Source of the DNA: Acidobacteriota bacterium
GTDB taxonomy: Bacteria > Acidobacteriota > Polarisedimenticolia > J045
Reading direction: 5' to 3'
NCBI GenBank assembly: GCA_030949985.1
Contig: JAUZRX010000001.1
Span: 1 to 64,000, forward strand
Length of the DNA stretch: 64,000 nucleotides
The position numbers were made by a program, and so were the translations under genes. The notes beneath the pieces were generated by a model. That model saw only the letters and a program-made list of their open reading frames with translations, was not told where the DNA came from and ran no database searches. This document shows positions 1 to 64,000 of the stretch, piece by piece. Within the stretch, counting starts at the first letter, position 1; each line of letters starts with the position of its first letter.

Positions 1-906
1 GAACATGTCGAATCCATCCCCCTCGGTGCCCTTGTCATCCTGCGTGGACGGCTGTAAATTTTCGGTGGAGGTGGCATCCATGTCTGAGCCACGCCCCATC
101 CCAGAAGTCTTCCCCGAGGGCACGCGATTCTTCGATTCCGAGGGCGCGCCCATCGTGGCCATCCCCGGCGAAGGGCGGTTTTCCGCGTTCGGCGGCGAGC
201 TGCGTCCGACCGACAGGGTTTCAGGGTCCCTCCCCGATCCGATCGACGAGAGCGACTGGCGCAGCCTGGTCGACGCTTCTGTCAAGTCAATGTCAGAGCG
301 CGCCGCAAGGAACTCCTCGCCGGCCGGAACGTAGATCGACCGCTGTTCAGCGAGCAGCCGATCAGCCTCTTCCATGTCCCCACGGCCTTCGGCCTCCTGC
401 TGCTGGGCATAGAGGCTGTGGGCCTGGTCCTTCGCAGCCTGCATCCTCGGATGATTGACCTGGATCTCCGCGATGATCCTACTCGGCAGGACCACGTTGG
501 TCAGGATGTTCATGTGGCCGGCCGGAGTCGGATTCGTGATGCGGTCTTTGAACCGCTCCTTGTCGCCGGTATTGGCGACTGACAACTCCGCCCGGATCAG
601 TTCTCCTGCCGCGTACGCGGCATCGACAGACTCGACCACGACCGTCGAGTGGAGTACGTCCATCACGTGGACCACGCTCCCAGCGTAGTCGGCGTTCGCC
701 TTGCGAAGCACACGCGAGATTGTCTTGATGCGCGCCATCTTCACCCGGTCGCCGACGGCGGAAGCCAGGCCATCGACAGCCGCGCCGTAAGACTCCTGGT
801 CCGCTAGCGCCTGTGAGTAAACTCCGCAGTTGCAGAAACTAGGCTCTGGATTCTCCGGGAACGACTGTTGATGGGTCGTATCTGGCGAATGACGGCAGGT
901 ATCCAT
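1..906 (-). CDS. RelA/SpoT-like domain protein of phage origin (partial, runs off the left edge)
   Basis: The minus-strand frame is open from position 1 up to a stop at 984-982. The first ATG is at 906, giving 302 codons with no stop before the window edge. From about residue 40 the protein reads like a (p)ppGpp-synthetase fold: GDRVKMARIK, then VVHVMDVLHSTVVVES, NILTNVVLP and IIAEIQVNHP, which resemble the strands and EIQ motif of RelA_SpoT domains. The rest is polar, Ser/Pro-rich and low in complexity. Such domains are known in large multi-domain phage polyproteins. The upstream neighbour (stop at 960) is also phage-like and overlaps this frame, so the two may be parts of one gene split by a frameshift near 960-985. 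Synthetase activity is not established. Confidence is moderate for the family and low for the exact start. Confidence 0.55.
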   Translation of the reverse strand, partial: MDTCRHSPDTTHQQSFPENPEPSFCNCGVYSQALADQESYGAAVDGLASAVGDRVKMARIKTISRVLRKANADYAGSVVHVMDVLHSTVVVESVDAAYAAGELIRAELSVANTGDKERFKDRITNPTPAGHMNILTNVVLPSRIIAEIQVNHPRMQAAKDQAHSLYAQQQEAEGRGDMEEADRLLAEQRSIYVPAGEEFLAARSDIDLTEASTRLRQSLSSIGSGRDPETLSVGRSSPPNAENRPSPGMATMGAPSESKNRVPSGKTSGMGRGSDMDATSTENLQPSTQDDKGTEGDGFDMF

Positions 907-959
907 CTGGTTCCAGAGTTCACGAGCGGTGAAGTTCCCGGACCAGCGGTGGAGATCCG

Positions 960-2127
960 CTATCTGGGCGAGAACCCACCTCTACGCCAGCTCGAGGCGG
1001 GAAAGTGGAAGCGTGGTTTTGCAACGCTGGGGTAAACCTCTACCAGCTCTTGCCTCTGCTGGGGCGTAGCTCCAGACCACGCCTCCAGGGCCTGCCCGTG
1101 CGTGGCCCCGATCGCCTCTTGGATCGCCCCGACGGCCTGCTCGTCGCCCATCGCCAGGATCGCGTCCACGTCCAGGAACGGCGCCGGTCGCTGGTCCTGG
1201 GCAAGCTCCTTCCTGGCCACCCGCCGTTGAGAGATGTCCCCTTCATACGCAGCTTCCCGCACGGCCTCCCTGTACGAGCGGAAGACCATGTGCCCAGTCG
1301 GCCCCGAGTCCGGCGCGATCCATGTCATGCGCCAGGGGCCGCCCTCCGACTCCGGGTCGATCGTGCGATGCACGATGACAGTGCCAGATCCGTCAGACCG
1401 GTCCAGCTCGAAACGCACCTCGCCAGCCTCGACCACGGCAGTCAGCCACTCGTTGAGCGGCTTCCCGTACGCGCGCAAGTCCTCCACTGTGCGGCCATCG
1501 GCCGGCGGCTTCTGCGGCATCGGCGGGATCGCGGAGTCCTGGAAAAGAGCGCCGGTGGGCTCATCGAGGTCGACGGATGCGGTGGCGCTCTCCCAGATCT
1601 GCTCCTTTGTTGGGGGCCCGATCAGCCCGAGGCTCCCCTGCCCTGGGGGCGGCTGCTTGAGAGCCTCGTTGACGTAGGCGTCGAAGGCCTTGCCTATCTG
1701 GGAGCCGCGACGGGCATTGGCGTCGATCATCGACAGGAGCTGCTCCTGGAACGGAGACAACTCGCGATCCGTGAGCGATTGCTGGGCCAGGTAGTCGGAG
1801 ACCAGCGTTCCGTTCCGCCTCAGGCGCTGGTATACGTCGATGGCGGCCGCGATGTCCCAAGTGATGTCGAAGGACGGGTCGAGACCGTTCTGGTCAATGA
1901 CGCCCCGGAGCTTGGCGAGCCGCGGGAGGGCCGTGAACATGGCCCGTTCAAGGTTCTTCTTGGCCTCTCCTGGGCTCTCGAGCATGGCCCGGAGGACTCG
2001 CTCGCCGTAGTCGTCGCCGAAGGTGCGAATGAAGATCGCCAGTCGGATCGCGTTGATCCCGTGCAGTCCGACGTGGCCCTGCTTGTCCATGAACCGGGCC
2101 TGCTCCCCGGTCGGGATCGTGGCCAGG
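960..2127 (-). CDS. DdrB-like domain phage protein, 5' end cut off at a CRISPR repeat
   Basis: The open frame runs from the repeat edge down to a TAG at 962-960. The only start codon available is a GTG inside the CRISPR repeat (2138), so the natural N-terminus is missing. The first roughly 130 residues match what I know of the DdrB-like domain of phage and ICE polyproteins: TGEQARFMDKQGHVGLHGI, AIFIRTFGDDYGERVL, then FTALPRLAKLRGVIDQNGL and LVSDYLAQQSLTDRELSPF. The C-terminal half (WRMTWIAPDSGPTGHMVF and after) is not recognised. Domains of this kind sit in very large virion-delivered proteins, which fits the RelA/SpoT-like domain encoded next. The gene differs from the rest of the window, which has no other phage genes. 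Whether the downstream stop is real or a frameshift is unclear. Confidence 0.6.
2096..2127 (+). other. Inferred CRISPR spacer identical to phage protospacer (junction point)
   Basis: Counting the 61-nt period back from the repeat at 2128 puts the next spacer at 2096-2127, or 33 nt from 2095. Instead of a repeat before it, the sequence continues as phage coding DNA, and the phage frame reads through these 32 nt without a break (LATIPTGEQA on the minus strand). On the plus strand the bases just 5' of it are GAACC, where the PAM would lie. The segment is therefore both the spacer expected next to the repeat and part of the phage gene. That is inferred from position and frame, not from a second copy. 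Confidence 0.5.
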
Positions 2128-2214
2128 GTCTTCCCCACGCCCGTGGGGGTGTTTCCTGCACACCACAGCTCCGCATCGATGAGGGCGAGTCTTCCCCCAC
2201 CCCCGGTGGGTCAG
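2128..2214 (+). CRISPR. Leader-distal end of a type I-E-like CRISPR array (one intact, one degenerate repeat)
   Basis: A 28-nt repeat at 2128-2155 begins GTCTTCCCC and ends GTGTTTC, with the inner palindrome CCCACGCCCGTGGG typical of type I-E repeats. After a 33-nt spacer (2156-2188) a second copy starts at 2189. It keeps GTCTTCCCC and a CCCAC/GTGGG stem but diverges afterwards, as terminal repeats usually do. The start-to-start distance is exactly 61 nt, the I-E norm. The leader should lie to the left, but that side is phage sequence, so the leader, the remaining spacers and any cas genes are absent from this window. Only two repeat units exist, so the call rests on repeat form and spacing rather than on array length. 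Confidence 0.7.
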
Positions 2215-2259
2215 TGTCCGGTTGCCGGGTGGGTCAGGTTGGGTTTGCCACGCTCAAAA

Positions 2260-2595
2260 ATGATGGTGCGCGCCTGCAAGAGCTTGTCACATGCTGGTCA
2301 TGCTTTTCGCGCGATGAAGACGATCGATCTCAGGATTCGTCCGATTCACCATCGTCTCGAGGAGCGTGTGCGTGCCCACGTCTTCCTTGGCATGCTGGCC
2401 TGCTACGTCGGGTGGCACATGACCCGCGCCCTTGCCCGCCTCCTTTTCGTTGAGGAGGGGCCGGAAGGTGACCAGCGACGTCGCAAGTCGACCGTGACCT
2501 TCGAGCAGACGACTTGCCCCGAAACCTTTCAGCGACGGGCGTTCGACTTGCTCGGGGAAAACTGCCGGCCAGAGACTCTTTACCCGGTACCGTGA
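2260..2595 (+). pseudogene. Remnant of an IS1634-type transposase (C-terminal part, internally deleted)
   Basis: The frame holds recognisable C-terminal transposase sequence: CKSLSHAGHAFRAMKTIDLR, then IRPIHHRLEERVRAHVFLG and YVGWHMTRALARLLF, which match the YRQPW-like end of IS1634/IS4-superfamily DDE transposases as I know them. The final piece FQRRAFDLLG also fits the family C-terminus. The stretch normally between these blocks is missing, so there is an internal deletion of some 30-40 residues. The N-terminal two thirds with the first catalytic Asp residues is absent too. No terminal inverted repeats or target duplication were found. It is a dead insertion-sequence fragment beside the CRISPR end, consistent with a region that collects foreign DNA. 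Confidence 0.65.
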
Positions 2596-2720
2596 CGGAC
2601 TGAGGTCGCCAAAACACTTGAATGGGTGGCGCGTTCTGGTCGTTCATCCGTGGAACTTCGGCCTGGCAGTCCGTCGATCCATCGGTTCGGTGTGAGTAGC
2701 GCGATTAGTCAAGGTCCGTG

Positions 2721-2770
2721 CACCCGACGGAACGAAGTCGCACCGGGAAGACGACGAGTCCCGTCGGGTG
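2721..2770. repeat. 10-bp perfect inverted repeat with a 30-nt loop
   Basis: CACCCGACGG at 2721-2730 is the exact reverse complement of CCGTCGGGTG at 2761-2770. It lies in the 2596-2873 gap between the transposase remnant and the convergent peptidase gene, where I see no credible coding sequence. There is no T-run on either side, so it is not a textbook terminator. It could be an old IS end, a protein-binding palindrome or chance. Confidence 0.35.
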
Positions 2771-2873
2771 TGCCGGCTTCCCCGCAAGCGCGGTGCCTCG
2801 CGCGAAAGCGGCTGCGGGAGTGGGTGGCTGGCCGGGGCCGAAGGTGGCGCGGTGTGCGGCCGTGCGGGGCCAT

Positions 2874-4463
2874 TCAGCTCGTGGCGATGACTTGCAACAG
2901 GGCGGCGAGCCAGCGGCAATGTCCGGCCAGGTACTGCATCGAGGTGAACTCTTTCTCGCTTTCCAGGGCGAAGTAACCGGTGCCCAGGTTGGCGATGGGA
3001 ATACCCTGGTCGAGGAAGGGATCGACTCCCGTGCCGCCCCGAATCGGTCGCACCCGCACCTCGGCGCCCACCAGCGCCGCCGCGCGGCGGGGCAGGTCGA
3101 CCAGGTAGGGATGGTCCTTCATGCGCGGGGCCATGTTCACGTACTGCTGTGTGACGGTACAGTCCAGGCTGCGCTCGGCGGCGAGGCGGGAGACATGCTC
3201 TTCGCGCCGGCGCAATCCCTCTTCGCTGAAGTCGCGCAGGCGCACGTCGAGACGCAGGCCGCCGGTGTCCAGGGGCAAGGCGCGGTAAGGATTCGAGTAC
3301 CCCTCGTCGTCGGAAGAGTCTTCGGAAAGCAGCACGAAGCCGGGGTCGGAGGCGATGAAATCGCCCACGAAATGGAGCATCTGCAGGGTGGCGCCATCGA
3401 CGCTGGCGGGAGCCGGCCGGGCCGGACTCACCGACCAGCTTGCCCCGCGCCGCTGGTGTGGCGTGACAACGGCCTCCAGGGCGGCGGACAGCGCGGCTTC
3501 GGCCTCGGCGTCGGCCACGAGGAAGCCGAGTTCAGCGTTGCATTCCCGTTCGTCGCTGGTGACGAAACTCACCGGAGCCACCTTGGCGGGTACCAGGCCG
3601 GCGTCTTCGAGGCGGGTGAGCACTTCGGTGCCCAGGCGGGTCGCCGAGCGATAGCCTTCTTCCCGCGCGGTGCAGCCGTGGGTCGTCACGCCGTGGATCG
3701 TCACGGGAATCAGCCGGCCTGTGACGGGGGCGCCGGGCAGGGCGGTGGGAGGGAACGTCACGCCGGCCTGGGATGCGTTGAAATTGGCGACGTTGGCCTC
3801 GTAGGGCAGGAAGCCGTCGATGGTGAAGCCGAAGGTCACTCCCCGCTCGGCCAGCAGCCTGGAGAGACTCTCCACCGCAGCGTGACGACCGATCTCCTCG
3901 TCGGGCCGGCCGATCAGCACCAGGGGCGGATGGGGCAGGTCGGGATGCTCGGCGAGCACCTCCACCAGGCTCATCAGGTGAGCCAGGCCCAGCTTGTCGT
4001 CGAGGCCCACCGGAGCCGTGCCGGGTCCGAAGAGGATATCGTGGCCCAGGTACTCCCGGGTCGCGGGATAGGTCTCCACGTCGACCCACAGGCGGTCGTT
4101 GGCGGGGAAGGGAATGCGCGAGCCATCCCAGGCCTCGATCATCTCGAGTCGGGGTGGGTTGGCGGTCCCTTTGGATGTGTCGAGGTGGACCATCATCGCC
4201 ACCGGCGGTTTCGCCGCACCGACTCCCCGACCCTCGATGGTGGCGATCACGTTGGCGTAATCGTCTCGCTCCACCCGGGCCCCCTGGCGCTCGAAGAACT
4301 CACCGACGAAGTCCGCCAGCTCCTTCTGGCCGGGAGTACTGGGGATGCTCGCGGAATTCTCGTCGCTCTGGCTGTCGATGGCGACGACGCGCTCGAGGTG
4401 GGCACGGGAACGCTCGGCCAGGCGCCGGTCGTCGATGGAAAGGTTGAAGGGGGCGTCGTTCAT
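2874..4463 (-). CDS. pepT: M20-family metallopeptidase, peptidase T-like
   Basis: The 529-residue protein carries the M20 dizinc peptidase landmarks in order: SDENSASIPSTPGQKELA near residue 35, MMVHLDTSKG (metal-binding His and Asp), VGLDDKLGLAHLM (bridging Asp), GRPDEEIGRHA (catalytic Glu-Glu) and FTIDG (Asp ligand). The C-terminal IRGGTGVDPFLDQGIPIANLG is the family's late metal/substrate segment. Peptidase T removes the N-terminal residue from tripeptides in the cytosol. At 529 residues it is well longer than the roughly 410-residue E. coli enzyme; the extra length looks like insertions in the lid and C-terminal parts. There is no signal peptide. GAGGAG sits 7 nt before the ATG. The gene stands alone between a terminator and the IS remnant. 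Another M20 tripeptidase specificity is possible. Confidence 0.85.
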   Translation of the reverse strand: MNDAPFNLSIDDRRLAERSRAHLERVVAIDSQSDENSASIPSTPGQKELADFVGEFFERQGARVERDDYANVIATIEGRGVGAAKPPVAMMVHLDTSKGTANPPRLEMIEAWDGSRIPFPANDRLWVDVETYPATREYLGHDILFGPGTAPVGLDDKLGLAHLMSLVEVLAEHPDLPHPPLVLIGRPDEEIGRHAAVESLSRLLAERGVTFGFTIDGFLPYEANVANFNASQAGVTFPPTALPGAPVTGRLIPVTIHGVTTHGCTAREEGYRSATRLGTEVLTRLEDAGLVPAKVAPVSFVTSDERECNAELGFLVADAEAEAALSAALEAVVTPHQRRGASWSVSPARPAPASVDGATLQMLHFVGDFIASDPGFVLLSEDSSDDEGYSNPYRALPLDTGGLRLDVRLRDFSEEGLRRREEHVSRLAAERSLDCTVTQQYVNMAPRMKDHPYLVDLPRRAAALVGAEVRVRPIRGGTGVDPFLDQGIPIANLGTGYFALESEKEFTSMQYLAGHCRWLAALLQVIATS

Positions 4464-4517
4464 GGAGGGCTCCTCGTGTGTTCGCGCCAGTCAGCATACC
4501 CTGCCGGAGGCTCGGGG

Positions 4518-4555
4518 AAAAAGGAGGCCCCGCCGGCCGGAGCGCGACGGGGCCT
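4518..4555 (-). terminator. Rho-independent terminator of the Cys-rich protein gene
   Basis: Read on the minus strand, AGGCCCCG (4555-4548) pairs with CGGGGCCT (4532-4525), and a T-rich tract with TTTTT at 4522-4518 follows at once. It lies 20 nt beyond the stop codon at 4575, in the right orientation for the upstream gene. Confidence 0.8.
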
Positions 4556-4574
4556 GGAGCCTGAAAGAGGCGGA

Positions 4575-5345
4575 CTACCGGCTTCCCTCATCTCCGCCAC
4601 CGATTTCGGGGGAGAGCTCGTCCCCTGCGCTCTGATCGAGAGTGCAGGTGCACGAGGCGTGCTCGCCCAGCCATCCGGTGCATTCGCAACAGGCCGAAAA
4701 GCCCTTCTTGCACTGAATCGCGCAGTCGTCGCCGATGCTCAGGCCGAGGATGTTCCCCCGGCAGTTGACGCTGCAGCTCGATGCGCCGGAGCCGCAGGAT
4801 CCCCCGACGGCCTGGGGGGCGCTGCCGGGGAGGCCTCGGGAGGTGACCAGGTGGGCGGTTTCAGCCTCGGCGAAGCCGGGAGGCGGTTCCAGCTCGCCGC
4901 CCCGGTCGCGCAACAGGCGGCCGCCGACCTCCAGCAAGGCCACGCCGCCCCGCAGGTCGATGATCTGCTCGTCGATGCGGCGCCGCTCGGTGACCGTTCC
5001 GCGTTGCGCGGCCACCTCGAGCCGCAGCCGAACCGGTGGAGCCGTTGCGGAGGCGATCTGCATCGACCGGCCGTGGAGGGTTCGCGTATCTTCGATCGCA
5101 ACATCCTTCCAGCGGCGAGGCGCCATCGGCGGCAGCGGTTGTTGGGGCTCGTAGACCAGGGCCATGTCGACCTGGCCGGGCTCTCCGCGGTCGACGCGGT
5201 CGATCAGCAGGACGACCCGCCCCGCGCGGTCGACACGCAGCTCGGCATCGGCCAGGTAGAGATCGGTGGAGACGGTGGCGGCTCCCGCCAGGGGCGGGAT
5301 CAGCGCGCCAAGAAGCAGCATCGGGATCAGGGGCCATCGTTTCAC
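4575..5345 (-). CDS. Secreted protein with cysteine-rich C-terminus, unknown function
   Basis: The start is taken as the GTG at 5345 because GGAGGAAAC lies just upstream and the new N-terminus (KRWPLIPMLLLGALIPPLAG, cleavage after GAA) is a clear signal peptide; longer upstream starts give an Arg/Pro-rich extension with no signal. The mature protein (about 230 residues) has a middle part rich in beta-forming residues. Its C-terminal 70 residues hold about 14 cysteines, beginning GGSCGSGASSCSVNC and continuing CAIQCKKGFSACCEC and CTCTL. That density outside the cytoplasm suggests disulfides or metal binding. I do not recognise the family. It is monocistronic, closed by the terminator at 4518-4555, and divergent from the BON gene at 5552. 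Confidence 0.7.
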   Translation of the reverse strand: MKRWPLIPMLLLGALIPPLAGAATVSTDLYLADAELRVDRAGRVVLLIDRVDRGEPGQVDMALVYEPQQPLPPMAPRRWKDVAIEDTRTLHGRSMQIASATAPPVRLRLEVAAQRGTVTERRRIDEQIIDLRGGVALLEVGGRLLRDRGGELEPPPGFAEAETAHLVTSRGLPGSAPQAVGGSCGSGASSCSVNCRGNILGLSIGDDCAIQCKKGFSACCECTGWLGEHASCTCTLDQSAGDELSPEIGGGDEGSR

Positions 5346-5551
5346 AGGGTTTCCTCCAACCGGCTGGACACGTTCTGGTCCGGGTGCCGGTGACCGGACC
5401 GGGCCCGCCGCCTTCCCGGGCGGGTGGCTGCGATTGTCGCGCCGGGCAACCTCCGGCGGGAGCCGGGAACAAGCCGGGTCTCCCACTGCCGGGAGAAGCG
5501 GAGCCCGGTATGATGGGCGCCCGGACGTGACCGAACCCAAGGAGTGCTTTC

Positions 5552-5953
5552 GTGCGTCGATACAACGCTGCTTCCTGTCTCGTGCTCGCTGTGGCCCTCG
5601 GGCTGGCCGGCATAGCCCTGCCGGCGACGGGTTGCATCTGGATCGCCGTGGGTGCCGGCGGCGGCGCGGTGGCCGGCGCCGCCGCAGCCGACAAGGACCG
5701 GGATGCCAGAGATGTGGTCACTGATGCGGCACTGGTGGCCCGGGTGAAGGCCGCCCTCGCGGCCGACCGCGAGGTCTCCGCCCTGCGGGTCAAGGTCCAT
5801 GCCCACCTGGGCGTCATCACCCTGCGCGGCTACGTCCGCTCGAAGAAGGAGATGCGGCGGGCGGTGAAGGTGGCCCGTCGCGTGCGGGGCGTCGAGAAGG
5901 TCAAGGCCGAGATGGTCATCGACCGCCGCCTCGAGGTCGAGGACGGCGGGTAG
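5552..5953 (+). CDS. BON-domain lipoprotein
   Basis: The GTG start at 5552 is preceded by AAGGAG. The N-terminus is hydrophobic and ends in LPATGC, a lipobox with Cys28, followed by a Gly/Ala-rich stretch. Residues about 55-130 form one BON domain: VARVKAALAADREVSAL, then a strand motif GVITLRGYVRSKKE and VRGVEKVKAEMVI. BON domains bind phospholipid surfaces, and BON lipoproteins such as OsmY/DolP act in envelope maintenance under stress. A TATGAT -10 element at 5519-5524 gives a leader of about 20 nt. The next gene starts 6 nt later, so the two are probably cotranscribed. Confidence 0.8.
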   Translation: MRRYNAASCLVLAVALGLAGIALPATGCIWIAVGAGGGAVAGAAAADKDRDARDVVTDAALVARVKAALAADREVSALRVKVHAHLGVITLRGYVRSKKEMRRAVKVARRVRGVEKVKAEMVIDRRLEVEDGG

Positions 5954-5959
5954 ACCCTG

Positions 5960-6799
5960 GTGTTCCGCAGGCTGTTCGGAGTCGTGCCGGCCCTGCTCTC
6001 GCTCTCCCGCACCCGCAGGGTGCGGGAAAGCGACCTGCTCCTGCCTCCGAGCCCGCCTCTCCCCCCGCTGGCCGAGGCCGTCACGCGGCGCAACGTGGAG
6101 TTACCCCTGCCGGGAGGCGCCGCAGGCCGGGCCCTGCGTGGATGGTACCTCGAGCGTCCGGGCAACCTGCGCACGCTGATCTACTTTCCCGGCAACCAGG
6201 AGAGTCTTCTGCGCATCGCCTGGCGCCTGCACTGGATGGCCGACAACCTGGACGTCAACGTGCTGGCCTTCGACTACCGGGGGTATGGATTCAGTGACGG
6301 CAGGGCCACCCTGGGGACGATCGCCTACGATGGCGCCGTCATCTACGACCACCTGGAAGAAGTCCAGCCGGAAGGCGCCGGGCTTCCGGTGATCTACGGT
6401 CGCTCCATTGGGTCGCTGGCAGCTATCGAGACCGCCGTCTCCCGCCCGGTGGCGGGGCTGATTCTCGAAGGAGCGCCCAGCGCCGCCTCCGATGTGATTC
6501 CCTCCTGGCGGAAGATGGCGCCCTGGTACTTGCGCTGGCTGCTGCGCGTTCGCCCGGACCCTGCCCTGGCCGCGCGGCGCCCCCAGCCCATCGATCGCAT
6601 TGGCGATCTTCGCGCCCCGCTGCTGGCCCTGCACGCCGGCGAAGATCGCATCGTGCCTCCGGTGTTCGGCCGTCGTCTCTTCGACGCGGCCGGCTCGAAA
6701 GACAAGCGCTGGTGCCCGGTTCCCGGGGCTACCCACAACTCCCTGCGGATCGATCGCGATCCGGCGCTGGGTTGCCTGAGGGAGTTCCTGCAGCGCTGA
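5960..6799 (+). CDS. Alpha/beta hydrolase
   Basis: The 279-residue protein has the alpha/beta-hydrolase triad: a nucleophile elbow VIYGRSIGSLAAIE (Ser in G-R-S-I-G), an acid in LLALHAGEDRIVPP and the histidine in VPGATHNSLRID. The oxyanion segment LIYFPGNQES comes early, and VLAFDYRGYGFSDG is typical of BEM46/FrsA-like serine hydrolases. The N-terminal roughly 25 residues are mildly hydrophobic and may anchor the protein. The substrate cannot be told. It starts with GTG 6 nt after the BON gene. Confidence 0.85.
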   Translation: MFRRLFGVVPALLSLSRTRRVRESDLLLPPSPPLPPLAEAVTRRNVELPLPGGAAGRALRGWYLERPGNLRTLIYFPGNQESLLRIAWRLHWMADNLDVNVLAFDYRGYGFSDGRATLGTIAYDGAVIYDHLEEVQPEGAGLPVIYGRSIGSLAAIETAVSRPVAGLILEGAPSAASDVIPSWRKMAPWYLRWLLRVRPDPALAARRPQPIDRIGDLRAPLLALHAGEDRIVPPVFGRRLFDAAGSKDKRWCPVPGATHNSLRIDRDPALGCLREFLQR

Positions 6800-6936
6800 G
6801 GGGGGCGGAACGCAAGGGGGCGCGGTTTCCATCGCGCGCCTTTTCTCTCTCAGAAATGAAGGAAGGAAGAATGGCAATTCGGGACTTCTCGTTCACAGCG
6901 TTCTGTGAAAGCATCGGGGGGGGAGGGGGGCCCGTG

Positions 6937-7191
6937 ATGAAGACTCTGCTCTCTGCCTGTTGCGTTCTGGCTTGCCTGGTCTCTTCTGTGGCCCTGTCAC
7001 CAGCCCCCTACATCGGCATCGACGACGGCGGCCGCCTGTTCACGGCGAGTCCTGCCACGGATTCAGGCGGGGCGATCTATTTGCGGGCGGGTCCGACGGG
7101 TGGCCCTCGACCCGGACGAATTGCTGCTCGCACTGACCTTCTACATGGAACGCGAGCAGGGGGTCGTCTTCGAGGAGCATCCCGATCGTGA
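6937..7191 (+). CDS. Short open frame with signal peptide, possibly the broken start of a larger gene
   Basis: ATG 6937 opens a convincing signal peptide (MKTLLSACCVLACLVSSVAL) followed by about 30 plausible residues ending AIYLRA near 7090. After that the composition turns Arg/Gly-rich, as in an out-of-frame read. At 7100 another frame begins with natural-looking sequence. I therefore suspect a frameshift near 7085-7100 and treat this as either a small secreted protein or the N-terminus of the pseudogene at 7100. GGGGAGGGGGG just upstream gives little help with the ribosome site. Confidence 0.35.
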   Translation: MKTLLSACCVLACLVSSVALSPAPYIGIDDGGRLFTASPATDSGGAIYLRAGPTGGPRPGRIAARTDLLHGTRAGGRLRGASRS

Positions 7192-8266
7192 GTCCTACCG
7201 GGCCCGGATCGCAGTGGCGGCGCAAGAGCCTGGGCTGGAGGACCTGCCGGCGGCGGTCGGCGAGGGGCAGGCCCTCCCGCCGACACGGCTGGCGTTCTAC
7301 ATCGTCGCTGTTCGAAATGCCCTGGAGTCCTCTGGAGGAGGTGAGAAGGGAAAGGACCTGCGCTGCCGCGGTGCGGCGCTCCCGACCGTCGGAAGCGACT
7401 CTCGGCGATGGGGATCGCCAGCTCTTCCGCCACATGTTCCAGGGGATGATCAAGGGGAGGGGGATCCCCCCTGGCGCTTCATCCCGGTCTGGTCGGCCTT
7501 CGATGACAGTGCTCCACCTTCTCCGGAGAAGGCCTGCTACGAGCGCCAACTCGCCCTGTTCAATGCCCTGACGGAACTCGAACAGGAAGCGCCGGCCCTC
7601 TTTCGCGAGATCAACGAGCAACTCGTGGCGGAGCTGGGATTGCGGCCCTCCCTGCTCGATCTACGGATCTCGCATGCTGCTGTGGGTCGTCGTGCCCGTG
7701 GCCCTGTTCTGGCTGCTGGTCCCGATGTTCTGGACTCTGCACGGGCCCCTGGGGCTCTATGGCTGCGCGCCGCGAGGGGGATGGATCATCACGGTGCGGC
7801 GCTGTTCGGCCGACCCGCGCGGATCTTCCCCCTCCTGTTTGGCTTCGGGTCCCTCGGCTGGCTGCTGCAACTGGTCCTGGCCCTCCGGGTCGCCTTCGAC
7901 GCCAATCGTCGTGGGGCCAGCGGCTTTCTCTGGGGCCTGGTGGTCTTCTTCACGTCGATCGTGGGGCTGGTCATCTACATCCTCGCCATCCGCGAGTCCG
8001 TATTCGCCGCCGCGCCCCGACAGCCTCCGGCGCCAGCCACGCCGGCCGGCGGCCCCTGCTCCAACTGCCGGGCCGCCCTCGAGCCTTCTTACCGGCTTTG
8101 CTCCTGTTGCGGAGAGAGTATCCAGCCCCTGTGTCCCCAATGTCGACGGCCTGCCGAATCCAGTTGGAAACGCTGTCCGTGGTGCGAGGCAGCACCGAGT
8201 CAGGAGCAGCGATACGGAGCGACGAGAGTGGTGCCCAGGGGCGGAATCGAACCACCGACACCGTGA
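7100..8266 (+). pseudogene. Frameshifted membrane protein with C-terminal zinc ribbons
   Basis: Natural-looking protein sequence jumps between frames here. One frame has VALDPDELLLALTFYMEREQ and later CYERQLALFNALTELEQEAP. Another frame (from ATG 7674) holds a membrane helix LLWVVVPVALFWLLVPMFW. The first frame then resumes with two more helices (GWLLQLVLALRVAFDA and LVVFFTSIVGLVIYILAI) and a double zinc ribbon with C-x2-C pairs (CSNC, CSCC, CPQC, CPWC) up to about 8200. The open frame only ends after running through the tRNA-Phe gene, which no real gene should do. At least two indels are needed to rebuild one protein. Either the gene is decaying or the assembly is poor here. Two separate genes are also possible. 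Confidence 0.5.
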
Positions 8267-8304
8267 TTTTCAGTCACGTGCTCTACCAACTGAGCTACCT
8301 GGGC
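8229..8304 (-). tRNA. tRNA-Phe (anticodon GAA)
   Basis: On the minus strand a 76-nt cloverleaf starts GCCCAGG and ends CCTGGGC-A-CCA, so the CCA tail is encoded. The anticodon stem CGTGA/TCACG encloses the loop CTGAAAA with anticodon GAA. D-loop TAGCTCAGTTGGTAGAGC and T-loop GGTTCGATTCC are canonical. It lies 90 bp downstream of recA on the same strand. TAGAGT at 8328-8323 could serve as its -10 element. Confidence 0.97.
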
Positions 8305-8335
8305 AAGGCCGGAGACCGACAGACTCTAGAGGCAG

Positions 8336-8365
8336 GCGGGCCCGGCGTCAAGCCGGCGGGCCCGC
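8336..8365 (-). terminator. GC-rich hairpin after recA
   Basis: GCGGGCCC at 8336-8343 pairs with GGGCCCGC at 8358-8365, with an inner GGC/GCC pair. It lies 30 nt past the recA stop. No T-run follows on the minus strand, so it may be a weak or Rho-assisted terminator between recA and tRNA-Phe. Confidence 0.4.
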
Positions 8366-8394
8366 CCGCCCGAGGTCCCCGCCGACGCCGCCCG

Positions 8395-9528
<1,134 letters not shown>

Positions 9529-9590
9529 GATGGGATCTACCTCCGTCCGCAGGGAAAAGAGACTGTTGTCTGTTGTGAGCTGGGACGACC

Positions 9591-9620
9591 AGAGTAGGGG
9601 GAGCCTCCGGTCCACGTCAA
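9591..9620 (-). promoter_or_regulatory. recA promoter
   Basis: On the minus strand TTGACG (9620-9615) and TACTCT (9596-9591) are separated by 18 nt, giving a leader of about 55 nt to the ATG at 9528 with a GGAGGT ribosome site. Confidence 0.6.
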
Positions 9621-9731
9621 CATCAGTGCCGGGGGGATCCGCCCCTTCGTTGACGGTACGGGAATCCGTCGCCTATATTCGTCCCTGTCCGACGCCCTCG
9701 ATCCCAGGGCCGCGCCCGGAGTGTACCGATC

Positions 9732-11762
9732 TTGCCCGATTCAGCGACGCCGACCCCCGGGAGCCGTCCGAAATCATTCGGAGCGTTCTTCCTTGCTCTT
9801 TTCTCGTTCGTTCTGATCGCGACTTTCAGCGGTTGCGTGATGCGCTCGGCGCCCCCGCCGGCGGCCCAGCCGCAGGTCGACACGGCGCAGGCCGCCACCG
9901 ATGTCCCGGGGCAGGAGGAAGTCCTGGCGGAGGTTGCGCGCCTGGTGGTGCTGGCCCGCCAGCAACTGCGAGTGGGGCTGCTGGACGAGGCCCGGGAGAG
10001 CTGGGACCGGGCCATCGCCCGGCTCGCGCCCCTGGCGACCCGAGACCCGGCCCTGACCGGGCGCCTGCGGGCCATCGAGGCCGAAGCCGACAAGATGCTC
10101 GAGGTGGCCGCTTCCCGGGAGCAGCGCTACGCGGCGACCGCCGAGAAGAGCGCCCAGCGCCTCGAGGGGTTGCTCGATGCTCCCGAGCCCGCCCTCGATC
10201 CTTCCCACCTGGCGGAGGTGGAGGGCGCTGCCGAGGCGGTGACTCCGGACTATCCGGTCGAGGTCAACGACCGGGTCCTGGCCTGGCTCGAGGTCTACCG
10301 GAAGGGGGGCAAGCTCGGCAAGTGGTTCGAGTCGAGCCTGCGCCGCTCGGGTCGGTACGAGCAGCGCTTCCGGGAAATCTTCGCTGAGGAGGGCATTCCC
10401 CAGGATCTGATCTACCTGGCTCACGTGGAGAGCGGCTTCAAGACTTCCGCCTACTCCCGCGCCCGCGCCCGGGGCATTTTCCAGTTCATCGCCTCCACCG
10501 GCCGGCGCTACGGCCTGCGGGTGGACTGGTGGATCGACGAGCGGGCCGAGCCGGAGAAGTCCTGTCGGGCTGCCGCCACCTACCTGCGGGATCTCTACGC
10601 GGAGTTCGGCGACTGGTACCTGGCCCTCGCCGCCTACAACGGTGGAGAGGGCCGCGTCCGGAGGACCATCCGGCGCGCCAAGACCCGCGATTTCTGGGCC
10701 ATGGCCCGGCGCCGCTTCTTCCGCCGGGAGACCCGCAACTACGTTCCGGCGATCCTGGCGGCGACGCTGATTTCGAAGGATCCCGCCCGCTTCGGCTACA
10801 CCGACCTGGTCAAGGACGAACCCCTGGCCTGGGAGACGGTCCGTGTGCCCGCTCAGGCCGACCTGGAGGTCCTCGCCCGGGCCGCCGGCACCGAGGCCCG
10901 CATCCTGCGGGAACTCAATCCGGCCCTGCGCCGCGGCCAGACGCCGCCCAAGTACCCCGACTACGAACTCAAGGTCCCCCCGGGGCACGCGGCGGGTTTT
11001 GCCGAGAAGCTGGCGGCGATTCCGCGTGACCAGTGGATCGTCAAGCAGCTTCACCGGGTGCGCCGGGGAGACACCCTCTCGACCCTGGCCCGGCGCTACG
11101 GTACCAGCGTGCGCGCGATCCAACTGGCCAACGGCATGGGCCGGCGCACCCTGCTGTCGATCGGTCGCGTGCTGGAAATTCCCCGCGGTCCGGCCCCTTC
11201 GAGGTCTTCTTCGCGGCAGATGAGGGCCGACGCCGACGGTCGCTACACGGTGCGTCGGGGGGATACCCTGGCCCAGATCGCCCGTCGTTTCGGAGTGACC
11301 GTCGCCCACCTCCAGCAGTGGAACGGCCTGGGGCGATCGACGCGCATCTACGCCGGCCAGAGTCTGCGGGTTTCCGGCTCCCGGTCCGCTGCCGCGTCTG
11401 TCGAGCCCGCGTCGACCTCGGGACGCATTCACGTGGTCCGTCGGGGCGATACGCTGTGGGACATTTCCAGGCGCTACGGGGTCAGCCTCTCGGCGTTGAT
11501 GCGGGCCAACGGTCTCGGGCGTCGGTCGGTGCTCTCGCCCGGCCAGCGCCTGCGCCTCCCCCCGGCGCCCGTCCAGGCGGCCGCGGCGCGGAAAGCCGGG
11601 AACACGGGGGGGGGCACGGGCCGGGTGCACGTGGTGCGGCGGGGGGAATCCCTCTATCGCATCGCCCACCGCTACGGCGTGAGCGTGGACACCCTCTGCC
11701 GGCTGAACAACATACGGCCGGACCAGACGATCCATCCCGGCGACCGCCTGACGGTTCAGTAA
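9732..11762 (+). CDS. mltD: Membrane-bound lytic murein transglycosylase (MltD-like) with four LysM repeats
   Basis: The protein starts at TTG 9732 and has an N-terminal hydrophobic segment ending in TFSGC, a lipobox. An SLT domain follows at about residues 215-330: YLAHVESGFKTSAYS with catalytic Glu233, then ARGIFQFIASTGRRYGL and LALAAYNGGEGRV. Four LysM repeats occupy the C-terminal half, each starting with the pattern V-R-R-G-(D/E)-(T/S)-L: HRVRRGDTLSTLARRYG, YTVRRGDTLAQIARRFG, HVVRRGDTLWDISRRYG and HVVRRGESLYRIAHRYG. The enzyme cleaves peptidoglycan glycans with 1,6-anhydro product formation at the outer membrane. E. coli MltD has two LysM repeats, so four is longer than usual. TATATT at about 9674 may be the -10 element. 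Confidence 0.92.
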   Translation: MPDSATPTPGSRPKSFGAFFLALFSFVLIATFSGCVMRSAPPPAAQPQVDTAQAATDVPGQEEVLAEVARLVVLARQQLRVGLLDEARESWDRAIARLAPLATRDPALTGRLRAIEAEADKMLEVAASREQRYAATAEKSAQRLEGLLDAPEPALDPSHLAEVEGAAEAVTPDYPVEVNDRVLAWLEVYRKGGKLGKWFESSLRRSGRYEQRFREIFAEEGIPQDLIYLAHVESGFKTSAYSRARARGIFQFIASTGRRYGLRVDWWIDERAEPEKSCRAAATYLRDLYAEFGDWYLALAAYNGGEGRVRRTIRRAKTRDFWAMARRRFFRRETRNYVPAILAATLISKDPARFGYTDLVKDEPLAWETVRVPAQADLEVLARAAGTEARILRELNPALRRGQTPPKYPDYELKVPPGHAAGFAEKLAAIPRDQWIVKQLHRVRRGDTLSTLARRYGTSVRAIQLANGMGRRTLLSIGRVLEIPRGPAPSRSSSRQMRADADGRYTVRRGDTLAQIARRFGVTVAHLQQWNGLGRSTRIYAGQSLRVSGSRSAAASVEPASTSGRIHVVRRGDTLWDISRRYGVSLSALMRANGLGRRSVLSPGQRLRLPPAPVQAAAARKAGNTGGGTGRVHVVRRGESLYRIAHRYGVSVDTLCRLNNIRPDQTIHPGDRLTVQ

Positions 11763-11860
11763 TATATTTGCCTGTGAAAAGTTCATAGATTGAAGCGGAT
11801 CCGCACTCAAGTTTCTCTGCTGCCGGTCGGTGAGTCTTGCGCAAAAGGGGGTTTCCGGCG

Positions 11861-12316
11861 ATGGGAGTGCGGACTGCGATGACGACGACCGGGATTTCCG
11901 CGAAAGCGCGTTCCCTGATGGGGCTGATTGTCGAGCGGGGACTGGCGACTGAAGACCAGTGGCGCCAACTTCAACGGCAGTGTGAGCAGAGGCGTCCGCC
12001 GATGGGGGAGGTACTGCTCAGGAAGAGGGTATTGACTGTGAGTCAAGTCCGGCGGGTCCTCGAGCGCCAGGCAGAGGCTCCCGACATGCGTTTCGGCGAG
12101 ATTGCGGTGGCCGAAGGCTTCATCGATTGCGAAGCCGTCCGGCAAGCTCTCGGAGACCAGCGCAGCGCCGCTCCCCATCCGGTCGAACTCCTGGCCGAGC
12201 AGCACCAGGACGACAGGACCTATCTCAAGGCGATGATCGGCGCGCTGGTGGAAGCCCAGAAAACGATCGAGTCCGAGGTCTACGCTCTGTCGCTGCTTCT
12301 GCGCGCCGGCTGCTGA
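11861..12316 (+). CDS. Small helical protein resembling the N-domain of type II/IV secretion ATPases
   Basis: The 151-residue protein is predicted all-helical. It contains two tandem helical units of the sort found in GspE/MshE N-terminal domains: LMGLIVERGLATEDQWRQL with GEVLLRKRVLTVSQVRRVL, then FGEIAVAEGFIDCEAVRQAL. In some bacteria such stand-alone domains bind c-di-GMP or act as adaptors. No ATPase part follows. An upstream TTG (11837) is also in frame, but the ATG at 11861 has AAGGGGG upstream. The tail is a predicted coiled coil (YLKAMIGALVEAQKTIESEV). The match is by form only. Confidence 0.6.
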   Translation: MGVRTAMTTTGISAKARSLMGLIVERGLATEDQWRQLQRQCEQRRPPMGEVLLRKRVLTVSQVRRVLERQAEAPDMRFGEIAVAEGFIDCEAVRQALGDQRSAAPHPVELLAEQHQDDRTYLKAMIGALVEAQKTIESEVYALSLLLRAGC

Positions 12317-12422
12317 GGGCGCCACGCCCGCCCAAGTTCCCGATCCCGGGATGCCGCCCCGGAGCCGGGCCGTCCCCGGCGCGGGCGCCGGGTTACCGTG
12401 CCTGCTGGAAAGGAGGCAGCCG

Positions 12423-13964
12423 ATGCGGCATCGGCCGGTGGTGGCTCGGGCTTACGGCGCCGCGCTCTTCGGCATCGACGGCATCCAGGTGGAGGTCCAG
12501 GCGGCCCGCTCGGTGGGCACATCGCGGTCGACGATCATCGGCCAGGCGGAATCGGAGGTCCGGGAGGCCCGGGATCGCCTGCGCCTGGCCCTCCAGTCTC
12601 ACGGACTGTGGAAGGGCGACGGCGAGCAGGCCGTCCTGATCAACCTGGCTCCCGCCCGGGTGCGCAAGACCGGCACCGGGCTCGATCTGCCGATCTGCCT
12701 GGCGGTGATGGCCCTCCATGCGCCCCCCCTCAGGGAAGCCGTGGAAGGCCTTCTGGCCTATGCCGAAGTGGGTCTCGATGGCAGCCTGCGTCCGGCCCCC
12801 GGCACGCTCTCCGCCGCCCTCACCGCCCGGCAGCATGGCTTCGCGCGCCTCCTGGTGGCCCCCGCCGCGGCTCGGGAGGCCGCCCAGGTGGACGGCCTCG
12901 AGGTGCTGGCGGCTCGCACCCTGGGTGACGCCGCAGGCTATTTGCGGGGCGACGGCGAGGCGCTGGCGCCCTGGCCGGAACCGGTCCGGGCCTCGACTGA
13001 CGCGGGCCTCGACCTGGCGGAGGTGCGGGGTCAGCACGCCGCCCGCCGGGCCCTCGAGGTGGCTGCCGCCGGCGGGCACAACCTGCTGCTGATCGGCCCG
13101 CCCGGCTCGGGCAAGACCCTGCTCGCCCGGCGCCTGGCCACGATCCTGCCCCCGATGACCCGGGGGGAGGCTCTCGAGGTCACCCGCATCCACTCCGCGG
13201 CGGGGGTGATTCCCGCGGGAGGGGGGCTGGTCGAACAGCGGCCCTTCCGGGCCCCCCACCACAGCGTCTCGCCGGCCGGACTGATCGGAGGGGGCAGTCC
13301 GCCCCGCCCCGGCGAGGTCTCCCTGGCGACCCACGGTGTGCTCTTCCTCGACGAGCTACCGGAGTTTCCGCGGCATGTGCTCGAAAACCTGCGCCAACCC
13401 CTGGAAGACGGCGAGGTGACCCTCGTGCGGGTGGCCGGTCGGGCACGATTCCCCGCTCGCTTCATTCTCGCCGCGGCGATGAATCCCTGTCCCTGTGGCT
13501 GGTATGGCTGCTCGCTCAGGGAATGTCGCTGTTCGAGCGGGGCCGTGGGGCGTTACCGCGGGCGCATCTCCGGGCCCCTGCTGGACCGAATCGACATGCA
13601 TGTCCCCGTGCGGGCGGTCAGTGCGGCGGAGTTGTCGCGCACCCGGCCGGGAGAGCCCTCGGAGGAGGTGCGCCGCCGGGTGGTCGCGGCCCGGGCGGTG
13701 CAGGTGCGGCGCAACGGCCGCTGGGCAGTGACATCGAACGCCCACCTGCGGCCACGGGACTTGCCCCAGGCTTGCGCGTTGATTCCCGCCGCCCGCAAGG
13801 CGTTGGACTCAGCGATGGAGCGCCTGCAGCTCTCGGCCCGGGCCCACGACCGCCTGCTCAAGCTGGCGCGCACCCTGGCCGACCTGGCGGGGCGGGAGGC
13901 GATCGCCGTGGCGGACATCGCCGAGGCGGTGTCCTACCGCTGTCTCGATCGCCTGGACTACTGA
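12423..13964 (+). CDS. comM: YifB/ComM family AAA+ ATPase
   Basis: The 513-residue protein follows the ComM layout. An N-terminal Lon-protease-like fold (YGAALFGIDGIQVEVQAARS, then VLINLAPARVRKTGTGLDLP) precedes an MCM/Mg-chelatase ATPase with Walker A LLIGPPGSGKTLLARR, Walker B VLFLDELPEF and sensor AAMNPCPCG. The C-terminal Mg_chelatase_C helix bundle ends at AVSYRCLDRLDY. ComM is a hexameric helicase that drives branch migration during natural transformation; other YifB proteins have unknown roles. The ATG at 12423 is preferred because GGAGG precedes it and the family motif starts there. Confidence 0.9.
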   Translation: MRHRPVVARAYGAALFGIDGIQVEVQAARSVGTSRSTIIGQAESEVREARDRLRLALQSHGLWKGDGEQAVLINLAPARVRKTGTGLDLPICLAVMALHAPPLREAVEGLLAYAEVGLDGSLRPAPGTLSAALTARQHGFARLLVAPAAAREAAQVDGLEVLAARTLGDAAGYLRGDGEALAPWPEPVRASTDAGLDLAEVRGQHAARRALEVAAAGGHNLLLIGPPGSGKTLLARRLATILPPMTRGEALEVTRIHSAAGVIPAGGGLVEQRPFRAPHHSVSPAGLIGGGSPPRPGEVSLATHGVLFLDELPEFPRHVLENLRQPLEDGEVTLVRVAGRARFPARFILAAAMNPCPCGWYGCSLRECRCSSGAVGRYRGRISGPLLDRIDMHVPVRAVSAAELSRTRPGEPSEEVRRRVVAARAVQVRRNGRWAVTSNAHLRPRDLPQACALIPAARKALDSAMERLQLSARAHDRLLKLARTLADLAGREAIAVADIAEAVSYRCLDRLDY

Positions 13965-13969
13965 CCGGC

Positions 13970-14596
13970 TCAGCCCCGAACGAAGGGGTTTTCGCGCTTT
14001 TCCTCGCCGATGGTGGTGACCGGTCCGTGGCCCGGGTGAACCCGGGTTTCGTCGGCGAGGGTGTAGAGCCGCTCGCGGATGGAGGTGGCGAGCTTCTCGG
14101 CGTCACCGCCGCGAAAATCGGTACGGCCCACCGAGCGGCGAAAGAGGGTGTCGCCGGGAAAGATGCGGCCATCACCCACCAGGGTCACGCCGCCGGGGGA
14201 GTGGCCGGGGGTGTGTCGGACCTCGAGTCGCAAGGCGCCCACCTCGAGGATCTCGCCGTCTTCGAGAAAGTGGTCGGGAGCCGGGCAGTCGTCCACCTCG
14301 AGGTTCCAGCGGGCGGCGGCCTGGCGGCAGGAGTCGATCAGGAAAAGGTCTTCCCGGTGGGCGAAGAAGGGGACATCGTCGAGCAGCGCCTTGAGCCGGG
14401 CCACACCGCCGACATGGTCGAAGTGGCCGTGGGTCGCCAGCAGGCCGCAGACCTCGAGCCGGGCTTCCCGGATTTCCCGGGCGACACGCCGGGCGTCTTC
14501 CCCGGGATCGACGACCAGGGTCTTCCCGGAGTCGGGGTCGGTGATCAGGTAGCAGTTGACTTGCAGGGGACCGACGGGAATCGTCTCGACTCTCAC
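13970..14596 (-). CDS. MBL-fold hydrolase (glyoxalase II/YcbL-like)
   Basis: The 208-residue protein has the metallo-beta-lactamase metal motif THGHFDHVGG at about residues 55-64, a later ligand in HTPGHSPGGV, an Asp in FPGDTLFRRSVGR and a final His in VHPGHGP. Length and pattern match the short YcbL/PqsE-like or hydroxyacylglutathione-hydrolase group, which hydrolyse thioesters such as S-lactoylglutathione; the real substrate is unknown. The GTG at 14596 is used because the family motif VETIPVGPLQVNCY begins there. The upstream extension to 14749 is Arg/Ser-rich and unlike the family. It converges on comM with 5 nt between the stops. Confidence 0.85.
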   Translation of the reverse strand: MRVETIPVGPLQVNCYLITDPDSGKTLVVDPGEDARRVAREIREARLEVCGLLATHGHFDHVGGVARLKALLDDVPFFAHREDLFLIDSCRQAAARWNLEVDDCPAPDHFLEDGEILEVGALRLEVRHTPGHSPGGVTLVGDGRIFPGDTLFRRSVGRTDFRGGDAEKLATSIRERLYTLADETRVHPGHGPVTTIGEEKRENPFVRG

Positions 14597-14719
14597 GGAA
14601 GAGGCTCCTTTTCGACCCGGCGAGGTTAGCTCCGATTCTCTCGCTTGCAACCGGAGCGATGCTTCACGCGGGGGGCGGTCGCCGCGGCTGCTATGATCAG
14701 CGGCCGGGGAGAAAAATCG

Positions 14720-16042
14720 ATGATCCGATCCACTGTTCTGCATCGGCAAATGGCGTTTCTTCTGGCTCTGGTGACGGCGCCCGTGGTCGGCGAGGAGGTC
14801 TACCGCAGGGTGATACCGACCGATGTCACGACCGGCGTCGTGCGCATACGCCAGGTTTTCACCATCCGGCTCGATCTGCCCGTCCGCTGCGCGGACGGCG
14901 GGATGGCCTGTACGGAACAGCGGGTGGTGCCGTCGGTCTACCGGATCGATTTCGTCGAGGAACGGCGGGGCGGCGATGGCGGGGGGCCGCGGCTGGAAGC
15001 CGAAGAGAAGGGCACGGTGCTGATGGCGCTCGACATGGAGGCTGCCGACGCCCAGGACTACGACGACCTCTTGCGGCGGGTGTTGTCCGGCCTCTCCGCG
15101 CGGGCGTTTCGTCAGCGCTTCGCGGGCCGGGCGGGGCAGGCGCCCTTCGATCGGCCCTCCATCGCGACCCGCAGCCGGATGCCTTCCTGGCTTTGCCTGG
15201 ATGGGGAGACGGCGCTTTCCTTCTCACGCCGGCCCGCGGATCCCGCCGGGAGCGGGGAAGGGACCTTCATCGGCATCAGCACAGGTTTCAGCGACGAGGA
15301 GACCGTGGCTCCTCTCTGCGCCCAGCTCGTCGAGGCCACGGCCGCCGCCCCGGTCGAGGAAGTCCGCACCATGCCGGCTCCCGGCGCGGTGGTGGAGGAG
15401 TCGGCAGGGTTGCTGCGGGTCGACCGGCTGCAGGTCGAGCCCGATGCCGATGAGGTGCTGACCTTCCCGGAGGGGGTTGGCCTGAGCGAGCGTCCCGCCC
15501 CCGGGGCCGTGGGGGGGGAGAGTCGACGCGGTGACGCGCAGGGTTGCGTGGTCGAGGCGACCTGGGTTCACGACGAGCGGGAAATCAGGGCCCGGGCGGC
15601 GCCCATGGCGCTCCCGCTCTTCCTGCTCGACGAGAACGCGTGGATCGCGCGCTGGGAACTGCGGCGGACCATCCGCCGCCTGGGAATCGATCCGGAGAGC
15701 GATGAGCGCACGGTGGCGCGCCTGAGCGTCGCGCTGGTGCCTACCGAACCGCCCCGCCACCGTGACGGCGACGCCGCCCCCGACGTGGGGCAGGTGGTGC
15801 TGGACGACGATTTGCTGGTCGGTGCCGTTGCCGAACGGCTGGACGCCTCCGCGAGTCTCGATCACCAGGCGCTCTACGAAGCCGTCACACGTCAACCCCA
15901 GGGCCTGGTCTCTCCCGGTTGGCTGCTGCTGGTTTGCGGGGAAGACGGGTCGGCCGAGTTTTTCCTGCCGCCCACGGGGGCTCACTGCCGTGTGACCAAT
16001 GCGGTGGAAGCCTGCACCGCTCTCGATCGAGCCATCGATTGA
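14720..16042 (+). CDS. Secreted protein of unknown function
   Basis: ATG 14720 opens a signal peptide (MAFLLALVTAPVVGEE) with GGGGAG before the start and TATGAT at 14692-14697 as a possible -10 element. The roughly 420-residue mature protein alternates beta-rich and helical parts. It has paired cysteines (RCADGGMAC near residue 60; CVVEATW; LLLVCGEDG; HCRVTNAVEAC) that could form disulfides. I recognise no family and no catalytic motif. It stands alone between divergent and convergent neighbours. Confidence 0.65.
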   Translation: MIRSTVLHRQMAFLLALVTAPVVGEEVYRRVIPTDVTTGVVRIRQVFTIRLDLPVRCADGGMACTEQRVVPSVYRIDFVEERRGGDGGGPRLEAEEKGTVLMALDMEAADAQDYDDLLRRVLSGLSARAFRQRFAGRAGQAPFDRPSIATRSRMPSWLCLDGETALSFSRRPADPAGSGEGTFIGISTGFSDEETVAPLCAQLVEATAAAPVEEVRTMPAPGAVVEESAGLLRVDRLQVEPDADEVLTFPEGVGLSERPAPGAVGGESRRGDAQGCVVEATWVHDEREIRARAAPMALPLFLLDENAWIARWELRRTIRRLGIDPESDERTVARLSVALVPTEPPRHRDGDAAPDVGQVVLDDDLLVGAVAERLDASASLDHQALYEAVTRQPQGLVSPGWLLLVCGEDGSAEFFLPPTGAHCRVTNAVEACTALDRAID

Positions 16043-16125
16043 GGGTCGCCCGGGAGGCCGCCCGGCAACCACGCGTCTTGCATCACGGGCGCACGCGGAA
16101 CGACGGCGGGCGGTTCGTCTCGGGG

Positions 16126-17106
16126 CTATCCGGCGGTCGCCGTTGCCGCGGTGACCGCGGAGATGGCGGCTATCGCCGCCGCCTGCTGGGCCTCGACCAG
16201 GGACTGAATGGCTCGCAGGTTGGCGGCGGCCGGTGCACCGGCGCCGCCATCGCTGCGGGCGATGCGTTCGGAGATCAGCAGTCCCGTGGCGATGGAAAAG
16301 GCGAGCGCCGCGCCCGGCCGCGGCTTGCGGGCGCGCAGCGCGTCGCGCAGGGTGACGACTCGTGTCGCTCCGGCGTCGACGCGGGCTCCGCTCAGGGCCA
16401 GCAGCGCCACCTCGTCGTACTGGCCGGACCCGACTCGCTGGCCTCGCTCCCGCAGGGCCCGGGCCCAGGTTCCAAAGCTGCGCGCGGTCACTTCGGCGCC
16501 CCGGGAGGAGAGAGCGAGCAGGTGGGAGGCGAGCTGAAGCTGATTTCCCCGGCGCATGCCTTCCCGGTGCAGTGCCTGGTAGATCGCCTCCACCCGACGG
16601 CCCAGGGCCAGGGGAGTGCCGGTCCGCGAGGCATGGAGCGCGGCCATGAGGTAGTCGTCGATGCCCGTGAGAAAGAAGTGATCTTTCTTCCACCGGGCCA
16701 TGATCGCCGCCATGCGCTCGACGGCCTGCTCGCTCACGCCGTCGCCGCCCTGCTCGAGGACGAGTATGAGGGCCGCCAGCCGCGGATGGCTTCCATGACG
16801 TTTCAGGCGGTGTCGGCGAAACAGCTCGAGGCCCCTTTCGATGCCCGCGATCGCGGCTTCCACTTCGACGTCTCGGCGCACCAGCATCGCCCCGATCGCC
16901 AGCCTCAGCCCCGCGTTCATCGAACGCAGCGGGCTGGGTTTCCTGCCCAAGCGGGCGGCCACCGCGCGAATGCGCGCTACGGCCCCGCCGCCCTCGCAGG
17001 ACATGGCGGTCAAGGCCGCCAGGCGCAGCATGTTGGTATCCGTGCTCCAGCGTTTGCCCCGCAGCAGCCCGTCGAAAACGGCGAAGTAGTGGTCGATGGC
17101 GTCCAT
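16126..17106 (-). CDS. DUF4003-like protein
   Basis: The 326-residue protein begins MDAIDHYFAVFDGLL and is almost wholly helical, with FRRHRLKRHGSHPRLAALIL, AIMARWKKDHFFLTGIDDY and YQALHREGMRRGNQLQLASH in order. These resemble DUF4003 proteins, known mainly from Firmicutes, with no established function. ATG 17106 is chosen by AAAGGTACGC upstream. A much longer open frame in the same phase runs across the next gene but reads as Arg/Gly-rich shadow. The gene lies 14 nt after the 2-hydroxyacid dehydrogenase and is probably cotranscribed. Confidence 0.6.
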   Translation of the reverse strand: MDAIDHYFAVFDGLLRGKRWSTDTNMLRLAALTAMSCEGGGAVARIRAVAARLGRKPSPLRSMNAGLRLAIGAMLVRRDVEVEAAIAGIERGLELFRRHRLKRHGSHPRLAALILVLEQGGDGVSEQAVERMAAIMARWKKDHFFLTGIDDYLMAALHASRTGTPLALGRRVEAIYQALHREGMRRGNQLQLASHLLALSSRGAEVTARSFGTWARALRERGQRVGSGQYDEVALLALSGARVDAGATRVVTLRDALRARKPRPGAALAFSIATGLLISERIARSDGGAGAPAAANLRAIQSLVEAQQAAAIAAISAVTAATATAG

Positions 17107-17120
17107 GGCTCGCGTACCTT

Positions 17121-18056
17121 TCAGGGCCCGGGGGCCGTCGGCGCCGTCACCTCGTAAGGCAACTGGCGCTTGTGGATCCAACTCGCGAGGGTCGCACCTA
17201 CCTCCTCGGCCACCGCCCGCGCCAGACCCTTCCAGCAGCCGGCGGCATGGGGCAGGACGATCACGTTCTCGCGCTCGGCCCAACTCTGGAGTTCCGGGTA
17301 GGGTTCGGTGGGGAAGACATCGAGTCCGATGCCACCCAGGTGCTCGGCCCGCCTCAGGGCCTCGAGATCGACGAGCGCCCCCCGGGCGGTGTTGATCAGC
17401 ACACTGCCCGGGGCCATCAGCTCCAGCACCCGCTCGTCGATCATGCCCCGCGAAGCCGGAGTCAGTGAGCAGTGGAGGGTCAGCAGCGAGCAGCTTCGCG
17501 CGATCTCCTCGAGGGGCCGGCCGCCGGACAGGGCCGGGTCGCAGATCGACACCTCGGCCCCCAGAAGCCGCCAGCATTCCACCGCCCGGCGGCCGATCAC
17601 CCCGCAGCCCACCACGCCGATCCGCGTTCCCCGGGCCAGGGTCGGCGTCCGGCGGGCGATTTCGCCGCGCGCCCACGCGCCGTCGCGGGCACGCCGCGAG
17701 AGCCACTCCACGCCGCGCAGCAGGCTCAGCCCCAGGGCCAGGCTGGTCTCCACCACCGCGTCCCGGCGGGCCAGCGGACAGCGGGCCACCCGCACCCCCC
17801 GCCCGGCGGCCGCCGCCAGGTCCACGTGATCCCAGCCGGAAGTGGTGGTGATCAGCACTTCGAGTCGGGGCCAGCGTTCGAAGAAGGCCGCATTTGCCGC
17901 CACCCGGGAGTGGATCACCGCCACCCGGGCGTCGGCGTCTCCTGTCTCCGCCTCGACCTCGACCACTTCCAGGTTCAGCGATGACGCCGCCCGCACGGGC
18001 AGCAGCCTGTCCTCGGGGGAGAAATAGTCGGCCTGGCCTACGAATCCTACGCGCAC
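17121..18056 (-). CDS. D-isomer-specific 2-hydroxyacid dehydrogenase family protein
   Basis: The 312-residue protein has the two-domain fold of the family: a catalytic domain with VLITTTSGWDHVDLAAAAGRG, then a Rossmann domain with RIGVVGCGVIGRRAVE (G-x-G-x2-G). Active-site segments follow: LINTARGALVDLEAL (Arg), GIGLDVFPTEPYPE (Glu) and VLPHAAGCWKG (His). It should reduce a 2-keto acid or oxidise a D-2-hydroxy acid with NAD(P). PdxB-, SerA- and phosphonate-dehydrogenase-like functions cannot be separated. The GTG at 18056 starts the conserved VGFVGQADY. A possible -10 (TATTCT near 18113, other strand) belongs to the divergent gene. Confidence 0.85.
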   Translation of the reverse strand: MRVGFVGQADYFSPEDRLLPVRAASSLNLEVVEVEAETGDADARVAVIHSRVAANAAFFERWPRLEVLITTTSGWDHVDLAAAAGRGVRVARCPLARRDAVVETSLALGLSLLRGVEWLSRRARDGAWARGEIARRTPTLARGTRIGVVGCGVIGRRAVECWRLLGAEVSICDPALSGGRPLEEIARSCSLLTLHCSLTPASRGMIDERVLELMAPGSVLINTARGALVDLEALRRAEHLGGIGLDVFPTEPYPELQSWAERENVIVLPHAAGCWKGLARAVAEEVGATLASWIHKRQLPYEVTAPTAPGP

Positions 18057-18169
18057 GGCGCGAGTATACGCGCCCGCACCCGGCTGGTTGCCAGTCCTCG
18101 GCGCCCCTCGTATTCTCGGCAGTCCATGTTCCAGGGACAATCCGACTTCCTATCAGGGGAGATGCCCAG

Positions 18170-19105
18170 GTGAGCCCAGCTTCGCGCGGCGCGATTCGTG
18201 TCAGCCATCTCTTCGGCCTCGCAGCTTCGCTCTTGTTGTCGGCGGTCTTTTTCGTTTCCGTCTGGACCAAGGCCCTCGACCCCGCCGGCTTCGGCGAACA
18301 GCTCATTCGTGACTTCGCCATACCTCCGGCCCTGGCCCCGGTGGCGGCCCTGCTGGTGATCGGTCTCGAGGCGGCCGTCGCCTTCGGTCTGCTCGGCGCT
18401 CGTCGCCTGCCGGTACTGGCCCTGGCCACCCTGATGATGGCGGGCTTTTTCGGCCTTTCCGCCTACCAGTACTTCTATCCCCCGGAGGATCCCTCCTCCT
18501 GCGGCTGCTTCGGCAACCTGATTCAGCAGTCGCCGCTCCAGCACATGCTGAGCAACGCGCTCTTCCTGGCCCTGGCGGCCCTCGCCTGGCTGGCCCTCGA
18601 TCGCTCCACCGGGTTTCCAGGCTGGCGCTGGGCGTTTCCCGCCTCGGGACTCCTGCTCGCGGTGGCCTTCTCGCTGGCCGCGCCCTCCCTGCCCGTGGAC
18701 GATCTGGCGACCCGGCTGCACGTGGGCACCGATGTGGCCCAGTGGCGCATCGATGAGATCATCCCCGAACTCCAGGACGGCAAGAGCCTGGTCCTGCTGA
18801 TCGACCGGGCCGACGAGCAGACCCGCCTGGATATCGCCCGGGTCAACGAACTGGTGGCGATGCATCCCGACAGCCGGGTACAGGTCTTCGGCCTGGCCGA
18901 AGAAAACGAGGAACTGGCCACCGAGTTCTTCTGGACCGCGGGGCCGGCCTTTGACGTGCGTGGCGCCCCCTGGGGGGTGATCAAGCCCCTCTACCGCCAT
19001 CTCCCCCGTTCCTTCCTGGTGGAAAACGGGAAGGTCGTCCGGGTCTGGAACGGCATCCCCGACGAGGCGACCCTCGAGGCCCTGGCCACGGGGGGGGAGC
19101 GATGA
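18170..19105 (+). CDS. MauE/DoxX-type membrane protein with C-terminal thioredoxin-like part
   Basis: The 311-residue protein starts at GTG 18170 (AGGGGAG upstream). Four or more membrane helices fill residues 15-165: FGLAASLLLSAVFFVSVWTK, LAPVAALLVIGLEAAVAFG, VLALATLMMAGFFGLSAYQY and a later pair. The MauE-family pair C-G-C-F-G lies in SSCGCFGNLIQQSP. MauE-type proteins pass reducing equivalents or support disulfide formation in the periplasm. From about 190 a soluble thioredoxin-like segment follows but lacks a CxxC. The next gene, a secreted thioredoxin with WCPHC, overlaps it by 4 nt, so the two likely work as one redox relay. Confidence 0.75.
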   Translation: MSPASRGAIRVSHLFGLAASLLLSAVFFVSVWTKALDPAGFGEQLIRDFAIPPALAPVAALLVIGLEAAVAFGLLGARRLPVLALATLMMAGFFGLSAYQYFYPPEDPSSCGCFGNLIQQSPLQHMLSNALFLALAALAWLALDRSTGFPGWRWAFPASGLLLAVAFSLAAPSLPVDDLATRLHVGTDVAQWRIDEIIPELQDGKSLVLLIDRADEQTRLDIARVNELVAMHPDSRVQVFGLAEENEELATEFFWTAGPAFDVRGAPWGVIKPLYRHLPRSFLVENGKVVRVWNGIPDEATLEALATGGER

Positions 19106-19908
19106 AACGGCGGGCCGGCGTCGTCGCCTGCGTGCTCGCCCTGGTCCTGCCCCTGGCCGCCGGGAGCGACAGCGCCGAGACTCCGCCCCTCGAGTTCCTG
19201 CTGACGGCGCACTTCCAGCTCCGGGCCCATGGCCAGCCGGACCCCGACGCGAAAATCTACGTGGCCACGGGGCAGGCCGCCGTGCTGGTGCTCAGCGAGA
19301 CCCTGCAGCGGCCGGTCCTGCTCACGGCCCGGGAGAAGACCGCCCAGGCCCTCGAGCCCGAGGCCGTGACACCCGATCCGGAAGACCCCGACCGCCTGCT
19401 GGTCGATCCGAACCGCACCCTCGGCCGGCCCCTGGTGGCCAAGGTCTCGAGTGGACGCCTGAGCTTCGTGGTCGCCGGCAAGCGGGTCGTCGTCGAGCCT
19501 GCCGAGCCCTGGCTGGGGGACGCCACCGCGGCGGAGATCCTCGACCGGCTGCCGGAGCAGCGTCGTGCGGCCAGGCTCTACACGCCGCGCCTCGGGCAGA
19601 TGCGCCTGCTGGCGCGCCACGAGCGTCCACTGGAACTGCTCGTCTTTCTCGGCTCCTGGTGCCCTCACTGCGAGCGACTGATTCCACGGCTGATTCGGGT
19701 GCTCGAAGACCTGGGCGACAAGGCCCCGGCGGCTCGCTTTCATCTCGTGCCCCGCTCGATCATCGACGACCTGCTCGCGCGTCAGTACGGCGTGAAGCAG
19801 ATTCCCCTGGTGATCGTCTTCGAAGGCGAGAAGGAGATCGCTCGGCTCTCGGGAGAGGAACTCAAGCGGCCGGAGGCCGCCTTGGCCCGGGTGCTGTTCG
19901 CAGACTAG
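19102..19908 (+). CDS. Secreted thioredoxin-like protein
   Basis: The 268-residue protein has a signal peptide (MKRRAGVVACVLALVLPLAAG), a beta-rich region to about 170, and a thioredoxin fold with VFLGSWCPHCERLIPRL (redox WCPHC) and the cis-Pro segment GVKQIPLVIVFEG. It should act as a periplasmic thiol-disulfide or peroxide-handling factor. ATG overlaps the stop of the MauE-like gene (ATGA), which argues for translational coupling and a shared job. Confidence 0.8.
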   Translation: MKRRAGVVACVLALVLPLAAGSDSAETPPLEFLLTAHFQLRAHGQPDPDAKIYVATGQAAVLVLSETLQRPVLLTAREKTAQALEPEAVTPDPEDPDRLLVDPNRTLGRPLVAKVSSGRLSFVVAGKRVVVEPAEPWLGDATAAEILDRLPEQRRAARLYTPRLGQMRLLARHERPLELLVFLGSWCPHCERLIPRLIRVLEDLGDKAPAARFHLVPRSIIDDLLARQYGVKQIPLVIVFEGEKEIARLSGEELKRPEAALARVLFAD

Positions 19909-19996
19909 CCGTCTGTTGATAAAGTCTTTTCCGTGCGAGAAGCCGGAATCTCGGCGCCACCCGCGAGAAGGACTTTTCGAGCAGGCTGCCAGGCGG

Positions 19997-20452
19997 ATGA
20001 CGACGATGGAACGAGACGAGACGATCACCCTGAACCTGCCGAGCCGCCTGGCCTACCTCGATGCGGTCCAAGGGATGGCCGAGCTGCTGGCCTCCACCGC
20101 GGGCTTCGACGAGGAGGCCCGGCTCGATGTGGGCCTGGCGGTGCGGGAAGGGACGATCAACGCCGTCAAGCACGGTAACGGTCTCGACCCGGCCAAGACC
20201 GTGATTCTCGAGTTTCGTCTCGGCAGTGCTGCGTTGAGCATCGCCATTCGTGACGAAGGCGCCGGTTTCGAGCCCCGGCACACCCCCGACCCCACGACCC
20301 CGGAGAACCTCTGGCGTTCATCGGGCCGCGGTCTGCTGCTGATGCGCTCGCTGGTCGACGAGGTGCGCTTCGAGCGTCACGAGTCCGGCATGGAACTGGT
20401 TCTCATCAAGAACTGCCCGGTGGATACCGAGCGGGACGAGGAGGTCTCGTGA
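19997..20452 (+). CDS. RsbW-like anti-sigma factor / serine kinase
   Basis: The 151-residue protein is a HATPase_c domain of the anti-sigma kinase type: an N-box VREGTINAVKHGNG (conserved Asn), a G1 box IAIRDEGAGFEP and a G2 box SGRGLLLMRSLVDEVRF. Such kinases hold a sigma factor or another partner and phosphorylate a STAS antagonist; the STAS gene overlaps the end of this one by 4 nt. The ATG at 19997 was chosen because the family sequence starts just after it and AGGCGG precedes it; ATG 20006 is an equal alternative. No cognate sigma factor is seen in the window. Confidence 0.85.
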   Translation: MTTMERDETITLNLPSRLAYLDAVQGMAELLASTAGFDEEARLDVGLAVREGTINAVKHGNGLDPAKTVILEFRLGSAALSIAIRDEGAGFEPRHTPDPTTPENLWRSSGRGLLLMRSLVDEVRFERHESGMELVLIKNCPVDTERDEEVS

Positions 20453-20793
20453 GCCACCAAGTCGATTATCAGGACGGTATCGCGATCACCCGCCTGGTGG
20501 GTCGCATCACGGTGGGCAACGCCCTCGACGACGTACGGGAGGTGGTGGAAGACGAGATCGCCGCCGGTCGCCTGCGCGTGATCTTCGATCTCAGCGGCGT
20601 GAACTTCGTCGACTCCGCCGGCCTCGGCGAACTGGTCGCCTGTCATCGCAGTCTCGACCAGCTGGGGGGACGCCTCGTGCTGGCCGCTCCCCGGGGCAAG
20701 GTCCGCGACCTGATCGAGCTGACCCGCATCGGCGAGCTTCTGCCCGTGTGCCCGACAGTGGAAGAGGCCCTTCAGCGGGTGGTCGAGGACTGA
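20449..20793 (+). CDS. STAS-domain anti-sigma factor antagonist
   Basis: The 114-residue protein is a single STAS domain with the phosphorylation loop FDLSGVNFVDSAGLGELVA; the Asp-Ser-Ala-Gly-Leu motif holds the serine targeted by RsbW-type kinases. It starts at GTG 20449 inside the last codons of the kinase gene. Unphosphorylated protein should release the partner held by the kinase. The 3' end overlaps the convergent mutS by 22 nt. Confidence 0.9.
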   Translation: MSHQVDYQDGIAITRLVGRITVGNALDDVREVVEDEIAAGRLRVIFDLSGVNFVDSAGLGELVACHRSLDQLGGRLVLAAPRGKVRDLIELTRIGELLPVCPTVEEALQRVVED

Positions 20794-23444
20794 CCTCCCA
20801 GGAGCCCGATCAGCCGGTAGAGCAGCTCGTGGGCCTGGCGTGGTGAGAGGTCGTCGGGATCGCACTCTCTGAGTGCGGCCAGGGCTTGCGCCTCTTCCGG
20901 TGACGGCTCCGGCTCCCCGGCGGGGCTTTCGAAGAGGGAAAGCTGCCGCACCCCGTCCCTGTCGCGACCCAGCTTGTCCGCCAGGTGCTCGCCGCTGATC
21001 TCCTCGAGGATCTCCCAGGCCCTGGTGATCACCGCGTCGGGAAGTCCCGCCAGCCGGGCCACGTGGATCCCGTAGGAGCGGTCCGAAGGTCCCGGTTCCA
21101 CCCGGTGGAGAAAGACGACCTCCTGCCCGTGCTCCCGCACGGTGATGTGTACGTTCTCGAGACCTTCGTGGCGGGCCGCCAGCTCCGTCAGCTCGTGGTA
21201 GTGGGTTGCGAACAGGGCCTTGGGGCGCAACCGCGTGTCCCGCAGCAGGTGTTCGACCACCGCCCAGGCGATGGCCATCCCGTCCCAGGTGGCCGTGCCC
21301 CGTCCGATTTCGTCGAGGATCACCAGGGAGCGGGGCGTGGCGTTGTGCAGGATGTTGGCGGTCTCCGTCATTTCCACCATGAAGGTCGACTCGCCGCCGG
21401 CCAGGTTGTCGGAGGCGCCGACCCGGCAGAAGATCCGGTCGACGAGAGAGATGCGGGCCGAGCGGGCGGGGACGAAAGCGCCGGCCTGGGCCATCAGGAC
21501 GATCAGGGCGGCCTGGCGCAGGTAGGTGCTCTTGCCGCCCATGTTGGGACCGGTGACGATCAGCAGCCGCCGCTTGTCGTCGAGCAGGCAGTCATTGGGC
21601 ACGAAGCGTCCCGGCTCCAGCAGGCGTTCGACCACCGGGTGCCGGCCGTCGCGGATCTCGATCCGGTCGTCCTCGGCCAGGGAGGGGCGCACGTAGCCCT
21701 CGCGGGCGGCGACTTCCGCGAACCCGGCCAGCACGTCGGCCTCGGCGATGGCGGCCGCGGTTTCCCGCACCCGTCCCGCCTGCGCCACCACCTGGTCGAC
21801 CAGTTTCTCGAAAAGGGCCTTCTCCCGTTCGGCCAGGCGCTCGCTGGCCGAGAGGATGCGGGCTTCGAGGTCCTTGATCTCCGCGGTGACATAGCGTTCG
21901 CCGGTGGCGATGGTCTGCCGCCGCTCCCACTCGGGGGGAACCCGGGAAAGGTTGGCCTTGCTCACTTCCAGGAAGTAGCCGAAGACCTTGTTGTACTTGA
22001 TCTTCAGGGAGGCGATGCCGGTGGCTTCCCGCTCGCGGGTTTCGATCCCCGCGATCAGCTCCCGGGAGCCCCGGGCCAGCTCGCGCACGGCGTCGAGATC
22101 GGCGTCGTAGCCTTCGCGGATCACCCTCCCCTCGCCGGGGGCGGCTCCCGGCTCGTCGGCCAGCCCCGCGCCCAGCTCGCCGAGCAGGTCTTCGAGCAGG
22201 TCGATACGGGCGGCGAGGGCCGTCGCATCCGGCGCGGTCAACCCGGCGAGGGCTTCCCGCACTTCCGGGAGCGCCGCCAGGGAGCGCCGGAGGGCCGCCA
22301 GGTCATGGGGCGTCGAGCGCCGGAGGGCCGCCCGGGAGAGCAGGCGCTCGAGATCCCGGATCTCCCGCAGGGCCTCCCGCAGGGATGCCCGCACCTCGGC
22401 GCGCTGGACCAGGGCTTCGACCACCGCGTGCCGGGCCAGGATGGCGTTCTTCTCCACCAGGGGTTCGAGCAGCCAGGTGCGCAGCGCCCGGGCGCCGAGG
22501 GGGGTCAGGGTGGCGTCGAGGGCTTCGAGCAGGGTCTGGCTCCGTCCTCCATCCCGCAGGTTGGCCACCACCTCCAGGTTGCGTCGGCTCGATCGGTCGA
22601 GGAGCAGGATCCGCCGGGGATCCTCCACCCGCAGTCGATCCAGGTGGGCCGGCTGCACCCGCTGGGTTCGCTGCAGGTGGGCCAGCGCGGCGGCCGTCGC
22701 CGGCAGCGCCGGATGGTCGTCCTCGCAGCCGAAGCCGGCCAGGGAGGCCACCTGGAGTTGCTCGACGACCCGGTCCCGGGCCAGCAGGGGCTCGAACAGG
22801 GAGTCGTCGAGGGTGGTGAGCAGAACCTCCCCCAGGCCGTGACGGCCCAGCAGGGCTTCGAGGGTCGCGGCCGAGGTGGAGGCGACCAGCAGCTCCCGCA
22901 CCTCGTAGCGGCTGAGCACTTCCGCCAGCGCCGGCTCGTTTCCGGCCCGCGCGAGCACCATGCCCCCGGTGGACAGGTCCACCAGGCACAGACCCCAGGG
23001 GCCCGGGGCCTGGCCCGCCAGGCAGGCGAGGTAGTTGCCCGAGCCGGGATCGAGCTGGTCGGCATCGACGAGGGTTCCCGGGCTGACCACCCGGACCACT
23101 TCGCGGCGCACCATGCCCTTGGCCTTCTTGGGGTCTTCCATCTGCTCGCAGACGGCGACCCGGTGGCCGGCTTTGACCAGGCGGGCGATGTAGTTTCGGG
23201 CGGCATGGTGGGGCACGCCGCACATGGGGGCCGAGGTGGCCGTGCCCTTGCCGCGACTGGTCAGGGCGATGCCGAGAATCGGGGCGGCGGTGCGGGCGTC
23301 GTCGAAGAACAGTTCGTAGAAGTCGCCCATGCGGAAGAAGAGCAAGGCGTCGGGATGCTGGCGCTTCGCCTGTTGCCACTGGCGAAACATCGGCGTCAGC
23401 TTTCCACCGGAGGGCGTTGTCGCCGCCTGGCCCGAACGCGTCAC
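20772..23444 (-). CDS. mutS: DNA mismatch repair protein MutS
   Basis: The 890-residue protein has the MutS architecture: mismatch-binding domain with FRMGDFYELFFDDA (the F-x-E motif that stacks on the mispair), connector, lever and clamp domains, then the ATPase with Walker A VTGPNMGGKSTYLRQ, Walker B ILDEIGRGTATWDG and ATHYHELTEL. It binds mismatches and small loops and recruits MutL. The start is the GTG at 23444. No mutL is present in this window. Its 3' end overlaps the STAS gene tail to tail. Confidence 0.98.
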   Translation of the reverse strand: MTRSGQAATTPSGGKLTPMFRQWQQAKRQHPDALLFFRMGDFYELFFDDARTAAPILGIALTSRGKGTATSAPMCGVPHHAARNYIARLVKAGHRVAVCEQMEDPKKAKGMVRREVVRVVSPGTLVDADQLDPGSGNYLACLAGQAPGPWGLCLVDLSTGGMVLARAGNEPALAEVLSRYEVRELLVASTSAATLEALLGRHGLGEVLLTTLDDSLFEPLLARDRVVEQLQVASLAGFGCEDDHPALPATAAALAHLQRTQRVQPAHLDRLRVEDPRRILLLDRSSRRNLEVVANLRDGGRSQTLLEALDATLTPLGARALRTWLLEPLVEKNAILARHAVVEALVQRAEVRASLREALREIRDLERLLSRAALRRSTPHDLAALRRSLAALPEVREALAGLTAPDATALAARIDLLEDLLGELGAGLADEPGAAPGEGRVIREGYDADLDAVRELARGSRELIAGIETREREATGIASLKIKYNKVFGYFLEVSKANLSRVPPEWERRQTIATGERYVTAEIKDLEARILSASERLAEREKALFEKLVDQVVAQAGRVRETAAAIAEADVLAGFAEVAAREGYVRPSLAEDDRIEIRDGRHPVVERLLEPGRFVPNDCLLDDKRRLLIVTGPNMGGKSTYLRQAALIVLMAQAGAFVPARSARISLVDRIFCRVGASDNLAGGESTFMVEMTETANILHNATPRSLVILDEIGRGTATWDGMAIAWAVVEHLLRDTRLRPKALFATHYHELTELAARHEGLENVHITVREHGQEVVFLHRVEPGPSDRSYGIHVARLAGLPDAVITRAWEILEEISGEHLADKLGRDRDGVRQLSLFESPAGEPEPSPEEAQALAALRECDPDDLSPRQAHELLYRLIGLLGGQSSTTR

Positions 23445-23549
23445 GGAATCCGACTCCTTTTCCTGGCCCCTTCAGATCGCGCGGGGACGGTATCACATCC
23501 CCTGTTCCGCATCATTCCGCACCGCGTGGGTTGACAAGGGGTGGGGCGC

Positions 23550-23975
23550 GTGCGTAAAACGGCACCGATGGATGCCCGCCGCGACGACATCGACCTCGTC
23601 GAAAGTTCCCCGGACAACCACGCCGCAGAGGACGTGGGGTCCCGCGTCTTCACCGACGAAGACCGGATTCTGCTCGTTTTCGCCTACCTCGGTCCGCTGG
23701 CCCTGGTCTCCCTTTTCGGTAGTCGGGATCCCTTCGTGCGCTGGCACGTGCGCCAGGGCGGGGGACTGTCCATCGCCGCGGCGGCGCTGATGCTGCTGCT
23801 CTATCCCTTCGACTGGCTGTTTTCCATGATCCCTCTCTTCGGCCGCTTCTTCTTCGCGGTCGAAGTTCTCGTCGGACTCGGCTACCTGGCCCTGATCGCC
23901 ATGGCGATCGAGAAGGCCTTGCGGGGCGGTCGCTTCCGCATTCCATGGCTCGCCGACCTGGCCGACCAGGATTAG
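23550..23975 (+). CDS. Small membrane protein, DUF4870-like
   Basis: The 141-residue protein has a polar N-terminus and three hydrophobic segments (ILLVFAYLGPLALVSLFG, LSIAAAALMLLLYPFDWLF and VEVLVGLGYLALIAMAIEKA), with the charged HVRQGG between the first two. That pattern (W-H-x-R-Q-G before the second helix) fits Tic20/DUF4870 proteins. GTG 23550 is preferred for its spacing from AAGGGG; GTG 23541 and ATG 23568 are alternatives. The next gene begins 5 nt after the stop. Confidence 0.65.
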   Translation: MRKTAPMDARRDDIDLVESSPDNHAAEDVGSRVFTDEDRILLVFAYLGPLALVSLFGSRDPFVRWHVRQGGGLSIAAAALMLLLYPFDWLFSMIPLFGRFFFAVEVLVGLGYLALIAMAIEKALRGGRFRIPWLADLADQD

Positions 23976-23980
23976 CCTCC

Positions 23981-25165
23981 ATGCCCACAGGCCAGCTTCG
24001 TCGCGGCGTCGCTCCACCGCGCCCGCCGCATACCTCCACCGACTCCCGCGTCACCCCCGGACGGCTGCGCTGGGTCTTCGCCGGCGAGGTGGTCGAGGTG
24101 CGCCTGGCGCCGGGGCCTCAGCTCGTTCCCGTCGCCGACGGCGGTGAGCGGCTGGTCTCGACGATCCTCGCCGCCCTGGACGACGGTGCCGCGGGAGAGA
24201 CGCGGGTCCGGCGCCCCGCCGGTGAGTTGGAAGTCTTTCTCGACGTGGGGCACGACTGGCCCCGCCCCGCACGCTCGCCCTCCTGGGCCATCGGCGGGGG
24301 CGATCTGCTGCCGGACAGCGAGGCCCTGGTCGAGGCTCGCCGGCGGCTGCGCGAGCACCTGCTGAGGGCCGGCGGCCTCGACCAGCAGACCCTGCAGGCG
24401 ATGATCGACTATCCCGTCCGCCGCCGGGCCCTGGCCGCCAGGCGGTTGCGGCTCGATCGCCGGCTGATCCAGCTCGACGATCAGATCCAGGCCGGCCGGC
24501 GCGCGGCCCGCATCGCCCTGGCCGGGGCGATGGTGGGAGTCGCGGGGCTGGTCGCGGGGGTCGTCACCTCGGCGCCCCTGCTGCTGATCGCCGCCGCCTC
24601 CCTGTTCTGCCTCGGCTCGGGGGTGATGGCCGAAAGGCGCCTGCAGTTCCCCGCCGCCGAGGCGCGCCGGCTGCACTTCGAGCGACGCCTCGAAGTCCTG
24701 ATCGAAGAGAGTGACGCCCTCGACGACCAGGGGCGGAGCCTGGCCCGGCGCCTGGGCTGCCGTGACCCCTGGGAGGCCGCCGACCGGGCCCTGGAGGCCC
24801 TGGCCTCGAGGCGGCGCCTGGGGGGGCGGGAGCGTTCGGCGCGGATCACGGAAGTGGCCGCCGAAATGGCCCGGCGTCTGCTCCGGCCGGCACCCCCGCC
24901 CGACGCGCCTCTGCCGGCGCCTGCCCGCGGGGCGGGGTGGCCCGCGGAGGTGGCCGGGGCAGAGGGCCGGGTGATCGACGACGCGCTGGTGCTGCGGGCC
25001 GCGGCGTTGATCGAGCGCCTGGAACGGGAACTACCCGCCCCGTGGCCCCTGGTGCTCTGGGAGCCCTGGCCGGATCTGCCTGCGGGCGAGCGGGCCCGCG
25101 CCCTGTTCGCCCTGGCGGAGACGATGCCCGAGCGAGCGGTCATCGCCCTGGTTCGCGGCCGCTGA
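23981..25165 (+). CDS. Membrane protein with two central helices and flanking coiled coil, unknown
   Basis: The 394-residue protein has an N-terminal beta-rich part, a helical basic region rich in Arg (VRRRALAARRLRLDRRLIQ), then two adjacent membrane helices near residues 185-225 (IALAGAMVGVAGLVAGVV and LLLIAAASLFCLGSGVM). A long charged helical segment and a C-terminal alpha/beta part (WPLVLWEPWPDLPAGER) follow. Helical hairpins flanked by coiled coils occur in chromosome-segregation and stress ATPase partners, but there is no ATPase motif here. Start ATG 23981 follows the previous gene closely. Function unknown. Confidence 0.6.
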   Translation: MPTGQLRRGVAPPRPPHTSTDSRVTPGRLRWVFAGEVVEVRLAPGPQLVPVADGGERLVSTILAALDDGAAGETRVRRPAGELEVFLDVGHDWPRPARSPSWAIGGGDLLPDSEALVEARRRLREHLLRAGGLDQQTLQAMIDYPVRRRALAARRLRLDRRLIQLDDQIQAGRRAARIALAGAMVGVAGLVAGVVTSAPLLLIAAASLFCLGSGVMAERRLQFPAAEARRLHFERRLEVLIEESDALDDQGRSLARRLGCRDPWEAADRALEALASRRRLGGRERSARITEVAAEMARRLLRPAPPPDAPLPAPARGAGWPAEVAGAEGRVIDDALVLRAAALIERLERELPAPWPLVLWEPWPDLPAGERARALFALAETMPERAVIALVRGR

Positions 25166-25192
25166 GGACGGGCTCGCCGGGGCGCTCGAGCC

Positions 25193-26383
25193 CTATTCCC
25201 CGAACTGGACCAGTTGGCTCGAGCGGTCCTGGGTCGCCCGTTGGAGGAACAGGCGGTACCAGGGATGGAAGATCAACGGTCCGATGCCGATCTGGACGTT
25301 CCATTCCCTCAGGGGCAGACCGCGACGCAGGGCCTCGGCGACAATGCCGACGAAACGGGCCTGGGCCGTGCGCATGGCCGCGAGGGTCTCCGGATGGGGG
25401 GCGGGGCGGGTGCCCGGCTTTTTCTTGCGCGGGACCTCGACGACGCGGCCGGAGAAGGCCGTCCAGGCCTGGCGGGCCGCCGCCTGGAGTTCGTTCCTCA
25501 GTTCGGCGACACTCAAAGCACTCAAGGGACGACCGTCGGCGGCGGTGGAGGGAATCTCGAGCCCCCAGCGCTGGACCTCGGCCAGCCGCTCGAGGCCGCG
25601 CAGGGCATATCGAGCCGCCAGGGCCGGCTCTCCCGGCCCCTTGGCGGCGGCGCTGAAGGCCTCCCGCGCGCCGTCGAAATCGCCTCCGGCCAGCCGCGCC
25701 CGGGCCACCCGGAGCATGGCCGAGGTTCCGGCCTGCCCCGCTTTTTCCAGCAACCTGGCCGCACGGAGGGCCAGCTCGCCGGCGCCGGCCTCTCCCGCGC
25801 CCCGGGCGATGCGTTCGAGGTAGGCGTCGCGCAGGGCGGCGCCGTTTTCGGCGGCCTCCACGGCCCGCGTGAAGGGTTCGACCGCCCCCCGGGGATCGCC
25901 GCTGTCGCGGAACAGCTTGCCCAGCCGGAACCAGGCCTCGGGCTCGTCCTCCGGAACGGTCAGCTCGCCCCCTCGCCACGCGGCCACCGCCCGCGTCGCC
26001 CGCTCCCGGGCGTCGTCGGCGCGCCCCAGGTTGAGCAGGGCGTTGACCATGTAGAAATGGGCTTCGAGCGGCGCTCCGGGGCGATCGACCGCCTGACCGA
26101 GCTTGTCGACGGCGGCCTCGTAGCGCTGCCGGGCGCCCGGCCGGCGCAGGTAGGCCAGGCAGAAACCCCAGCGATACTCCGCCACGCCGTCGAGGGCCTC
26201 GTCGCTTCGCTCCTCCGCCTGGCCGTAGGCGCCGATCACCTCCGCGCAGCGGCCCTGGTCATAGGCCGCGGCGGCTCGTGCCAGCAGGGCTTCGGTATCT
26301 TGTCCCCATCCCGCCGGGATCATCGCCAGTACGGCGGCCAGGGCCGCCGCTCGGCTGCTCGCTCTACCTGCAAAACCTGCCAT
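25193..26383 (-). CDS. Secreted TPR-like repeat protein
   Basis: ATG 26383 has AAGGAG upstream and opens a signal peptide (RAAALAAVLAMIPAGWGQ). The 396-residue protein contains TPR-like helical pairs: AAAAYDQGRCAEVIGAYGQA, EAHFYMVNALLNLGRADDARE, EAWFRLGKLFRDSGDPRGA and ARARLAGGDFDGAREAFSAA. The C-terminal 120 residues are not repeats and include a basic KKKPGTRPAP patch. It is probably a periplasmic scaffold. It is divergent from lolA, with 64 nt between starts. Confidence 0.7.
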   Translation of the reverse strand: MAGFAGRASSRAAALAAVLAMIPAGWGQDTEALLARAAAAYDQGRCAEVIGAYGQAEERSDEALDGVAEYRWGFCLAYLRRPGARQRYEAAVDKLGQAVDRPGAPLEAHFYMVNALLNLGRADDARERATRAVAAWRGGELTVPEDEPEAWFRLGKLFRDSGDPRGAVEPFTRAVEAAENGAALRDAYLERIARGAGEAGAGELALRAARLLEKAGQAGTSAMLRVARARLAGGDFDGAREAFSAAAKGPGEPALAARYALRGLERLAEVQRWGLEIPSTAADGRPLSALSVAELRNELQAAARQAWTAFSGRVVEVPRKKKPGTRPAPHPETLAAMRTAQARFVGIVAEALRRGLPLREWNVQIGIGPLIFHPWYRLFLQRATQDRSSQLVQFGE

Positions 26384-26434
26384 CGTCGTCACTCGCTCCT
26401 TACCGATTCCGGCGCAAGAATACCGCCTTCCGGT

Positions 26435-26440
26435 TAGAAT
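26435..26440 (+). promoter_or_regulatory. -10 element of lolA (predicted leaderless transcript)
   Basis: TAGAAT ends 7 nt before the ATG at 26448, where transcription would be expected to start. The other in-frame ATG (26439) lies inside the element itself, so it is unlikely to be used. No clear -35 hexamer is visible. Confidence 0.45.
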
Positions 26441-26447
26441 GGCGCGC

Positions 26448-27119
26448 ATGGCCTTTCCCCTTTTCGGTGTCCTGCTCCTGGCCGCGGCCCTCCCGGCAGC
26501 GCCCGCCGGTGATCCCGCCGAGGCCCTGGCCGAGGCCAGGCGGGTGGTCGAAGTCGTCCACCGTCTCGAAAACCGCTACCGCGAGATGGGGTCGTTCCGC
26601 CTCGACTTCGTCCAGCGCTACGTCTCGTCCGCCTTCGGGATGGAAGACGAGCAGCAGCAGGGCACGATCCTCGTGCGCTGTCCCGACCGGATGCGCATCG
26701 ACTACAGTCGCCCGCCGGGCCAGTACGCTCTTTTCGACGGCGCCACCTGGTGGCTGATCGAACCCGACGAGCAGACCGTCACCCGGGCTCAGCGCGGAAA
26801 AGGGGAGGGCAATCCCCTGCTCGACCTGCTCTCCGGCACCACCGATCTGCTGCGCCTTTTCGCCGCGCGTCCCGACTCCAGGCCCGGACCCCGGGGGCGT
26901 ATCCGCCTGCTGCTGCTGCCCCGGGAAGAGCGGGAAGACATCGAGACCCTGATGCTGGAAATCGAGACCCGTACGGGCAACCTGCGTCGGGCCGAGGTGG
27001 TCGGTCCCCTGGGCGGGCGCATGATTTACGTCTTCGAGCCCCCCCGGCCGGTTCCGCCGCCGGGCGACGAGGACTTCCGGGTGACGATCCCGCCGGGATA
27101 CCTGCTGCTCGACGGTTAG
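26448..27119 (+). CDS. lolA: Outer-membrane lipoprotein carrier protein LolA-like
   Basis: The 223-residue protein has a signal peptide (FPLFGVLLLAAALPAAPAG) and a LolA-type half-barrel sequence: MGSFRLDFVQRYVSSAFG, GTILVRCPDRMRIDYSRPPG, LFDGATWWLIEPDEQTV and LLDLLSGTTDLLRLF. LolA ferries lipoproteins from the inner to the outer membrane. The start at 26448 is favoured over 26439 because a -10 hexamer (TAGAAT, 26435-26440) covers the upstream ATG. No ribosome site is seen, which fits a leaderless mRNA. Confidence 0.8.
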   Translation: MAFPLFGVLLLAAALPAAPAGDPAEALAEARRVVEVVHRLENRYREMGSFRLDFVQRYVSSAFGMEDEQQQGTILVRCPDRMRIDYSRPPGQYALFDGATWWLIEPDEQTVTRAQRGKGEGNPLLDLLSGTTDLLRLFAARPDSRPGPRGRIRLLLLPREEREDIETLMLEIETRTGNLRRAEVVGPLGGRMIYVFEPPRPVPPPGDEDFRVTIPPGYLLLDG

Positions 27120-27150
27120 CCGCCCGTCGATCCAGTCTCTTCCACTCGAG

Positions 27151-27180
27151 TTGTGCCGTTTTTCCCGAGGGTGCTATTCT
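27151..27180 (+). promoter_or_regulatory. Promoter of the carboxypeptidase-like-domain gene / polyprenyl synthase operon
   Basis: TTGTGC (27151-27156) and TATTCT (27175-27180) are 18 nt apart. Transcription would start near 27187, only about 3 nt before the GTG at 27190, which has no Shine-Dalgarno. Confidence 0.5.
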
Positions 27181-27189
27181 GCCCGCACC

Positions 27190-27852
27190 GTGAGCCCTCT
27201 TTCCCAGGTCGTGCGGAGCCGCCTCGGGGTGGCGCTGATCGTCGGCGGACTCCTCGCCGTCGGGGGCGCGTTTTGCCTGGGAGCCGAGGGCCCCGCCTAC
27301 GTGGTCGAGGGCCAGGTCTTCGACGAGGCGGGGCGGGGGCTCGCCGCGGTGCCCGTGGTGGCCGTCGAGCGTTTCGAGCACCTGAGCCTGCCGGGCCTCG
27401 AACGGCCCGCCGAGGTGCGGGAAGTGGGCCGGACTCGTACGGACGCCGCCGGTTTCTATCGCCTCGACCTGGGTTCCGGACCCTTCAAGGGACGGATCGT
27501 CCTGCGCTTCGGCGGTGGCCCGGGCTGGGACCGGGTGCGCTACGCCCCGCCGGAAGAAAAGAACATCACGCGTCTCCTGCGCCGCCGGTCCCGGGCCGTG
27601 GTCAATTGCCGGGTCGGCGATGCTCCGGGCTGGGCCGAGGTCGAACACGCCATCGCCCGCGCCGGCGGGCCGGAGAGCAAGCGCGGTCGCATTCTCCGTC
27701 GCCACGGCATGCCCCGCGAGACCCTCACCCTGCAGAACGGCGCGGTGGAGTGGCGTTATCCACGGGTGACCTACGTCTTCCACGGTGACGACCTGGTGGA
27801 ATCCCGCCGTCGGCCGGCGCCGCGCCAGGTCTCCCGCAAGGAGGCGCCATGA
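27190..27852 (+). CDS. Membrane-anchored or secreted protein with carboxypeptidase-regulatory-like fold
   Basis: The 220-residue protein has an N-terminal hydrophobic segment (LGVALIVGGLLAVGGAFCL). A beta-sandwich of the carboxypeptidase regulatory-like type follows: YVVEGQVFDEAGRGLAAVPV, then TRTDAAGFYRLDLGSGPF. The C-terminal 90 residues (HAIARAGGPESKRGRILRRH, LTLQNGAVEWRYPRVTYVF) look like a separate small domain that reads a helical part then strands. GTG 27190 is preceded by a promoter, not by a ribosome site. Its last codons overlap the start of the polyprenyl synthase gene by 4 nt. Confidence 0.6.
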   Translation: MSPLSQVVRSRLGVALIVGGLLAVGGAFCLGAEGPAYVVEGQVFDEAGRGLAAVPVVAVERFEHLSLPGLERPAEVREVGRTRTDAAGFYRLDLGSGPFKGRIVLRFGGGPGWDRVRYAPPEEKNITRLLRRRSRAVVNCRVGDAPGWAEVEHAIARAGGPESKRGRILRRHGMPRETLTLQNGAVEWRYPRVTYVFHGDDLVESRRRPAPRQVSRKEAP

Positions 27853-28862
27853 GCGAGGGGGTGCCCACGTCTTCTCCCGTGCCGCCGCCCCGCATGATGG
27901 AGGTGCTCTCCCTGGTCGGTGATCGCCTGGTGGAGGTCGAAGAAGAGATCCGCGCCAATCTGCGCTCGGATCTGCGCCCCATCGACCAGGCCGGAGACTA
28001 CCTCTCCGAGGGCGGCGGCAAGTTGATCCGGCCGGCGTTGATGCTGTTGGCCTCGGGCCTGCTGGGCTACAAGGGCAAGATGGACGTGCTGCTCGGCGCC
28101 GTCTTCGAGTTCATTCACACCGCCACCCTGGTTCACGACGACATCATCGACGAGGCCGACACGCGCCGCGGTCGACCGGCTCTCAACCGGGTCTACGGTA
28201 ACGAGATCTCGATCCTCCTCGGCGACTATCTCTACATCCGCTCCATGAACATGGCCCTCAGGGCCCGCAAGCTGGGGGTGATCGAGATCCTCGCCGAGTC
28301 CACCGAGAAAATGATCGAGGGCGAGATCATGGCCCACCATCTGCGGGGCCGGGTCGATGTGACGCGCCGGCAGCACATGGAGATCATCGAGCGCAAGACC
28401 GCCTGGTTGTTCGCGGGATGTTGCCGGGTGGCGGCGGTGCTGGCGGATGCGGGAGAGGACGCCGAACGCCGCCTGGGGCAGTACGGGTTGAACCTCGGCA
28501 TCGCCTTCCAGTTGGTCGACGACCTGCTGGACCTGACCGCCGACGAGGCCACCTTGGGCAAGCCCGTGGCCTCCGACCTGCGGGAGGGGCGGCTGACCCT
28601 GCCCTGGATCGACCTGATGCACCGGGGGAGCGAGGCCGAGCGCGAAGCGGTGGAAGCGGTGCTGACCGGGGGAGATTTCGGCGAGCCGGGGTGGGGTCGG
28701 TTGAAGGCCGCTCTGCTGGCCCACGGCTGCCTCGAGCGTACGCGTCGCCTGGCCGAGGAGCACGCTTCCCGCGCGCGGGAAGTGATCGGCACCTTCACCC
28801 CGGGGCCCTACCGGGAAGCACTGATGGATCTGCCGGACCTGATCCTGTCTCGAGACCGCTGA
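27849..28862 (+). CDS. Polyprenyl diphosphate synthase
   Basis: The 337-residue protein is a trans-prenyltransferase: FARM motif LVHDDIIDEADTRRGRP (D-D-I-I-D), second Asp-rich motif FQLVDDLLDLT, and GGGKLIRPALMLL near the start. It condenses isopentenyl diphosphate onto an allylic diphosphate. Length and first-motif form fit long-chain (octa- to deca-) prenyl synthases for quinone side chains rather than short-chain IspA. Product length cannot be set from sequence alone. It is coupled to the upstream gene by an ATGA overlap. Confidence 0.9.
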   Translation: MSEGVPTSSPVPPPRMMEVLSLVGDRLVEVEEEIRANLRSDLRPIDQAGDYLSEGGGKLIRPALMLLASGLLGYKGKMDVLLGAVFEFIHTATLVHDDIIDEADTRRGRPALNRVYGNEISILLGDYLYIRSMNMALRARKLGVIEILAESTEKMIEGEIMAHHLRGRVDVTRRQHMEIIERKTAWLFAGCCRVAAVLADAGEDAERRLGQYGLNLGIAFQLVDDLLDLTADEATLGKPVASDLREGRLTLPWIDLMHRGSEAEREAVEAVLTGGDFGEPGWGRLKAALLAHGCLERTRRLAEEHASRAREVIGTFTPGPYREALMDLPDLILSRDR

Positions 28863-28914
28863 GGGATCGAGGGGCGGGTAGCCGGCGCGAGCCTGAGCAG
28901 GAGGAGCAACGGGG

Positions 28915-31900
28915 ATGTTGTGGCTCGAGCGCCTGGAAGTCAGCGGATTCAAGAGTTTCTCCGACAAGTCGACCATCGAGTTCCCGCGGGGCATCACGGC
29001 CGTGGTGGGGCCCAACGGCTGCGGCAAGTCCAACATTGCCGACGCCATCTCCTGGGTGCTCGGCGAGCAGTCGGCCCGGGCCCTGAGGGGCCAGAAGATG
29101 GAAGACGTGATCTTCGCCGGAACCCAGGGCCGGGGGCCCGGGGGCATGGCGGAGGTCTCGCTGCACATGGCGGCGAAGAACGGCTCCCTGCCCGATGGCC
29201 GGTCCCGGGTGACCCTCACACGGCGCCTGTTCCGTTCGGGCAACAGCGAGTACCTGATCGACGGCAAGAAGTCCCGCCTGGCCGACGTTCGGGCCCTGCT
29301 CGACCAAGTGCGCGCCGGCGTGCGCTCCTACGCCATCATCGACCAGGGTTCGGTGGCCTCCTTCGTGCTGAGCAAGCCCAAGGATCGCCGGGTCTTCATC
29401 GAGGAGGCCGCGGGCATCGCGGGCTACAAGACCCGCCGCCGGATGGCCGAACTCAAGCTCGAGGCGACCCGCGCCAACCTGCTGCGCATCGACGACATCG
29501 TTGGAGAGGTCGAGCGCCAGCAGCGTTCGCTCAAGCGCCAGGCGTCCCTGGCCCGCAGGGCCCGGCGTCTCGATGAACGCCTGCGGGCCCTCAAGACCGT
29601 CTGGTATCGCCGGCGGGACGCGGTGCTCGCCGCCGAGGCCCAGCGCAGCGCCGAACTCTGCGCGGTGGCTTCCCGGGAGGCCGACCATCTCGACCGCGAA
29701 CGCCGCCGCCTGCTGGAGGCCCTGGCCGATGCCCGCCGCCGGCTGGAAGACGCCCACACCGACCGGGAGCAGGCCGTGGCCGCCTCTCACGCCGCCCGCA
29801 TCGAGGAAGAGCGGCTCGACCGGGAGATCGCCGCCGCCCTGACCCGGGCCGCCTCGCTCGAGGAGGAGGCCGGGCGCCGGGAAGGCGAGGGAGACCGGTT
29901 GATCGAAGAACGGGCCCAGCGGGCCGAAGAGATCGCGCGTCTCGAAGAGGAGATCCGCTCCCTGGCGGGGGAACTCACCGAATTGACCGAGCGCACCGCC
30001 GCCGCCCGCCGGGTGGTCGAGCGCGAGAAAGCCGAACTCGAACGTCGCCGGCAGGTGGCCGCGAGCCACGAGCAGGCGCTCTACGATCGGGTGCATCGCA
30101 AGGCGGAACTCTCCGCCCGGGCTTCCGCGGCCCTGGCCGCCGAGCGGAGGGACGAGCGGCGGGCGGAGGAAGCCCGCCAGGCCGGTGAGCGCCTGGCCGA
30201 GGTCCTCGAGAGCGAAGGCCGCCAGCTTGCGGCGGCCGAGCAGCGCCGGAAAGAGGCGGAGGCCTGCGTCACTCGCCTGGAGGTGGAACTCGAGCGGGCC
30301 CGGGATGCGGAGGACGACTGCTGGACCGCTCTCGAGCGGGCCCGGGCCGACGAAACGGCCCTGGTGCGGGAGTTGGGAGCCCGCAGCGGAGAGAAGGACG
30401 CCCTCGACTCGCTGGAAGTACGCCTGGCCGGGGCCGAGGCGGCCCGGGAGATTCTCGAGCACTCCCGGGAGGGAAAGCTCCAGGCCCGCCAGGTGGTCGC
30501 CGAGTTGCTGGCGGTGGAAAAAGATGTCGAGCACGCCGCCGAGCGCTTCCTGGGCGACCTGCTGCCCGCGGTGGTGGTGGACTCCTCCGACGACGTGCAG
30601 AAGGGCGCCAGCCTGGGCGTGGGCGGCCGGGTGCGTTTCCTGCCTCTGGACGACACGGCGGCCGAGGGCGTGTCCCATGGCGAGTTGCCGGCGGCGCTCG
30701 CGGCGCATCCCGGTGTGCGGGGCCGGCTCTCCGAACACCTGCGACCGCTGGGTGAACTGGGGCAGGCGATCAGCTCCCGCCTGCAGGATGCCGTGCTGGT
30801 GGAGTCCCTGGCCCTGGCCTTCGAGCTGCACCGTCGTTTCCCCGGTTTCGATTACCTCACGCCCGAGGGTCACGCCGTCCATGCCAGCGGCGTGGTCACC
30901 GTGGAGAGCGACCAGGTCGAGGGAAGCGAAGGACTGCTCGGTCGCTCGCGCCGGCGGGAAGAGCTGGCGGCCCTCCTCGAGCGCCTCCAGCAGCAGCGGA
31001 CCGCCGCAGCCGCCGCGGTGGAGCAGGCCCGCCAGGCCCACCGGGACGCCCAGGTGGTACGTCGCCGGGTGGAAGAGGAACTGGCCGCCGCCCGTCGTAC
31101 CCAGGCCAGCGCCGGCTTCGAGGCCGGCCAGCACAAGCGCTCCATCGAGCGCCTGCAACACGAGGCCGAGGTGGCCCGGGCGGCCCTGGCCACCGCCGTC
31201 GAGGGTCTCGAGCGGGCCCGCCGGGAGGCGGCGGAGGCCGCCACCGAGCAACAGCGCCTGGAAGAAGAAATCGCCACCGAGCGCGAGCGCCTCGACGCCA
31301 TCCGCGCGGCGCTTCGCGAGCAGGAGGAGGTGCTCAGGCGGGCCGAGGCGGAAGGCTCGGCCCGGCTCTCCGACGAGCGGGCCCTGCGTGAGCGGTATGG
31401 TGCCCAGCAGCAGGGCATCGAGCGCCTGCAGCGGGAGTTGGAGGCGCTCGAGCAGCGGCGGGAGGAGGGCCGGCGGGTCCGCAGCCAGGCCCTCGAGCGG
31501 GCCGCCGAACTGCGACAGCAGGCCGCCGAGAAAAGTGAGCATCTCGAGGCGGCCCGGGCCCGCCGCCGGGACCTGGAGCGGGAGGTCGAAGCCTGGGCCG
31601 AACGTCTGTCCGGACTGGCGACCGAGGTCGATGACCTCGAAGCCCGCCATGGGCTGGCCGTCGAGGAGTTCGAGCAGGCCCGTTCCCGCCGGGAAACAGC
31701 GGCACTGGCCGTGGAGAAGGCCCGGCTGGAGGTCCAGCACGAGCGCGAGAGCTGCCGTGAGGACCTGGGTTGCGAGCCCGCCGAGCTGCCCGCCGAACCG
31801 CCGGAGGGCATCGAGGGCGAGATCCTCGACAACGACGGGCTGTTGCTCGAGGAGTTGCGGGACGTCAAACGCAAGCGCGAGCGCCTGGGCATGGTCAACC

Positions 31901-32478
31901 TGCTGGCCGAAAAGGAGTTCGAAGAACTGCACGCCCGTTTCGAGGAACTCAGCGCCCAGCGCGAGGATCTCAAGCGCTCGGTGGACGAACTCTCCGGCTC
32001 GATTCGCAAGATGGACCGGGAGAGCCGGGAGCGCTTTCTCGAGGCCTTCCAGGAGATCCGCAAGCACTTCCGCGCCCAGTTCACGATCCTCTTCCGTGGC
32101 GGGCGGGCCGACTTGCACCTGGAAAACGAAGACGACGTGCTCGAGTCGGGCATCGAGATCATGTGCCAGCCCCCGGGCAAGAAACTGCAGTCGGTGGGTC
32201 TCCTGTCGGGAGGGGAAAAGGCCCTGGCGGCGACGGCGATGCTCTTCGCCATCTTCCGCTACCAGCCGCCCCCCTTCTGTCTGCTCGACGAGATCGACGC
32301 TCCCCTCGACGACACCAACGTCCACCGCTTCACCGAGGCGGTGCGGGAGTTCGCCGCGGGAACCCAGATCATCCTCATCACCCACAACAAGCGCTCGATG
32401 GAAACCGCCGATGTCCTCTACGGCGTGACCATGCCCGAGCCCGGCATTTCCCGTCTCGTCTCCATGGCCCTGGACTGA
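28915..32478 (+). CDS. smc: Chromosome segregation protein SMC
   Basis: The 1187-residue protein has the SMC layout. An N-terminal ATPase half holds VVGPNGCGKSNIADAI and the Q-loop region AGTQGRGPGG, and is followed by a long coiled coil. The hinge lies at about 515-680 (FLGDLLPAVVVDSSDDVQ to YLTPEGHAVHASGVV), then a second coiled coil. A C-terminal half has signature LLSGGEKALAATAML and Walker B FCLLDEIDAPLDDTNV. SMC with ScpA/ScpB condenses and separates origins; scpAB are not in the window. ATG 28915 follows AGGAGGAG by a few nt. Confidence 0.97.
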   Translation: MLWLERLEVSGFKSFSDKSTIEFPRGITAVVGPNGCGKSNIADAISWVLGEQSARALRGQKMEDVIFAGTQGRGPGGMAEVSLHMAAKNGSLPDGRSRVTLTRRLFRSGNSEYLIDGKKSRLADVRALLDQVRAGVRSYAIIDQGSVASFVLSKPKDRRVFIEEAAGIAGYKTRRRMAELKLEATRANLLRIDDIVGEVERQQRSLKRQASLARRARRLDERLRALKTVWYRRRDAVLAAEAQRSAELCAVASREADHLDRERRRLLEALADARRRLEDAHTDREQAVAASHAARIEEERLDREIAAALTRAASLEEEAGRREGEGDRLIEERAQRAEEIARLEEEIRSLAGELTELTERTAAARRVVEREKAELERRRQVAASHEQALYDRVHRKAELSARASAALAAERRDERRAEEARQAGERLAEVLESEGRQLAAAEQRRKEAEACVTRLEVELERARDAEDDCWTALERARADETALVRELGARSGEKDALDSLEVRLAGAEAAREILEHSREGKLQARQVVAELLAVEKDVEHAAERFLGDLLPAVVVDSSDDVQKGASLGVGGRVRFLPLDDTAAEGVSHGELPAALAAHPGVRGRLSEHLRPLGELGQAISSRLQDAVLVESLALAFELHRRFPGFDYLTPEGHAVHASGVVTVESDQVEGSEGLLGRSRRREELAALLERLQQQRTAAAAAVEQARQAHRDAQVVRRRVEEELAAARRTQASAGFEAGQHKRSIERLQHEAEVARAALATAVEGLERARREAAEAATEQQRLEEEIATERERLDAIRAALREQEEVLRRAEAEGSARLSDERALRERYGAQQQGIERLQRELEALEQRREEGRRVRSQALERAAELRQQAAEKSEHLEAARARRRDLEREVEAWAERLSGLATEVDDLEARHGLAVEEFEQARSRRETAALAVEKARLEVQHERESCREDLGCEPAELPAEPPEGIEGEILDNDGLLLEELRDVKRKRERLGMVNLLAEKEFEELHARFEELSAQREDLKRSVDELSGSIRKMDRESRERFLEAFQEIRKHFRAQFTILFRGGRADLHLENEDDVLESGIEIMCQPPGKKLQSVGLLSGGEKALAATAMLFAIFRYQPPPFCLLDEIDAPLDDTNVHRFTEAVREFAAGTQIILITHNKRSMETADVLYGVTMPEPGISRLVSMALD

Positions 32479-32507
32479 GGCTTTCACCGGTCGGACCCCC
32501 GTACCCG

Positions 32508-32534
32508 CACTCCGCGCGAACACCCCGCGGAGTG
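32508..32534. terminator. Strong hairpin downstream of smc
   Basis: CACTCCGCG (32508-32516) and CGCGGAGTG (32526-32534) form a 9-bp stem with a 9-nt loop, 30 nt after the smc stop. An outer GACCCC/GGGGTC pair could extend it. There is no T-run, so termination would be inefficient or Rho-assisted. Confidence 0.4.
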
Positions 32535-32608
32535 GGGCCGGGGTCAGGGCGGGGGCTTCAGCCGCACCCCCGAGAGGCCGAAGAGTAGTCAGAACGACGA
32601 GGAACCCG

Positions 32609-33538
32609 ATGGAACAGCTCGTGGCGACAGCTCTGGGGACTCTGCTCCTGGGCCTGCTGGCCGGCTACCTGCTGGCCCGCCGCCCCGGCGCACCGCCCGC
32701 CGCTCCCCCCGTGGGGGGTGCCGAGGACGCGGCTCCGCTGCGGGAATCCCTGGCGGCGGCGGAGGCCGCCTGCCTGAATCTGAGCGAGCAGGTGGACGAG
32801 GCCCGGCGCCTGTCCCGCGCCCGCCTGCACCTGCTCGAGACCCTGGCCGAGCGGGACCTGCCCGTGGTCGAGCAGCTCGAGCAGCGGGTCCGGAGCCTGA
32901 TGGAGCCGGCGGCGGCGGATTCCCGGTTCGATCGTCGTGCCGGACTCGGACCCCTGGCCGACTCCCTGCGGGACCTGGCGGTGGAGATCCGCGACCTGCT
33001 GGTCCTCGGCCGCATCGAGGGGCCCGAGCAGGCCCCCCGCAGCGAAATCGTCGAGATTCACAAGGTACTGGCGGCCGTGGCCGGGGAGCACGGCGCCCTG
33101 AGCTTCGAGCCCGATCCCTCGCTGCCCTCGCTGATCAAGACCGACCGGGGCCTGCTGCGGCTGATCCTCGACAAGATCGGTTCGCTCAGCGCCGGGGCCC
33201 GGGGCGCGGTGATGTTGGAGGCGGGGGTCGAGCCGGTGCGGGGCGACCTGGTGGAGCTGAACATCTGTTTCCGGGGGCTCGACGGACTGCCCGAGGGAGC
33301 CGCCGCACGCCTGGCGAACGAACCGCTCGAACGGCTGGCCGCCGAGGGGCGTCGCTGGCTGACCCTGGCGGTGGCCCACGGCGCGGCTGAGCGCCTCGGT
33401 GGCAGCGTGACGATCCTGCCCGGGCAACGGGGCGAGGACCTGCTGCTCCGCCTGGTCGTGCCCACCGCCGCCGATCGCCGTGCCGCCGCCTCCGGTTCCC
33501 GTGCGCGGCGCAACGTTCCGGTGGGGCAGCATTCGTGA
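32609..33538 (+). CDS. Membrane-anchored degenerate histidine-kinase-like protein
   Basis: The 309-residue protein starts with a membrane helix (LVATALGTLLLGLLAGYLLA), then a coiled coil with RRLSRARLHLLETLAERDLP. A helix-turn like the end of a kinase dimerisation domain follows (LRDLAVEIRDLLVLGRIEGP), and then an ATPase-like fold. The phospho-acceptor H-box and the N-box Asn are missing (LLRLILDKIGSLSAGARGAV stands where the N-box should be). The tail LTLAVAHGAAERLGGSVTI keeps the G2-region shape. It is probably an inactive relative used for signalling by contact. The methyltransferase gene overlaps its end by 4 nt. Confidence 0.55.
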   Translation: MEQLVATALGTLLLGLLAGYLLARRPGAPPAAPPVGGAEDAAPLRESLAAAEAACLNLSEQVDEARRLSRARLHLLETLAERDLPVVEQLEQRVRSLMEPAAADSRFDRRAGLGPLADSLRDLAVEIRDLLVLGRIEGPEQAPRSEIVEIHKVLAAVAGEHGALSFEPDPSLPSLIKTDRGLLRLILDKIGSLSAGARGAVMLEAGVEPVRGDLVELNICFRGLDGLPEGAAARLANEPLERLAAEGRRWLTLAVAHGAAERLGGSVTILPGQRGEDLLLRLVVPTAADRRAAASGSRARRNVPVGQHS

Positions 33539-34266
33539 GCGCCGCGGCGTCCACCTGCCGGGTCTGCGCCTCCGGCACCCTGGTCGACGTGGAAATCCGC
33601 AGGAGCCTCGGGGGACGGCAGGTGCGCATCGCCTTCTGCCGGGAATGCCAGGTGATCGTCAACAAGGACTCGGATCCCAGCGAGACACTCCAGCGCGAGG
33701 GCTCCCGGAGCTTCTACGGCCTGACGGACGAGCAGATCGCCGCGTTGCCCCGTTCCCTGGTGGACAGCGCGAGCCTGGTGCGCAGCCTGCTGCCCGAGGG
33801 GTGGACCCGGCTCGACGGACGGGTCTTCCTCGAGTTCGGCGCGGGGCGCGGCCTGATGCCGATCGCCGCGGCCCACCTGGGTTTCGCCCGCGCCTACGGG
33901 GTCGATCTGAACCTGGAGACCTTCGAGCAGGTGCGCCGTCACCTGCCCGTGCCCGGGCAGGTGCGAATGTGCGGCGAGTTGGAGCAGATCACCGAGCCCG
34001 TGGACCTGGTCGTGCTCTGGCATACCCTCGAACACATTCCCGAGCCGCGACCGCTCCTGCGCCGCCTGGTGGAGCAAATGCGGCCCGGCGGGTGGATCGT
34101 GGTGCAGGTGCCCCAGTATTGCCCGCAATACATCTGCGAGACGCACCACTACTTCTACACCGAGCCCTCCCTGACGCGGGTACTGGCCGACGCGGGTTGC
34201 GAGCCCCAGCGCGTCAGCTACGACCTGGACAACGCTTTCATCGCCGCCTGGGCCCGCAAGCCCGGT

Positions 34267-34293
<27 letters not shown>
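33535..34293 (+). CDS. Class I SAM-dependent methyltransferase with N-terminal zinc ribbon
   Basis: The 252-residue protein has an N-terminal C-x2-C pair (CRVCASG) and a second (FCREC) forming a zinc-binding knuckle. A Methyltransf_23-like Rossmann domain follows with motif I VFLEFGAGRGLMPIAA, acidic strand AYGVDLNLETFEQV and motif IV LVVLWHTLEHIPEP. The layout resembles C-methyltransferases of nucleotide-sugar and cell-surface pathways, but the substrate is unknown. It starts at GTG 33535 overlapping the preceding gene. Its 3' end overlaps convergent hisD by 27 nt. Confidence 0.8.
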
Positions 34294-35528
<1,235 letters not shown>

Positions 35529-35532
<4 letters not shown>

Positions 35533-36812
35533 GGTCGGGGCCTTTTGGCGTCACCCGGGCGTCGCGTGATCTTCTGCTCGCGCCGGTCCAGTTCCGCCTC
35601 GACGGCCTGCCACCGGCCTCCGGCCCGCTCGAGGGCCACCAGGGCGAAATAGAGCAGATCGGCGCACTCCGCCTCGGCGTGGGGCCCGTCGCCGGCGACG
35701 GCCGCCGCGGCCCGTTCGTCGGCTTCTTCCACCAGCTTGGCCGCCAGCAGGGAGTCGTCGTTCAGCAGCCGGGCGGTGTAGGATCCGGGCCGCCGATCGC
35801 CGCGGGTCGCCGCCAGGGTCGCCAGGCGCCGGGCCAGTCGCGCCACGCCCCCGTCCTCGCCCCAGCAGCTCCAGCTTTCCCGGTGGCAGAAACCGACTCC
35901 CCGTTGTCGCACCGTAAAGCGCAGGGTGTCCCGGTCGCAGTCCAGGTCGACCCGCAACAGCTCCTGGACCGCTCCCGAGCGTGCCCCCTTGCGCCACAGG
36001 CCCCGCTTGCGGGAGTGGTAGACGCCCCGGCGGGTGCGTACCGCCTCGCGCAGGCTCTCGGCACTCGACCAGGCCAGGCCGAGAGCCCGACCGTGGGGGT
36101 CGACCACCACCGTGGGCCACAGGCCGTCTGCCCGTTCGCTGCGAAGGGGCGCGGCGAAGGCGTCGGCCAGGTCCAGGCTGCCGCTGTAGATCGCCATACC
36201 CACCTGGGCGTCCATCCCCAGCGCGTCGAGGGCGGCGATCTCCCTCGCCGAGCGTATCCCCCCGGCCAGGGTCACGGGCGTGGTGGCCGCCGCCCGCTTC
36301 ACGGCCCCGGCGAATGCCATGTCGATGCCGGTCCGGCGCCCCTCGCGTTCGATGGCGGTGACCAGGAACGAGCCCACCACCTCCCGCAGGCTCGCCAGGC
36401 CCTCGAGCAGGGTCTGGCCGCTGGGCCGCCGCCAGCCTTCGATCATCACCCGGCCTTCCCGCGCATCGAGGGCGGCCATCACGCGCTCGCGGGGCAGGCG
36501 TTCGAGCAGATCGGGTCGCGCCGCCGTGCCCAGGATCACCCGTCGCGCCCCCGCGTCCAGCCAGCGCCCGGCCGTTTCCAGGTCGCGGATGCCGCCGCCC
36601 ACACGGCAGGGATGGCGGCGCACCAGCTCTTCGATGACCGCCCGGTTTCCGCCGCGGCCCAGCGCCGCGTCCAGGTCGATCACCGCCAGCTCGCCCACCA
36701 CCGCGAAGCGTTCCGCCACGGCCAGGGGGTCGCCGGCGTCGATCACCTTTTCGCGGCCGCCGACGAGTTGGACGGCGCGTCCGTCCTGGATGTCGATGGA
36801 GGGGATCAACAT
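35529..36812 (-). CDS. hisAIE: Trifunctional HisA-HisI-HisE fusion
   Basis: The 427-residue protein joins three steps of histidine synthesis. Residues 1-225 are HisA (ProFAR isomerase), with catalytic Asp8 in PSIDIQDG and Asp116 in ALDAREGRVMIEGW. Residues 229-325 are HisI (PRA-CH), with the metal motif D289-x-D291-x-D293 and zinc cysteines C292, C309 and C316. Residues 328-415 are HisE (PRA-PH), with KLVEEADERA (E363, E366) and AECADLLYF (E382, D385). All expected catalytic residues seem present. HisIE fusions are common; having HisA in front is not usual. ATG 36812 starts the HisA consensus, overlapping the hisF stop by 7 nt. A longer upstream frame is shadow. Confidence 0.95.
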
Positions 36813-37561
36813 GGGCGCAACTCCACGCCGCGGCGGGCCAGCTCGGACTTGAGCGCCCCCACGGTCCATCGGCCGTCGTGAAAGATCGATGCGGCGAGCA
36901 CCGCGTCGGCGCCCGCCTCGAGAGCCGCCAGCATGTGCCCGGGACCGTCGCCTCCGCCGGAAGCGATCACCGGCACCGGGACGGCACGGCGGACCGCGGC
37001 GATCAGCTCCAGTTCGTAGCCCGAGCCGGTGCCGTCGCGATCCCAGGCGGTGAGCAGGATCTCTCCGGCCCCCCGGAGGGCGCTCCGGCGGGCCCAGTCC
37101 GCCGCGTCGGGGAGCGCGGTCCGCCGGCCGGCGTGCGTCAGGACTTCCCAGCGCTGCTCCCGTCGGCGGGCGTCGATGGCGAGTACCGTGCACTGGGAGC
37201 CGAAACGCGCGGCCAGGCGTTCGATCAGGGCGGGATCGGCCACCGCGGCGCTGTTGACGCTGACCCTGTCCGCCCCGGCCTCCAGCAGCGCCGCCGCATC
37301 TGCCTCGCTCCGCACCCCGCCGCCCACGGTCAGGGGCAGGTCCAGCACCTCCCTGACCCGGCGCACGGTATCGAGGCGGGCGCGGCGCTCCTCGAGAGTC
37401 GCGGCCACATCCAGCAACACCACCTCGTCGGCCCCCTGGGCGGCGTAGGCGGCGGCGAGCCGCGCGGGATCCCCCGCGTCCCGCAGGGCGGCAAAGCGCA
37501 CGCCCTTGACCACGCGTCCGGCGCGTACGTCGAGACAGGGAATGATCCTTCGGGTCAGCAT
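36806..37561 (-). CDS. hisF: Imidazole glycerol phosphate synthase subunit HisF
   Basis: The 251-residue (beta-alpha)8 barrel has RIIPCLDVRAGRVVKGVRF with catalytic Asp11, a phosphate-binding loop LTVGGGVRSEADAAAL, LTAWDRDGTGSGYE with the second Asp, and PVIASGGGDGPGHM. It uses ammonia from HisH to cleave PRFAR into ImGP and AICAR. ATG 37561 begins the family consensus and overlaps the hisH stop by 7 nt. Confidence 0.96.
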   Translation of the reverse strand: MLTRRIIPCLDVRAGRVVKGVRFAALRDAGDPARLAAAYAAQGADEVVLLDVAATLEERRARLDTVRRVREVLDLPLTVGGGVRSEADAAALLEAGADRVSVNSAAVADPALIERLAARFGSQCTVLAIDARRREQRWEVLTHAGRRTALPDAADWARRSALRGAGEILLTAWDRDGTGSGYELELIAAVRRAVPVPVIASGGGDGPGHMLAALEAGADAVLAASIFHDGRWTVGALKSELARRGVELRPC

Positions 37562-38184
37562 GGCCGTCCCTCCCGGCCGGCCGGCAACGCCAGCCAGCGC
37601 TCGAGCAGCGTCTTCCCGGCTCTCGAAGAGACCTCCGGATGGAACTGGCAGGCCAGCGTGGATCCCCGCTCGAGGGCGGCGACGAAGCGGCCTCCGTGAT
37701 GGGCCCAGGCGGCGGCCCAGCCCGGAGGCGCTTCGGTCAACCGGAAAGTGTGGGCGAAGTAGAAGTGGTCCGCTTCGAGCAGGCGGCAGCCCGGGTCCGG
37801 TTCGATGCGGTTCCAGCCCAGTTGGGGGGCGCGGACGGTCGGAGGAAAGGCGGTCGCCCGCTGGGGCCACAGGCCGAGGCCTTCGACGGTGGGGTTCTCG
37901 TCGCTGCCGGCGCCGAGGAGCTGCAATCCGAGGCAGATGGCCAGGGTGGGCCGGTTCGCGGCGATGCGGGCGCCCAGGGCGGGGGCCAGGCGTCGGCGGT
38001 CGAGGGCCCGGCGGGCGGCGCCCAGAGTGCCCACGCCGGGCAGCACCACCCGCGGGGCCCGGGCGATCACCGCGGGGTCGTCTTCCCGGCGGGCCCGGAT
38101 GCCCAGCCGCCCGAGGGCCGCGAGCAGTGAAGCGATGTTGGCCGTGCCGGTGGGCACCACCAGCACTTCCTCCCGGCGATTCAC
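37555..38184 (-). CDS. hisH: Imidazole glycerol phosphate synthase subunit HisH
   Basis: The 209-residue class I glutamine amidotransferase has its nucleophile in TLAICLGLQLL, the His and Glu of the triad in ACQFHPEVSS, and PGVGTLGAA forming the oxyanion region. It supplies ammonia to HisF. The N-terminus VLVVPTGTANIASLL is the usual HisH start, with small changes (T-x-N rather than G-x-G-N). Start codon is GTG 38184, overlapping the hisB stop by 4 nt. Confidence 0.95.
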   Translation of the reverse strand: MNRREEVLVVPTGTANIASLLAALGRLGIRARREDDPAVIARAPRVVLPGVGTLGAARRALDRRRLAPALGARIAANRPTLAICLGLQLLGAGSDENPTVEGLGLWPQRATAFPPTVRAPQLGWNRIEPDPGCRLLEADHFYFAHTFRLTEAPPGWAAAWAHHGGRFVAALERGSTLACQFHPEVSSRAGKTLLERWLALPAGREGRPC

Positions 38185-38771
38185 AGGGCCCCCTTGGTGC
38201 TCGGCACCGGACCGCCGATCGGCACGATCGCCTCGCGCAGGGCCAGGGCGACGGCCTTGAACGCCGCCTCGGCCCGATGATGGTCGTTGTCGCCCCGCAG
38301 CAGGTCCACGTGAAGGGTCAACCGGGCGGCGATGGCCAGCGAGCGCAGCACGTGGGTCACGTTCTCGCAGGCCAGGGTGCCGAGGCGCTCGCGGCGCAGG
38401 TGGAGGTGCACCTCGGGCCAGGGCCGGCCGGCCAGGTCCACCACCGCCCGGGCCAGGGCCTCGTCCAGGGGGGCGTGGGCCGAGGCGAAACGACGGACGT
38501 CGGAGCGCTCGCCCAGGGCCTCGTCCAGGGCCCGGCCGAGGAGCAGCGCGCAGTCCTCGGCCACGTGGTGATCGTCCACCTCCAGGTCGCCCGCGCAGTG
38601 CAGGTCGAGATCGAAGCGGGCATGGAAGGCCAGGGCTTCGAGCAAGTGATCGAGAAAGCCGATGCCGGTGGCGATGGAACAGCGACCCGCGCCGTCGAGA
38701 ACGAGGCTCAGAGCACAGCGGGTTTCGCGGGTCTCGCGCTCCACGTCGGCGCGGCGGGGAGAAGCGCTCAT
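38181..38771 (-). CDS. hisB: Imidazoleglycerol-phosphate dehydratase HisB (no phosphatase domain)
   Basis: The 196-residue protein is the stand-alone dehydratase: TGIGFLDHLLEALAFHARFD, DDHHVAEDCALLLGRAL and DNDHHRAEAAFKAVALAL carry the two manganese sites. It lacks the N-terminal HAD histidinol phosphatase found in E. coli HisB, so that activity must come from elsewhere; the HAD domain on the neighbouring HisC is the clear candidate. The ATG overlaps the hisC-HAD stop (ATGA). Confidence 0.96.
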   Translation of the reverse strand: MSASPRRADVERETRETRCALSLVLDGAGRCSIATGIGFLDHLLEALAFHARFDLDLHCAGDLEVDDHHVAEDCALLLGRALDEALGERSDVRRFASAHAPLDEALARAVVDLAGRPWPEVHLHLRRERLGTLACENVTHVLRSLAIAARLTLHVDLLRGDNDHHRAEAAFKAVALALREAIVPIGGPVPSTKGAL

Positions 38772-40450
38772 GGCAGCATCCTTTCGAGTTCTTCGATTCC
38801 GTCGAGGACCCGGGCGGCTCCCGCCGCGATCAGCGCGGGCTCCACCTCCGCCCGCGTGACGCCGGGCGCGACCACGGCCAGGGGCACCACGCCCGCGGCG
38901 CGGGCGGCCCGCAGATCCTGGGGGCTGTCTCCCACCATCCACGCCCGGCCCGCGCCCAGGCGCCGGAGGGCCAGGCGCAGAGGCTCGGGGGATGGTTTGG
39001 TGGGAGCCTCGTCGGCGCCGACCAGGGCGCCGAAGAGCTCGTCCACTTGCCACCGGGCGAGGGCCGCCCGGGCCTCTGGCCGCCGCCGGCCGGTCACCAG
39101 GGCCAGGGGCAGGCGCCGGGCCAGGCGGCGCAGGTACGCGGGGTCGGCGAGCAGGGTTTCGTCGGCGGCCAGCGGCGGTCCGCCGTGGCGGCCGCGGTAG
39201 AGCCCCTCGCAGAGTGCCCGCAGGCTTGCGGCCCGGGGCGTCACCCCCCGGGCGGCGAGGAGTTCCCCGGCCAGCGCCCAGTCGTCGTTGGCGCCGCCGG
39301 CGGCCTTGGCCAGGCAGACCTCCCGCTCGCCGAGGCTCACGCCGAAATGGGCGGCGGCCTGGACGATGGCCCGGCGGAAGGAGCGGGAGGTGTCCACCAG
39401 GGTGTCGTCCAGGTCCAGCAGCAGCGCCTCGGGGCGCAGCACACTCGCACAGGCCTGCCGCAGGCGGCGGAAGGCGGCCGGTTGCCCCGGCAGGGTGATC
39501 CGCACCCAGGACTCCAGGTGGGGTTCGTCGAAGCGGCGCACGGCGATGCCCAGGCCCGCCAGTCCCTCCCACAGCCACCGTGCGCCCCCCGGTCCCGGCG
39601 GTCGGACCAGCAGGAAGTTGCCTTCCGAGGGTATGACCCGGCAGCCCAGGTCGCGCAACGCCGCCGCCAGGTCGTCGCGTTCCCGGCGCACCTGCGCGAC
39701 GTGGGTCGCCTGCGGCTGGATCGCCCGTTCCGCCAGCGCCAGGGAAAGGGCCGAGCAGGGGTAGGGGTGGCCGACGCCCCGCAGAGCCTCGATCAGCGCC
39801 GCCGGTCCGGTGACCCAGCCCACGCGCAGGCCCGCCAGGCCCCGGGCCTTGGAGAAGGTGCGGCAGACCACCGCGTTGGGCAGCTTCCGGGCGCAGGCGG
39901 ACAGGTCGGTGGCGGCGTATTCGCCGTAGGCCAGGTCCACCAGGAGCACGGCCCGCGGAGCCGCTTTCGACAGGCGAGCGAGGATCTCCGGCGCGCAGGT
40001 CAGGCCGGTGGGGTTGTTGGGAGAGACCACGGCGATCACCGCGGTCCGTTCGTCGATCCGGGAGAGCACCGCGTCGAGGGGCCACGGGCCCTCGAGCCAG
40101 GGCACCGCCACCGACTTCGCGCCGCAGCGCTGGACGTAGCGGTCGATCATGGTGAAGGTGGGCTGAGGGACGATCACCTGGCGGCCGCCGCCGGCGAAGG
40201 CGCGCACGACCCGCTCGATGGCGTCGTCGGCTCCGGCGGTGACCAGCACCTGCTCGGGAGCCAGCCCTTCCGCCCGCGCCAGGCGTCGGGTCAGCGGAGC
40301 GTCTTCCGGGTAGCGGCGGAGCAGCTCGGGCAGATCCTCGCCCTCCAGCCAGTCCCCGACCCCCGCGAGGGGCGGGCCCTCGTTGGCGTCCAGGCGCAGG
40401 TCGATCGGCTGGGGCGGGCGTGGTGGGCGACCGGCCGCAGGGGCGCTCAT
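38768..40450 (-). CDS. hisC: Histidinol-phosphate aminotransferase fused to HAD phosphatase
   Basis: The 560-residue protein has two enzymes. Residues 1-335 are HisC: RLDANEGPPLAG, VVSPNNPTGLTC, LLVDLAYGEYA, and the PLP lysine K201 in FSKARGLAGLRVG, with WVRITLPGQ near the end of the domain. From 340 a HAD-superfamily hydrolase follows: ALLLDLDDTLVDTSRSF (nucleophile Asp346), LVTGRRRPEA (motif II Thr), KPSPEPLRLAL (motif III Lys) and MVGDSPQDLRAARAAG (motif IV). HisC makes histidinol phosphate and the HAD part would dephosphorylate it, the next step. I infer that from position and the lack of another phosphatase. The fold is of the phosphoglycolate-phosphatase type, not the HisB-N type. Confidence 0.92.
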   Translation of the reverse strand: MSAPAAGRPPRPPQPIDLRLDANEGPPLAGVGDWLEGEDLPELLRRYPEDAPLTRRLARAEGLAPEQVLVTAGADDAIERVVRAFAGGGRQVIVPQPTFTMIDRYVQRCGAKSVAVPWLEGPWPLDAVLSRIDERTAVIAVVSPNNPTGLTCAPEILARLSKAAPRAVLLVDLAYGEYAATDLSACARKLPNAVVCRTFSKARGLAGLRVGWVTGPAALIEALRGVGHPYPCSALSLALAERAIQPQATHVAQVRRERDDLAAALRDLGCRVIPSEGNFLLVRPPGPGGARWLWEGLAGLGIAVRRFDEPHLESWVRITLPGQPAAFRRLRQACASVLRPEALLLDLDDTLVDTSRSFRRAIVQAAAHFGVSLGEREVCLAKAAGGANDDWALAGELLAARGVTPRAASLRALCEGLYRGRHGGPPLAADETLLADPAYLRRLARRLPLALVTGRRRPEARAALARWQVDELFGALVGADEAPTKPSPEPLRLALRRLGAGRAWMVGDSPQDLRAARAAGVVPLAVVAPGVTRAEVEPALIAAGAARVLDGIEELERMLP

Positions 40451-41352
40451 GGGACGATCTGCTCGGGGGCGGTGACCAGCACGTCGGTCCCGCCCCGGGC
40501 CTTGATTTCGGGGATCACCTCGGCGAGTCGATGGCGGGGCACCGCCGCCCTGACCGCGAAGCCGGCGCCCCCGTGGAGGGGCGCGAGGGTCGGCTCCCGC
40601 ATGCAGGGCAGGGCCGCGATCACCGCGTCGAGACAGGCGGCGGGCACGTTGACCTCCACCAGCGCGCGGCTGCGGGCGGCGAGCACCGACTCCAGCACCA
40701 CCACCAGGTGTTCGATGCGCCGCCGCCGGGCGGGGTCGTCGAGGGCCGCCGGGTGCGCGTAGAGTCCGGTGGACGACTCCATCAGCGTGTCGATCACCAG
40801 CAGGCCGTTGGCCGCGAGGGTGCCGCCGGTGGCGGTGTTGTCCACGATCAGGTCCGCGTCTTCGGGGGGGAAGACCTCCGTCGCCCCGTAGGTCCTCACG
40901 AAGCGTGCGTCGAGGCCCTCCCGGGCGATCCACCGGCGCGTCAGCCGCTCGTACTCGGAGGCGATGGTCAAGGGGTGCCCGCGCCACCGTTCGTCGGCCA
41001 GCAGGGCCCGGGGCGCCGCGGCCACCAGGCGCACCGGGTCGAGCCCCGTGTCCACCAGGCGCACCAGGTCAGCGTCCAGTTCGGCGACCCAGTCGGCCCC
41101 GGCGAAGCCCACGTCCCGCGAGCCATGGGCCAGCATCTCGACGATATTCTGGGGTTTGAGGAACTTGGCCTCGTAGCCGGCGAGGGACACGTGGGGGCGA
41201 TAGCCCCGGGCGGTGGCCTCGACGCGGACACCGGCGGCGGCGAGCAGGTCGCAGACGCCTTGCTGCATGCGCCCCTTGGGCAGGGCCAGGCGCACCGGAG
41301 GAGGGTCGGGAAGGGCGGGCTGAGCGGGTACGGCCATCGGGGGATCTCCCAT
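40447..41352 (-). CDS. hisG: ATP phosphoribosyltransferase, long form
   Basis: The 301-residue protein is the long HisG: RLALPKGRMQQGVCDLLAA, then PQNIVEMLAHGSRDVGFAGAD, VDNTATGGTLAANGL, and a C-terminal ACT-like regulatory domain from about 225 (SRALVEVNVPAACLDAVIA, LAPLHGGAGFAVRAAV, TDVLVTAPEQIVP). It catalyses the first committed step and the extra domain gives feedback inhibition by histidine. The start is ATG 41352, alternatively ATG 41337. It is the first structural gene after the leader/attenuator and overlaps hisC by 4 nt. Confidence 0.96.
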   Translation of the reverse strand: MGDPPMAVPAQPALPDPPPVRLALPKGRMQQGVCDLLAAAGVRVEATARGYRPHVSLAGYEAKFLKPQNIVEMLAHGSRDVGFAGADWVAELDADLVRLVDTGLDPVRLVAAAPRALLADERWRGHPLTIASEYERLTRRWIAREGLDARFVRTYGATEVFPPEDADLIVDNTATGGTLAANGLLVIDTLMESSTGLYAHPAALDDPARRRRIEHLVVVLESVLAARSRALVEVNVPAACLDAVIAALPCMREPTLAPLHGGAGFAVRAAVPRHRLAEVIPEIKARGGTDVLVTAPEQIVP

Positions 41353-41400
41353 CGGGTTCCCGGGCCGGGCCGGCCGACATCCCCGCGAGCGTGAAACGCG

Positions 41401-41423
41401 AAAACGCCGGCCTGGGGCCGGCG
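41401..41423 (-). terminator. his attenuator terminator
   Basis: On the minus strand CGCCGGCC (41423-41416) and GGCCGGCG (41412-41405) form an 8-bp stem with a CCA loop, followed by TTTT (41404-41401). It lies 30 nt beyond the leader-peptide stop and 49 nt before the hisG start. The 5' arm with adjoining CC (41422-41414) can instead pair with GGGGACGGC (41472-41464), which is inside hisL just past the His codons. That gives an antiterminator when a ribosome stalls on them. Confidence 0.85.
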
Positions 41424-41452
41424 CACGGGGTGGATCACGTCTTCAGCGCGAA

Positions 41453-41521
41453 CTACACCAGCGGCCGTCCCCGATCGGGATGGCGATGATGCCGGTGCAG
41501 ATGGTGCCGGTCGCGGTTCAT
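41453..41521 (-). CDS. hisL: his operon leader peptide
   Basis: A 22-residue open frame, MNRDRHHLHRHHRHPDRGRP plus LV, lies just before the attenuator. Six of its codons are His (41506-41480), with a pair, a single, a pair and a single inside nine codons. That is the hallmark of a ribosome-stalling leader in an attenuated his operon. It has no Shine-Dalgarno; the -10 element of the promoter ends 9 nt before its ATG, so the mRNA is probably almost leaderless. His leaders of this kind are best known from Gammaproteobacteria, though others have them. Confidence 0.9.
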   Translation of the reverse strand: MNRDRHHLHRHHRHPDRGRPLV

Positions 41522-41530
41522 CAGGCCGCG

Positions 41531-41559
41531 AACCTACAACGCCGGTGGCAGCCTGTCAA
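41531..41559 (-). promoter_or_regulatory. Promoter of the his operon
   Basis: On the minus strand a perfect TTGACA (41559-41554) and TAGGTT (41536-41531) are 17 nt apart. Transcription would begin near 41524, about 3 nt before the hisL ATG. Confidence 0.75.
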
Positions 41560-41605
41560 TTTGAACTTTCTCGGGATAGTCTCTTCCCCGGCGAGGAGGC
41601 TGCAC

Positions 41606-43375
41606 TTGGATCGGGGAAGCGAGAGTCGACGTTTCATCTCCTGGACGCTGGGCGTGTTCGCCCTGGCCCTGGCCCTGCGCCTGGCCTTCGTGCTGACCTC
41701 CGCCGACGCCCTCTACTACCAGCGCCTGGTGCTCGATTCGGCGACCTACCACCGCATCGCGGTCCATGGTGATCCTGCCGAGCCCTACTGGCAGCCGCCC
41801 CTCTACCCCTGGATGTTGCGCGGGGTCTATGCCCTGGTGGGGGAGCCTTCGCCGCCGGCCGTGCGGCTGCTGCAGGCCCTGGTCGGTGCCCTGGGGACCG
41901 TGTTGCTGGTCTGGCTGGTCCGCCTTTGGGGGGGCTCCCGGCGATCGGCCCTGCTGGCGGGGGCGGCGATGGCCGTCACGGGAAGCCTGATCTACTTCGA
42001 CGGCGAACTGCTGCCGGCCTCGCCCGCCACGCTGCTCCTGCTGTCGTGGCTGGTCGTGCTCTCCTGGAAGGGGCCGGGTGAGAGTGTCGGGCGGCTGGGG
42101 CGGATGGTGCCGGCGGGGATCCTGCTGGGCCTGCTGGGCCTGATGCTGCCGGCGATGGTCTTTGCGGGTGCGGGCGCCCTGGCCTGGGTCTGGCGGCGGG
42201 AAGGCCTGGCGGCGGCACTGGTGCTGGCGGTGTGCGCGGCGATTCCCATCGCTCCGGTGACCATCCGCAACCAGACCTATGAACCCGACCTGGTGCCGAT
42301 CTCGTGGAACGGCGGCGTGAACTTCTGGATCGGCAACAACCCGGACTATCCCCAGACCGTGGGCATCCGCCCCGGGATCCACTGGGGGCACCTGGTCGAG
42401 CGGCCCCGCTGCGAGGGGGGAGCCGCCAGCCGGGCGGCGGAATCGGCCTGGTTCTTCCGTCAGGGCCTGGCGTACATCACTTCCGAGCCGCTGGCCTGGC
42501 TCGGTGACGTCGCGCGCAAGGCGGCGGCCAGCGTGTCGATCAGGGAGATCGGCCGCAACCGCAACCCCTACGACGCCCGGGACGAGTCCCCCGTGATGGC
42601 GGTGCTGCTCGGTCCGCCGGGCTGGCCGTTCCTGTTGATCCTGCCGGCCTTCGCCGCCGGGCTCGCGGTGCTGGCGCGTCGTCGGGAGATTCCCTGGCTT
42701 CCGCTGCTGGTGGTCGGTGGCGTGCTGCTGGCGGGGGTGGTGTTTTTCCCCACCGCTCGTTACCGGGTGCCGGCGCTTCCGCTGATGATCGCCATCGCGG
42801 CGCTGGGCCTGCCCGCGCTGCGCCTGTCCGACCTGGCGCCGGCGGTCATCGCCCTGGGGCTGGGGCTGTTTCCGCCGGGGATTCCCGAGATTCCGCGCTG
42901 GGAGACCTACTACGAGATCGCCGTGGATCTCAGCCAGGACGGCAAGGCCGCCGAGGCCCTGCCCCTTTTCCGGCAGGCCCTGGCCCTCGATCCGGACAAC
43001 GCGGACATCCACCTGGCCTACGGCCTGGCCCTGGGGCGCTCGGGGCAGACGGAGTCGGGCCGTGAGCACCTGCTGCGGGCCACGGAACTGGATCCCGGCG
43101 CCGACATCGCCTGGCAGGCCCTGGGAGCCGCCGCCCGGACCGACCAGGACCTCGACCTGGCCCGGGAGTACCTGGAAAAGGCGGTGGAGGCCGATCCCTG
43201 CAATCAGCGGCACCGGGCTTCCCTGGCCCAGGTGCTGATGGACCAGGGTTACTACCGCGGGGCGCGCAAGCATCTCGAGATGGCGCGACGGGTCTATCCC
43301 CGCCGGGACCGCCTGGTGGAACGGGCCACCGAGCGCCTCGACCGTCTCGAGGGCGGGGGGCGGCGTCAGCCCTGA
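41606..43375 (+). CDS. GT39-like glycosyltransferase membrane protein with C-terminal TPR
   Basis: The 589-residue protein starts at TTG 41606 after GAGGAGG. It has about nine membrane helices in residues 10-425 with a first loop carrying DSATYHRIAVHGDPAEPYWQ and YWQPPLYPWML, typical of PMT/ArnT/GT39 enzymes that use lipid-linked sugars. A periplasmic NVWIGN-like motif appears as GGVNFWIGNNPDYPQT. From about 445 three TPR-like units follow (AEALPLFRQALALDPDNADI, GREHLLRATELDPGADIAWQ, AREYLEKAVEADPCN). The acceptor is unknown. It is divergent from the his operon; the two starts share an 84-nt gap. Confidence 0.8.
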   Translation: MDRGSESRRFISWTLGVFALALALRLAFVLTSADALYYQRLVLDSATYHRIAVHGDPAEPYWQPPLYPWMLRGVYALVGEPSPPAVRLLQALVGALGTVLLVWLVRLWGGSRRSALLAGAAMAVTGSLIYFDGELLPASPATLLLLSWLVVLSWKGPGESVGRLGRMVPAGILLGLLGLMLPAMVFAGAGALAWVWRREGLAAALVLAVCAAIPIAPVTIRNQTYEPDLVPISWNGGVNFWIGNNPDYPQTVGIRPGIHWGHLVERPRCEGGAASRAAESAWFFRQGLAYITSEPLAWLGDVARKAAASVSIREIGRNRNPYDARDESPVMAVLLGPPGWPFLLILPAFAAGLAVLARRREIPWLPLLVVGGVLLAGVVFFPTARYRVPALPLMIAIAALGLPALRLSDLAPAVIALGLGLFPPGIPEIPRWETYYEIAVDLSQDGKAAEALPLFRQALALDPDNADIHLAYGLALGRSGQTESGREHLLRATELDPGADIAWQALGAAARTDQDLDLAREYLEKAVEADPCNQRHRASLAQVLMDQGYYRGARKHLEMARRVYPRRDRLVERATERLDRLEGGGRRQP

Positions 43376-43863
43376 GGGGCCGGGGGCGTCGCCCGGCCGG
43401 CCGGCACCTCCACCCGCTGGTGGATCTCTCTCGAGCGGCTCCCGTCCACCGGGCGGACGGTGGCGCTGACCTGCAGGGTGCGGCTGGTGGCGCCCAGGGG
43501 CAGTTCGAGGTGGAAGGGCCCCACTTCTCTTCGCTCGCTGGGGCGCAGGAGTCCTGCCGAGCCGGTCATGGACCGCAGAGCGGGCCGGCCCACGATCAGC
43601 GCGACCTCCGGCTCCTCCCCGCGGGAGACGTCGAGCAGGACCTGCTCGAGGCTGAGGGTTTCGAGGCCGCGATTGTCCAGCGCCAGCCAGGCTTCGAGCT
43701 GGACTCCAGGGCCGACGCGGATGATTTCGGCGCGTACCTCCAGGCGGACTTCGAACCCGCCGTCGGCGCGGGCCGGGGCAAGGAAGTGGAAGGCGAGCAT
43801 GGCGGCAGGGTAGATCGCCAACAGCGCCGTGAGCACCACAAGGCGCCAGACCGTGCCCCGCAT
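43366..43863 (-). CDS. Membrane-anchored or secreted small beta protein, unknown
   Basis: The 165-residue protein has one N-terminal helix (VWRLVVLTALLAIYPAAMLAF) then an all-beta, cysteine-free domain (GPGVQLEAWLALDNRGLETL, VGPFHLELPLGATSRTLQVS) that looks like an Ig-like fold. GAGGAG lies 11 nt before the ATG at 43863. A long same-phase frame upstream is shadow. It converges on the GT39-like gene with a 10-nt overlap. Confidence 0.6.
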   Translation of the reverse strand: MRGTVWRLVVLTALLAIYPAAMLAFHFLAPARADGGFEVRLEVRAEIIRVGPGVQLEAWLALDNRGLETLSLEQVLLDVSRGEEPEVALIVGRPALRSMTGSAGLLRPSERREVGPFHLELPLGATSRTLQVSATVRPVDGSRSREIHQRVEVPAGRATPPAPQG

Positions 43864-44046
43864 CCTGGCAGCTCCTCTTTTGCGGCTCTCACTCTCTCCC
43901 CTCCCGCGCGTCTTGCCGCACCTTAGCACGGAAATACGGGGTAGAATGGCGGCCGCTGGAAACAGCAGAGGACGATTGTGGACCGCGCCGGGCTCTTGTC
44001 CACCTGTCGGGAAGATGCGGGAGCGCGGGCCAGACGGGGTGAAGCC

Positions 44047-45078
44047 ATGCCAGTGTCCATCGGTCTGATGGGGTTCGGGAGAATCGGCCGCAACATCTTC
44101 CGCATTCTTTCCCGATCCGACGAGTTCCGTATCGGTGCGATCTGCGACATCGCCGATCACGAGGCCCTGACCTACCTGCTCAAGTACGACACGATTCTCG
44201 GCCGCTTTCCCGACGAGTTGACCTATCGGGACGGCCACCTCTACACCTGGGGCAAGGAAATCCCGCTGCTTTCGGCCCGGGATCCGGGTGACGTGGACTG
44301 GTCGGAGTACGGGGTGGACTACGTGGTGGAGGCGGTGGGGCGGCCGCGTTCGCGGTCGGAATGCGAGCGGCACCTCGAAAAGGGCGCCCGGCGCGTCTTC
44401 CTCTGCGTGCCGCCGATCGAGAAGCCCGACGTCTCCATCGTCTACGGGGTCAACAATCACATGCTCGGCCCCTCCCACAAGATCATCTCCAACGCTTCCT
44501 GTACGGCCCACTGTGCCGCGCCGATTCTCAAGGTCCTCGATGGGGCCTTCGGTCTCGAGCGGGTCCACATGACCACGACTCACGCCTACACCAGCGCCCA
44601 GCGCCTGGCGGACGTGCCGGGCTTCGACCTGCGATCCTCCCGCGCCGCGGCCGAAAACATCGTGCCCTCCGAGACCAACGCCGCGGCGGTGCTCGACGAG
44701 GTGCTGCCGGATCTCGCCGGCCGCTTCCACTCTTCCTCCCTGCGGGTGCCGGTGCCCAACGGCTCGATCGTCGACATGACCTTCTGGGCCGGACAGCGGC
44801 TGACCCGGGGCGGAATCAACGAGGTGATGCGCACGGCGGCATCGGGGCCCTTCGAGGGCATCATCGAGTTCATGGAAGACCCGATCGTCTCCAGCGACGT
44901 GGAGAACAGTCCCTACTCGTCTGTCTTCGATTCCCTGGCCACGATGGTCCAGGAGGGCAGCAACCTGGGCAAGGTCATCGCCTGGTTCGACAACAGCTGG
45001 GGCTACACCCTGAGGTTGATCGAGTTGGTGGAACTGGCGGCCGAGATGGACGGCAAGCTGAGCGGAGGTGTGGCATGA
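44047..45078 (+). CDS. GAPDH-family paralogue with altered active-site motif
   Basis: The 343-residue protein aligns along its length with glyceraldehyde-3-phosphate dehydrogenases: Rossmann start IGLMGFGRIGRNIFRIL, YLLKYDTILGRFP, and WFDNSWGYTLRLIELVELA at the end. The active-site motif reads SNASCTAHCAAP where true GAPDH has SNASCTTNCLAP. The catalytic Cys and the later His (TTTHAYTSAQRLAD) are kept, but the T-N pair is A-H. Substrate or cofactor use may differ; erythrose-4-phosphate dehydrogenase or a regulatory paralogue are options. A TAGAAT element lies at 43942-43947. The canonical gap gene overlaps its end by 4 nt, so both are made together. Confidence 0.85.
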   Translation: MPVSIGLMGFGRIGRNIFRILSRSDEFRIGAICDIADHEALTYLLKYDTILGRFPDELTYRDGHLYTWGKEIPLLSARDPGDVDWSEYGVDYVVEAVGRPRSRSECERHLEKGARRVFLCVPPIEKPDVSIVYGVNNHMLGPSHKIISNASCTAHCAAPILKVLDGAFGLERVHMTTTHAYTSAQRLADVPGFDLRSSRAAAENIVPSETNAAAVLDEVLPDLAGRFHSSSLRVPVPNGSIVDMTFWAGQRLTRGGINEVMRTAASGPFEGIIEFMEDPIVSSDVENSPYSSVFDSLATMVQEGSNLGKVIAWFDNSWGYTLRLIELVELAAEMDGKLSGGVA

Positions 45079-46076
45079 GAGTCGCGATCAACGGCTTTGG
45101 GCGCATCGGTCGCGCGGTCTTCCGCATCATGAGCCACCGCGACGACACCGAGGTGGTGGCGATCAACGACCTCTACGATCCGCGCATGCTGGCCTACCTG
45201 CTCAAGTACGACACGGTGATGGGTCCGTTCGCCCGTCCCATCGACTACACCGACGATGCGCTGGTGATCGATGGCCGGCAGGTACGGCTGACCCGGGAGC
45301 GGGACCCGCGCGCACTGCCCTGGAAAGAGCAGGAAATCGACCTGGTGATCGAGGCCACCGGTGTCTTCCGCACCCGGGACAAGATCCAGCAGCACCTGGA
45401 GGCCGGCGCGGGGCGGGTGATTCTGACGGTGCCGCCGAAAGACGACGTGGACGCGATCGTGGTGCTCGGTGTCAACGACGAGGTGCTGGCCCCTGAACAT
45501 CGCATCGTTTCCAACGCTTCGTGCACCACCAACTGCCTGGCCCCGGTGGCCAAGGTGCTGCACGACAGCTTCGGCATCGAGCGGGGTTTTATGACCACGG
45601 TCCATGCCTATACCAACGACCAGCGGCTGGCCGACGTGCCCCACAAGGATCACCGTCGGGCCCGGGCCGCGGCGCTGAACATCATTCCCACCACCACCGG
45701 CGCCGCCCGGGCGGTGGGCAAGGTCCTGCCCGACCTGGCGGGCAAGCTCGACGGTATGGCGATGCGGGTGCCGGTTCCCGACGGCTCGGTGGTCGACCTG
45801 GTGGTCGAACTGTCCCGGGACACCTCGGCCGAAGAGATCAACGCGGCGATGGCCGCCGCCGCCGCGGGACCGCTCAAGGACGTGCTCGAGTACACCGAGG
45901 AAGAACGGGTTTCCTCCGACATCATCGGTAACCCCCACTCCTCGATCTTCGACGCGCTCTCGACCCGCATGGTCGGCCCGCGGCAGGCCCGGGTGTTGTC
46001 CTGGTACGACAACGAATGGGGCTATTCCCACCGTGTCGTCGACCTGGCCGTTCGCCTGGACCGCCTGGCCGGCTAG
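45075..46076 (+). CDS. gap: Glyceraldehyde-3-phosphate dehydrogenase
   Basis: The 333-residue protein has canonical GAPDH features: VAINGFGRIGRAVFRI, the active site SNASCTTNCLAPVAKVL, catalytic His in TTVHAYTNDQRLAD, and SWYDNEWGYSHRVVDL. Asp in AINDLYDP after the second strand favours NAD+. It oxidises glyceraldehyde 3-phosphate to 1,3-bisphosphoglycerate. It starts inside the last codons of the first paralogue and is followed 9 nt later by a phosphofructokinase, so the three form a glycolytic operon. Confidence 0.96.
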   Translation: MRVAINGFGRIGRAVFRIMSHRDDTEVVAINDLYDPRMLAYLLKYDTVMGPFARPIDYTDDALVIDGRQVRLTRERDPRALPWKEQEIDLVIEATGVFRTRDKIQQHLEAGAGRVILTVPPKDDVDAIVVLGVNDEVLAPEHRIVSNASCTTNCLAPVAKVLHDSFGIERGFMTTVHAYTNDQRLADVPHKDHRRARAAALNIIPTTTGAARAVGKVLPDLAGKLDGMAMRVPVPDGSVVDLVVELSRDTSAEEINAAMAAAAAGPLKDVLEYTEEERVSSDIIGNPHSSIFDALSTRMVGPRQARVLSWYDNEWGYSHRVVDLAVRLDRLAG

Positions 46077-46085
46077 GAGCGCCTC

Positions 46086-47246
46086 ATGGCCAAGCGAATC
46101 GGCGTCCTCACCGGTGGGGGCGATGTCCCCGGCCTGAACGTGGTGATCAAGACCCTCACCGCCCGCATGGAAGATGCGGGCTGGGAGGTGATGGGTCTCA
46201 AGCGGGGCTGGGCGGCGCTGCTGCACGCCGGCCCCGGCTCTCCCTTTCCCGGCTCGGACTGGACTGTTCGCCTGACCCGCCAGAACACACGCACCATCGA
46301 CCGTACCGGCGGGACGATGCTCCATTCCTCGCGGACCAACCCGATGGCGGTGGCCGCGGGCGAGATCCCGCCCCACCTCAAGGGCCGGGGCAAGCCGCTC
46401 GAAGACGGCAAGGTCGACCTGACCGACGTGGCGATCCGCACGGTGGAGACCCTGGGCCTCGACGTGCTGGTGGCCATCGGCGGCGACGATACGCTCTCCT
46501 TCGCCCGCCGCCTCGATGAAGAGGGGCTGCCGGTGATCGGCATCCCGAAGACCATGGACAACGACGTCTTCGGTACCGACTACTGCATCGGCTTTTCCAC
46601 CGCCGTCTCGCGCAGCGTGAACATGATCACCGACCTGCGTTCCCCCGCCGGCTCCCACGAGCGTTTCCTGGTGGTCGAACTCTTCGGCCGGAATTGCGGC
46701 GAGACTTCGCTGATGGTTTCCCTGCTCTGTGCCGCCGATCGGGCGCTGATCTCCGAGGTTCCCTTCGACCCGGATCGAGTGGCCGAGTTGATCCTGCGCG
46801 ACAAGCGGGACAACCCGAGTAACTACGCCCTGATCACCGTCTCGGAAGGGGCGCGGATCGAGGGCGGAGAGGTGATCGAAAGCGGTGAGCCCGACGCCTT
46901 CGGGCACAAGAAACTCGGTGGCATCGGCAGGTGGCTGTCGGAGTTTCTCAAGGAGAAGACCCGGGAAGGGACGGTCTATCAGTCCCTGGCCTACCTGATG
47001 CGCTCGGGTCCGGCCGATTCCCTGGACAAGCTGGTGGCGATCAACTTCGCGCGCATCGCCGCCGACCAGGTGGTGCGCGGCGAGACCGGTCGGCTGGTCG
47101 CCGTGGACCAGGGGCTCTACACGACCCGGGAGATCTCCATCGTCGGGGCGGGCGTGCGGCGGGTCAACGTGGAGCGTTACTACGACGTCGAGGCGTACCG
47201 GCCGAAGCTGGGCTCGGTGATCGGTCATCCCCTCTTTCTCGAATAA
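46086..47246 (+). CDS. pfp: 6-phosphofructokinase, PPi-type signature
   Basis: The 386-residue protein is a PFK-family enzyme: RIGVLTGGGDVPGLNVVI, the nucleotide/PPi loop VAIGGDDTLSFA and the catalytic loop GIPKTMDNDVFGTD. At the two positions that separate phosphoryl donors it has Asp135 (Gly in ATP enzymes) and Lys155, both the pyrophosphate form as known for the family. It would make the fructose-6-phosphate/fructose-1,6-bisphosphate step reversible. The ATG follows the gap stop by 9 nt with AGGAG in between. Confidence 0.9.
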   Translation: MAKRIGVLTGGGDVPGLNVVIKTLTARMEDAGWEVMGLKRGWAALLHAGPGSPFPGSDWTVRLTRQNTRTIDRTGGTMLHSSRTNPMAVAAGEIPPHLKGRGKPLEDGKVDLTDVAIRTVETLGLDVLVAIGGDDTLSFARRLDEEGLPVIGIPKTMDNDVFGTDYCIGFSTAVSRSVNMITDLRSPAGSHERFLVVELFGRNCGETSLMVSLLCAADRALISEVPFDPDRVAELILRDKRDNPSNYALITVSEGARIEGGEVIESGEPDAFGHKKLGGIGRWLSEFLKEKTREGTVYQSLAYLMRSGPADSLDKLVAINFARIAADQVVRGETGRLVAVDQGLYTTREISIVGAGVRRVNVERYYDVEAYRPKLGSVIGHPLFLE

Positions 47247-47266
47247 CCAGCCGCGAGGCCTGTTGC

Positions 47267-48544
47267 ATGAAGCGCTCTGCTCTCTTTTTGATGCTGGCCG
47301 TACTGTCTGCGCTGCCCGCCCTGCTGCTGCGTTTCGGCCTCGGCGCCCACCCCGATCATGGGCGGCGCTTGATCGTCTTCGCCGGGGGGGAATTGAGCGG
47401 CGCCTCGGCGGCGTTGATCTTCGGCCTGGGGGTGCTGGCCGGCGCCTTCATGATCTCCTGGTCCGCCGAGCTGCTTCAGCTCGACCTGAGCCAGAACCTG
47501 GCCATCGCCATCATCGCCCTGGTCACGGTGCTGCCCGAGTACACGGTGGACATCTACCTCTCCTGGACCGCCGCCACGGTTCCGGAGAACGTCCCCCTCG
47601 CCCTGGCCAACATGACCGGCGCCAACCGGCTGCTGATCGGTCTCGGCTGGCCGATGGTCCTGGCGGCCGTGATCTGGAAGGGGAGAGGCCGGCATATCGA
47701 ACTGGAGCCCGCCCGCTGGGGTGAACTGCTCTTCCTCGGTGCGGCGACGGTCTACTCCCTGGTGATCCCCCTCAAGGGCACCCTGACCTTGTGGGATACG
47801 GCGATCCTGGGATTGATCTTCGTGCTCTACATCCGTTACGTGGCCCGGCAGGAGGTGGTCGAGCCCGATCTCGAGGGTCCGGCGGCGCTCTTTGCGGCCT
47901 GGTCCGTCGGCTCGCGGCGGCTGGTCACCGGCGGCCTCTTCCTCTTCGCCGCCGTCACCCTCTTCGCCTCTGCCGAGCCCTTCGCCGAGGGGCTGAAGTT
48001 CGCCGGGGAGGGGTGGGGCATCAGCGAGTTCCTGATGATCCAGTGGATCGCGCCCCTGGCCAGTGAGTCTCCCGAGTTCCTCATCGCCCTGATCTTCACC
48101 CTGCGGGGCGCGAGTACGGCCGGACTCGGCGCGCTGGTCTCGAGCAAGGTCAACCAGTGGACGCTGCTGGTGGGGATGATCCCCCTGGCCTACATGCTGG
48201 GCCTGCTGGCCTCGGGTCAGCAGGCGGCCGTTTTCCCCCTCGGGCCCCGCCAGCAGGGCGAGGTCCTGCTCACCGCCGCCCAGTCCTTTTTCGCCGTGGT
48301 GGTGATTCTCGACCGTCGCTTCAGCGTGCGGGATGCGGTGCTGCTAGCCACCCTCTTCATCGCTCAGCTGGGGATCACCATCGGCATCGAGGAAATGGTG
48401 GATCCCGCCCGCCAGATGGCGCTCTTCCACACCGAAAAGATCATCTTCTCGATTCTCTACTTCGTCCTGGGCGGCGCGTGGCTGGTCCGGCAGTGGCACC
48501 ATCTGCCGGCCTTGCTCAAGCTGGTCTGGGAAGCCGAGCGCTAG
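47267..48544 (+). CDS. Cation/Ca2+ exchanger family membrane protein
   Basis: The 425-residue protein has about eleven helices and the two alpha repeats of CaCA exchangers: ALVTVLPEYTVDIYLSW with ANMTGANRLLIGLGW, and ASESPEFLIALIFTLRG with LGALVSSKVNQWTLLVG. The acidic residues in P-E-x2-V-D and S-P-E-F sit where Ca2+-binding Glu residues lie in the family. It should exchange Na+ or H+ against Ca2+ or another cation. It begins 20 nt after pfp. A role linked to glycolysis is not evident. Confidence 0.8.
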   Translation: MKRSALFLMLAVLSALPALLLRFGLGAHPDHGRRLIVFAGGELSGASAALIFGLGVLAGAFMISWSAELLQLDLSQNLAIAIIALVTVLPEYTVDIYLSWTAATVPENVPLALANMTGANRLLIGLGWPMVLAAVIWKGRGRHIELEPARWGELLFLGAATVYSLVIPLKGTLTLWDTAILGLIFVLYIRYVARQEVVEPDLEGPAALFAAWSVGSRRLVTGGLFLFAAVTLFASAEPFAEGLKFAGEGWGISEFLMIQWIAPLASESPEFLIALIFTLRGASTAGLGALVSSKVNQWTLLVGMIPLAYMLGLLASGQQAAVFPLGPRQQGEVLLTAAQSFFAVVVILDRRFSVRDAVLLATLFIAQLGITIGIEEMVDPARQMALFHTEKIIFSILYFVLGGAWLVRQWHHLPALLKLVWEAER

Positions 48545-48748
48545 CAGCCCGCCGGAATCCCGGCCCCCGCCTCGAAAAGACCTTGTCCCCGGGCTGCCGC
48601 GGCGCGCCTCCGTCTGGGCGTGAGTTTGTTCACCCTGTTTCGGGGCGAAATCCCCCGTCCGGCAAGGCTTTTCAGGGGTTGACCCAGCCGCCTCGGGGAC
48701 CGATCTTGCCCAGCAGGGATCAGGCAATCAGCAGAGGTCGACAAGGGA

Positions 48749-49660
48749 ATGCGGCTGATAACACTGGGATCGGCGTCGGTCGGCTACGGAAAGTCGTTCG
48801 TCGCAGTCGCGCTGGGGGCGAGCCTGGCTCGCCGGGGCGTGACGACCTGCCTGGTCGATCTCGACCTGGGCACCGCCGACCTGCACCTGATGACCGGCCG
48901 CCCCGACGCCCGGCGCAGCGTGCATGATCTACTGCGGGGCCGGGCTTCCTCCCTCGAGGAGGTGATGGAGCCGATTCCCGGCATCGCAGGCCTGCACCTG
49001 GTGGCCGGTCCCCGGGAGACGGTCGCGGTCAGTGGCCTCTCTCCCGGAGAGATCGCCCGCCTGGGCTCGGAAATGCGCCGCCTGCCGGTGGACGTGGTGA
49101 TCGCCGACCTCCAGGCGGGGGTGGGGCAGCCCTTGCTCGACCTCTTTCTCCTCGGAGACCATCACTGGGTGGTGACGACCAACGACGAGGCCGCCCTGGC
49201 CGATGCCGAGCGTTTCCTGCGGCTGGCCCGCCTGCGCCGCACCGCCCGGGGGACGGCCGGTCGACCGTCCCGGCGGCCGCGGGTCTACACCTCCCTCGAT
49301 GATCTGGTGCGGGACATGAACTCCCTGCGCCAGGAGATCTCGCCGGCCCAGGACACGGGTTTCGCCCCCGGCCTGGTGATCAATCGCTGCCGGCCCGATC
49401 AGCCCAGCGCCGAGTCCCGGCTGATCGACGGCCTGTTCGAGGGCAAGGATCCCATCGACGAACCGCCCCTGATCGGGATGATTCCCGATGATCCCGCCGT
49501 CGCGGGTCCGGGTCCGCGCCCGTTGAGCAACCTGCCGGTACACGGCCCGGCCATGCGCGCCGCGGCGGAGATCGCCCGGGCCCTGGCCGAGGATCTGGCC
49601 GGCGATCTGCCCGGGGCCGAGGACATCGGCTCCCATCGTCGCGAGCCCCTCATCGTCTGA
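48749..49660 (+). CDS. MinD/FlhG-like P-loop ATPase with unusual Walker A
   Basis: The 303-residue protein has the MinD layout: a P-loop LGSASVGYGKSFVAVALG, CLVDLDLGTADLHLMTGR for Walker A' and a switch-like VVIADLQAGVGQPLLD. The signature lysine of the deviant Walker A is replaced by Ser10, and the family's G-G-V becomes V-G-Y; P-loop Lys15-Ser16 remain. That lysine normally bridges the dimer, so ATP-driven dimerisation may differ. Residues 165-185 (TARGTAGRPSRRPRVYTS) form an insertion. No flagellar or division genes are nearby. The upstream 204-nt gap contains TTGACC at about 48678 with no convincing -10. Confidence 0.75.
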   Translation: MRLITLGSASVGYGKSFVAVALGASLARRGVTTCLVDLDLGTADLHLMTGRPDARRSVHDLLRGRASSLEEVMEPIPGIAGLHLVAGPRETVAVSGLSPGEIARLGSEMRRLPVDVVIADLQAGVGQPLLDLFLLGDHHWVVTTNDEAALADAERFLRLARLRRTARGTAGRPSRRPRVYTSLDDLVRDMNSLRQEISPAQDTGFAPGLVINRCRPDQPSAESRLIDGLFEGKDPIDEPPLIGMIPDDPAVAGPGPRPLSNLPVHGPAMRAAAEIARALAEDLAGDLPGAEDIGSHRREPLIV

Positions 49661-49666
49661 GGGGTT

Positions 49667-49672
49667 TAGAAT
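49667..49672 (+). promoter_or_regulatory. -10 element of tRNA-Ser
   Basis: TAGAAT ends 11 nt before the mature 5' end of the tRNA, directly after the MinD-like stop codon. No clear -35 hexamer is present. Confidence 0.45.
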
Positions 49673-49683
49673 GGCCGCCCCCC

Positions 49684-49773
49684 GGAGGGGTGGCCGAGCG
49701 GTTTAAGGCAACGGTCTTGAAAACCGTCGTGCGTGAGAGCGCACCGTGGGTTCGAATCCCACCCCCTCCGCCA
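49684..49773 (+). tRNA. tRNA-Ser (anticodon TGA)
   Basis: The 90-nt gene has acceptor stem GGAGGGG/CCCCTCC, the anticodon loop CTTGAAA with TGA, a long variable arm (CGTGCGTGAGAGCGCACC) typical of class II tRNAs, T-arm GGGTTCGAATCCC and an encoded GCCA end. Confidence 0.97.
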
Positions 49774-49784
49774 GCGGTTCTTGG

Positions 49785-50360
49785 CTACCAGTTCTCCGCC
49801 AGCACCTCGAAGTGGGCCTGGGGGTGGGCACAGGCCGGGCACACGTCCGGCGCGTGCTCACCCTCGTGGACGTAGCCGCAGTTGCGGCAGCGCCAGGTGA
49901 CCTTCTCCGGCCTGGCGAACACCGTCCCCGCCTGCAGGTTGGCCAGCAGACCCCGGTAGCGCCGCTCGTGTTGGCGCTCGGCGATGGAGATCGCCTCGAA
50001 GGTCCTGGCGATGGCCTCGAAGCCCTCCTCCCGGGCGGTGCCGGCGAACTCGGGGTAGAGCCGTTGCCACTCTTCCTGTTCGCCGGCGGCCGCCGCCTCC
50101 AGGTTTTCCTCCGTGGTGCCGATGGTGCCCGCGGGAAAGGTGGCGGTGATCGGCACCATCCCGCCCTGCAGGAACTTGAAGAAGCGCTTGGCGTGTTCCC
50201 GCTCCTGGGCGGCGGTTTCGGTGAAGATGTCCGCGATTTGCACCAGGCCTTCCTTGCGGGCCTTGCCGGCGAAGTAGTCGTAACGGTTACGGGCTTGGGA
50301 TTCGCCGGCGAAGGCCGTCAGCAGGTTCTGCTCGGTTCGTGTGCCGCCGAGGCGCTTCAT
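49785..50360 (-). CDS. rbr: Rubrerythrin
   Basis: The 191-residue protein has a di-iron four-helix bundle (LLTAFAGESQARNRYDYFA, AAQEREHAKRFFKFL, FEAISIAERQHERRYRG) giving E-x2-R and E-R-x-H ligands. A C-terminal rubredoxin domain has CRNCG and CPACAH. It reduces hydrogen peroxide with electrons from reduced rubredoxin-like donors. It is the last gene of the perR - cytochrome - rbr operon, 24 nt after the cytochrome gene, so it is likely under PerR control. Confidence 0.95.
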   Translation of the reverse strand: MKRLGGTRTEQNLLTAFAGESQARNRYDYFAGKARKEGLVQIADIFTETAAQEREHAKRFFKFLQGGMVPITATFPAGTIGTTEENLEAAAAGEQEEWQRLYPEFAGTAREEGFEAIARTFEAISIAERQHERRYRGLLANLQAGTVFARPEKVTWRCRNCGYVHEGEHAPDVCPACAHPQAHFEVLAENW

Positions 50361-50384
50361 GTCGTGTCTCCTCCTGGGGGGGGG

Positions 50385-51788
50385 TTACAGCGCTTTCATG
50401 AATGCCACCAGGGCCGCCTTCTCGTCGGGGCTCAGCTCGAGGCCCTGGATCAGGTTGAAGAATTCCACCGTGTCTTCGAGCGTCAGCAACCGGCCGTCGT
50501 GCAGGTAGGGCGGCGAGTCCTTGATGCCCCGCAGGGGGAAGGTCTTGATCGGGCCGTCGCCCACGGCTTTCAGGCCGTTGATCATCTGCGGTTCGAAGAA
50601 ACGCTCGGTCTTCAGATTATGCATCAGGTTGTCGGTGTAGTAGGGGGGCGTGTGGCAGGAGGAACAGCGCGCCTTGCCGAAAAAGAGGCTCTGCCCGGCG
50701 AGTTCTTCGGCGGTGGCCTGCTCGGGATCGAGCTTGCCGTAGATGTCGAGTTTGGGGGCGGGCGGGAAGTCGAGCAGGGCTTCGAATTCGGCCATGAAGT
50801 GCACCTGGCTGGCTCGCTCGAGAATGTTGACCCCCTTCTTGGTGGCGATAACGGGGTCGCCGTCGAAGTAAGCCGCCCGCTGCTCGAACTCGGTGAAGTC
50901 CTCGACGGTCTTCAGGGCACGCTGGGAGCCGAACAGGCGCTGCACGTTGACGCCGCGCAGGGTCGGGGTGTCGATGCGGTGACGGAACTCCTGGGGGCGG
51001 ATGTCGCCCACCAGGTGGGTGGCGGCGTTGGTGTGGCCGTTGACGTGGCAATCGAAGCATGTCACGCCCCGGCTCGGCCGCTCACTGCGGCGATCGTCGG
51101 TGGCGTTGAACTGCTGCTGGGGGAAGGGGGTGACCAGCAGGCGGAGGCCCTCGAGCTGCTTGGGGTTGAGGATGCCGTTGAACAGCGCGAAGTAGTTGTC
51201 GAGGGTCACGACCTTGCCCTGGGAGACGTCACCCAGGTCGGTGCGCGTGGTGAGGTAGATCGCCGGCGGATACTCCGGGAGGAAGTGGTCCGGCAGGTCG
51301 TAGTCCAGGTCGAAGCGCGCCAGGTCCACGCCGGTCTGGCGGCGAATCTCGTCGATGTGATAGCGGGGGAAGACCATGCCGCCTTCCGCGTGGTGGGGGT
51401 GGGGCAGGGGCAGGAAGCCGGCCGGGAAGAGGTTTTTCGCGCGGATCTCCGCGGGGCTCATCGCGGCCAGCTCTTCCCATGTCAGACCTTCGGGCAGGCG
51501 CACCCGGACTCCGCCCTGGAGCGGCTTGCCCCGGGACATGGTGACGCCCTCCGCGGGCCGATCGGCCAGATCGTAGCGCTGGGCGAGGAGTTCGGCCTGG
51601 CGGGCCATCACCGAAGACTTGTCGGCCTTCATGCGGGCCATGGTGGCTTCGAGGCTTTCCTGCATGACCACCGGGGCGTAGCTCGTCGCCGGCGCCTGGT
51701 CGCCGCTGATGGCCAGGGGGGTCGTGAGCAGCAGGCCGGCGCCGAGGATCAGCGCGGCCGGCATCGGGAACTTGAACCTGGTCTTCAT
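50385..51788 (-). CDS. Di-haem cytochrome c, CCP/MauG family
   Basis: The 467-residue protein has a signal peptide (AALILGAGLLLTTPLAISG) and two c-type haem motifs, CFDCH near residue 245 and CSSCH near 385. A C-terminal segment PLRGIKDSPPYLHDGRL followed by LEDTVEFFNLI is typical of bacterial cytochrome c peroxidases and MauG-like proteins. It should reduce periplasmic H2O2 or oxidise a protein partner. It is longer than the usual 320-350 residues because of a roughly 200-residue N-terminal region of unknown role. GGAGACATGTC lies before ATG 51788, which overlaps the perR stop (ATGA). Confidence 0.9.
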   Translation of the reverse strand: MKTRFKFPMPAALILGAGLLLTTPLAISGDQAPATSYAPVVMQESLEATMARMKADKSSVMARQAELLAQRYDLADRPAEGVTMSRGKPLQGGVRVRLPEGLTWEELAAMSPAEIRAKNLFPAGFLPLPHPHHAEGGMVFPRYHIDEIRRQTGVDLARFDLDYDLPDHFLPEYPPAIYLTTRTDLGDVSQGKVVTLDNYFALFNGILNPKQLEGLRLLVTPFPQQQFNATDDRRSERPSRGVTCFDCHVNGHTNAATHLVGDIRPQEFRHRIDTPTLRGVNVQRLFGSQRALKTVEDFTEFEQRAAYFDGDPVIATKKGVNILERASQVHFMAEFEALLDFPPAPKLDIYGKLDPEQATAEELAGQSLFFGKARCSSCHTPPYYTDNLMHNLKTERFFEPQMINGLKAVGDGPIKTFPLRGIKDSPPYLHDGRLLTLEDTVEFFNLIQGLELSPDEKAALVAFMKAL

Positions 51789-52300
51789 GACATGTCTCCT
51801 TGCTTGGTGGGTGACCCTGCTCCCGCCCGACCCCGCCTCCGCCGATCGGCGACGCGGGGCGCATCCCGACAATCCCGGCAGACTCCCCTGAACTGCACGA
51901 AATAGTCGCTGACCTCGAAGCCCAGTTCGGCGGCGTCCGGCGGCGCCTCGATGGTGTTTAACCGGGGGCATGCGATGTCGATCAGCTTGTGGCAGCGCAG
52001 GCAGACCAGGTGGTGGTGGACCCTCGTGTTGGGGTCGTAGCGGGCGGCCGCGTCAGGAGAGCAGATCTTCCGCACCAGGCCCATGTCCACCAGGAGTTCG
52101 AGAATCCGGTAGACGGTCATGCGGGAGATGCCGGGCAGCTCCTGGTTCACGGTGGCGTGGACCTGGTCGGCGGTGGGGTGGTCGGTACGGGGGAGGATCG
52201 CCATGTAAGTGCGCCGCCTCTGGATGGTCAGGGGAATGCCCCGGGCACGGCAAAGGGCCTGAAAGGTTTCCATGGCGGCTGCGGTTGAATGATCATGCAT
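51785..52300 (-). CDS. perR: Fur-family regulator, PerR-like
   Basis: The 171-residue protein has a winged-helix domain (TIQRRRTYMAILPRTDHPTA, MTVYRILELLVDMGLV) and a metal domain with VHHHLVCLRCHKLIDI and a second pair CRDC, forming the structural zinc C-x2-C sites. Its place ahead of a peroxidase-like cytochrome and rubrerythrin fits PerR, which senses peroxide by metal-catalysed oxidation. An inverted repeat lies across its own promoter, pointing to autoregulation. The start is ATG 52300 with no ribosome site. Confidence 0.9.
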   Translation of the reverse strand: MHDHSTAAAMETFQALCRARGIPLTIQRRRTYMAILPRTDHPTADQVHATVNQELPGISRMTVYRILELLVDMGLVRKICSPDAAARYDPNTRVHHHLVCLRCHKLIDIACPRLNTIEAPPDAAELGFEVSDYFVQFRGVCRDCRDAPRVADRRRRGRAGAGSPTKQGDMS

Positions 52301-52305
52301 AACGT

Positions 52306-52322
52306 TTGAGACTTTATCTCAA
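52306..52322. promoter_or_regulatory. Operator (PerR-box-like inverted repeat)
   Basis: TTGAGA-CTTTA-TCTCAA is a perfect 6-5-6 palindrome, starting 6 nt before the perR ATG. It overlaps the -10 hexamer, so a bound repressor would block RNA polymerase. Its length and AT-rich centre suit Fur-family dimers, but it is not the Bacillus PerR consensus. Confidence 0.65.
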
Positions 52323-52338
52323 CCACGGGGCCTGTCAA
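52311..52338 (-). promoter_or_regulatory. Promoter of the perR operon
   Basis: On the minus strand TTGACA (52338-52333) and TAAAGT (52316-52311) are 16 nt apart. The start point would be near 52304, leaving a leader of about 4 nt before ATG 52300. Confidence 0.7.
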
Positions 52339-52727
52339 CCACCGTGGAGCGGAGAATGTTGTTCTTTGGAGCTCTCTTGGCGGGGGGGCTGAAACCGCGG
52401 GAGCGGGCGGTGACCGCCGGAAGGTCGCGGGTCGCCGCCTAGGCGAGGGGCTCGAGGGCTCCTGGGGGGCGCGGGCCTGGAAGGGGATGGGGGCAGGTGG
52501 GGCGCGCGGCCGACCGGGACGCGGTGGAGGCCGCGCATTCGGGGAGGGTGATCCGGCGCTGCGCTTATGCTGGCCGCCGTCGGCGCGCGCGATTTCGCTG
52601 TTTGATCGCCCATATCGGGAAGTCCATTCTTCGCTCCACGGTGGGCTGGGGGGGGTCAAGCCGCGAGGGGTTGGGCCGAAGAGCGGGTGGAGGGCCGTGC
52701 GCGGCGCATGGCCGGAGGCCCCTTGCT
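52339..52727. other. Intergenic region with no recognised feature
   Basis: This 390-nt stretch between perR and the HD-GYP gene is GC-rich with long G runs. I see no ORF with natural composition, no RNA motif and no convincing promoter; the control region of the HD-GYP gene must lie here. Confidence 0.4.
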
Positions 52728-53765
52728 ATGCCGGCAGCGGCAGATACCGCCCAATACATCCTTGTGCCCATCGAGCATCTACGGGCCGAGACGGTGCTCA
52801 GTTTCGACCTGTTCATTCAGCACGAGGGGACCGAGCCTGTGCTCTACCGGGCTCGGGACATGGAGTTCACCGGGGAGGTGCGTCAGCGCCTGCTGGAGAG
52901 CGGGGTCCACGAACTGCTGGTCCCGGCCGACCAGGCGGAGGCCTACCAGCAGTACTGCGCCGAGCAGGGCCAGACCGCGCCCCAGCCGGCCAAGCCCTCC
53001 GCGCCCGAGGTCAGCGAAGAGGAACTGCGCCTCACCGAGCTGGTCCTGGACGCCGGCTTGCCCCTCGAATCCCGCTGCAGCACCCTGCTCGGCGTTTCCC
53101 GGATGGTGGTCGAAGCGGTGTTGTCGGACCTGGCGTCTCCCGGGCTCCACCAGCGGGTCCAGCGCGTCGCGGAGGCGGGGGCGCGCCTGTTGCTGGCCGA
53201 GCCGGAGGCCTACTCACGGCTGGTGTCCCGCTTCGGGATCGACTTCGAAGTAGCCGGCCACCTGGCCAATACCTCGTTCTACGTCACCGAGTTCGCCCGG
53301 GCCATCGGCACCGAAGACGTGCAGGAGCTGGCTTCCCTGGGGCGGGCGGCGCTGCTTCACGACGTGGGCAAGGGGGATACGCCCGGCGAGTTGCTCCATC
53401 GGGACAGCGGCCTGACGGACCTGGAGTGGGCCGAGGTGATGAGTCACCCGGAGCGGGGAGTGACCATGCTGCGGGAAGCCGGATGGGACGACCCGCTCTG
53501 CCTGGACGTCTGTGCCAACCACCACGAACGCTGCGATGGTTCGGGCTATCCCCGGGGTTTGCACAGAGAGCAGATTTCCCTGGCGGCCCGCATGGTGGCG
53601 ATCGCCGACACCTTCGACTCGCTGACCTCCGGTTACACCAATCGCCCGGCCTATTCGGGCTTCCAGGCCCTGTGGCGGATGAAACGGGAGATGGTGGGCA
53701 AGTTCGACGCGGATCTGCTCGATCGCTTCATCCAGGTGATGGTGGATCCCGCCCTGCGGCGCTGA
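52728..53765 (+). CDS. HD-GYP domain protein (c-di-GMP phosphodiesterase-like)
   Basis: The 345-residue protein has an N-terminal DUF3391-like part (YILVPIEHLRAETVLSFDLF), then an HD-GYP domain with LLHDVGKGDTP (H211, D212), ANHHERCDGSGYPRGLH (H265, G-Y-P) and MVAIADTFDSLTSG. The G-Y-P triplet marks c-di-GMP-specific hydrolysis. ATG 52728 is chosen because GGAGG precedes it; a longer upstream frame is Arg-rich and unlike protein. It has no output domain. Confidence 0.9.
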   Translation: MPAAADTAQYILVPIEHLRAETVLSFDLFIQHEGTEPVLYRARDMEFTGEVRQRLLESGVHELLVPADQAEAYQQYCAEQGQTAPQPAKPSAPEVSEEELRLTELVLDAGLPLESRCSTLLGVSRMVVEAVLSDLASPGLHQRVQRVAEAGARLLLAEPEAYSRLVSRFGIDFEVAGHLANTSFYVTEFARAIGTEDVQELASLGRAALLHDVGKGDTPGELLHRDSGLTDLEWAEVMSHPERGVTMLREAGWDDPLCLDVCANHHERCDGSGYPRGLHREQISLAARMVAIADTFDSLTSGYTNRPAYSGFQALWRMKREMVGKFDADLLDRFIQVMVDPALRR

Positions 53766-53811
53766 TTCGGGACGGCGCCGGGCTTTTTCTGCCCCGGCGC
53801 GGATCTCGCCG

Positions 53812-53817
53812 TACAAT
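53812..53817 (+). promoter_or_regulatory. -10 element for the DUF1573-type gene
   Basis: TACAAT (5/6 of the consensus) lies 32 nt before the ATG at 53850. A GC-rich hairpin (53774-53801, loop TTTTTCT) precedes it and may end the HD-GYP transcript. No clear -35 hexamer is seen. Confidence 0.4.
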
Positions 53818-53849
53818 GCCCGGCGGCACCCACGAAAGGAAGAACAGGC

Positions 53850-54935
53850 ATGTCGCGATGTCAACGCTTCGGGGCCCTGGTCCTGGCGGCCCTCCTGCCG
53901 GCGACGATGGTGATGGCCGAGGATGCCCCGGCGGCCGTTCCCCTCTTCGCCGTGGACTCGGAGACGATCGACCTGGGCGTGGTCCCGGAGGGTGAAGAGG
54001 TCACCGCGGAGTTCGTCGTGCAGAACAAGGGCCAGGCCGAACTGCGCATTCTCAAGGCCAAACCCAGCTGAGGCTGCTCCGTTGCCGAGTTCGACTCGGT
54101 GATCCCGCCCGGTGGGTCGGGACGCATCGTCACCAGGATCAGAACCGCGGGCATCCAGGGGCGACGGACCAAGACGGTCGAGGTGGAGACCAACGATCCC
54201 CGGCATCGCCGCCTGCGTCTTTCGGTGAGTTTTCTGGCCCAGGCGCCGGTGGAGGTCTACCCCCAGCCCTCGATCAACCTCTACGGTACGGCGGGGGCCG
54301 AGATCGAAATGAACCTGCTCTTCCACCGTCCCGACGGTCAACCGCTCGAGCTGCAGGAGATCACGCCCAGCCGCACGGGCCTCGTCGTGGAGGCCGAGAA
54401 GGTCACCGAGGTCGGCGGCGATCCCCCCGGTCAGCGGGCCCGGGCGGTGGTCGGGGACTGGCGGGTGAAGATCCGGCTGGCCGACAGCAGCGAGGCGCGC
54501 AGCGAGGTGGGCACCCTGCGCGTGGTCACCAACCACCCCGAGCGGCCGGAGATGTCGCTGCCGATTCGCATTCGGGTCACCCCGGCCATCCAGGCGCAGC
54601 CCGCGCGGCTGAACATCCGGGTTCAGGCCGGCGACCCGCCGCTGCTCCGCGGCATCACCCTGCGCAATACCCGGCGCAAACCGTTCCGCGCCACGAGCAT
54701 CGACGTCACCGGCAATCTCGCGGGGCTTTCGGCTTCCGTGACCACCGACCGCCCCCGTCCCGTGCAGCGGCTGGAGATCAGGATCGACACCAGCGCCCTG
54801 CGCCCCGGGATCTACGCCGGCCGGCTGGTGGTGCACACCAACCAGGCGACGTTGCCCCGGATCCTGGTGCCCGTGCGCATCGAGGTGGTGGCGGCGCGGG
54901 ACGGTCGGCCCCCTGCGTCTACGGGCAAGAACTGA
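53850..54935 (+). CDS. DUF1573-type secreted protein with in-frame TGA (candidate selenocysteine, residue 74)
   Basis: ATG 53850 (AAAGGAAG upstream) opens a signal peptide (GALVLAALLPATMVMAEDA) and a DUF1573/Ig-like domain: SETIDLGVVPEGEEVTAEFV, then LRILKAKPS. A TGA follows at 54069-54071, and the same frame goes straight on as GCSVAEFDSVIPPGGSGRIV to a stop at 54935. In DUF1573 proteins this site reads S-C-G-C-T-V, so the TGA replaces the first conserved Cys. With the TGA read through, the protein has 361 residues with two or three more Ig-like domains. Selenocysteine is the natural reading; a nonsense mutation or TGC-to-TGA sequencing error is the alternative. The 3' end overlaps the convergent BNR gene by 17 nt. 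Confidence 0.75.
54084..54122 (+). promoter_or_regulatory. Possible SECIS hairpins after the TGA
   Basis: Two stems follow the TGA. GCCGAGT/ACTCGGT (54084-54100) has a TCG loop 19 nt after it. TCCCG-CCC/GGG-T-CGGGA (54103-54122) has a GGT loop 39 nt after it and a bulged T. The first lies at the usual bacterial distance but lacks a G at the start of its loop. The second has the GG loop and a bulged U but lies slightly too far. Neither is a clean match. Confidence 0.3.
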
Positions 54936-56970
54936 TGGTCTGGGGCAGGCAGGCGTCGGTCGCGGGCGTCCGCTCGCTGCCGTCGCTGGCCTGCCCGTAG
55001 GAGCCCTCGGCGCCGTCGCCCTGGGCGACGACCAGGTAGAAGCGCTGTCCGGTGGAGGGCGTCAGGGTGGTGCTGGTGGCCCCCCCGGTGGAGCACTGGC
55101 GCTGCTGCTTGCTCTCGGGGTCGGAGAGCAGCCCCTCGTAGACCGCGTAGTCGCTGCCGGCGCCGCACACCACCGACCAGTCGAGTTGCAGATCCCCGCC
55201 GCCGACCTTGGTGACGGTCAAGGGGGTGCCGGTGACGTCCTTGGCGCCGGGAATGCGGCCCGCCCCTGAACTCGGTGCCGTGCCGGGCTCGATCCCCGCG
55301 GAGTACACATCGACGGAGTCGCCGCCGCCGCCGGATTCGTTGCGGTTGTCGGTGTAGATCGCCATCAGGTCGTTCATCACCATGCTCAGGCCGTTGTAGT
55401 CACCATATTCGAAACTGTCGGCGATGTTGGGCGAGATCTCGGACGTGACCCGGCTGGGCGCGGACCAGGTCTGAGCCCCGTCCGTGGAGTAGGTGTAGAA
55501 GATGTCCGACCCGGAGCGGTCGGCCGAACGCCGGGTGTCGTGAAAGACCAGGTGCACGGTGCCGTCGGGGCCTACCGCGAGGAACGACTGCCACCGGTCC
55601 ACGGTCAGCGCGTCGTCGGTCTCGTGGGGTGTCGTCAGGGTCCAGGTGGCGCCCCCGTCGTGGGTGTAGGCCACCTGGATGTGCGAGTGGTTGCTCGCCG
55701 GATCACCGGTGGGAGGGCTGGTGGCGTCGGCCCAGGAGAGGTAGATGCTGTCGGCGTAGGGCCCGTCGCTGAGGTCCGCCGCGGCGGAGACGTAGACCGC
55801 CACCTCCCGGCTTTCCATGGCCGGAATCGGGTAGGAGAACGACGCGTTGGTGTCGGCGATCACCGAGACGGGACCGAAGGTGTCACCGCCGTCGGTGGAC
55901 TTCAGCAGCCGAATCGTGCGGCTGTTGAAGGAGGGCCAGACGTAGTAGATGTTGCCGGCGCGATCGGTGGCGATGTCGCCGGCGATGCCCATATCTTCCG
56001 ACGCGTTGGAAAAGGTCTTGGTGGTGAAGGTGTTGCCGAAATCGGTCGAGCGGGCGAAGCGCATCACGTTGCCGTTGTGGTAGGTGATGTAGATGTTGTC
56101 CTGGTAGGGCGAGGTGGGCGAGAGGTCCACGTGGAGAAACTCCCGATCGGCGCTGGCTACCTCCCGTCGCGGGTCGCCGGGGGTTTCGTTCTCCAGCCCG
56201 GTCCAGGTCACGCCGCCGTCGTCGGAGCGGTAGAACCAGATGTCGCAGAAGATGATGAAACAGCCGAGGGTGGTGGTGTAGGCGTACTGGCCGTCCGACG
56301 ACCATTCCACGCTGGGATCGCAGCAGGTTCCGCCCAGGGGCAGTGTCGTCTGGGTCCAGGTGGCGCCGCCGTCGGTGGAGTAGTGCATCTTCTGGCCGCC
56401 GTCGGGTCCGTTCGAGCCGGCGATCACCCTGGATGTGTCGACGGGGTTGATGGCGATGGCGGACTCCGCCGCGCCCTCGGGGTTGGTCACTCGAGACTCG
56501 CCGAGGGCCGCATCGGTGCCGGCCCGGGGGGCCGAGGGCGCGGGCCGGGAGAGGTCGACGTAGTAGCGGTCTCGATCGCGGCTGGCTTCCCGGTAGTAGA
56601 CACCGTCGACCAGGTAGCCGCCGAAGTGCTGGCGGAAGACGTTGAGCGCGTACAAGGGATAGCGTACGTCGCTGCGCCGCCCCATGGCCTCGATCGACTG
56701 CCGAAGCTCGACGCGGAAGAAGGCGGGAATCGGCATGCGCAGTTCGGCCTCGTTGGCGGCGAGAACCGCGATATCACCGCGGGTCAATGCGTAGTTTCGA
56801 TCGTCCCACGGGCCGAAGCGCACCAGCGCGGCGTAGTCCACCAGGCTGTCGACGCCCCGCGAGGGGTCGATGGCCACGGTTTGCTCCCGGTCGACGAAAA
56901 CCGACTGGCCCAGGCTCAGGGGGAACAGCAGCGCACAACAGAACAACCCCATCGAGATGCCTGCTCGCAT
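54919..56970 (-). CDS. Secreted BNR/Asp-box (sialidase-fold) protein
   Basis: The roughly 683-residue protein has a signal peptide and a six-bladed propeller with Asp-box repeats (S-x-D-x-G-x-T-W): STDGGATWTQTTL, SDDGGVTWTGLE, STDFGNTFTTKTF, STDGGDTFGPVSV, THDGGATWTLTTP and STDGAQTWSAPSR. True sialidase Arg-triad residues are not evident, so it may be a carbohydrate-binding or structural propeller. The C-terminal 110 residues look like an Ig-like domain with several cysteines. The ATG at 56970 is preferred over 56976 because GGAG lies at the right distance. Confidence 0.75.
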   Translation of the reverse strand: MRAGISMGLFCCALLFPLSLGQSVFVDREQTVAIDPSRGVDSLVDYAALVRFGPWDDRNYALTRGDIAVLAANEAELRMPIPAFFRVELRQSIEAMGRRSDVRYPLYALNVFRQHFGGYLVDGVYYREASRDRDRYYVDLSRPAPSAPRAGTDAALGESRVTNPEGAAESAIAINPVDTSRVIAGSNGPDGGQKMHYSTDGGATWTQTTLPLGGTCCDPSVEWSSDGQYAYTTTLGCFIIFCDIWFYRSDDGGVTWTGLENETPGDPRREVASADREFLHVDLSPTSPYQDNIYITYHNGNVMRFARSTDFGNTFTTKTFSNASEDMGIAGDIATDRAGNIYYVWPSFNSRTIRLLKSTDGGDTFGPVSVIADTNASFSYPIPAMESREVAVYVSAAADLSDGPYADSIYLSWADATSPPTGDPASNHSHIQVAYTHDGGATWTLTTPHETDDALTVDRWQSFLAVGPDGTVHLVFHDTRRSADRSGSDIFYTYSTDGAQTWSAPSRVTSEISPNIADSFEYGDYNGLSMVMNDLMAIYTDNRNESGGGGDSVDVYSAGIEPGTAPSSGAGRIPGAKDVTGTPLTVTKVGGGDLQLDWSVVCGAGSDYAVYEGLLSDPESKQQRQCSTGGATSTTLTPSTGQRFYLVVAQGDGAEGSYGQASDGSERTPATDACLPQTISSCP

Positions 56971-57212
56971 CTTCATCTCTCCACTTCAGTCCACCCCCGT
57001 GATTCGATTAGGATCGGGCGATCCGCCCGCCGGTGACCCGTGCGTGGACCCAGGGATACGGCCTGCCGGCGGGGCTGTCAAGCCCGACGGCGCCCCGATG
57101 GGTTCGCGTGACGAAGGTTTTACGGGGCCGGGCGCGGTAGGCTGGTAGCGTTGCCCGCGACCCCTCGCGTGGAAGTGGTGAGACTTCTTCAACGGGCTGC
57201 CAGGAGCGCACT

Positions 57213-58256
57213 ATGCACATGGAGAAGGGCGATTCCGGCGCCGCCGGCGCCTCGTTCGACTTTCGTGGCGAGTTGGCGGCACGGCGCCTGGGCCTCGAGC
57301 CGGTAAGCCTCGAGACCCTGCAGATCAACATCACCCGCCTGTGCAACCAGGCCTGCCGTCATTGCCACGTGGACGCCTCGCCACAGCGCAGGGAAATGAT
57401 GCCTCGCCGTACCTGGGAGCAGTGCCTGGCGGTGCTCGAGCGGAACCCGGAAATCCGTCACCTGGACATCACCGGCGGCGCTCCGGAACTTCATCCGGAT
57501 TTCGACGAAATCGTCCGTCGGGCCCGGGCCATGGGGCGCCACGTGATGGTGCGTCACAATCTCACCGTGACCCTCGACGGGAATCCCGTCACCGGAGAGA
57601 GCAAGGAGTACCTGCCGGGCTTCTTCGCCGAACAGCGAGTCGAGGTGGTTTCATCGCTGCCGTACTACCAGGCCTTTCTCACCGACCGGCAGCGGGGTCG
57701 GGGCGTGTTCGACAAGAGCGTGGAGTCGATGCGGCGACTCAACGCCGAGGGCTACGGCCTGCCGGAGAGCGGGCTGACGCTCAACCTGGTCTACAATCCC
57801 GCCGGCGCCTACTTGCCTCCGCCCCAGCACATCCTGGAAGCGGATTTTCGTCGGGCGTTGCGGGAGAGGCTGGGACTGGAGTTCAATCACCTGTTCACCA
57901 TGACCAACATGCCGATCCACCGCTTCCGCCGACAGCTCGAGCATCGGGGCGCCTACGAGGGGTACATGGAGAAGCTGGTCGGGAGCTTCAACGCCGCCGC
58001 CGCCGAGGGGGTGATGTGCCGTTTCATGATCAGCGTCGACCACCGGGGACGGCTCTACGATTGCGACTTCAACCAGATGCTGGCCATGGGGCTGAACCCG
58101 GGAGCCCCGGAGACCATTTTCGACTTCGACGCCGAGGCCCTGCTTGCACGCCGCATTCGTTTCGCCCCCCACTGCTTCGGCTGCACGGCAGGCGCCGGCA
58201 GCAGTTGCGGGGGCGCCACGGCGGATGAGGGCGCGAGCGGGGAACCCGCTCCATGA
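57213..58256 (+). CDS. arsS: Arsenosugar biosynthesis radical SAM protein ArsS-like
   Basis: The 347-residue protein has a radical-SAM cluster motif C44-x3-C48-x2-C51 in TRLCNQACRHCHVDASP, then LDITGGAPELHPDFDEIV. A C-terminal DUF3641-type end RIRFAPHCFGCTAGAGSSCG carries extra cysteines for an auxiliary cluster. This combination is what I know as ArsS, which adds the 5'-deoxyadenosyl group to dimethylarsenite in arsenosugar synthesis. No ArsM or other arsenic gene is nearby. A histidine kinase gene overlaps its stop by 4 nt. Confidence 0.85.
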   Translation: MHMEKGDSGAAGASFDFRGELAARRLGLEPVSLETLQINITRLCNQACRHCHVDASPQRREMMPRRTWEQCLAVLERNPEIRHLDITGGAPELHPDFDEIVRRARAMGRHVMVRHNLTVTLDGNPVTGESKEYLPGFFAEQRVEVVSSLPYYQAFLTDRQRGRGVFDKSVESMRRLNAEGYGLPESGLTLNLVYNPAGAYLPPPQHILEADFRRALRERLGLEFNHLFTMTNMPIHRFRRQLEHRGAYEGYMEKLVGSFNAAAAEGVMCRFMISVDHRGRLYDCDFNQMLAMGLNPGAPETIFDFDAEALLARRIRFAPHCFGCTAGAGSSCGGATADEGASGEPAP

Positions 58257-59644
58257 ACCGTGAGGGGGAGCGACAGTTCGCCACCTGGGTGATCGCGGGT
58301 TGGGTGGTCTTCACCCTGGCACTCGGTGCGGCGCATACCTATCTCGCTCGAGTCCTGGCCCTGGGGTGGGTAGCCGATGTGATGAGTCACCTGGTGCTGC
58401 TCGTCGGCGGGCTGGGAGCGGTCTGGCTGGTCGTTCGATGGAGCCGCCGGGCGCGCGTCGCGGAAGCTCGGCGGCGCGAGCTGGAGGTGCACCTCAACCG
58501 CGTCGAGCGCCTCGAAGCCGTGGGCACCCTGGCCGGCGGTATCGCCCACGATTTCAACAACGCCCTGTTCGTCATGACGGGCTATACCGAGATGGCTCTC
58601 GAACAGGTGCCGGCGGAAAGCAGGGTGCGCGCCGATCTCGAAGAAGTGTTGGAATCGGCCCGCCGCGCCCGGGACCTGGTGCAGCAGCTGCTGGTCTTCG
58701 CCCGGGGCTCGAGCGGCGAGCGCGTCGCCCTGCAGGTGGGGCCGGTGGTCAAGGAAACGGTCAAGCTGTTGCGGGCCGGCCTGCCGGCCCAGGTCGAATG
58801 CGTTGCGAGAGTGGACGACGGCGACCTCCGCGTGTTCGCGGACCCCGCCGACCTGCATCAACTGATCCTGCATCTCGGCACCAACGCGGTCCATGCCATG
58901 GGCAGCACCGGGGGCCGCCTGGAAATCGACCTGCAGGCGGTGGAGATCGGTGACGATCGGACCTTTAAGGACATCGAGTCGGGGCCGTACCTGCGGCTGC
59001 AGGTGAGAGATACCGGGCCCGGTATCGACCCTTCCCTGCGGGAACGGATTTTCGAGCCCTTCTTCACCACGCGCGCGCCGGGGGAGGGTACGGGGATGGG
59101 GCTGAGCGTCGTGCACGGCATCGTCACCCGGCTGGGCGGGGCCGTGACGGTGGAGAGCCGGCCGGGCGAAGGGGCCACCTTCACGGTGCACGTTCCCGCC
59201 ACGAGTGGGATCAAGGCCGAAGAGCAGGCTGCCGCGGGCCCGATTCCGCGGGGCGAGGGGCGGATCCTCTTCGTCGACGACGACCCGGCCCTGGTCTCCA
59301 TGATCTCCCGCGTTTTTCACGAGTTAGGCTTCGATGTGGTGGCCGCGACCGATCCGCTCGCGGCCCTCCGGCGCTTCGAGGCAAAGCCCCACGGCTACGA
59401 CCTGCTGATCGCCGACCTGGTGATGCGGCCGATGGGGGGATGCGAGTTGGCGACCGCCATGCGGCGGCTGCGGCCGGAGCTGCCGGTCATTCTCTGCACA
59501 GGGCACGGGAACGCCGGGTCGGTGGATGCGGAGGCGTTTCCGTTCCTTCTGCTCAAGCCTCTGGGCATACGCGAATTGCGAGAGGCGATCGATCGGGCCA
59601 GGGGTTTCGCCGGCACCGGGCGGGACAGCGGCGGGGCCAGGTGA
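58253..59644 (+). CDS. Hybrid sensor histidine kinase with receiver domain
   Basis: The 463-residue protein has two membrane helices (ATWVIAGWVVFTLALGAAHT and VLLVGGLGAVWLVVRW), then HisKA with H-box GTLAGGIAHDFNNALFV, and a HATPase domain with N-box LHLGTNAVHAM, VRDTGPGIDPSLRERIFEPF and GTGMGLSVVHGI. A C-terminal receiver has the phospho-Asp in LIADLVMRPMGG and LLKPLGIRELREA. The sensor part is only the membrane region. It starts inside the arsS stop codon. The next gene is a single-domain response regulator, so a phosphorelay is likely. Confidence 0.9.
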   Translation: MNREGERQFATWVIAGWVVFTLALGAAHTYLARVLALGWVADVMSHLVLLVGGLGAVWLVVRWSRRARVAEARRRELEVHLNRVERLEAVGTLAGGIAHDFNNALFVMTGYTEMALEQVPAESRVRADLEEVLESARRARDLVQQLLVFARGSSGERVALQVGPVVKETVKLLRAGLPAQVECVARVDDGDLRVFADPADLHQLILHLGTNAVHAMGSTGGRLEIDLQAVEIGDDRTFKDIESGPYLRLQVRDTGPGIDPSLRERIFEPFFTTRAPGEGTGMGLSVVHGIVTRLGGAVTVESRPGEGATFTVHVPATSGIKAEEQAAAGPIPRGEGRILFVDDDPALVSMISRVFHELGFDVVAATDPLAALRRFEAKPHGYDLLIADLVMRPMGGCELATAMRRLRPELPVILCTGHGNAGSVDAEAFPFLLLKPLGIRELREAIDRARGFAGTGRDSGGAR

Positions 59645-59730
59645 TACTCTCCTGAGCCGCACGACGAATGAGCAGACCGTACTGTCGGCTTGCACGCAGA
59701 TCACGTCTTGCGCCGCTGAGGGGTGCCTGG

Positions 59731-60099
59731 ATGCCGAGAATCCTGTTGATCGAGGATGACGAGCGCACCCGGCGTATGCTACGTGAGATGACCGAGCGCG
59801 CCGGGTACGAAGTGGTGGATGTAGCCAACGGAGAGTTCGGTCTGCGCGCCCAGCGCAGCCAGGGGTTCGACCTGGTGATCACCGACATTCTGATGCCCGA
59901 AAAGGAAGGCATCGAGACGATCATGGAACTCAGGAAGGACTATCCCGACCTGCCCGTGATCGCGATCTCCGGTGGTGGTACGGCCGGTGGGCTCGACTAC
60001 CTCACCGTGGCCCGCAACCTCGGAGCCCGCTACGCCTTCGCCAAGCCCATCGACCGCCTCGAACTGCTCGGCGCCATCGCCGACGTGCTCGATCGGTAG
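59731..60099 (+). CDS. Single-domain response regulator
   Basis: The 122-residue receiver domain has RILLIEDDERTRRMLRE, phospho-Asp in DLVITDILMPEKEG, a Ser in VIAISGGG and Lys in YAFAKPIDRLELL. It lacks an output domain, as in CheY/Spo0F-type proteins. ATG 59731 is preferred for GAGGGG upstream. It follows the hybrid kinase by 86 nt, and its partner is probably that kinase. Confidence 0.9.
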   Translation: MPRILLIEDDERTRRMLREMTERAGYEVVDVANGEFGLRAQRSQGFDLVITDILMPEKEGIETIMELRKDYPDLPVIAISGGGTAGGLDYLTVARNLGARYAFAKPIDRLELLGAIADVLDR

Positions 60100-60149
60100 C
60101 GGCCCGCCGGGGACGCTTCCGGCACCGAAAAGACGCGTTCGAAGGCCTG

Positions 60150-62876
60150 CTAGCCGCCCGGGGGCGGCTGGGTCGCCGCGGGGTCGGGAGCGTCGGGGTC
60201 GAGGTCGAGCCGGGCCAGGGCCTCGGCCGCTGCGGCGGCTTCCATCCCGCCCGAGCGAGCCAGGCTGCTGAGAGCGGCGGCGGCGATGTGCTCGGCATCC
60301 ACCTCGAAGAAGCGTCGCAGGGCGGACCGGGTGTCGGAGCGGCCGAAGCCGTCGGTGCCCAGCACGGTGAACTCGCGGGGCATCCAGCGCGCCACCTGTT
60401 CGGGGACCGCCTTGATGAAGTCACTGGCTGCCACCACCGGGCCTTCCATGGTCGCCGCGCAGCGCTCGACATGGCTGCTGCGGGGCGGCTGGTCCGGGTG
60501 CAGGCGGTTCCACCGCTCGACCGCCAGGGCCTCCCGGCGTAGCTCGTTCCAACTCGTGGCGGACCAGACGTCGGCCTGCACGCCGAAGCGCTGTTCGAGC
60601 AGTTCCGCGGCGCGCAGCACCTCGAGCAGGATCGGGCCCGAGCCGATCAGCTGGACCCGGAGCGGCGGCTTCTTCGCCCCGCGCTTCTTCTTGCCGGTCG
60701 CGGGCCGGTAGAGGTACAGGCCCTTGAGCACGCCCTCGGCGGCCTGCCTGGAGGGCAGGGCGGGCTGCGGGTAGTTCTCGTTGTAGAGAGTGATGTAGTA
60801 GAAGATCTCCTCGTCTTCCCTGTACATCCGCCGCAGGCCGTCCTCGATGATCAGGGCCACCTCGAAGGCAAAGGCGGGATCCCAGGCCACGCAGGCCGGA
60901 TTGGTGGCCGCCATCAGCAGCGAGTGACCGTCCTGATGCTGGAGGCCCTCCCCGTTGAGGGTGGTACGTCCCGCGGTGGCGCCGAGCAGGAAGCCCCGTC
61001 CCCCGGAGTCGGCGAACGACCAGATCAGGTCGGCGATGCGCTGGAAGCCGAACATGGAGTAGAGGATGAAAAAAGGAATCATCGGCACGCCGCTGGTGTG
61101 GTGGGCGGTGCCGGCGGCGGTCATCGAGGCCATGGCCCCGGCCTCGGTGATGCCTTCTTCGAGGATCTGGCCCGTGCGGCTCTCCTTGTAGGAGATCAGG
61201 AACTCCGCGTCCACGGGCGTGTAGCGCTGGCCCAGGGGGGAGTAGATCTGAAACTCGGAGAAGAGGGGGTCCATGCCGAAGGTCCGGGCCTCGTCGGGGA
61301 CGATGGGCACGATCCGCGGGCCGAGCTTCTTGTCCTTGAGCAGGCCCCGCAGCAGGCGGGCGAAGACCATGGTGGTCGACGCCTCGATCTTGTCTCCGGT
61401 GCCCTTGTGGAACTCGGTGAAGAGGGTCTTGCGTGGGGCCTCGAGGGCCACGACGGTCTTCGGGCGGCGGGGCAGCAGGCCTCCGAGGGCCTGGCGCCGT
61501 TCGAGCATGTACTCCACCTCGGGGCTGTCGGGCCCCGGGTGGTAGTAGGGGGCCTCCTCCAGTTGCTCGTCGGAGATCGGCAACTCGAGGCGGTCGCGGA
61601 AGACCCGCAGTTCCTTGCCGCCGAGCTTCTTGATCTGGTGGGTGACGTTGCGGCCTTCCGCCCCCTCGCCCAGGGTCCAGCCCTTGACCGTGTGGGCCAG
61701 GATCACGGTGGGCCGGCCCTCGGCCTCGCTGGCAGCCTTGTAGGCCGCGTAGAGCTTGCGGTAGTCGTGTCCCCCGCGGCGCAGGCGTTCGAGTTGCTCG
61801 TCGCTCAGATGCTCGACCATGGCGCGCAGGCGCGGGTCCGGGCCGAAGAAGTGCTCGCGAATGTAGGCTCCCGATTCCACCGTGTAGCGCTGCCAGTCAC
61901 CGTCGAGGGTCTCGTTCATCTTCTGTACCAGCAGGCCGTCCTCGTCGCGAGCCAGCAGTTCGTCCCACTCCCGGCCCCAGAGCACCTTGATCACGCTCCA
62001 GCCCGCCCCGCGGAACACCGACTCCAGCTCCTGGATGATCTTGCCGTTGCCCCGGACGGGACCGTCGAGACGCTGGAGGTTGCAGTTGATCACGAAGGTC
62101 AGGTTGTCGAGGCCCTCCCGGGCGGCGAGGGTCAGGGCGCCGAGGGCTTCGGGCTCGTCGGTTTCGCCGTCGCCGAGGAAGGCCCAGACGCGGCGCTTGC
62201 TGGCGGGCGCCAGGCCGCGGGACTCGAGGTAGCGGTCGAAGCGGGCGAGGTAGATCGCGTTCAGGGGGCCGAGGCCCATGGAAACCGTGGGGAACTCCCA
62301 GAACTCCGGCATCAGCCGGGGGTGGGGATAGCTGGACAGGCCCCGGCCGGCGCACTCGCGGCGGAAGTGGTCGAGCTGCTCGGTGGTGATGCGGCCTTCG
62401 AGAAAGGCCCGGGCGTAAATGCCGGGGGCCGCGTGGCCCTGGAAGAAGATGCAGTCGCCCCGTCCCTGGGTCCCGTCGCCCCGTCCGCGGAAGAAGTGGT
62501 TGAAGCCCACCTCGTAGAGGCTGGCCGACGAAGCGTAGGAGGAGAGGTGTCCGCCCAGGCCGGGAAAGCGGATGTTGGCCCGGGTCACCATCACGGCGGC
62601 GTTCCAGCGAATCAGCCGGCGGATGCGCCGCTCCATCGCCTCGTCGCCGGGAAAGGGCGGCTCCTGTTCGGGGCTGATGGTGTTGATGTAGCGGGTCTGG
62701 GTGGTGGGAGGCAGCCCCACGTGGAGCATGCGGGCCCGCTTGAGCACCTTGTAGAGCAGGTACTGGGCCCGCAGGGCCCCCGCCCGCTCGACGACTTCGT
62801 CGAGGGACTCGATCCAGTCCCGGGTTTCCTGGGGATCCTGGTCGGGAAGCTGCTGTTTGAACTGTTCGAAGATCAT
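60150..62876 (-). CDS. aceE: Pyruvate dehydrogenase E1 component, homodimeric
   Basis: The 908-residue protein matches E. coli-type AceE: N-terminal DQDPQETRDWIESLDEVVER, HLSSYASSASLYEVGFNHFF, FFQGHAAPGIYARAFLEGRI, and the ThDP/Mg site VWAFLGDGETDEPEALGAL. FGMDPLFSEFQIYSPLGQRY and the C-terminal REFTVLGTDGFGRSDTR are also present. It decarboxylates pyruvate and acetylates the lipoyl group of E2. Genes for E2 and E3 are not in this window, so the complex is encoded elsewhere or beyond it. CGGAG lies upstream of ATG 62876. Confidence 0.97.
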   Translation of the reverse strand: MIFEQFKQQLPDQDPQETRDWIESLDEVVERAGALRAQYLLYKVLKRARMLHVGLPPTTQTRYINTISPEQEPPFPGDEAMERRIRRLIRWNAAVMVTRANIRFPGLGGHLSSYASSASLYEVGFNHFFRGRGDGTQGRGDCIFFQGHAAPGIYARAFLEGRITTEQLDHFRRECAGRGLSSYPHPRLMPEFWEFPTVSMGLGPLNAIYLARFDRYLESRGLAPASKRRVWAFLGDGETDEPEALGALTLAAREGLDNLTFVINCNLQRLDGPVRGNGKIIQELESVFRGAGWSVIKVLWGREWDELLARDEDGLLVQKMNETLDGDWQRYTVESGAYIREHFFGPDPRLRAMVEHLSDEQLERLRRGGHDYRKLYAAYKAASEAEGRPTVILAHTVKGWTLGEGAEGRNVTHQIKKLGGKELRVFRDRLELPISDEQLEEAPYYHPGPDSPEVEYMLERRQALGGLLPRRPKTVVALEAPRKTLFTEFHKGTGDKIEASTTMVFARLLRGLLKDKKLGPRIVPIVPDEARTFGMDPLFSEFQIYSPLGQRYTPVDAEFLISYKESRTGQILEEGITEAGAMASMTAAGTAHHTSGVPMIPFFILYSMFGFQRIADLIWSFADSGGRGFLLGATAGRTTLNGEGLQHQDGHSLLMAATNPACVAWDPAFAFEVALIIEDGLRRMYREDEEIFYYITLYNENYPQPALPSRQAAEGVLKGLYLYRPATGKKKRGAKKPPLRVQLIGSGPILLEVLRAAELLEQRFGVQADVWSATSWNELRREALAVERWNRLHPDQPPRSSHVERCAATMEGPVVAASDFIKAVPEQVARWMPREFTVLGTDGFGRSDTRSALRRFFEVDAEHIAAAALSSLARSGGMEAAAAAEALARLDLDPDAPDPAATQPPPGG

Positions 62877-63008
62877 CGCGTCGCGCTCCGGGGCGGCGGC
62901 ATGGTGCCTGCCGGCCCATCAGTATCCCTTACCGGCCCGCGCTGGCAAGCCAGCCCCGGGGGGCCTAGCTTCGCCGTGGGGGCTGGACGGACCCCGGAGA
63001 GCGTGCCG

Positions 63009-63755
63009 ATGCCCCATCGAAGCTGGACTGCTTGGGCCCTGCTGGTCCTGGTCGCCGGGGCGGTGGCCTGGGGCCAGGTGGGGGGCGACCGGGACCTCCT
63101 CTTCGCCGTGCGTGAGCGCCTGGGGGCCGATCCCCGGCTCATCGGCAAGCGGCTGGAGGTGCGGGTTTCCGGCGGCGAGGTGGTGCTGGAAGGGGAGGTG
63201 GAGACCCTGGCCCAGGTCGACGCGGCGCTGGAGGCGGCGGGACGTGTCCACGGGGTCACCGCGGTACGCAGCAGAATCCGCCTGAAAACCCCCGCGGTGG
63301 ACGAACGCCTGCTCTCCCGCCGTCTCGAGGCGGCCTTCAGTCGCCGGCTGGCCCTTTCCCTGGCGGATCTGAGCGTGGCCGTGCGCCGGGGAGGGAAAGT
63401 GGTGCTCGAAGGCGAGGTGCGCGACGGGAGACTGCGGCTGGCGGCCCGGCGGGCGGCGGCGGAAGTGCCCGGGGTGCGGGCCATCGAGGACCGGATTCGC
63501 ACACCGGACGCGGAAGACACACGGATCGAGCGCTCGGTGCAGGGGCTGTTTCGCCGGGGCGAGCTGGTGGGCATGCGCGGCGAGATCGCGGTCCGGGTGC
63601 GCGGGGGCGTGGTGACCCTGACGGGGACCGTGCCCCGGCCCTACGAGCGGCGACGGGCGACCGAGCTGACCGAGGGGATCAACGGCGTGCGCAAGGTGGT
63701 CAACAAACTGGTGGTGGTGCCGCCGAGCTACGACGTGCCGGTGGTGCGTCCCTGA
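63009..63755 (+). CDS. Secreted protein with three BON domains
   Basis: The 248-residue protein has a signal peptide (WALLVLVAGAVAWGQ) and three BON units: LLFAVRERLGADPRLIG with GEVVLEGEVETLAQ; LSRRLEAAFSRRLALSLAD with GKVVLEGEVRDGRL; and IERSVQGLFRRGELVGMRG with GVVTLTGTVPRPYE. BON domains bind membrane lipids. The gene is divergent from aceE. The three-repeat form and the single BON lipoprotein at 5552 are distinct genes. The start at 63009 could instead be GTG 63003. Confidence 0.8.
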   Translation: MPHRSWTAWALLVLVAGAVAWGQVGGDRDLLFAVRERLGADPRLIGKRLEVRVSGGEVVLEGEVETLAQVDAALEAAGRVHGVTAVRSRIRLKTPAVDERLLSRRLEAAFSRRLALSLADLSVAVRRGGKVVLEGEVRDGRLRLAARRAAAEVPGVRAIEDRIRTPDAEDTRIERSVQGLFRRGELVGMRGEIAVRVRGGVVTLTGTVPRPYERRRATELTEGINGVRKVVNKLVVVPPSYDVPVVRP

Positions 63756-63761
63756 TACACT
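63753..63761 (+). promoter_or_regulatory. Extended -10 promoter of the SDR gene
   Basis: TGATACACT (extended TG-n plus TACACT) ends 7 nt before the ATG at 63769, so transcription would start at or next to the first codon. No ribosome site is present. Confidence 0.45.
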
Positions 63762-63768
63762 GCGTCCC

Positions 63769-64000
63769 ATGAATACGCTTCGTGGCAAAAACGCCCTGGT
63801 CTGCGGGAGCAGTCGGGGCATCGGCCGGGCCTGCGCGGTGGCCCTGGCCGAGGCGGGGGCGCGGGTGACGCTGCTGGCGCGGCGGCGGCAGGTGCTCGAG
63901 GCGGTGCTGGCTGAGCTTCCCGGGCAGGGGCACGACCTGCTGGTGGCCGACTGCGACCAGCCCGAGTCGGTGCGCCGCACCGTGGAGGCCTACCTGGAGT
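63769..64000 (+). CDS. Short-chain dehydrogenase/reductase (partial, runs off the right edge)
   Basis: Only the first 77 residues are in the window: NALVCGSSRGIGRACAVALA with the cofactor loop G-x3-G-x-G, then RVTLLARRRQVLEAV with Arg after the second strand, which favours NADP(H). The catalytic Tyr-x3-Lys lies beyond the edge. The substrate is unknown. The start is probably leaderless, given the -10 element 7 nt upstream. Confidence 0.85.
   Translation, partial: MNTLRGKNALVCGSSRGIGRACAVALAEAGARVTLLARRRQVLEAVLAELPGQGHDLLVADCDQPESVRRTVEAYLE

Follow-up and report, generated by a model that had tools for sequence, protein, structure and literature searches.

A UGA codon that most probably encodes selenocysteine in an acidobacterial DUF1573 protein of the OS_HP2 family

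Introduction

Does an in-frame TGA end this gene early, or is it translated? The question arises at positions 53850–54935 (+ strand) of the window (the whole stretch of 64,000 nucleotides that was analysed), where a frame of 361 codons is open except for one internal TGA. The sequence-only reading of this DNA had proposed a candidate new selenoprotein. The selenocysteine stands, supported by in-frame stops that are only ever TGA, by covariation of the SECIS hairpin and by the presence of selB, selC and selD, whereas the novelty does not, as the family has been described and has a profile of its own. We judge with a probability of about 0.95 that selenocysteine is inserted at UGA codon 74; the product would be an exported DUF1573 protein with three Ig-like domains. 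Taken with the exchange of TGA for Cys codons across relatives, these lines of sequence evidence strongly support selenocysteine at the first cysteine position of the protein.

The gene and its family

The internal TGA (54069–54071, +) is codon 74, and the terminal stop (54933–54935, +) is a TGA as well. When the internal TGA is read as an amino acid, PF07610 (DUF1573) gives a single unbroken match across it (residues 34–123; 68.1 bits against a gathering cut-off of 26.1). The matched region, 53949–54218 (+), is an N-terminal PapD-like Ig domain of the HYDIN and VesB type, also recognized by PF22544 (46.3 bits). The TGA takes the place of the first Cys of the DUF1573 C-G-C motif: a Cys paralogue in the same genome (L020) reads LPQCGCTV where the present protein reads KPSUGCSV. 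Thus two claims of the sequence-only reading are borne out, that homology continues through a frame open on both sides of the TGA and that the TGA falls exactly on the first Cys and leaves a U-G-C. The last residue of this motif, the putative resolving Cys76 (TGC, 54075–54077, +), is invariant in all 21 rows of our alignment. Residues 1–23 (53850–53918, +), MSRCQRFGALVLAALLPATMVMA, look by eye like a probable signal peptide, and residues 1–20 have a pLDDT of about 50 in the predicted structure.

Selenocysteine, which the sequence-only reading did not know from DUF1573 proteins, had already been described in them. OS_HP2, which corresponds to pfam07610 with a UxC motif, has been listed as a selenoprotein since Zhang and Gladyshev 2008 (PMC2398784), the DUF1573 domain-containing protein with UGC appears among the selenoproteins in reviews (PMC9312934, PMC13188914), and NCBIfam NF041425 is named "OS_HP2 family (seleno)protein" (OS_HP2_seleno). 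The gene is therefore a well-supported further member of OS_HP2 and not a new family. It shares with the literature definition the Pfam family and a TGA-encoded selenocysteine that comes first in U-x-C, here at residue 74 and followed by Gly-Cys. Two differences from the 2008 description are apparent: the acidobacterial protein has two further Ig-like domains, and the selenocysteine form, for which the GOS table held two sequences only, is here confirmed to be widespread in Acidobacteriota, in what was a poorly known selenoprotein family.

The NF041425 profile aligns across the selenocysteine site (residues 39–127, E = 2e-26) and matches all 21 aligned proteins. With 92.1 bits over the whole protein, however, the present sequence stays below the curated cut-off of 100 and is not a called member. 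Since the cut-off is reached in none of the 41 genomes of the class, pipelines that rely on NF041425 probably truncate the acidobacterial selenocysteine genes, which would then be deposited as two fragments. A lower cut-off, or the addition of sequences from the class, would mend this fragmentation.

Conservation of the TGA among relatives

In the 41 genomes of the class the NF041425 profile finds 35 matches, 17 without a stop and 18 with exactly one in-frame stop, which is always TGA; the carriers include the sole congener (G020). A family search in 18 named genomes and in 396 genomes of the phylum again returned TGA as the only in-frame stop, and neither TAA nor TAG occurs in the DUF1573/OS_HP2 matches of these three search tables. 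Other stop codons in homologues, which the sequence-only reading had regarded as fatal to its claim, were thus not seen; this absence rests on the tables, which count any stop, and not on the set of 36 distinct TGA loci that we aligned, which was collected by requiring C or U at the site.

All 36 loci have U-G-C at the same place, the first Cys of C-x-C, and stand beside 124 Cys homologues. The loci are spread over many genera and families, mostly of Acidobacteriota; the one from another phylum belongs to a MAG of Krumholzibacteriia (L156), in which a Cys copy accompanies the TGA gene. A contig scan for the family motif used Cys codons, returned mainly Cys forms and is no gauge of how frequent selenocysteine is elsewhere. 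On a tree of 100 columns only, which gives rough numbers, the selenocysteine label requires 11 changes, at least 7 of them on well-supported branches; this suggests that selenocysteine and cysteine have been exchanged repeatedly within OS_HP2. In three different lineages (L042, L156 and L243) a TGA gene and a Cys gene of OS_HP2 lie side by side as duplicates. One further MAG (L112, JAHZIX010000045.1) is titled Deltaproteobacteria; its match has the same coordinates as that of an acidobacterial genome (G403), and the title is probably wrong.

These comparisons bear on what the sequence-only reading took to be the main alternative, that a TGC became TGA by sequencing error or by a recent nonsense mutation and that the gene is a pseudogene. 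A single base does separate the two codons, and many relatives have Cys here. Yet the TGA is fixed in all 36 loci, the stem behind it covaries (see below), and purifying selection persists downstream, where dN/dS against the congener is 0.21 over 281 codons. As the congener comes from a separate assembly and has the same TGA, a sequencing error is excluded; error, decay and a random stop alike are excluded by the conserved TGA-only loci, the alignment of U-G-C, the congener and the low dN/dS. We therefore give a mutated or misread cysteine codon practically no weight.

A covarying hairpin after the UGA

The sequence-only reading considered the SECIS support weak. For the single sequence this is correct, as its fold is unremarkable (z = −0.71) and uninformative, and comparison across relatives was needed for that reason; the support becomes strong once relatives are compared. 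They point to a SECIS hairpin of bacterial type at 54081–54103 (+), with 10 bp (54081–54090 with 54094–54103), an apical loop at 54091–54093 and 19 nt from the UGA to the loop. Of the 36 loci, 35 retain a hairpin 9–32 nt past the TGA, built from stems of quite different sequence; in the exception (L243) the uninterrupted stem is only 4 bp long. In the 21 loci without gaps, 94.3% of the cells of the 10-bp helix are paired. The helix contains 22 double-sided, compensatory changes, a number reached by none of 500 shuffles, and its covariation score of 0.357 was likewise reached by none of 500 (shuffled 0.154 ± 0.023), while slid registers give at most 0.127. One branch has the helix core GAG/CTC and another TCG/CGA, whereas GCG/CGC and GGG/CCC each occur in an individual sequence; the amino acids encoded there change to match (E..S, S..E, A..A and G..P). 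In more distant TGA loci the stem lies at much the same spacing but is unrelated in sequence, as with GACTTT/AAAGTC and CTTTGCT/AGCAAAG.

The hairpin belongs to the TGA genes. Their mean longest stem after the codon is 8.5 bp, against 4.4 bp in the 124 Cys homologues, and their folding z relative to synonymous recoding is −1.78, against −0.19; by these two comparisons no SECIS-type hairpin was found in the Cys homologues. Between the congeners dS is 0.08 over the 16 codons after the TGA, a short stretch that holds the hairpin, and 0.65 in the next 34.

According to the bacterial SECIS consensus (PMC13188914), a stem of 4–16 bp, a UGA-to-loop distance of 16–37 nt, a stable hairpin and a G in the loop are to be expected. 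The present element conforms in stem length, spacing and stability and differs in the loop: the first two triloop positions of the minimum-energy fold lack a G, and the G of the published rule appears only when the two top base pairs are opened to a 7-nt loop, GUUCGAC.

Decoding genes

The genome contains selB (304 bits, 328 when joined, above cut-off), selD (367 bits) and a tRNA-Sec (selC) with the anticodon UCA; absence of these genes, which the sequence-only reading would have held against selenocysteine, was thus not observed. We suggest that SelB, bound to the hairpin 9–32 nt downstream, would deliver the Sec-tRNA(UCA) to UGA codon 74.

Could the UGA instead be reassigned to Trp, or serve as a programmed stop that yields a 73-residue product? 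That UGA terminates both the DUF1573 gene and neighbouring genes rules out a general UGA = Trp code. This same use of UGA as a normal terminator makes some partial termination at codon 74 conceivable. Against both variants stand the decoding genes and a hairpin specific to the UGA genes, and against Trp also the aligned residue in homologues, which is Cys. We consider reassignment or truncation very improbable, and insertion of selenocysteine remains our reading.

The fourth gene named by the sequence-only reading, selA, was not found in the 133-contig assembly, whose completeness is estimated at 100%. An assembly gap is likely, because selA is present in 39 of the 41 class genomes, the congener included; of the 4.3 kb around the congener's selA only one 45-bp stretch has a counterpart in the 133-contig assembly. 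SelA would then be encoded in a gap of the draft. Since the assembly combines a conserved UGA gene with selB, selC and selD but lacks selA, and since a second carrier of an OS_HP2 TGA (G018) likewise lacks it, one might also think of a Sec-tRNA made without SelA by another PLP enzyme. We regard this as a far-fetched explanation and prefer the gap.

The selD reading frame (L009 1414–3851, G000:C49) is extended at its N terminus by about 85 residues that look DUF3343-like by eye. Directly next to it lies a gene resembling class-V aminotransferases, which may encode a selenocysteine lyase (SclA-like); SclA-like lyases in selD operons have been reported (PMC13188914).

Structure and possible function

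Modelled with Cys in place of selenocysteine, the protein is predicted to be all-beta with three Ig-like domains (mean pLDDT 90.4), and the U-G-C site lies in a loop of the first of these, between strands 65–72 and 77–81. Structural similarity links this domain to PapD-like/HYDIN domains (2e6j at rmsd 1.9 over 99, Z 11.1) and also to VesC (6bqm at rmsd 2.4 over 98, Z 11.8). Comparison with Foldseek and VIA-align yielded generic Ig/PapD-like and ciliary HYDIN-type domains only and no functional hint, and in a sequence search of the PDB even the top hit, 2qsv, fell short of significance (E = 0.065).

When members of a family use either selenocysteine or cysteine at one site, this usually marks a redox centre. 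The most likely function, at roughly even odds, is a redox role in the cell envelope: exported through its signal peptide, the protein could form a reversible selenenylsulfide between Sec74 and Cys76 and act as an envelope redox factor in thiol/disulfide exchange. The main rival on function, which leaves selenocysteine insertion untouched, takes Sec74 and Cys76 as a metal-binding or structural pair. C-x-C pairs are able to bind metals, and structure comparison found no catalytic domain match in the tandem Ig/PapD-like scaffold; the Sec/Cys interchange argues the other way. We hold such a pair to be possible, if rather less than probable.

Neighbouring genes

Immediately upstream of the UGA gene lies an HD-domain (HD-GYP-like) gene (52497–53765, +). 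Of 17 loci of relatives, 8 keep it close to the UGA gene; it is the sole widely shared neighbour and has no redox link. At 57213–58256 (+), 2.3 kb downstream of the UGA gene, the window encodes the Cys form of ArsS, the arsenosugar biosynthesis radical SAM (seleno)protein (TIGR04167, 410 bits), which is another family known to use selenocysteine.
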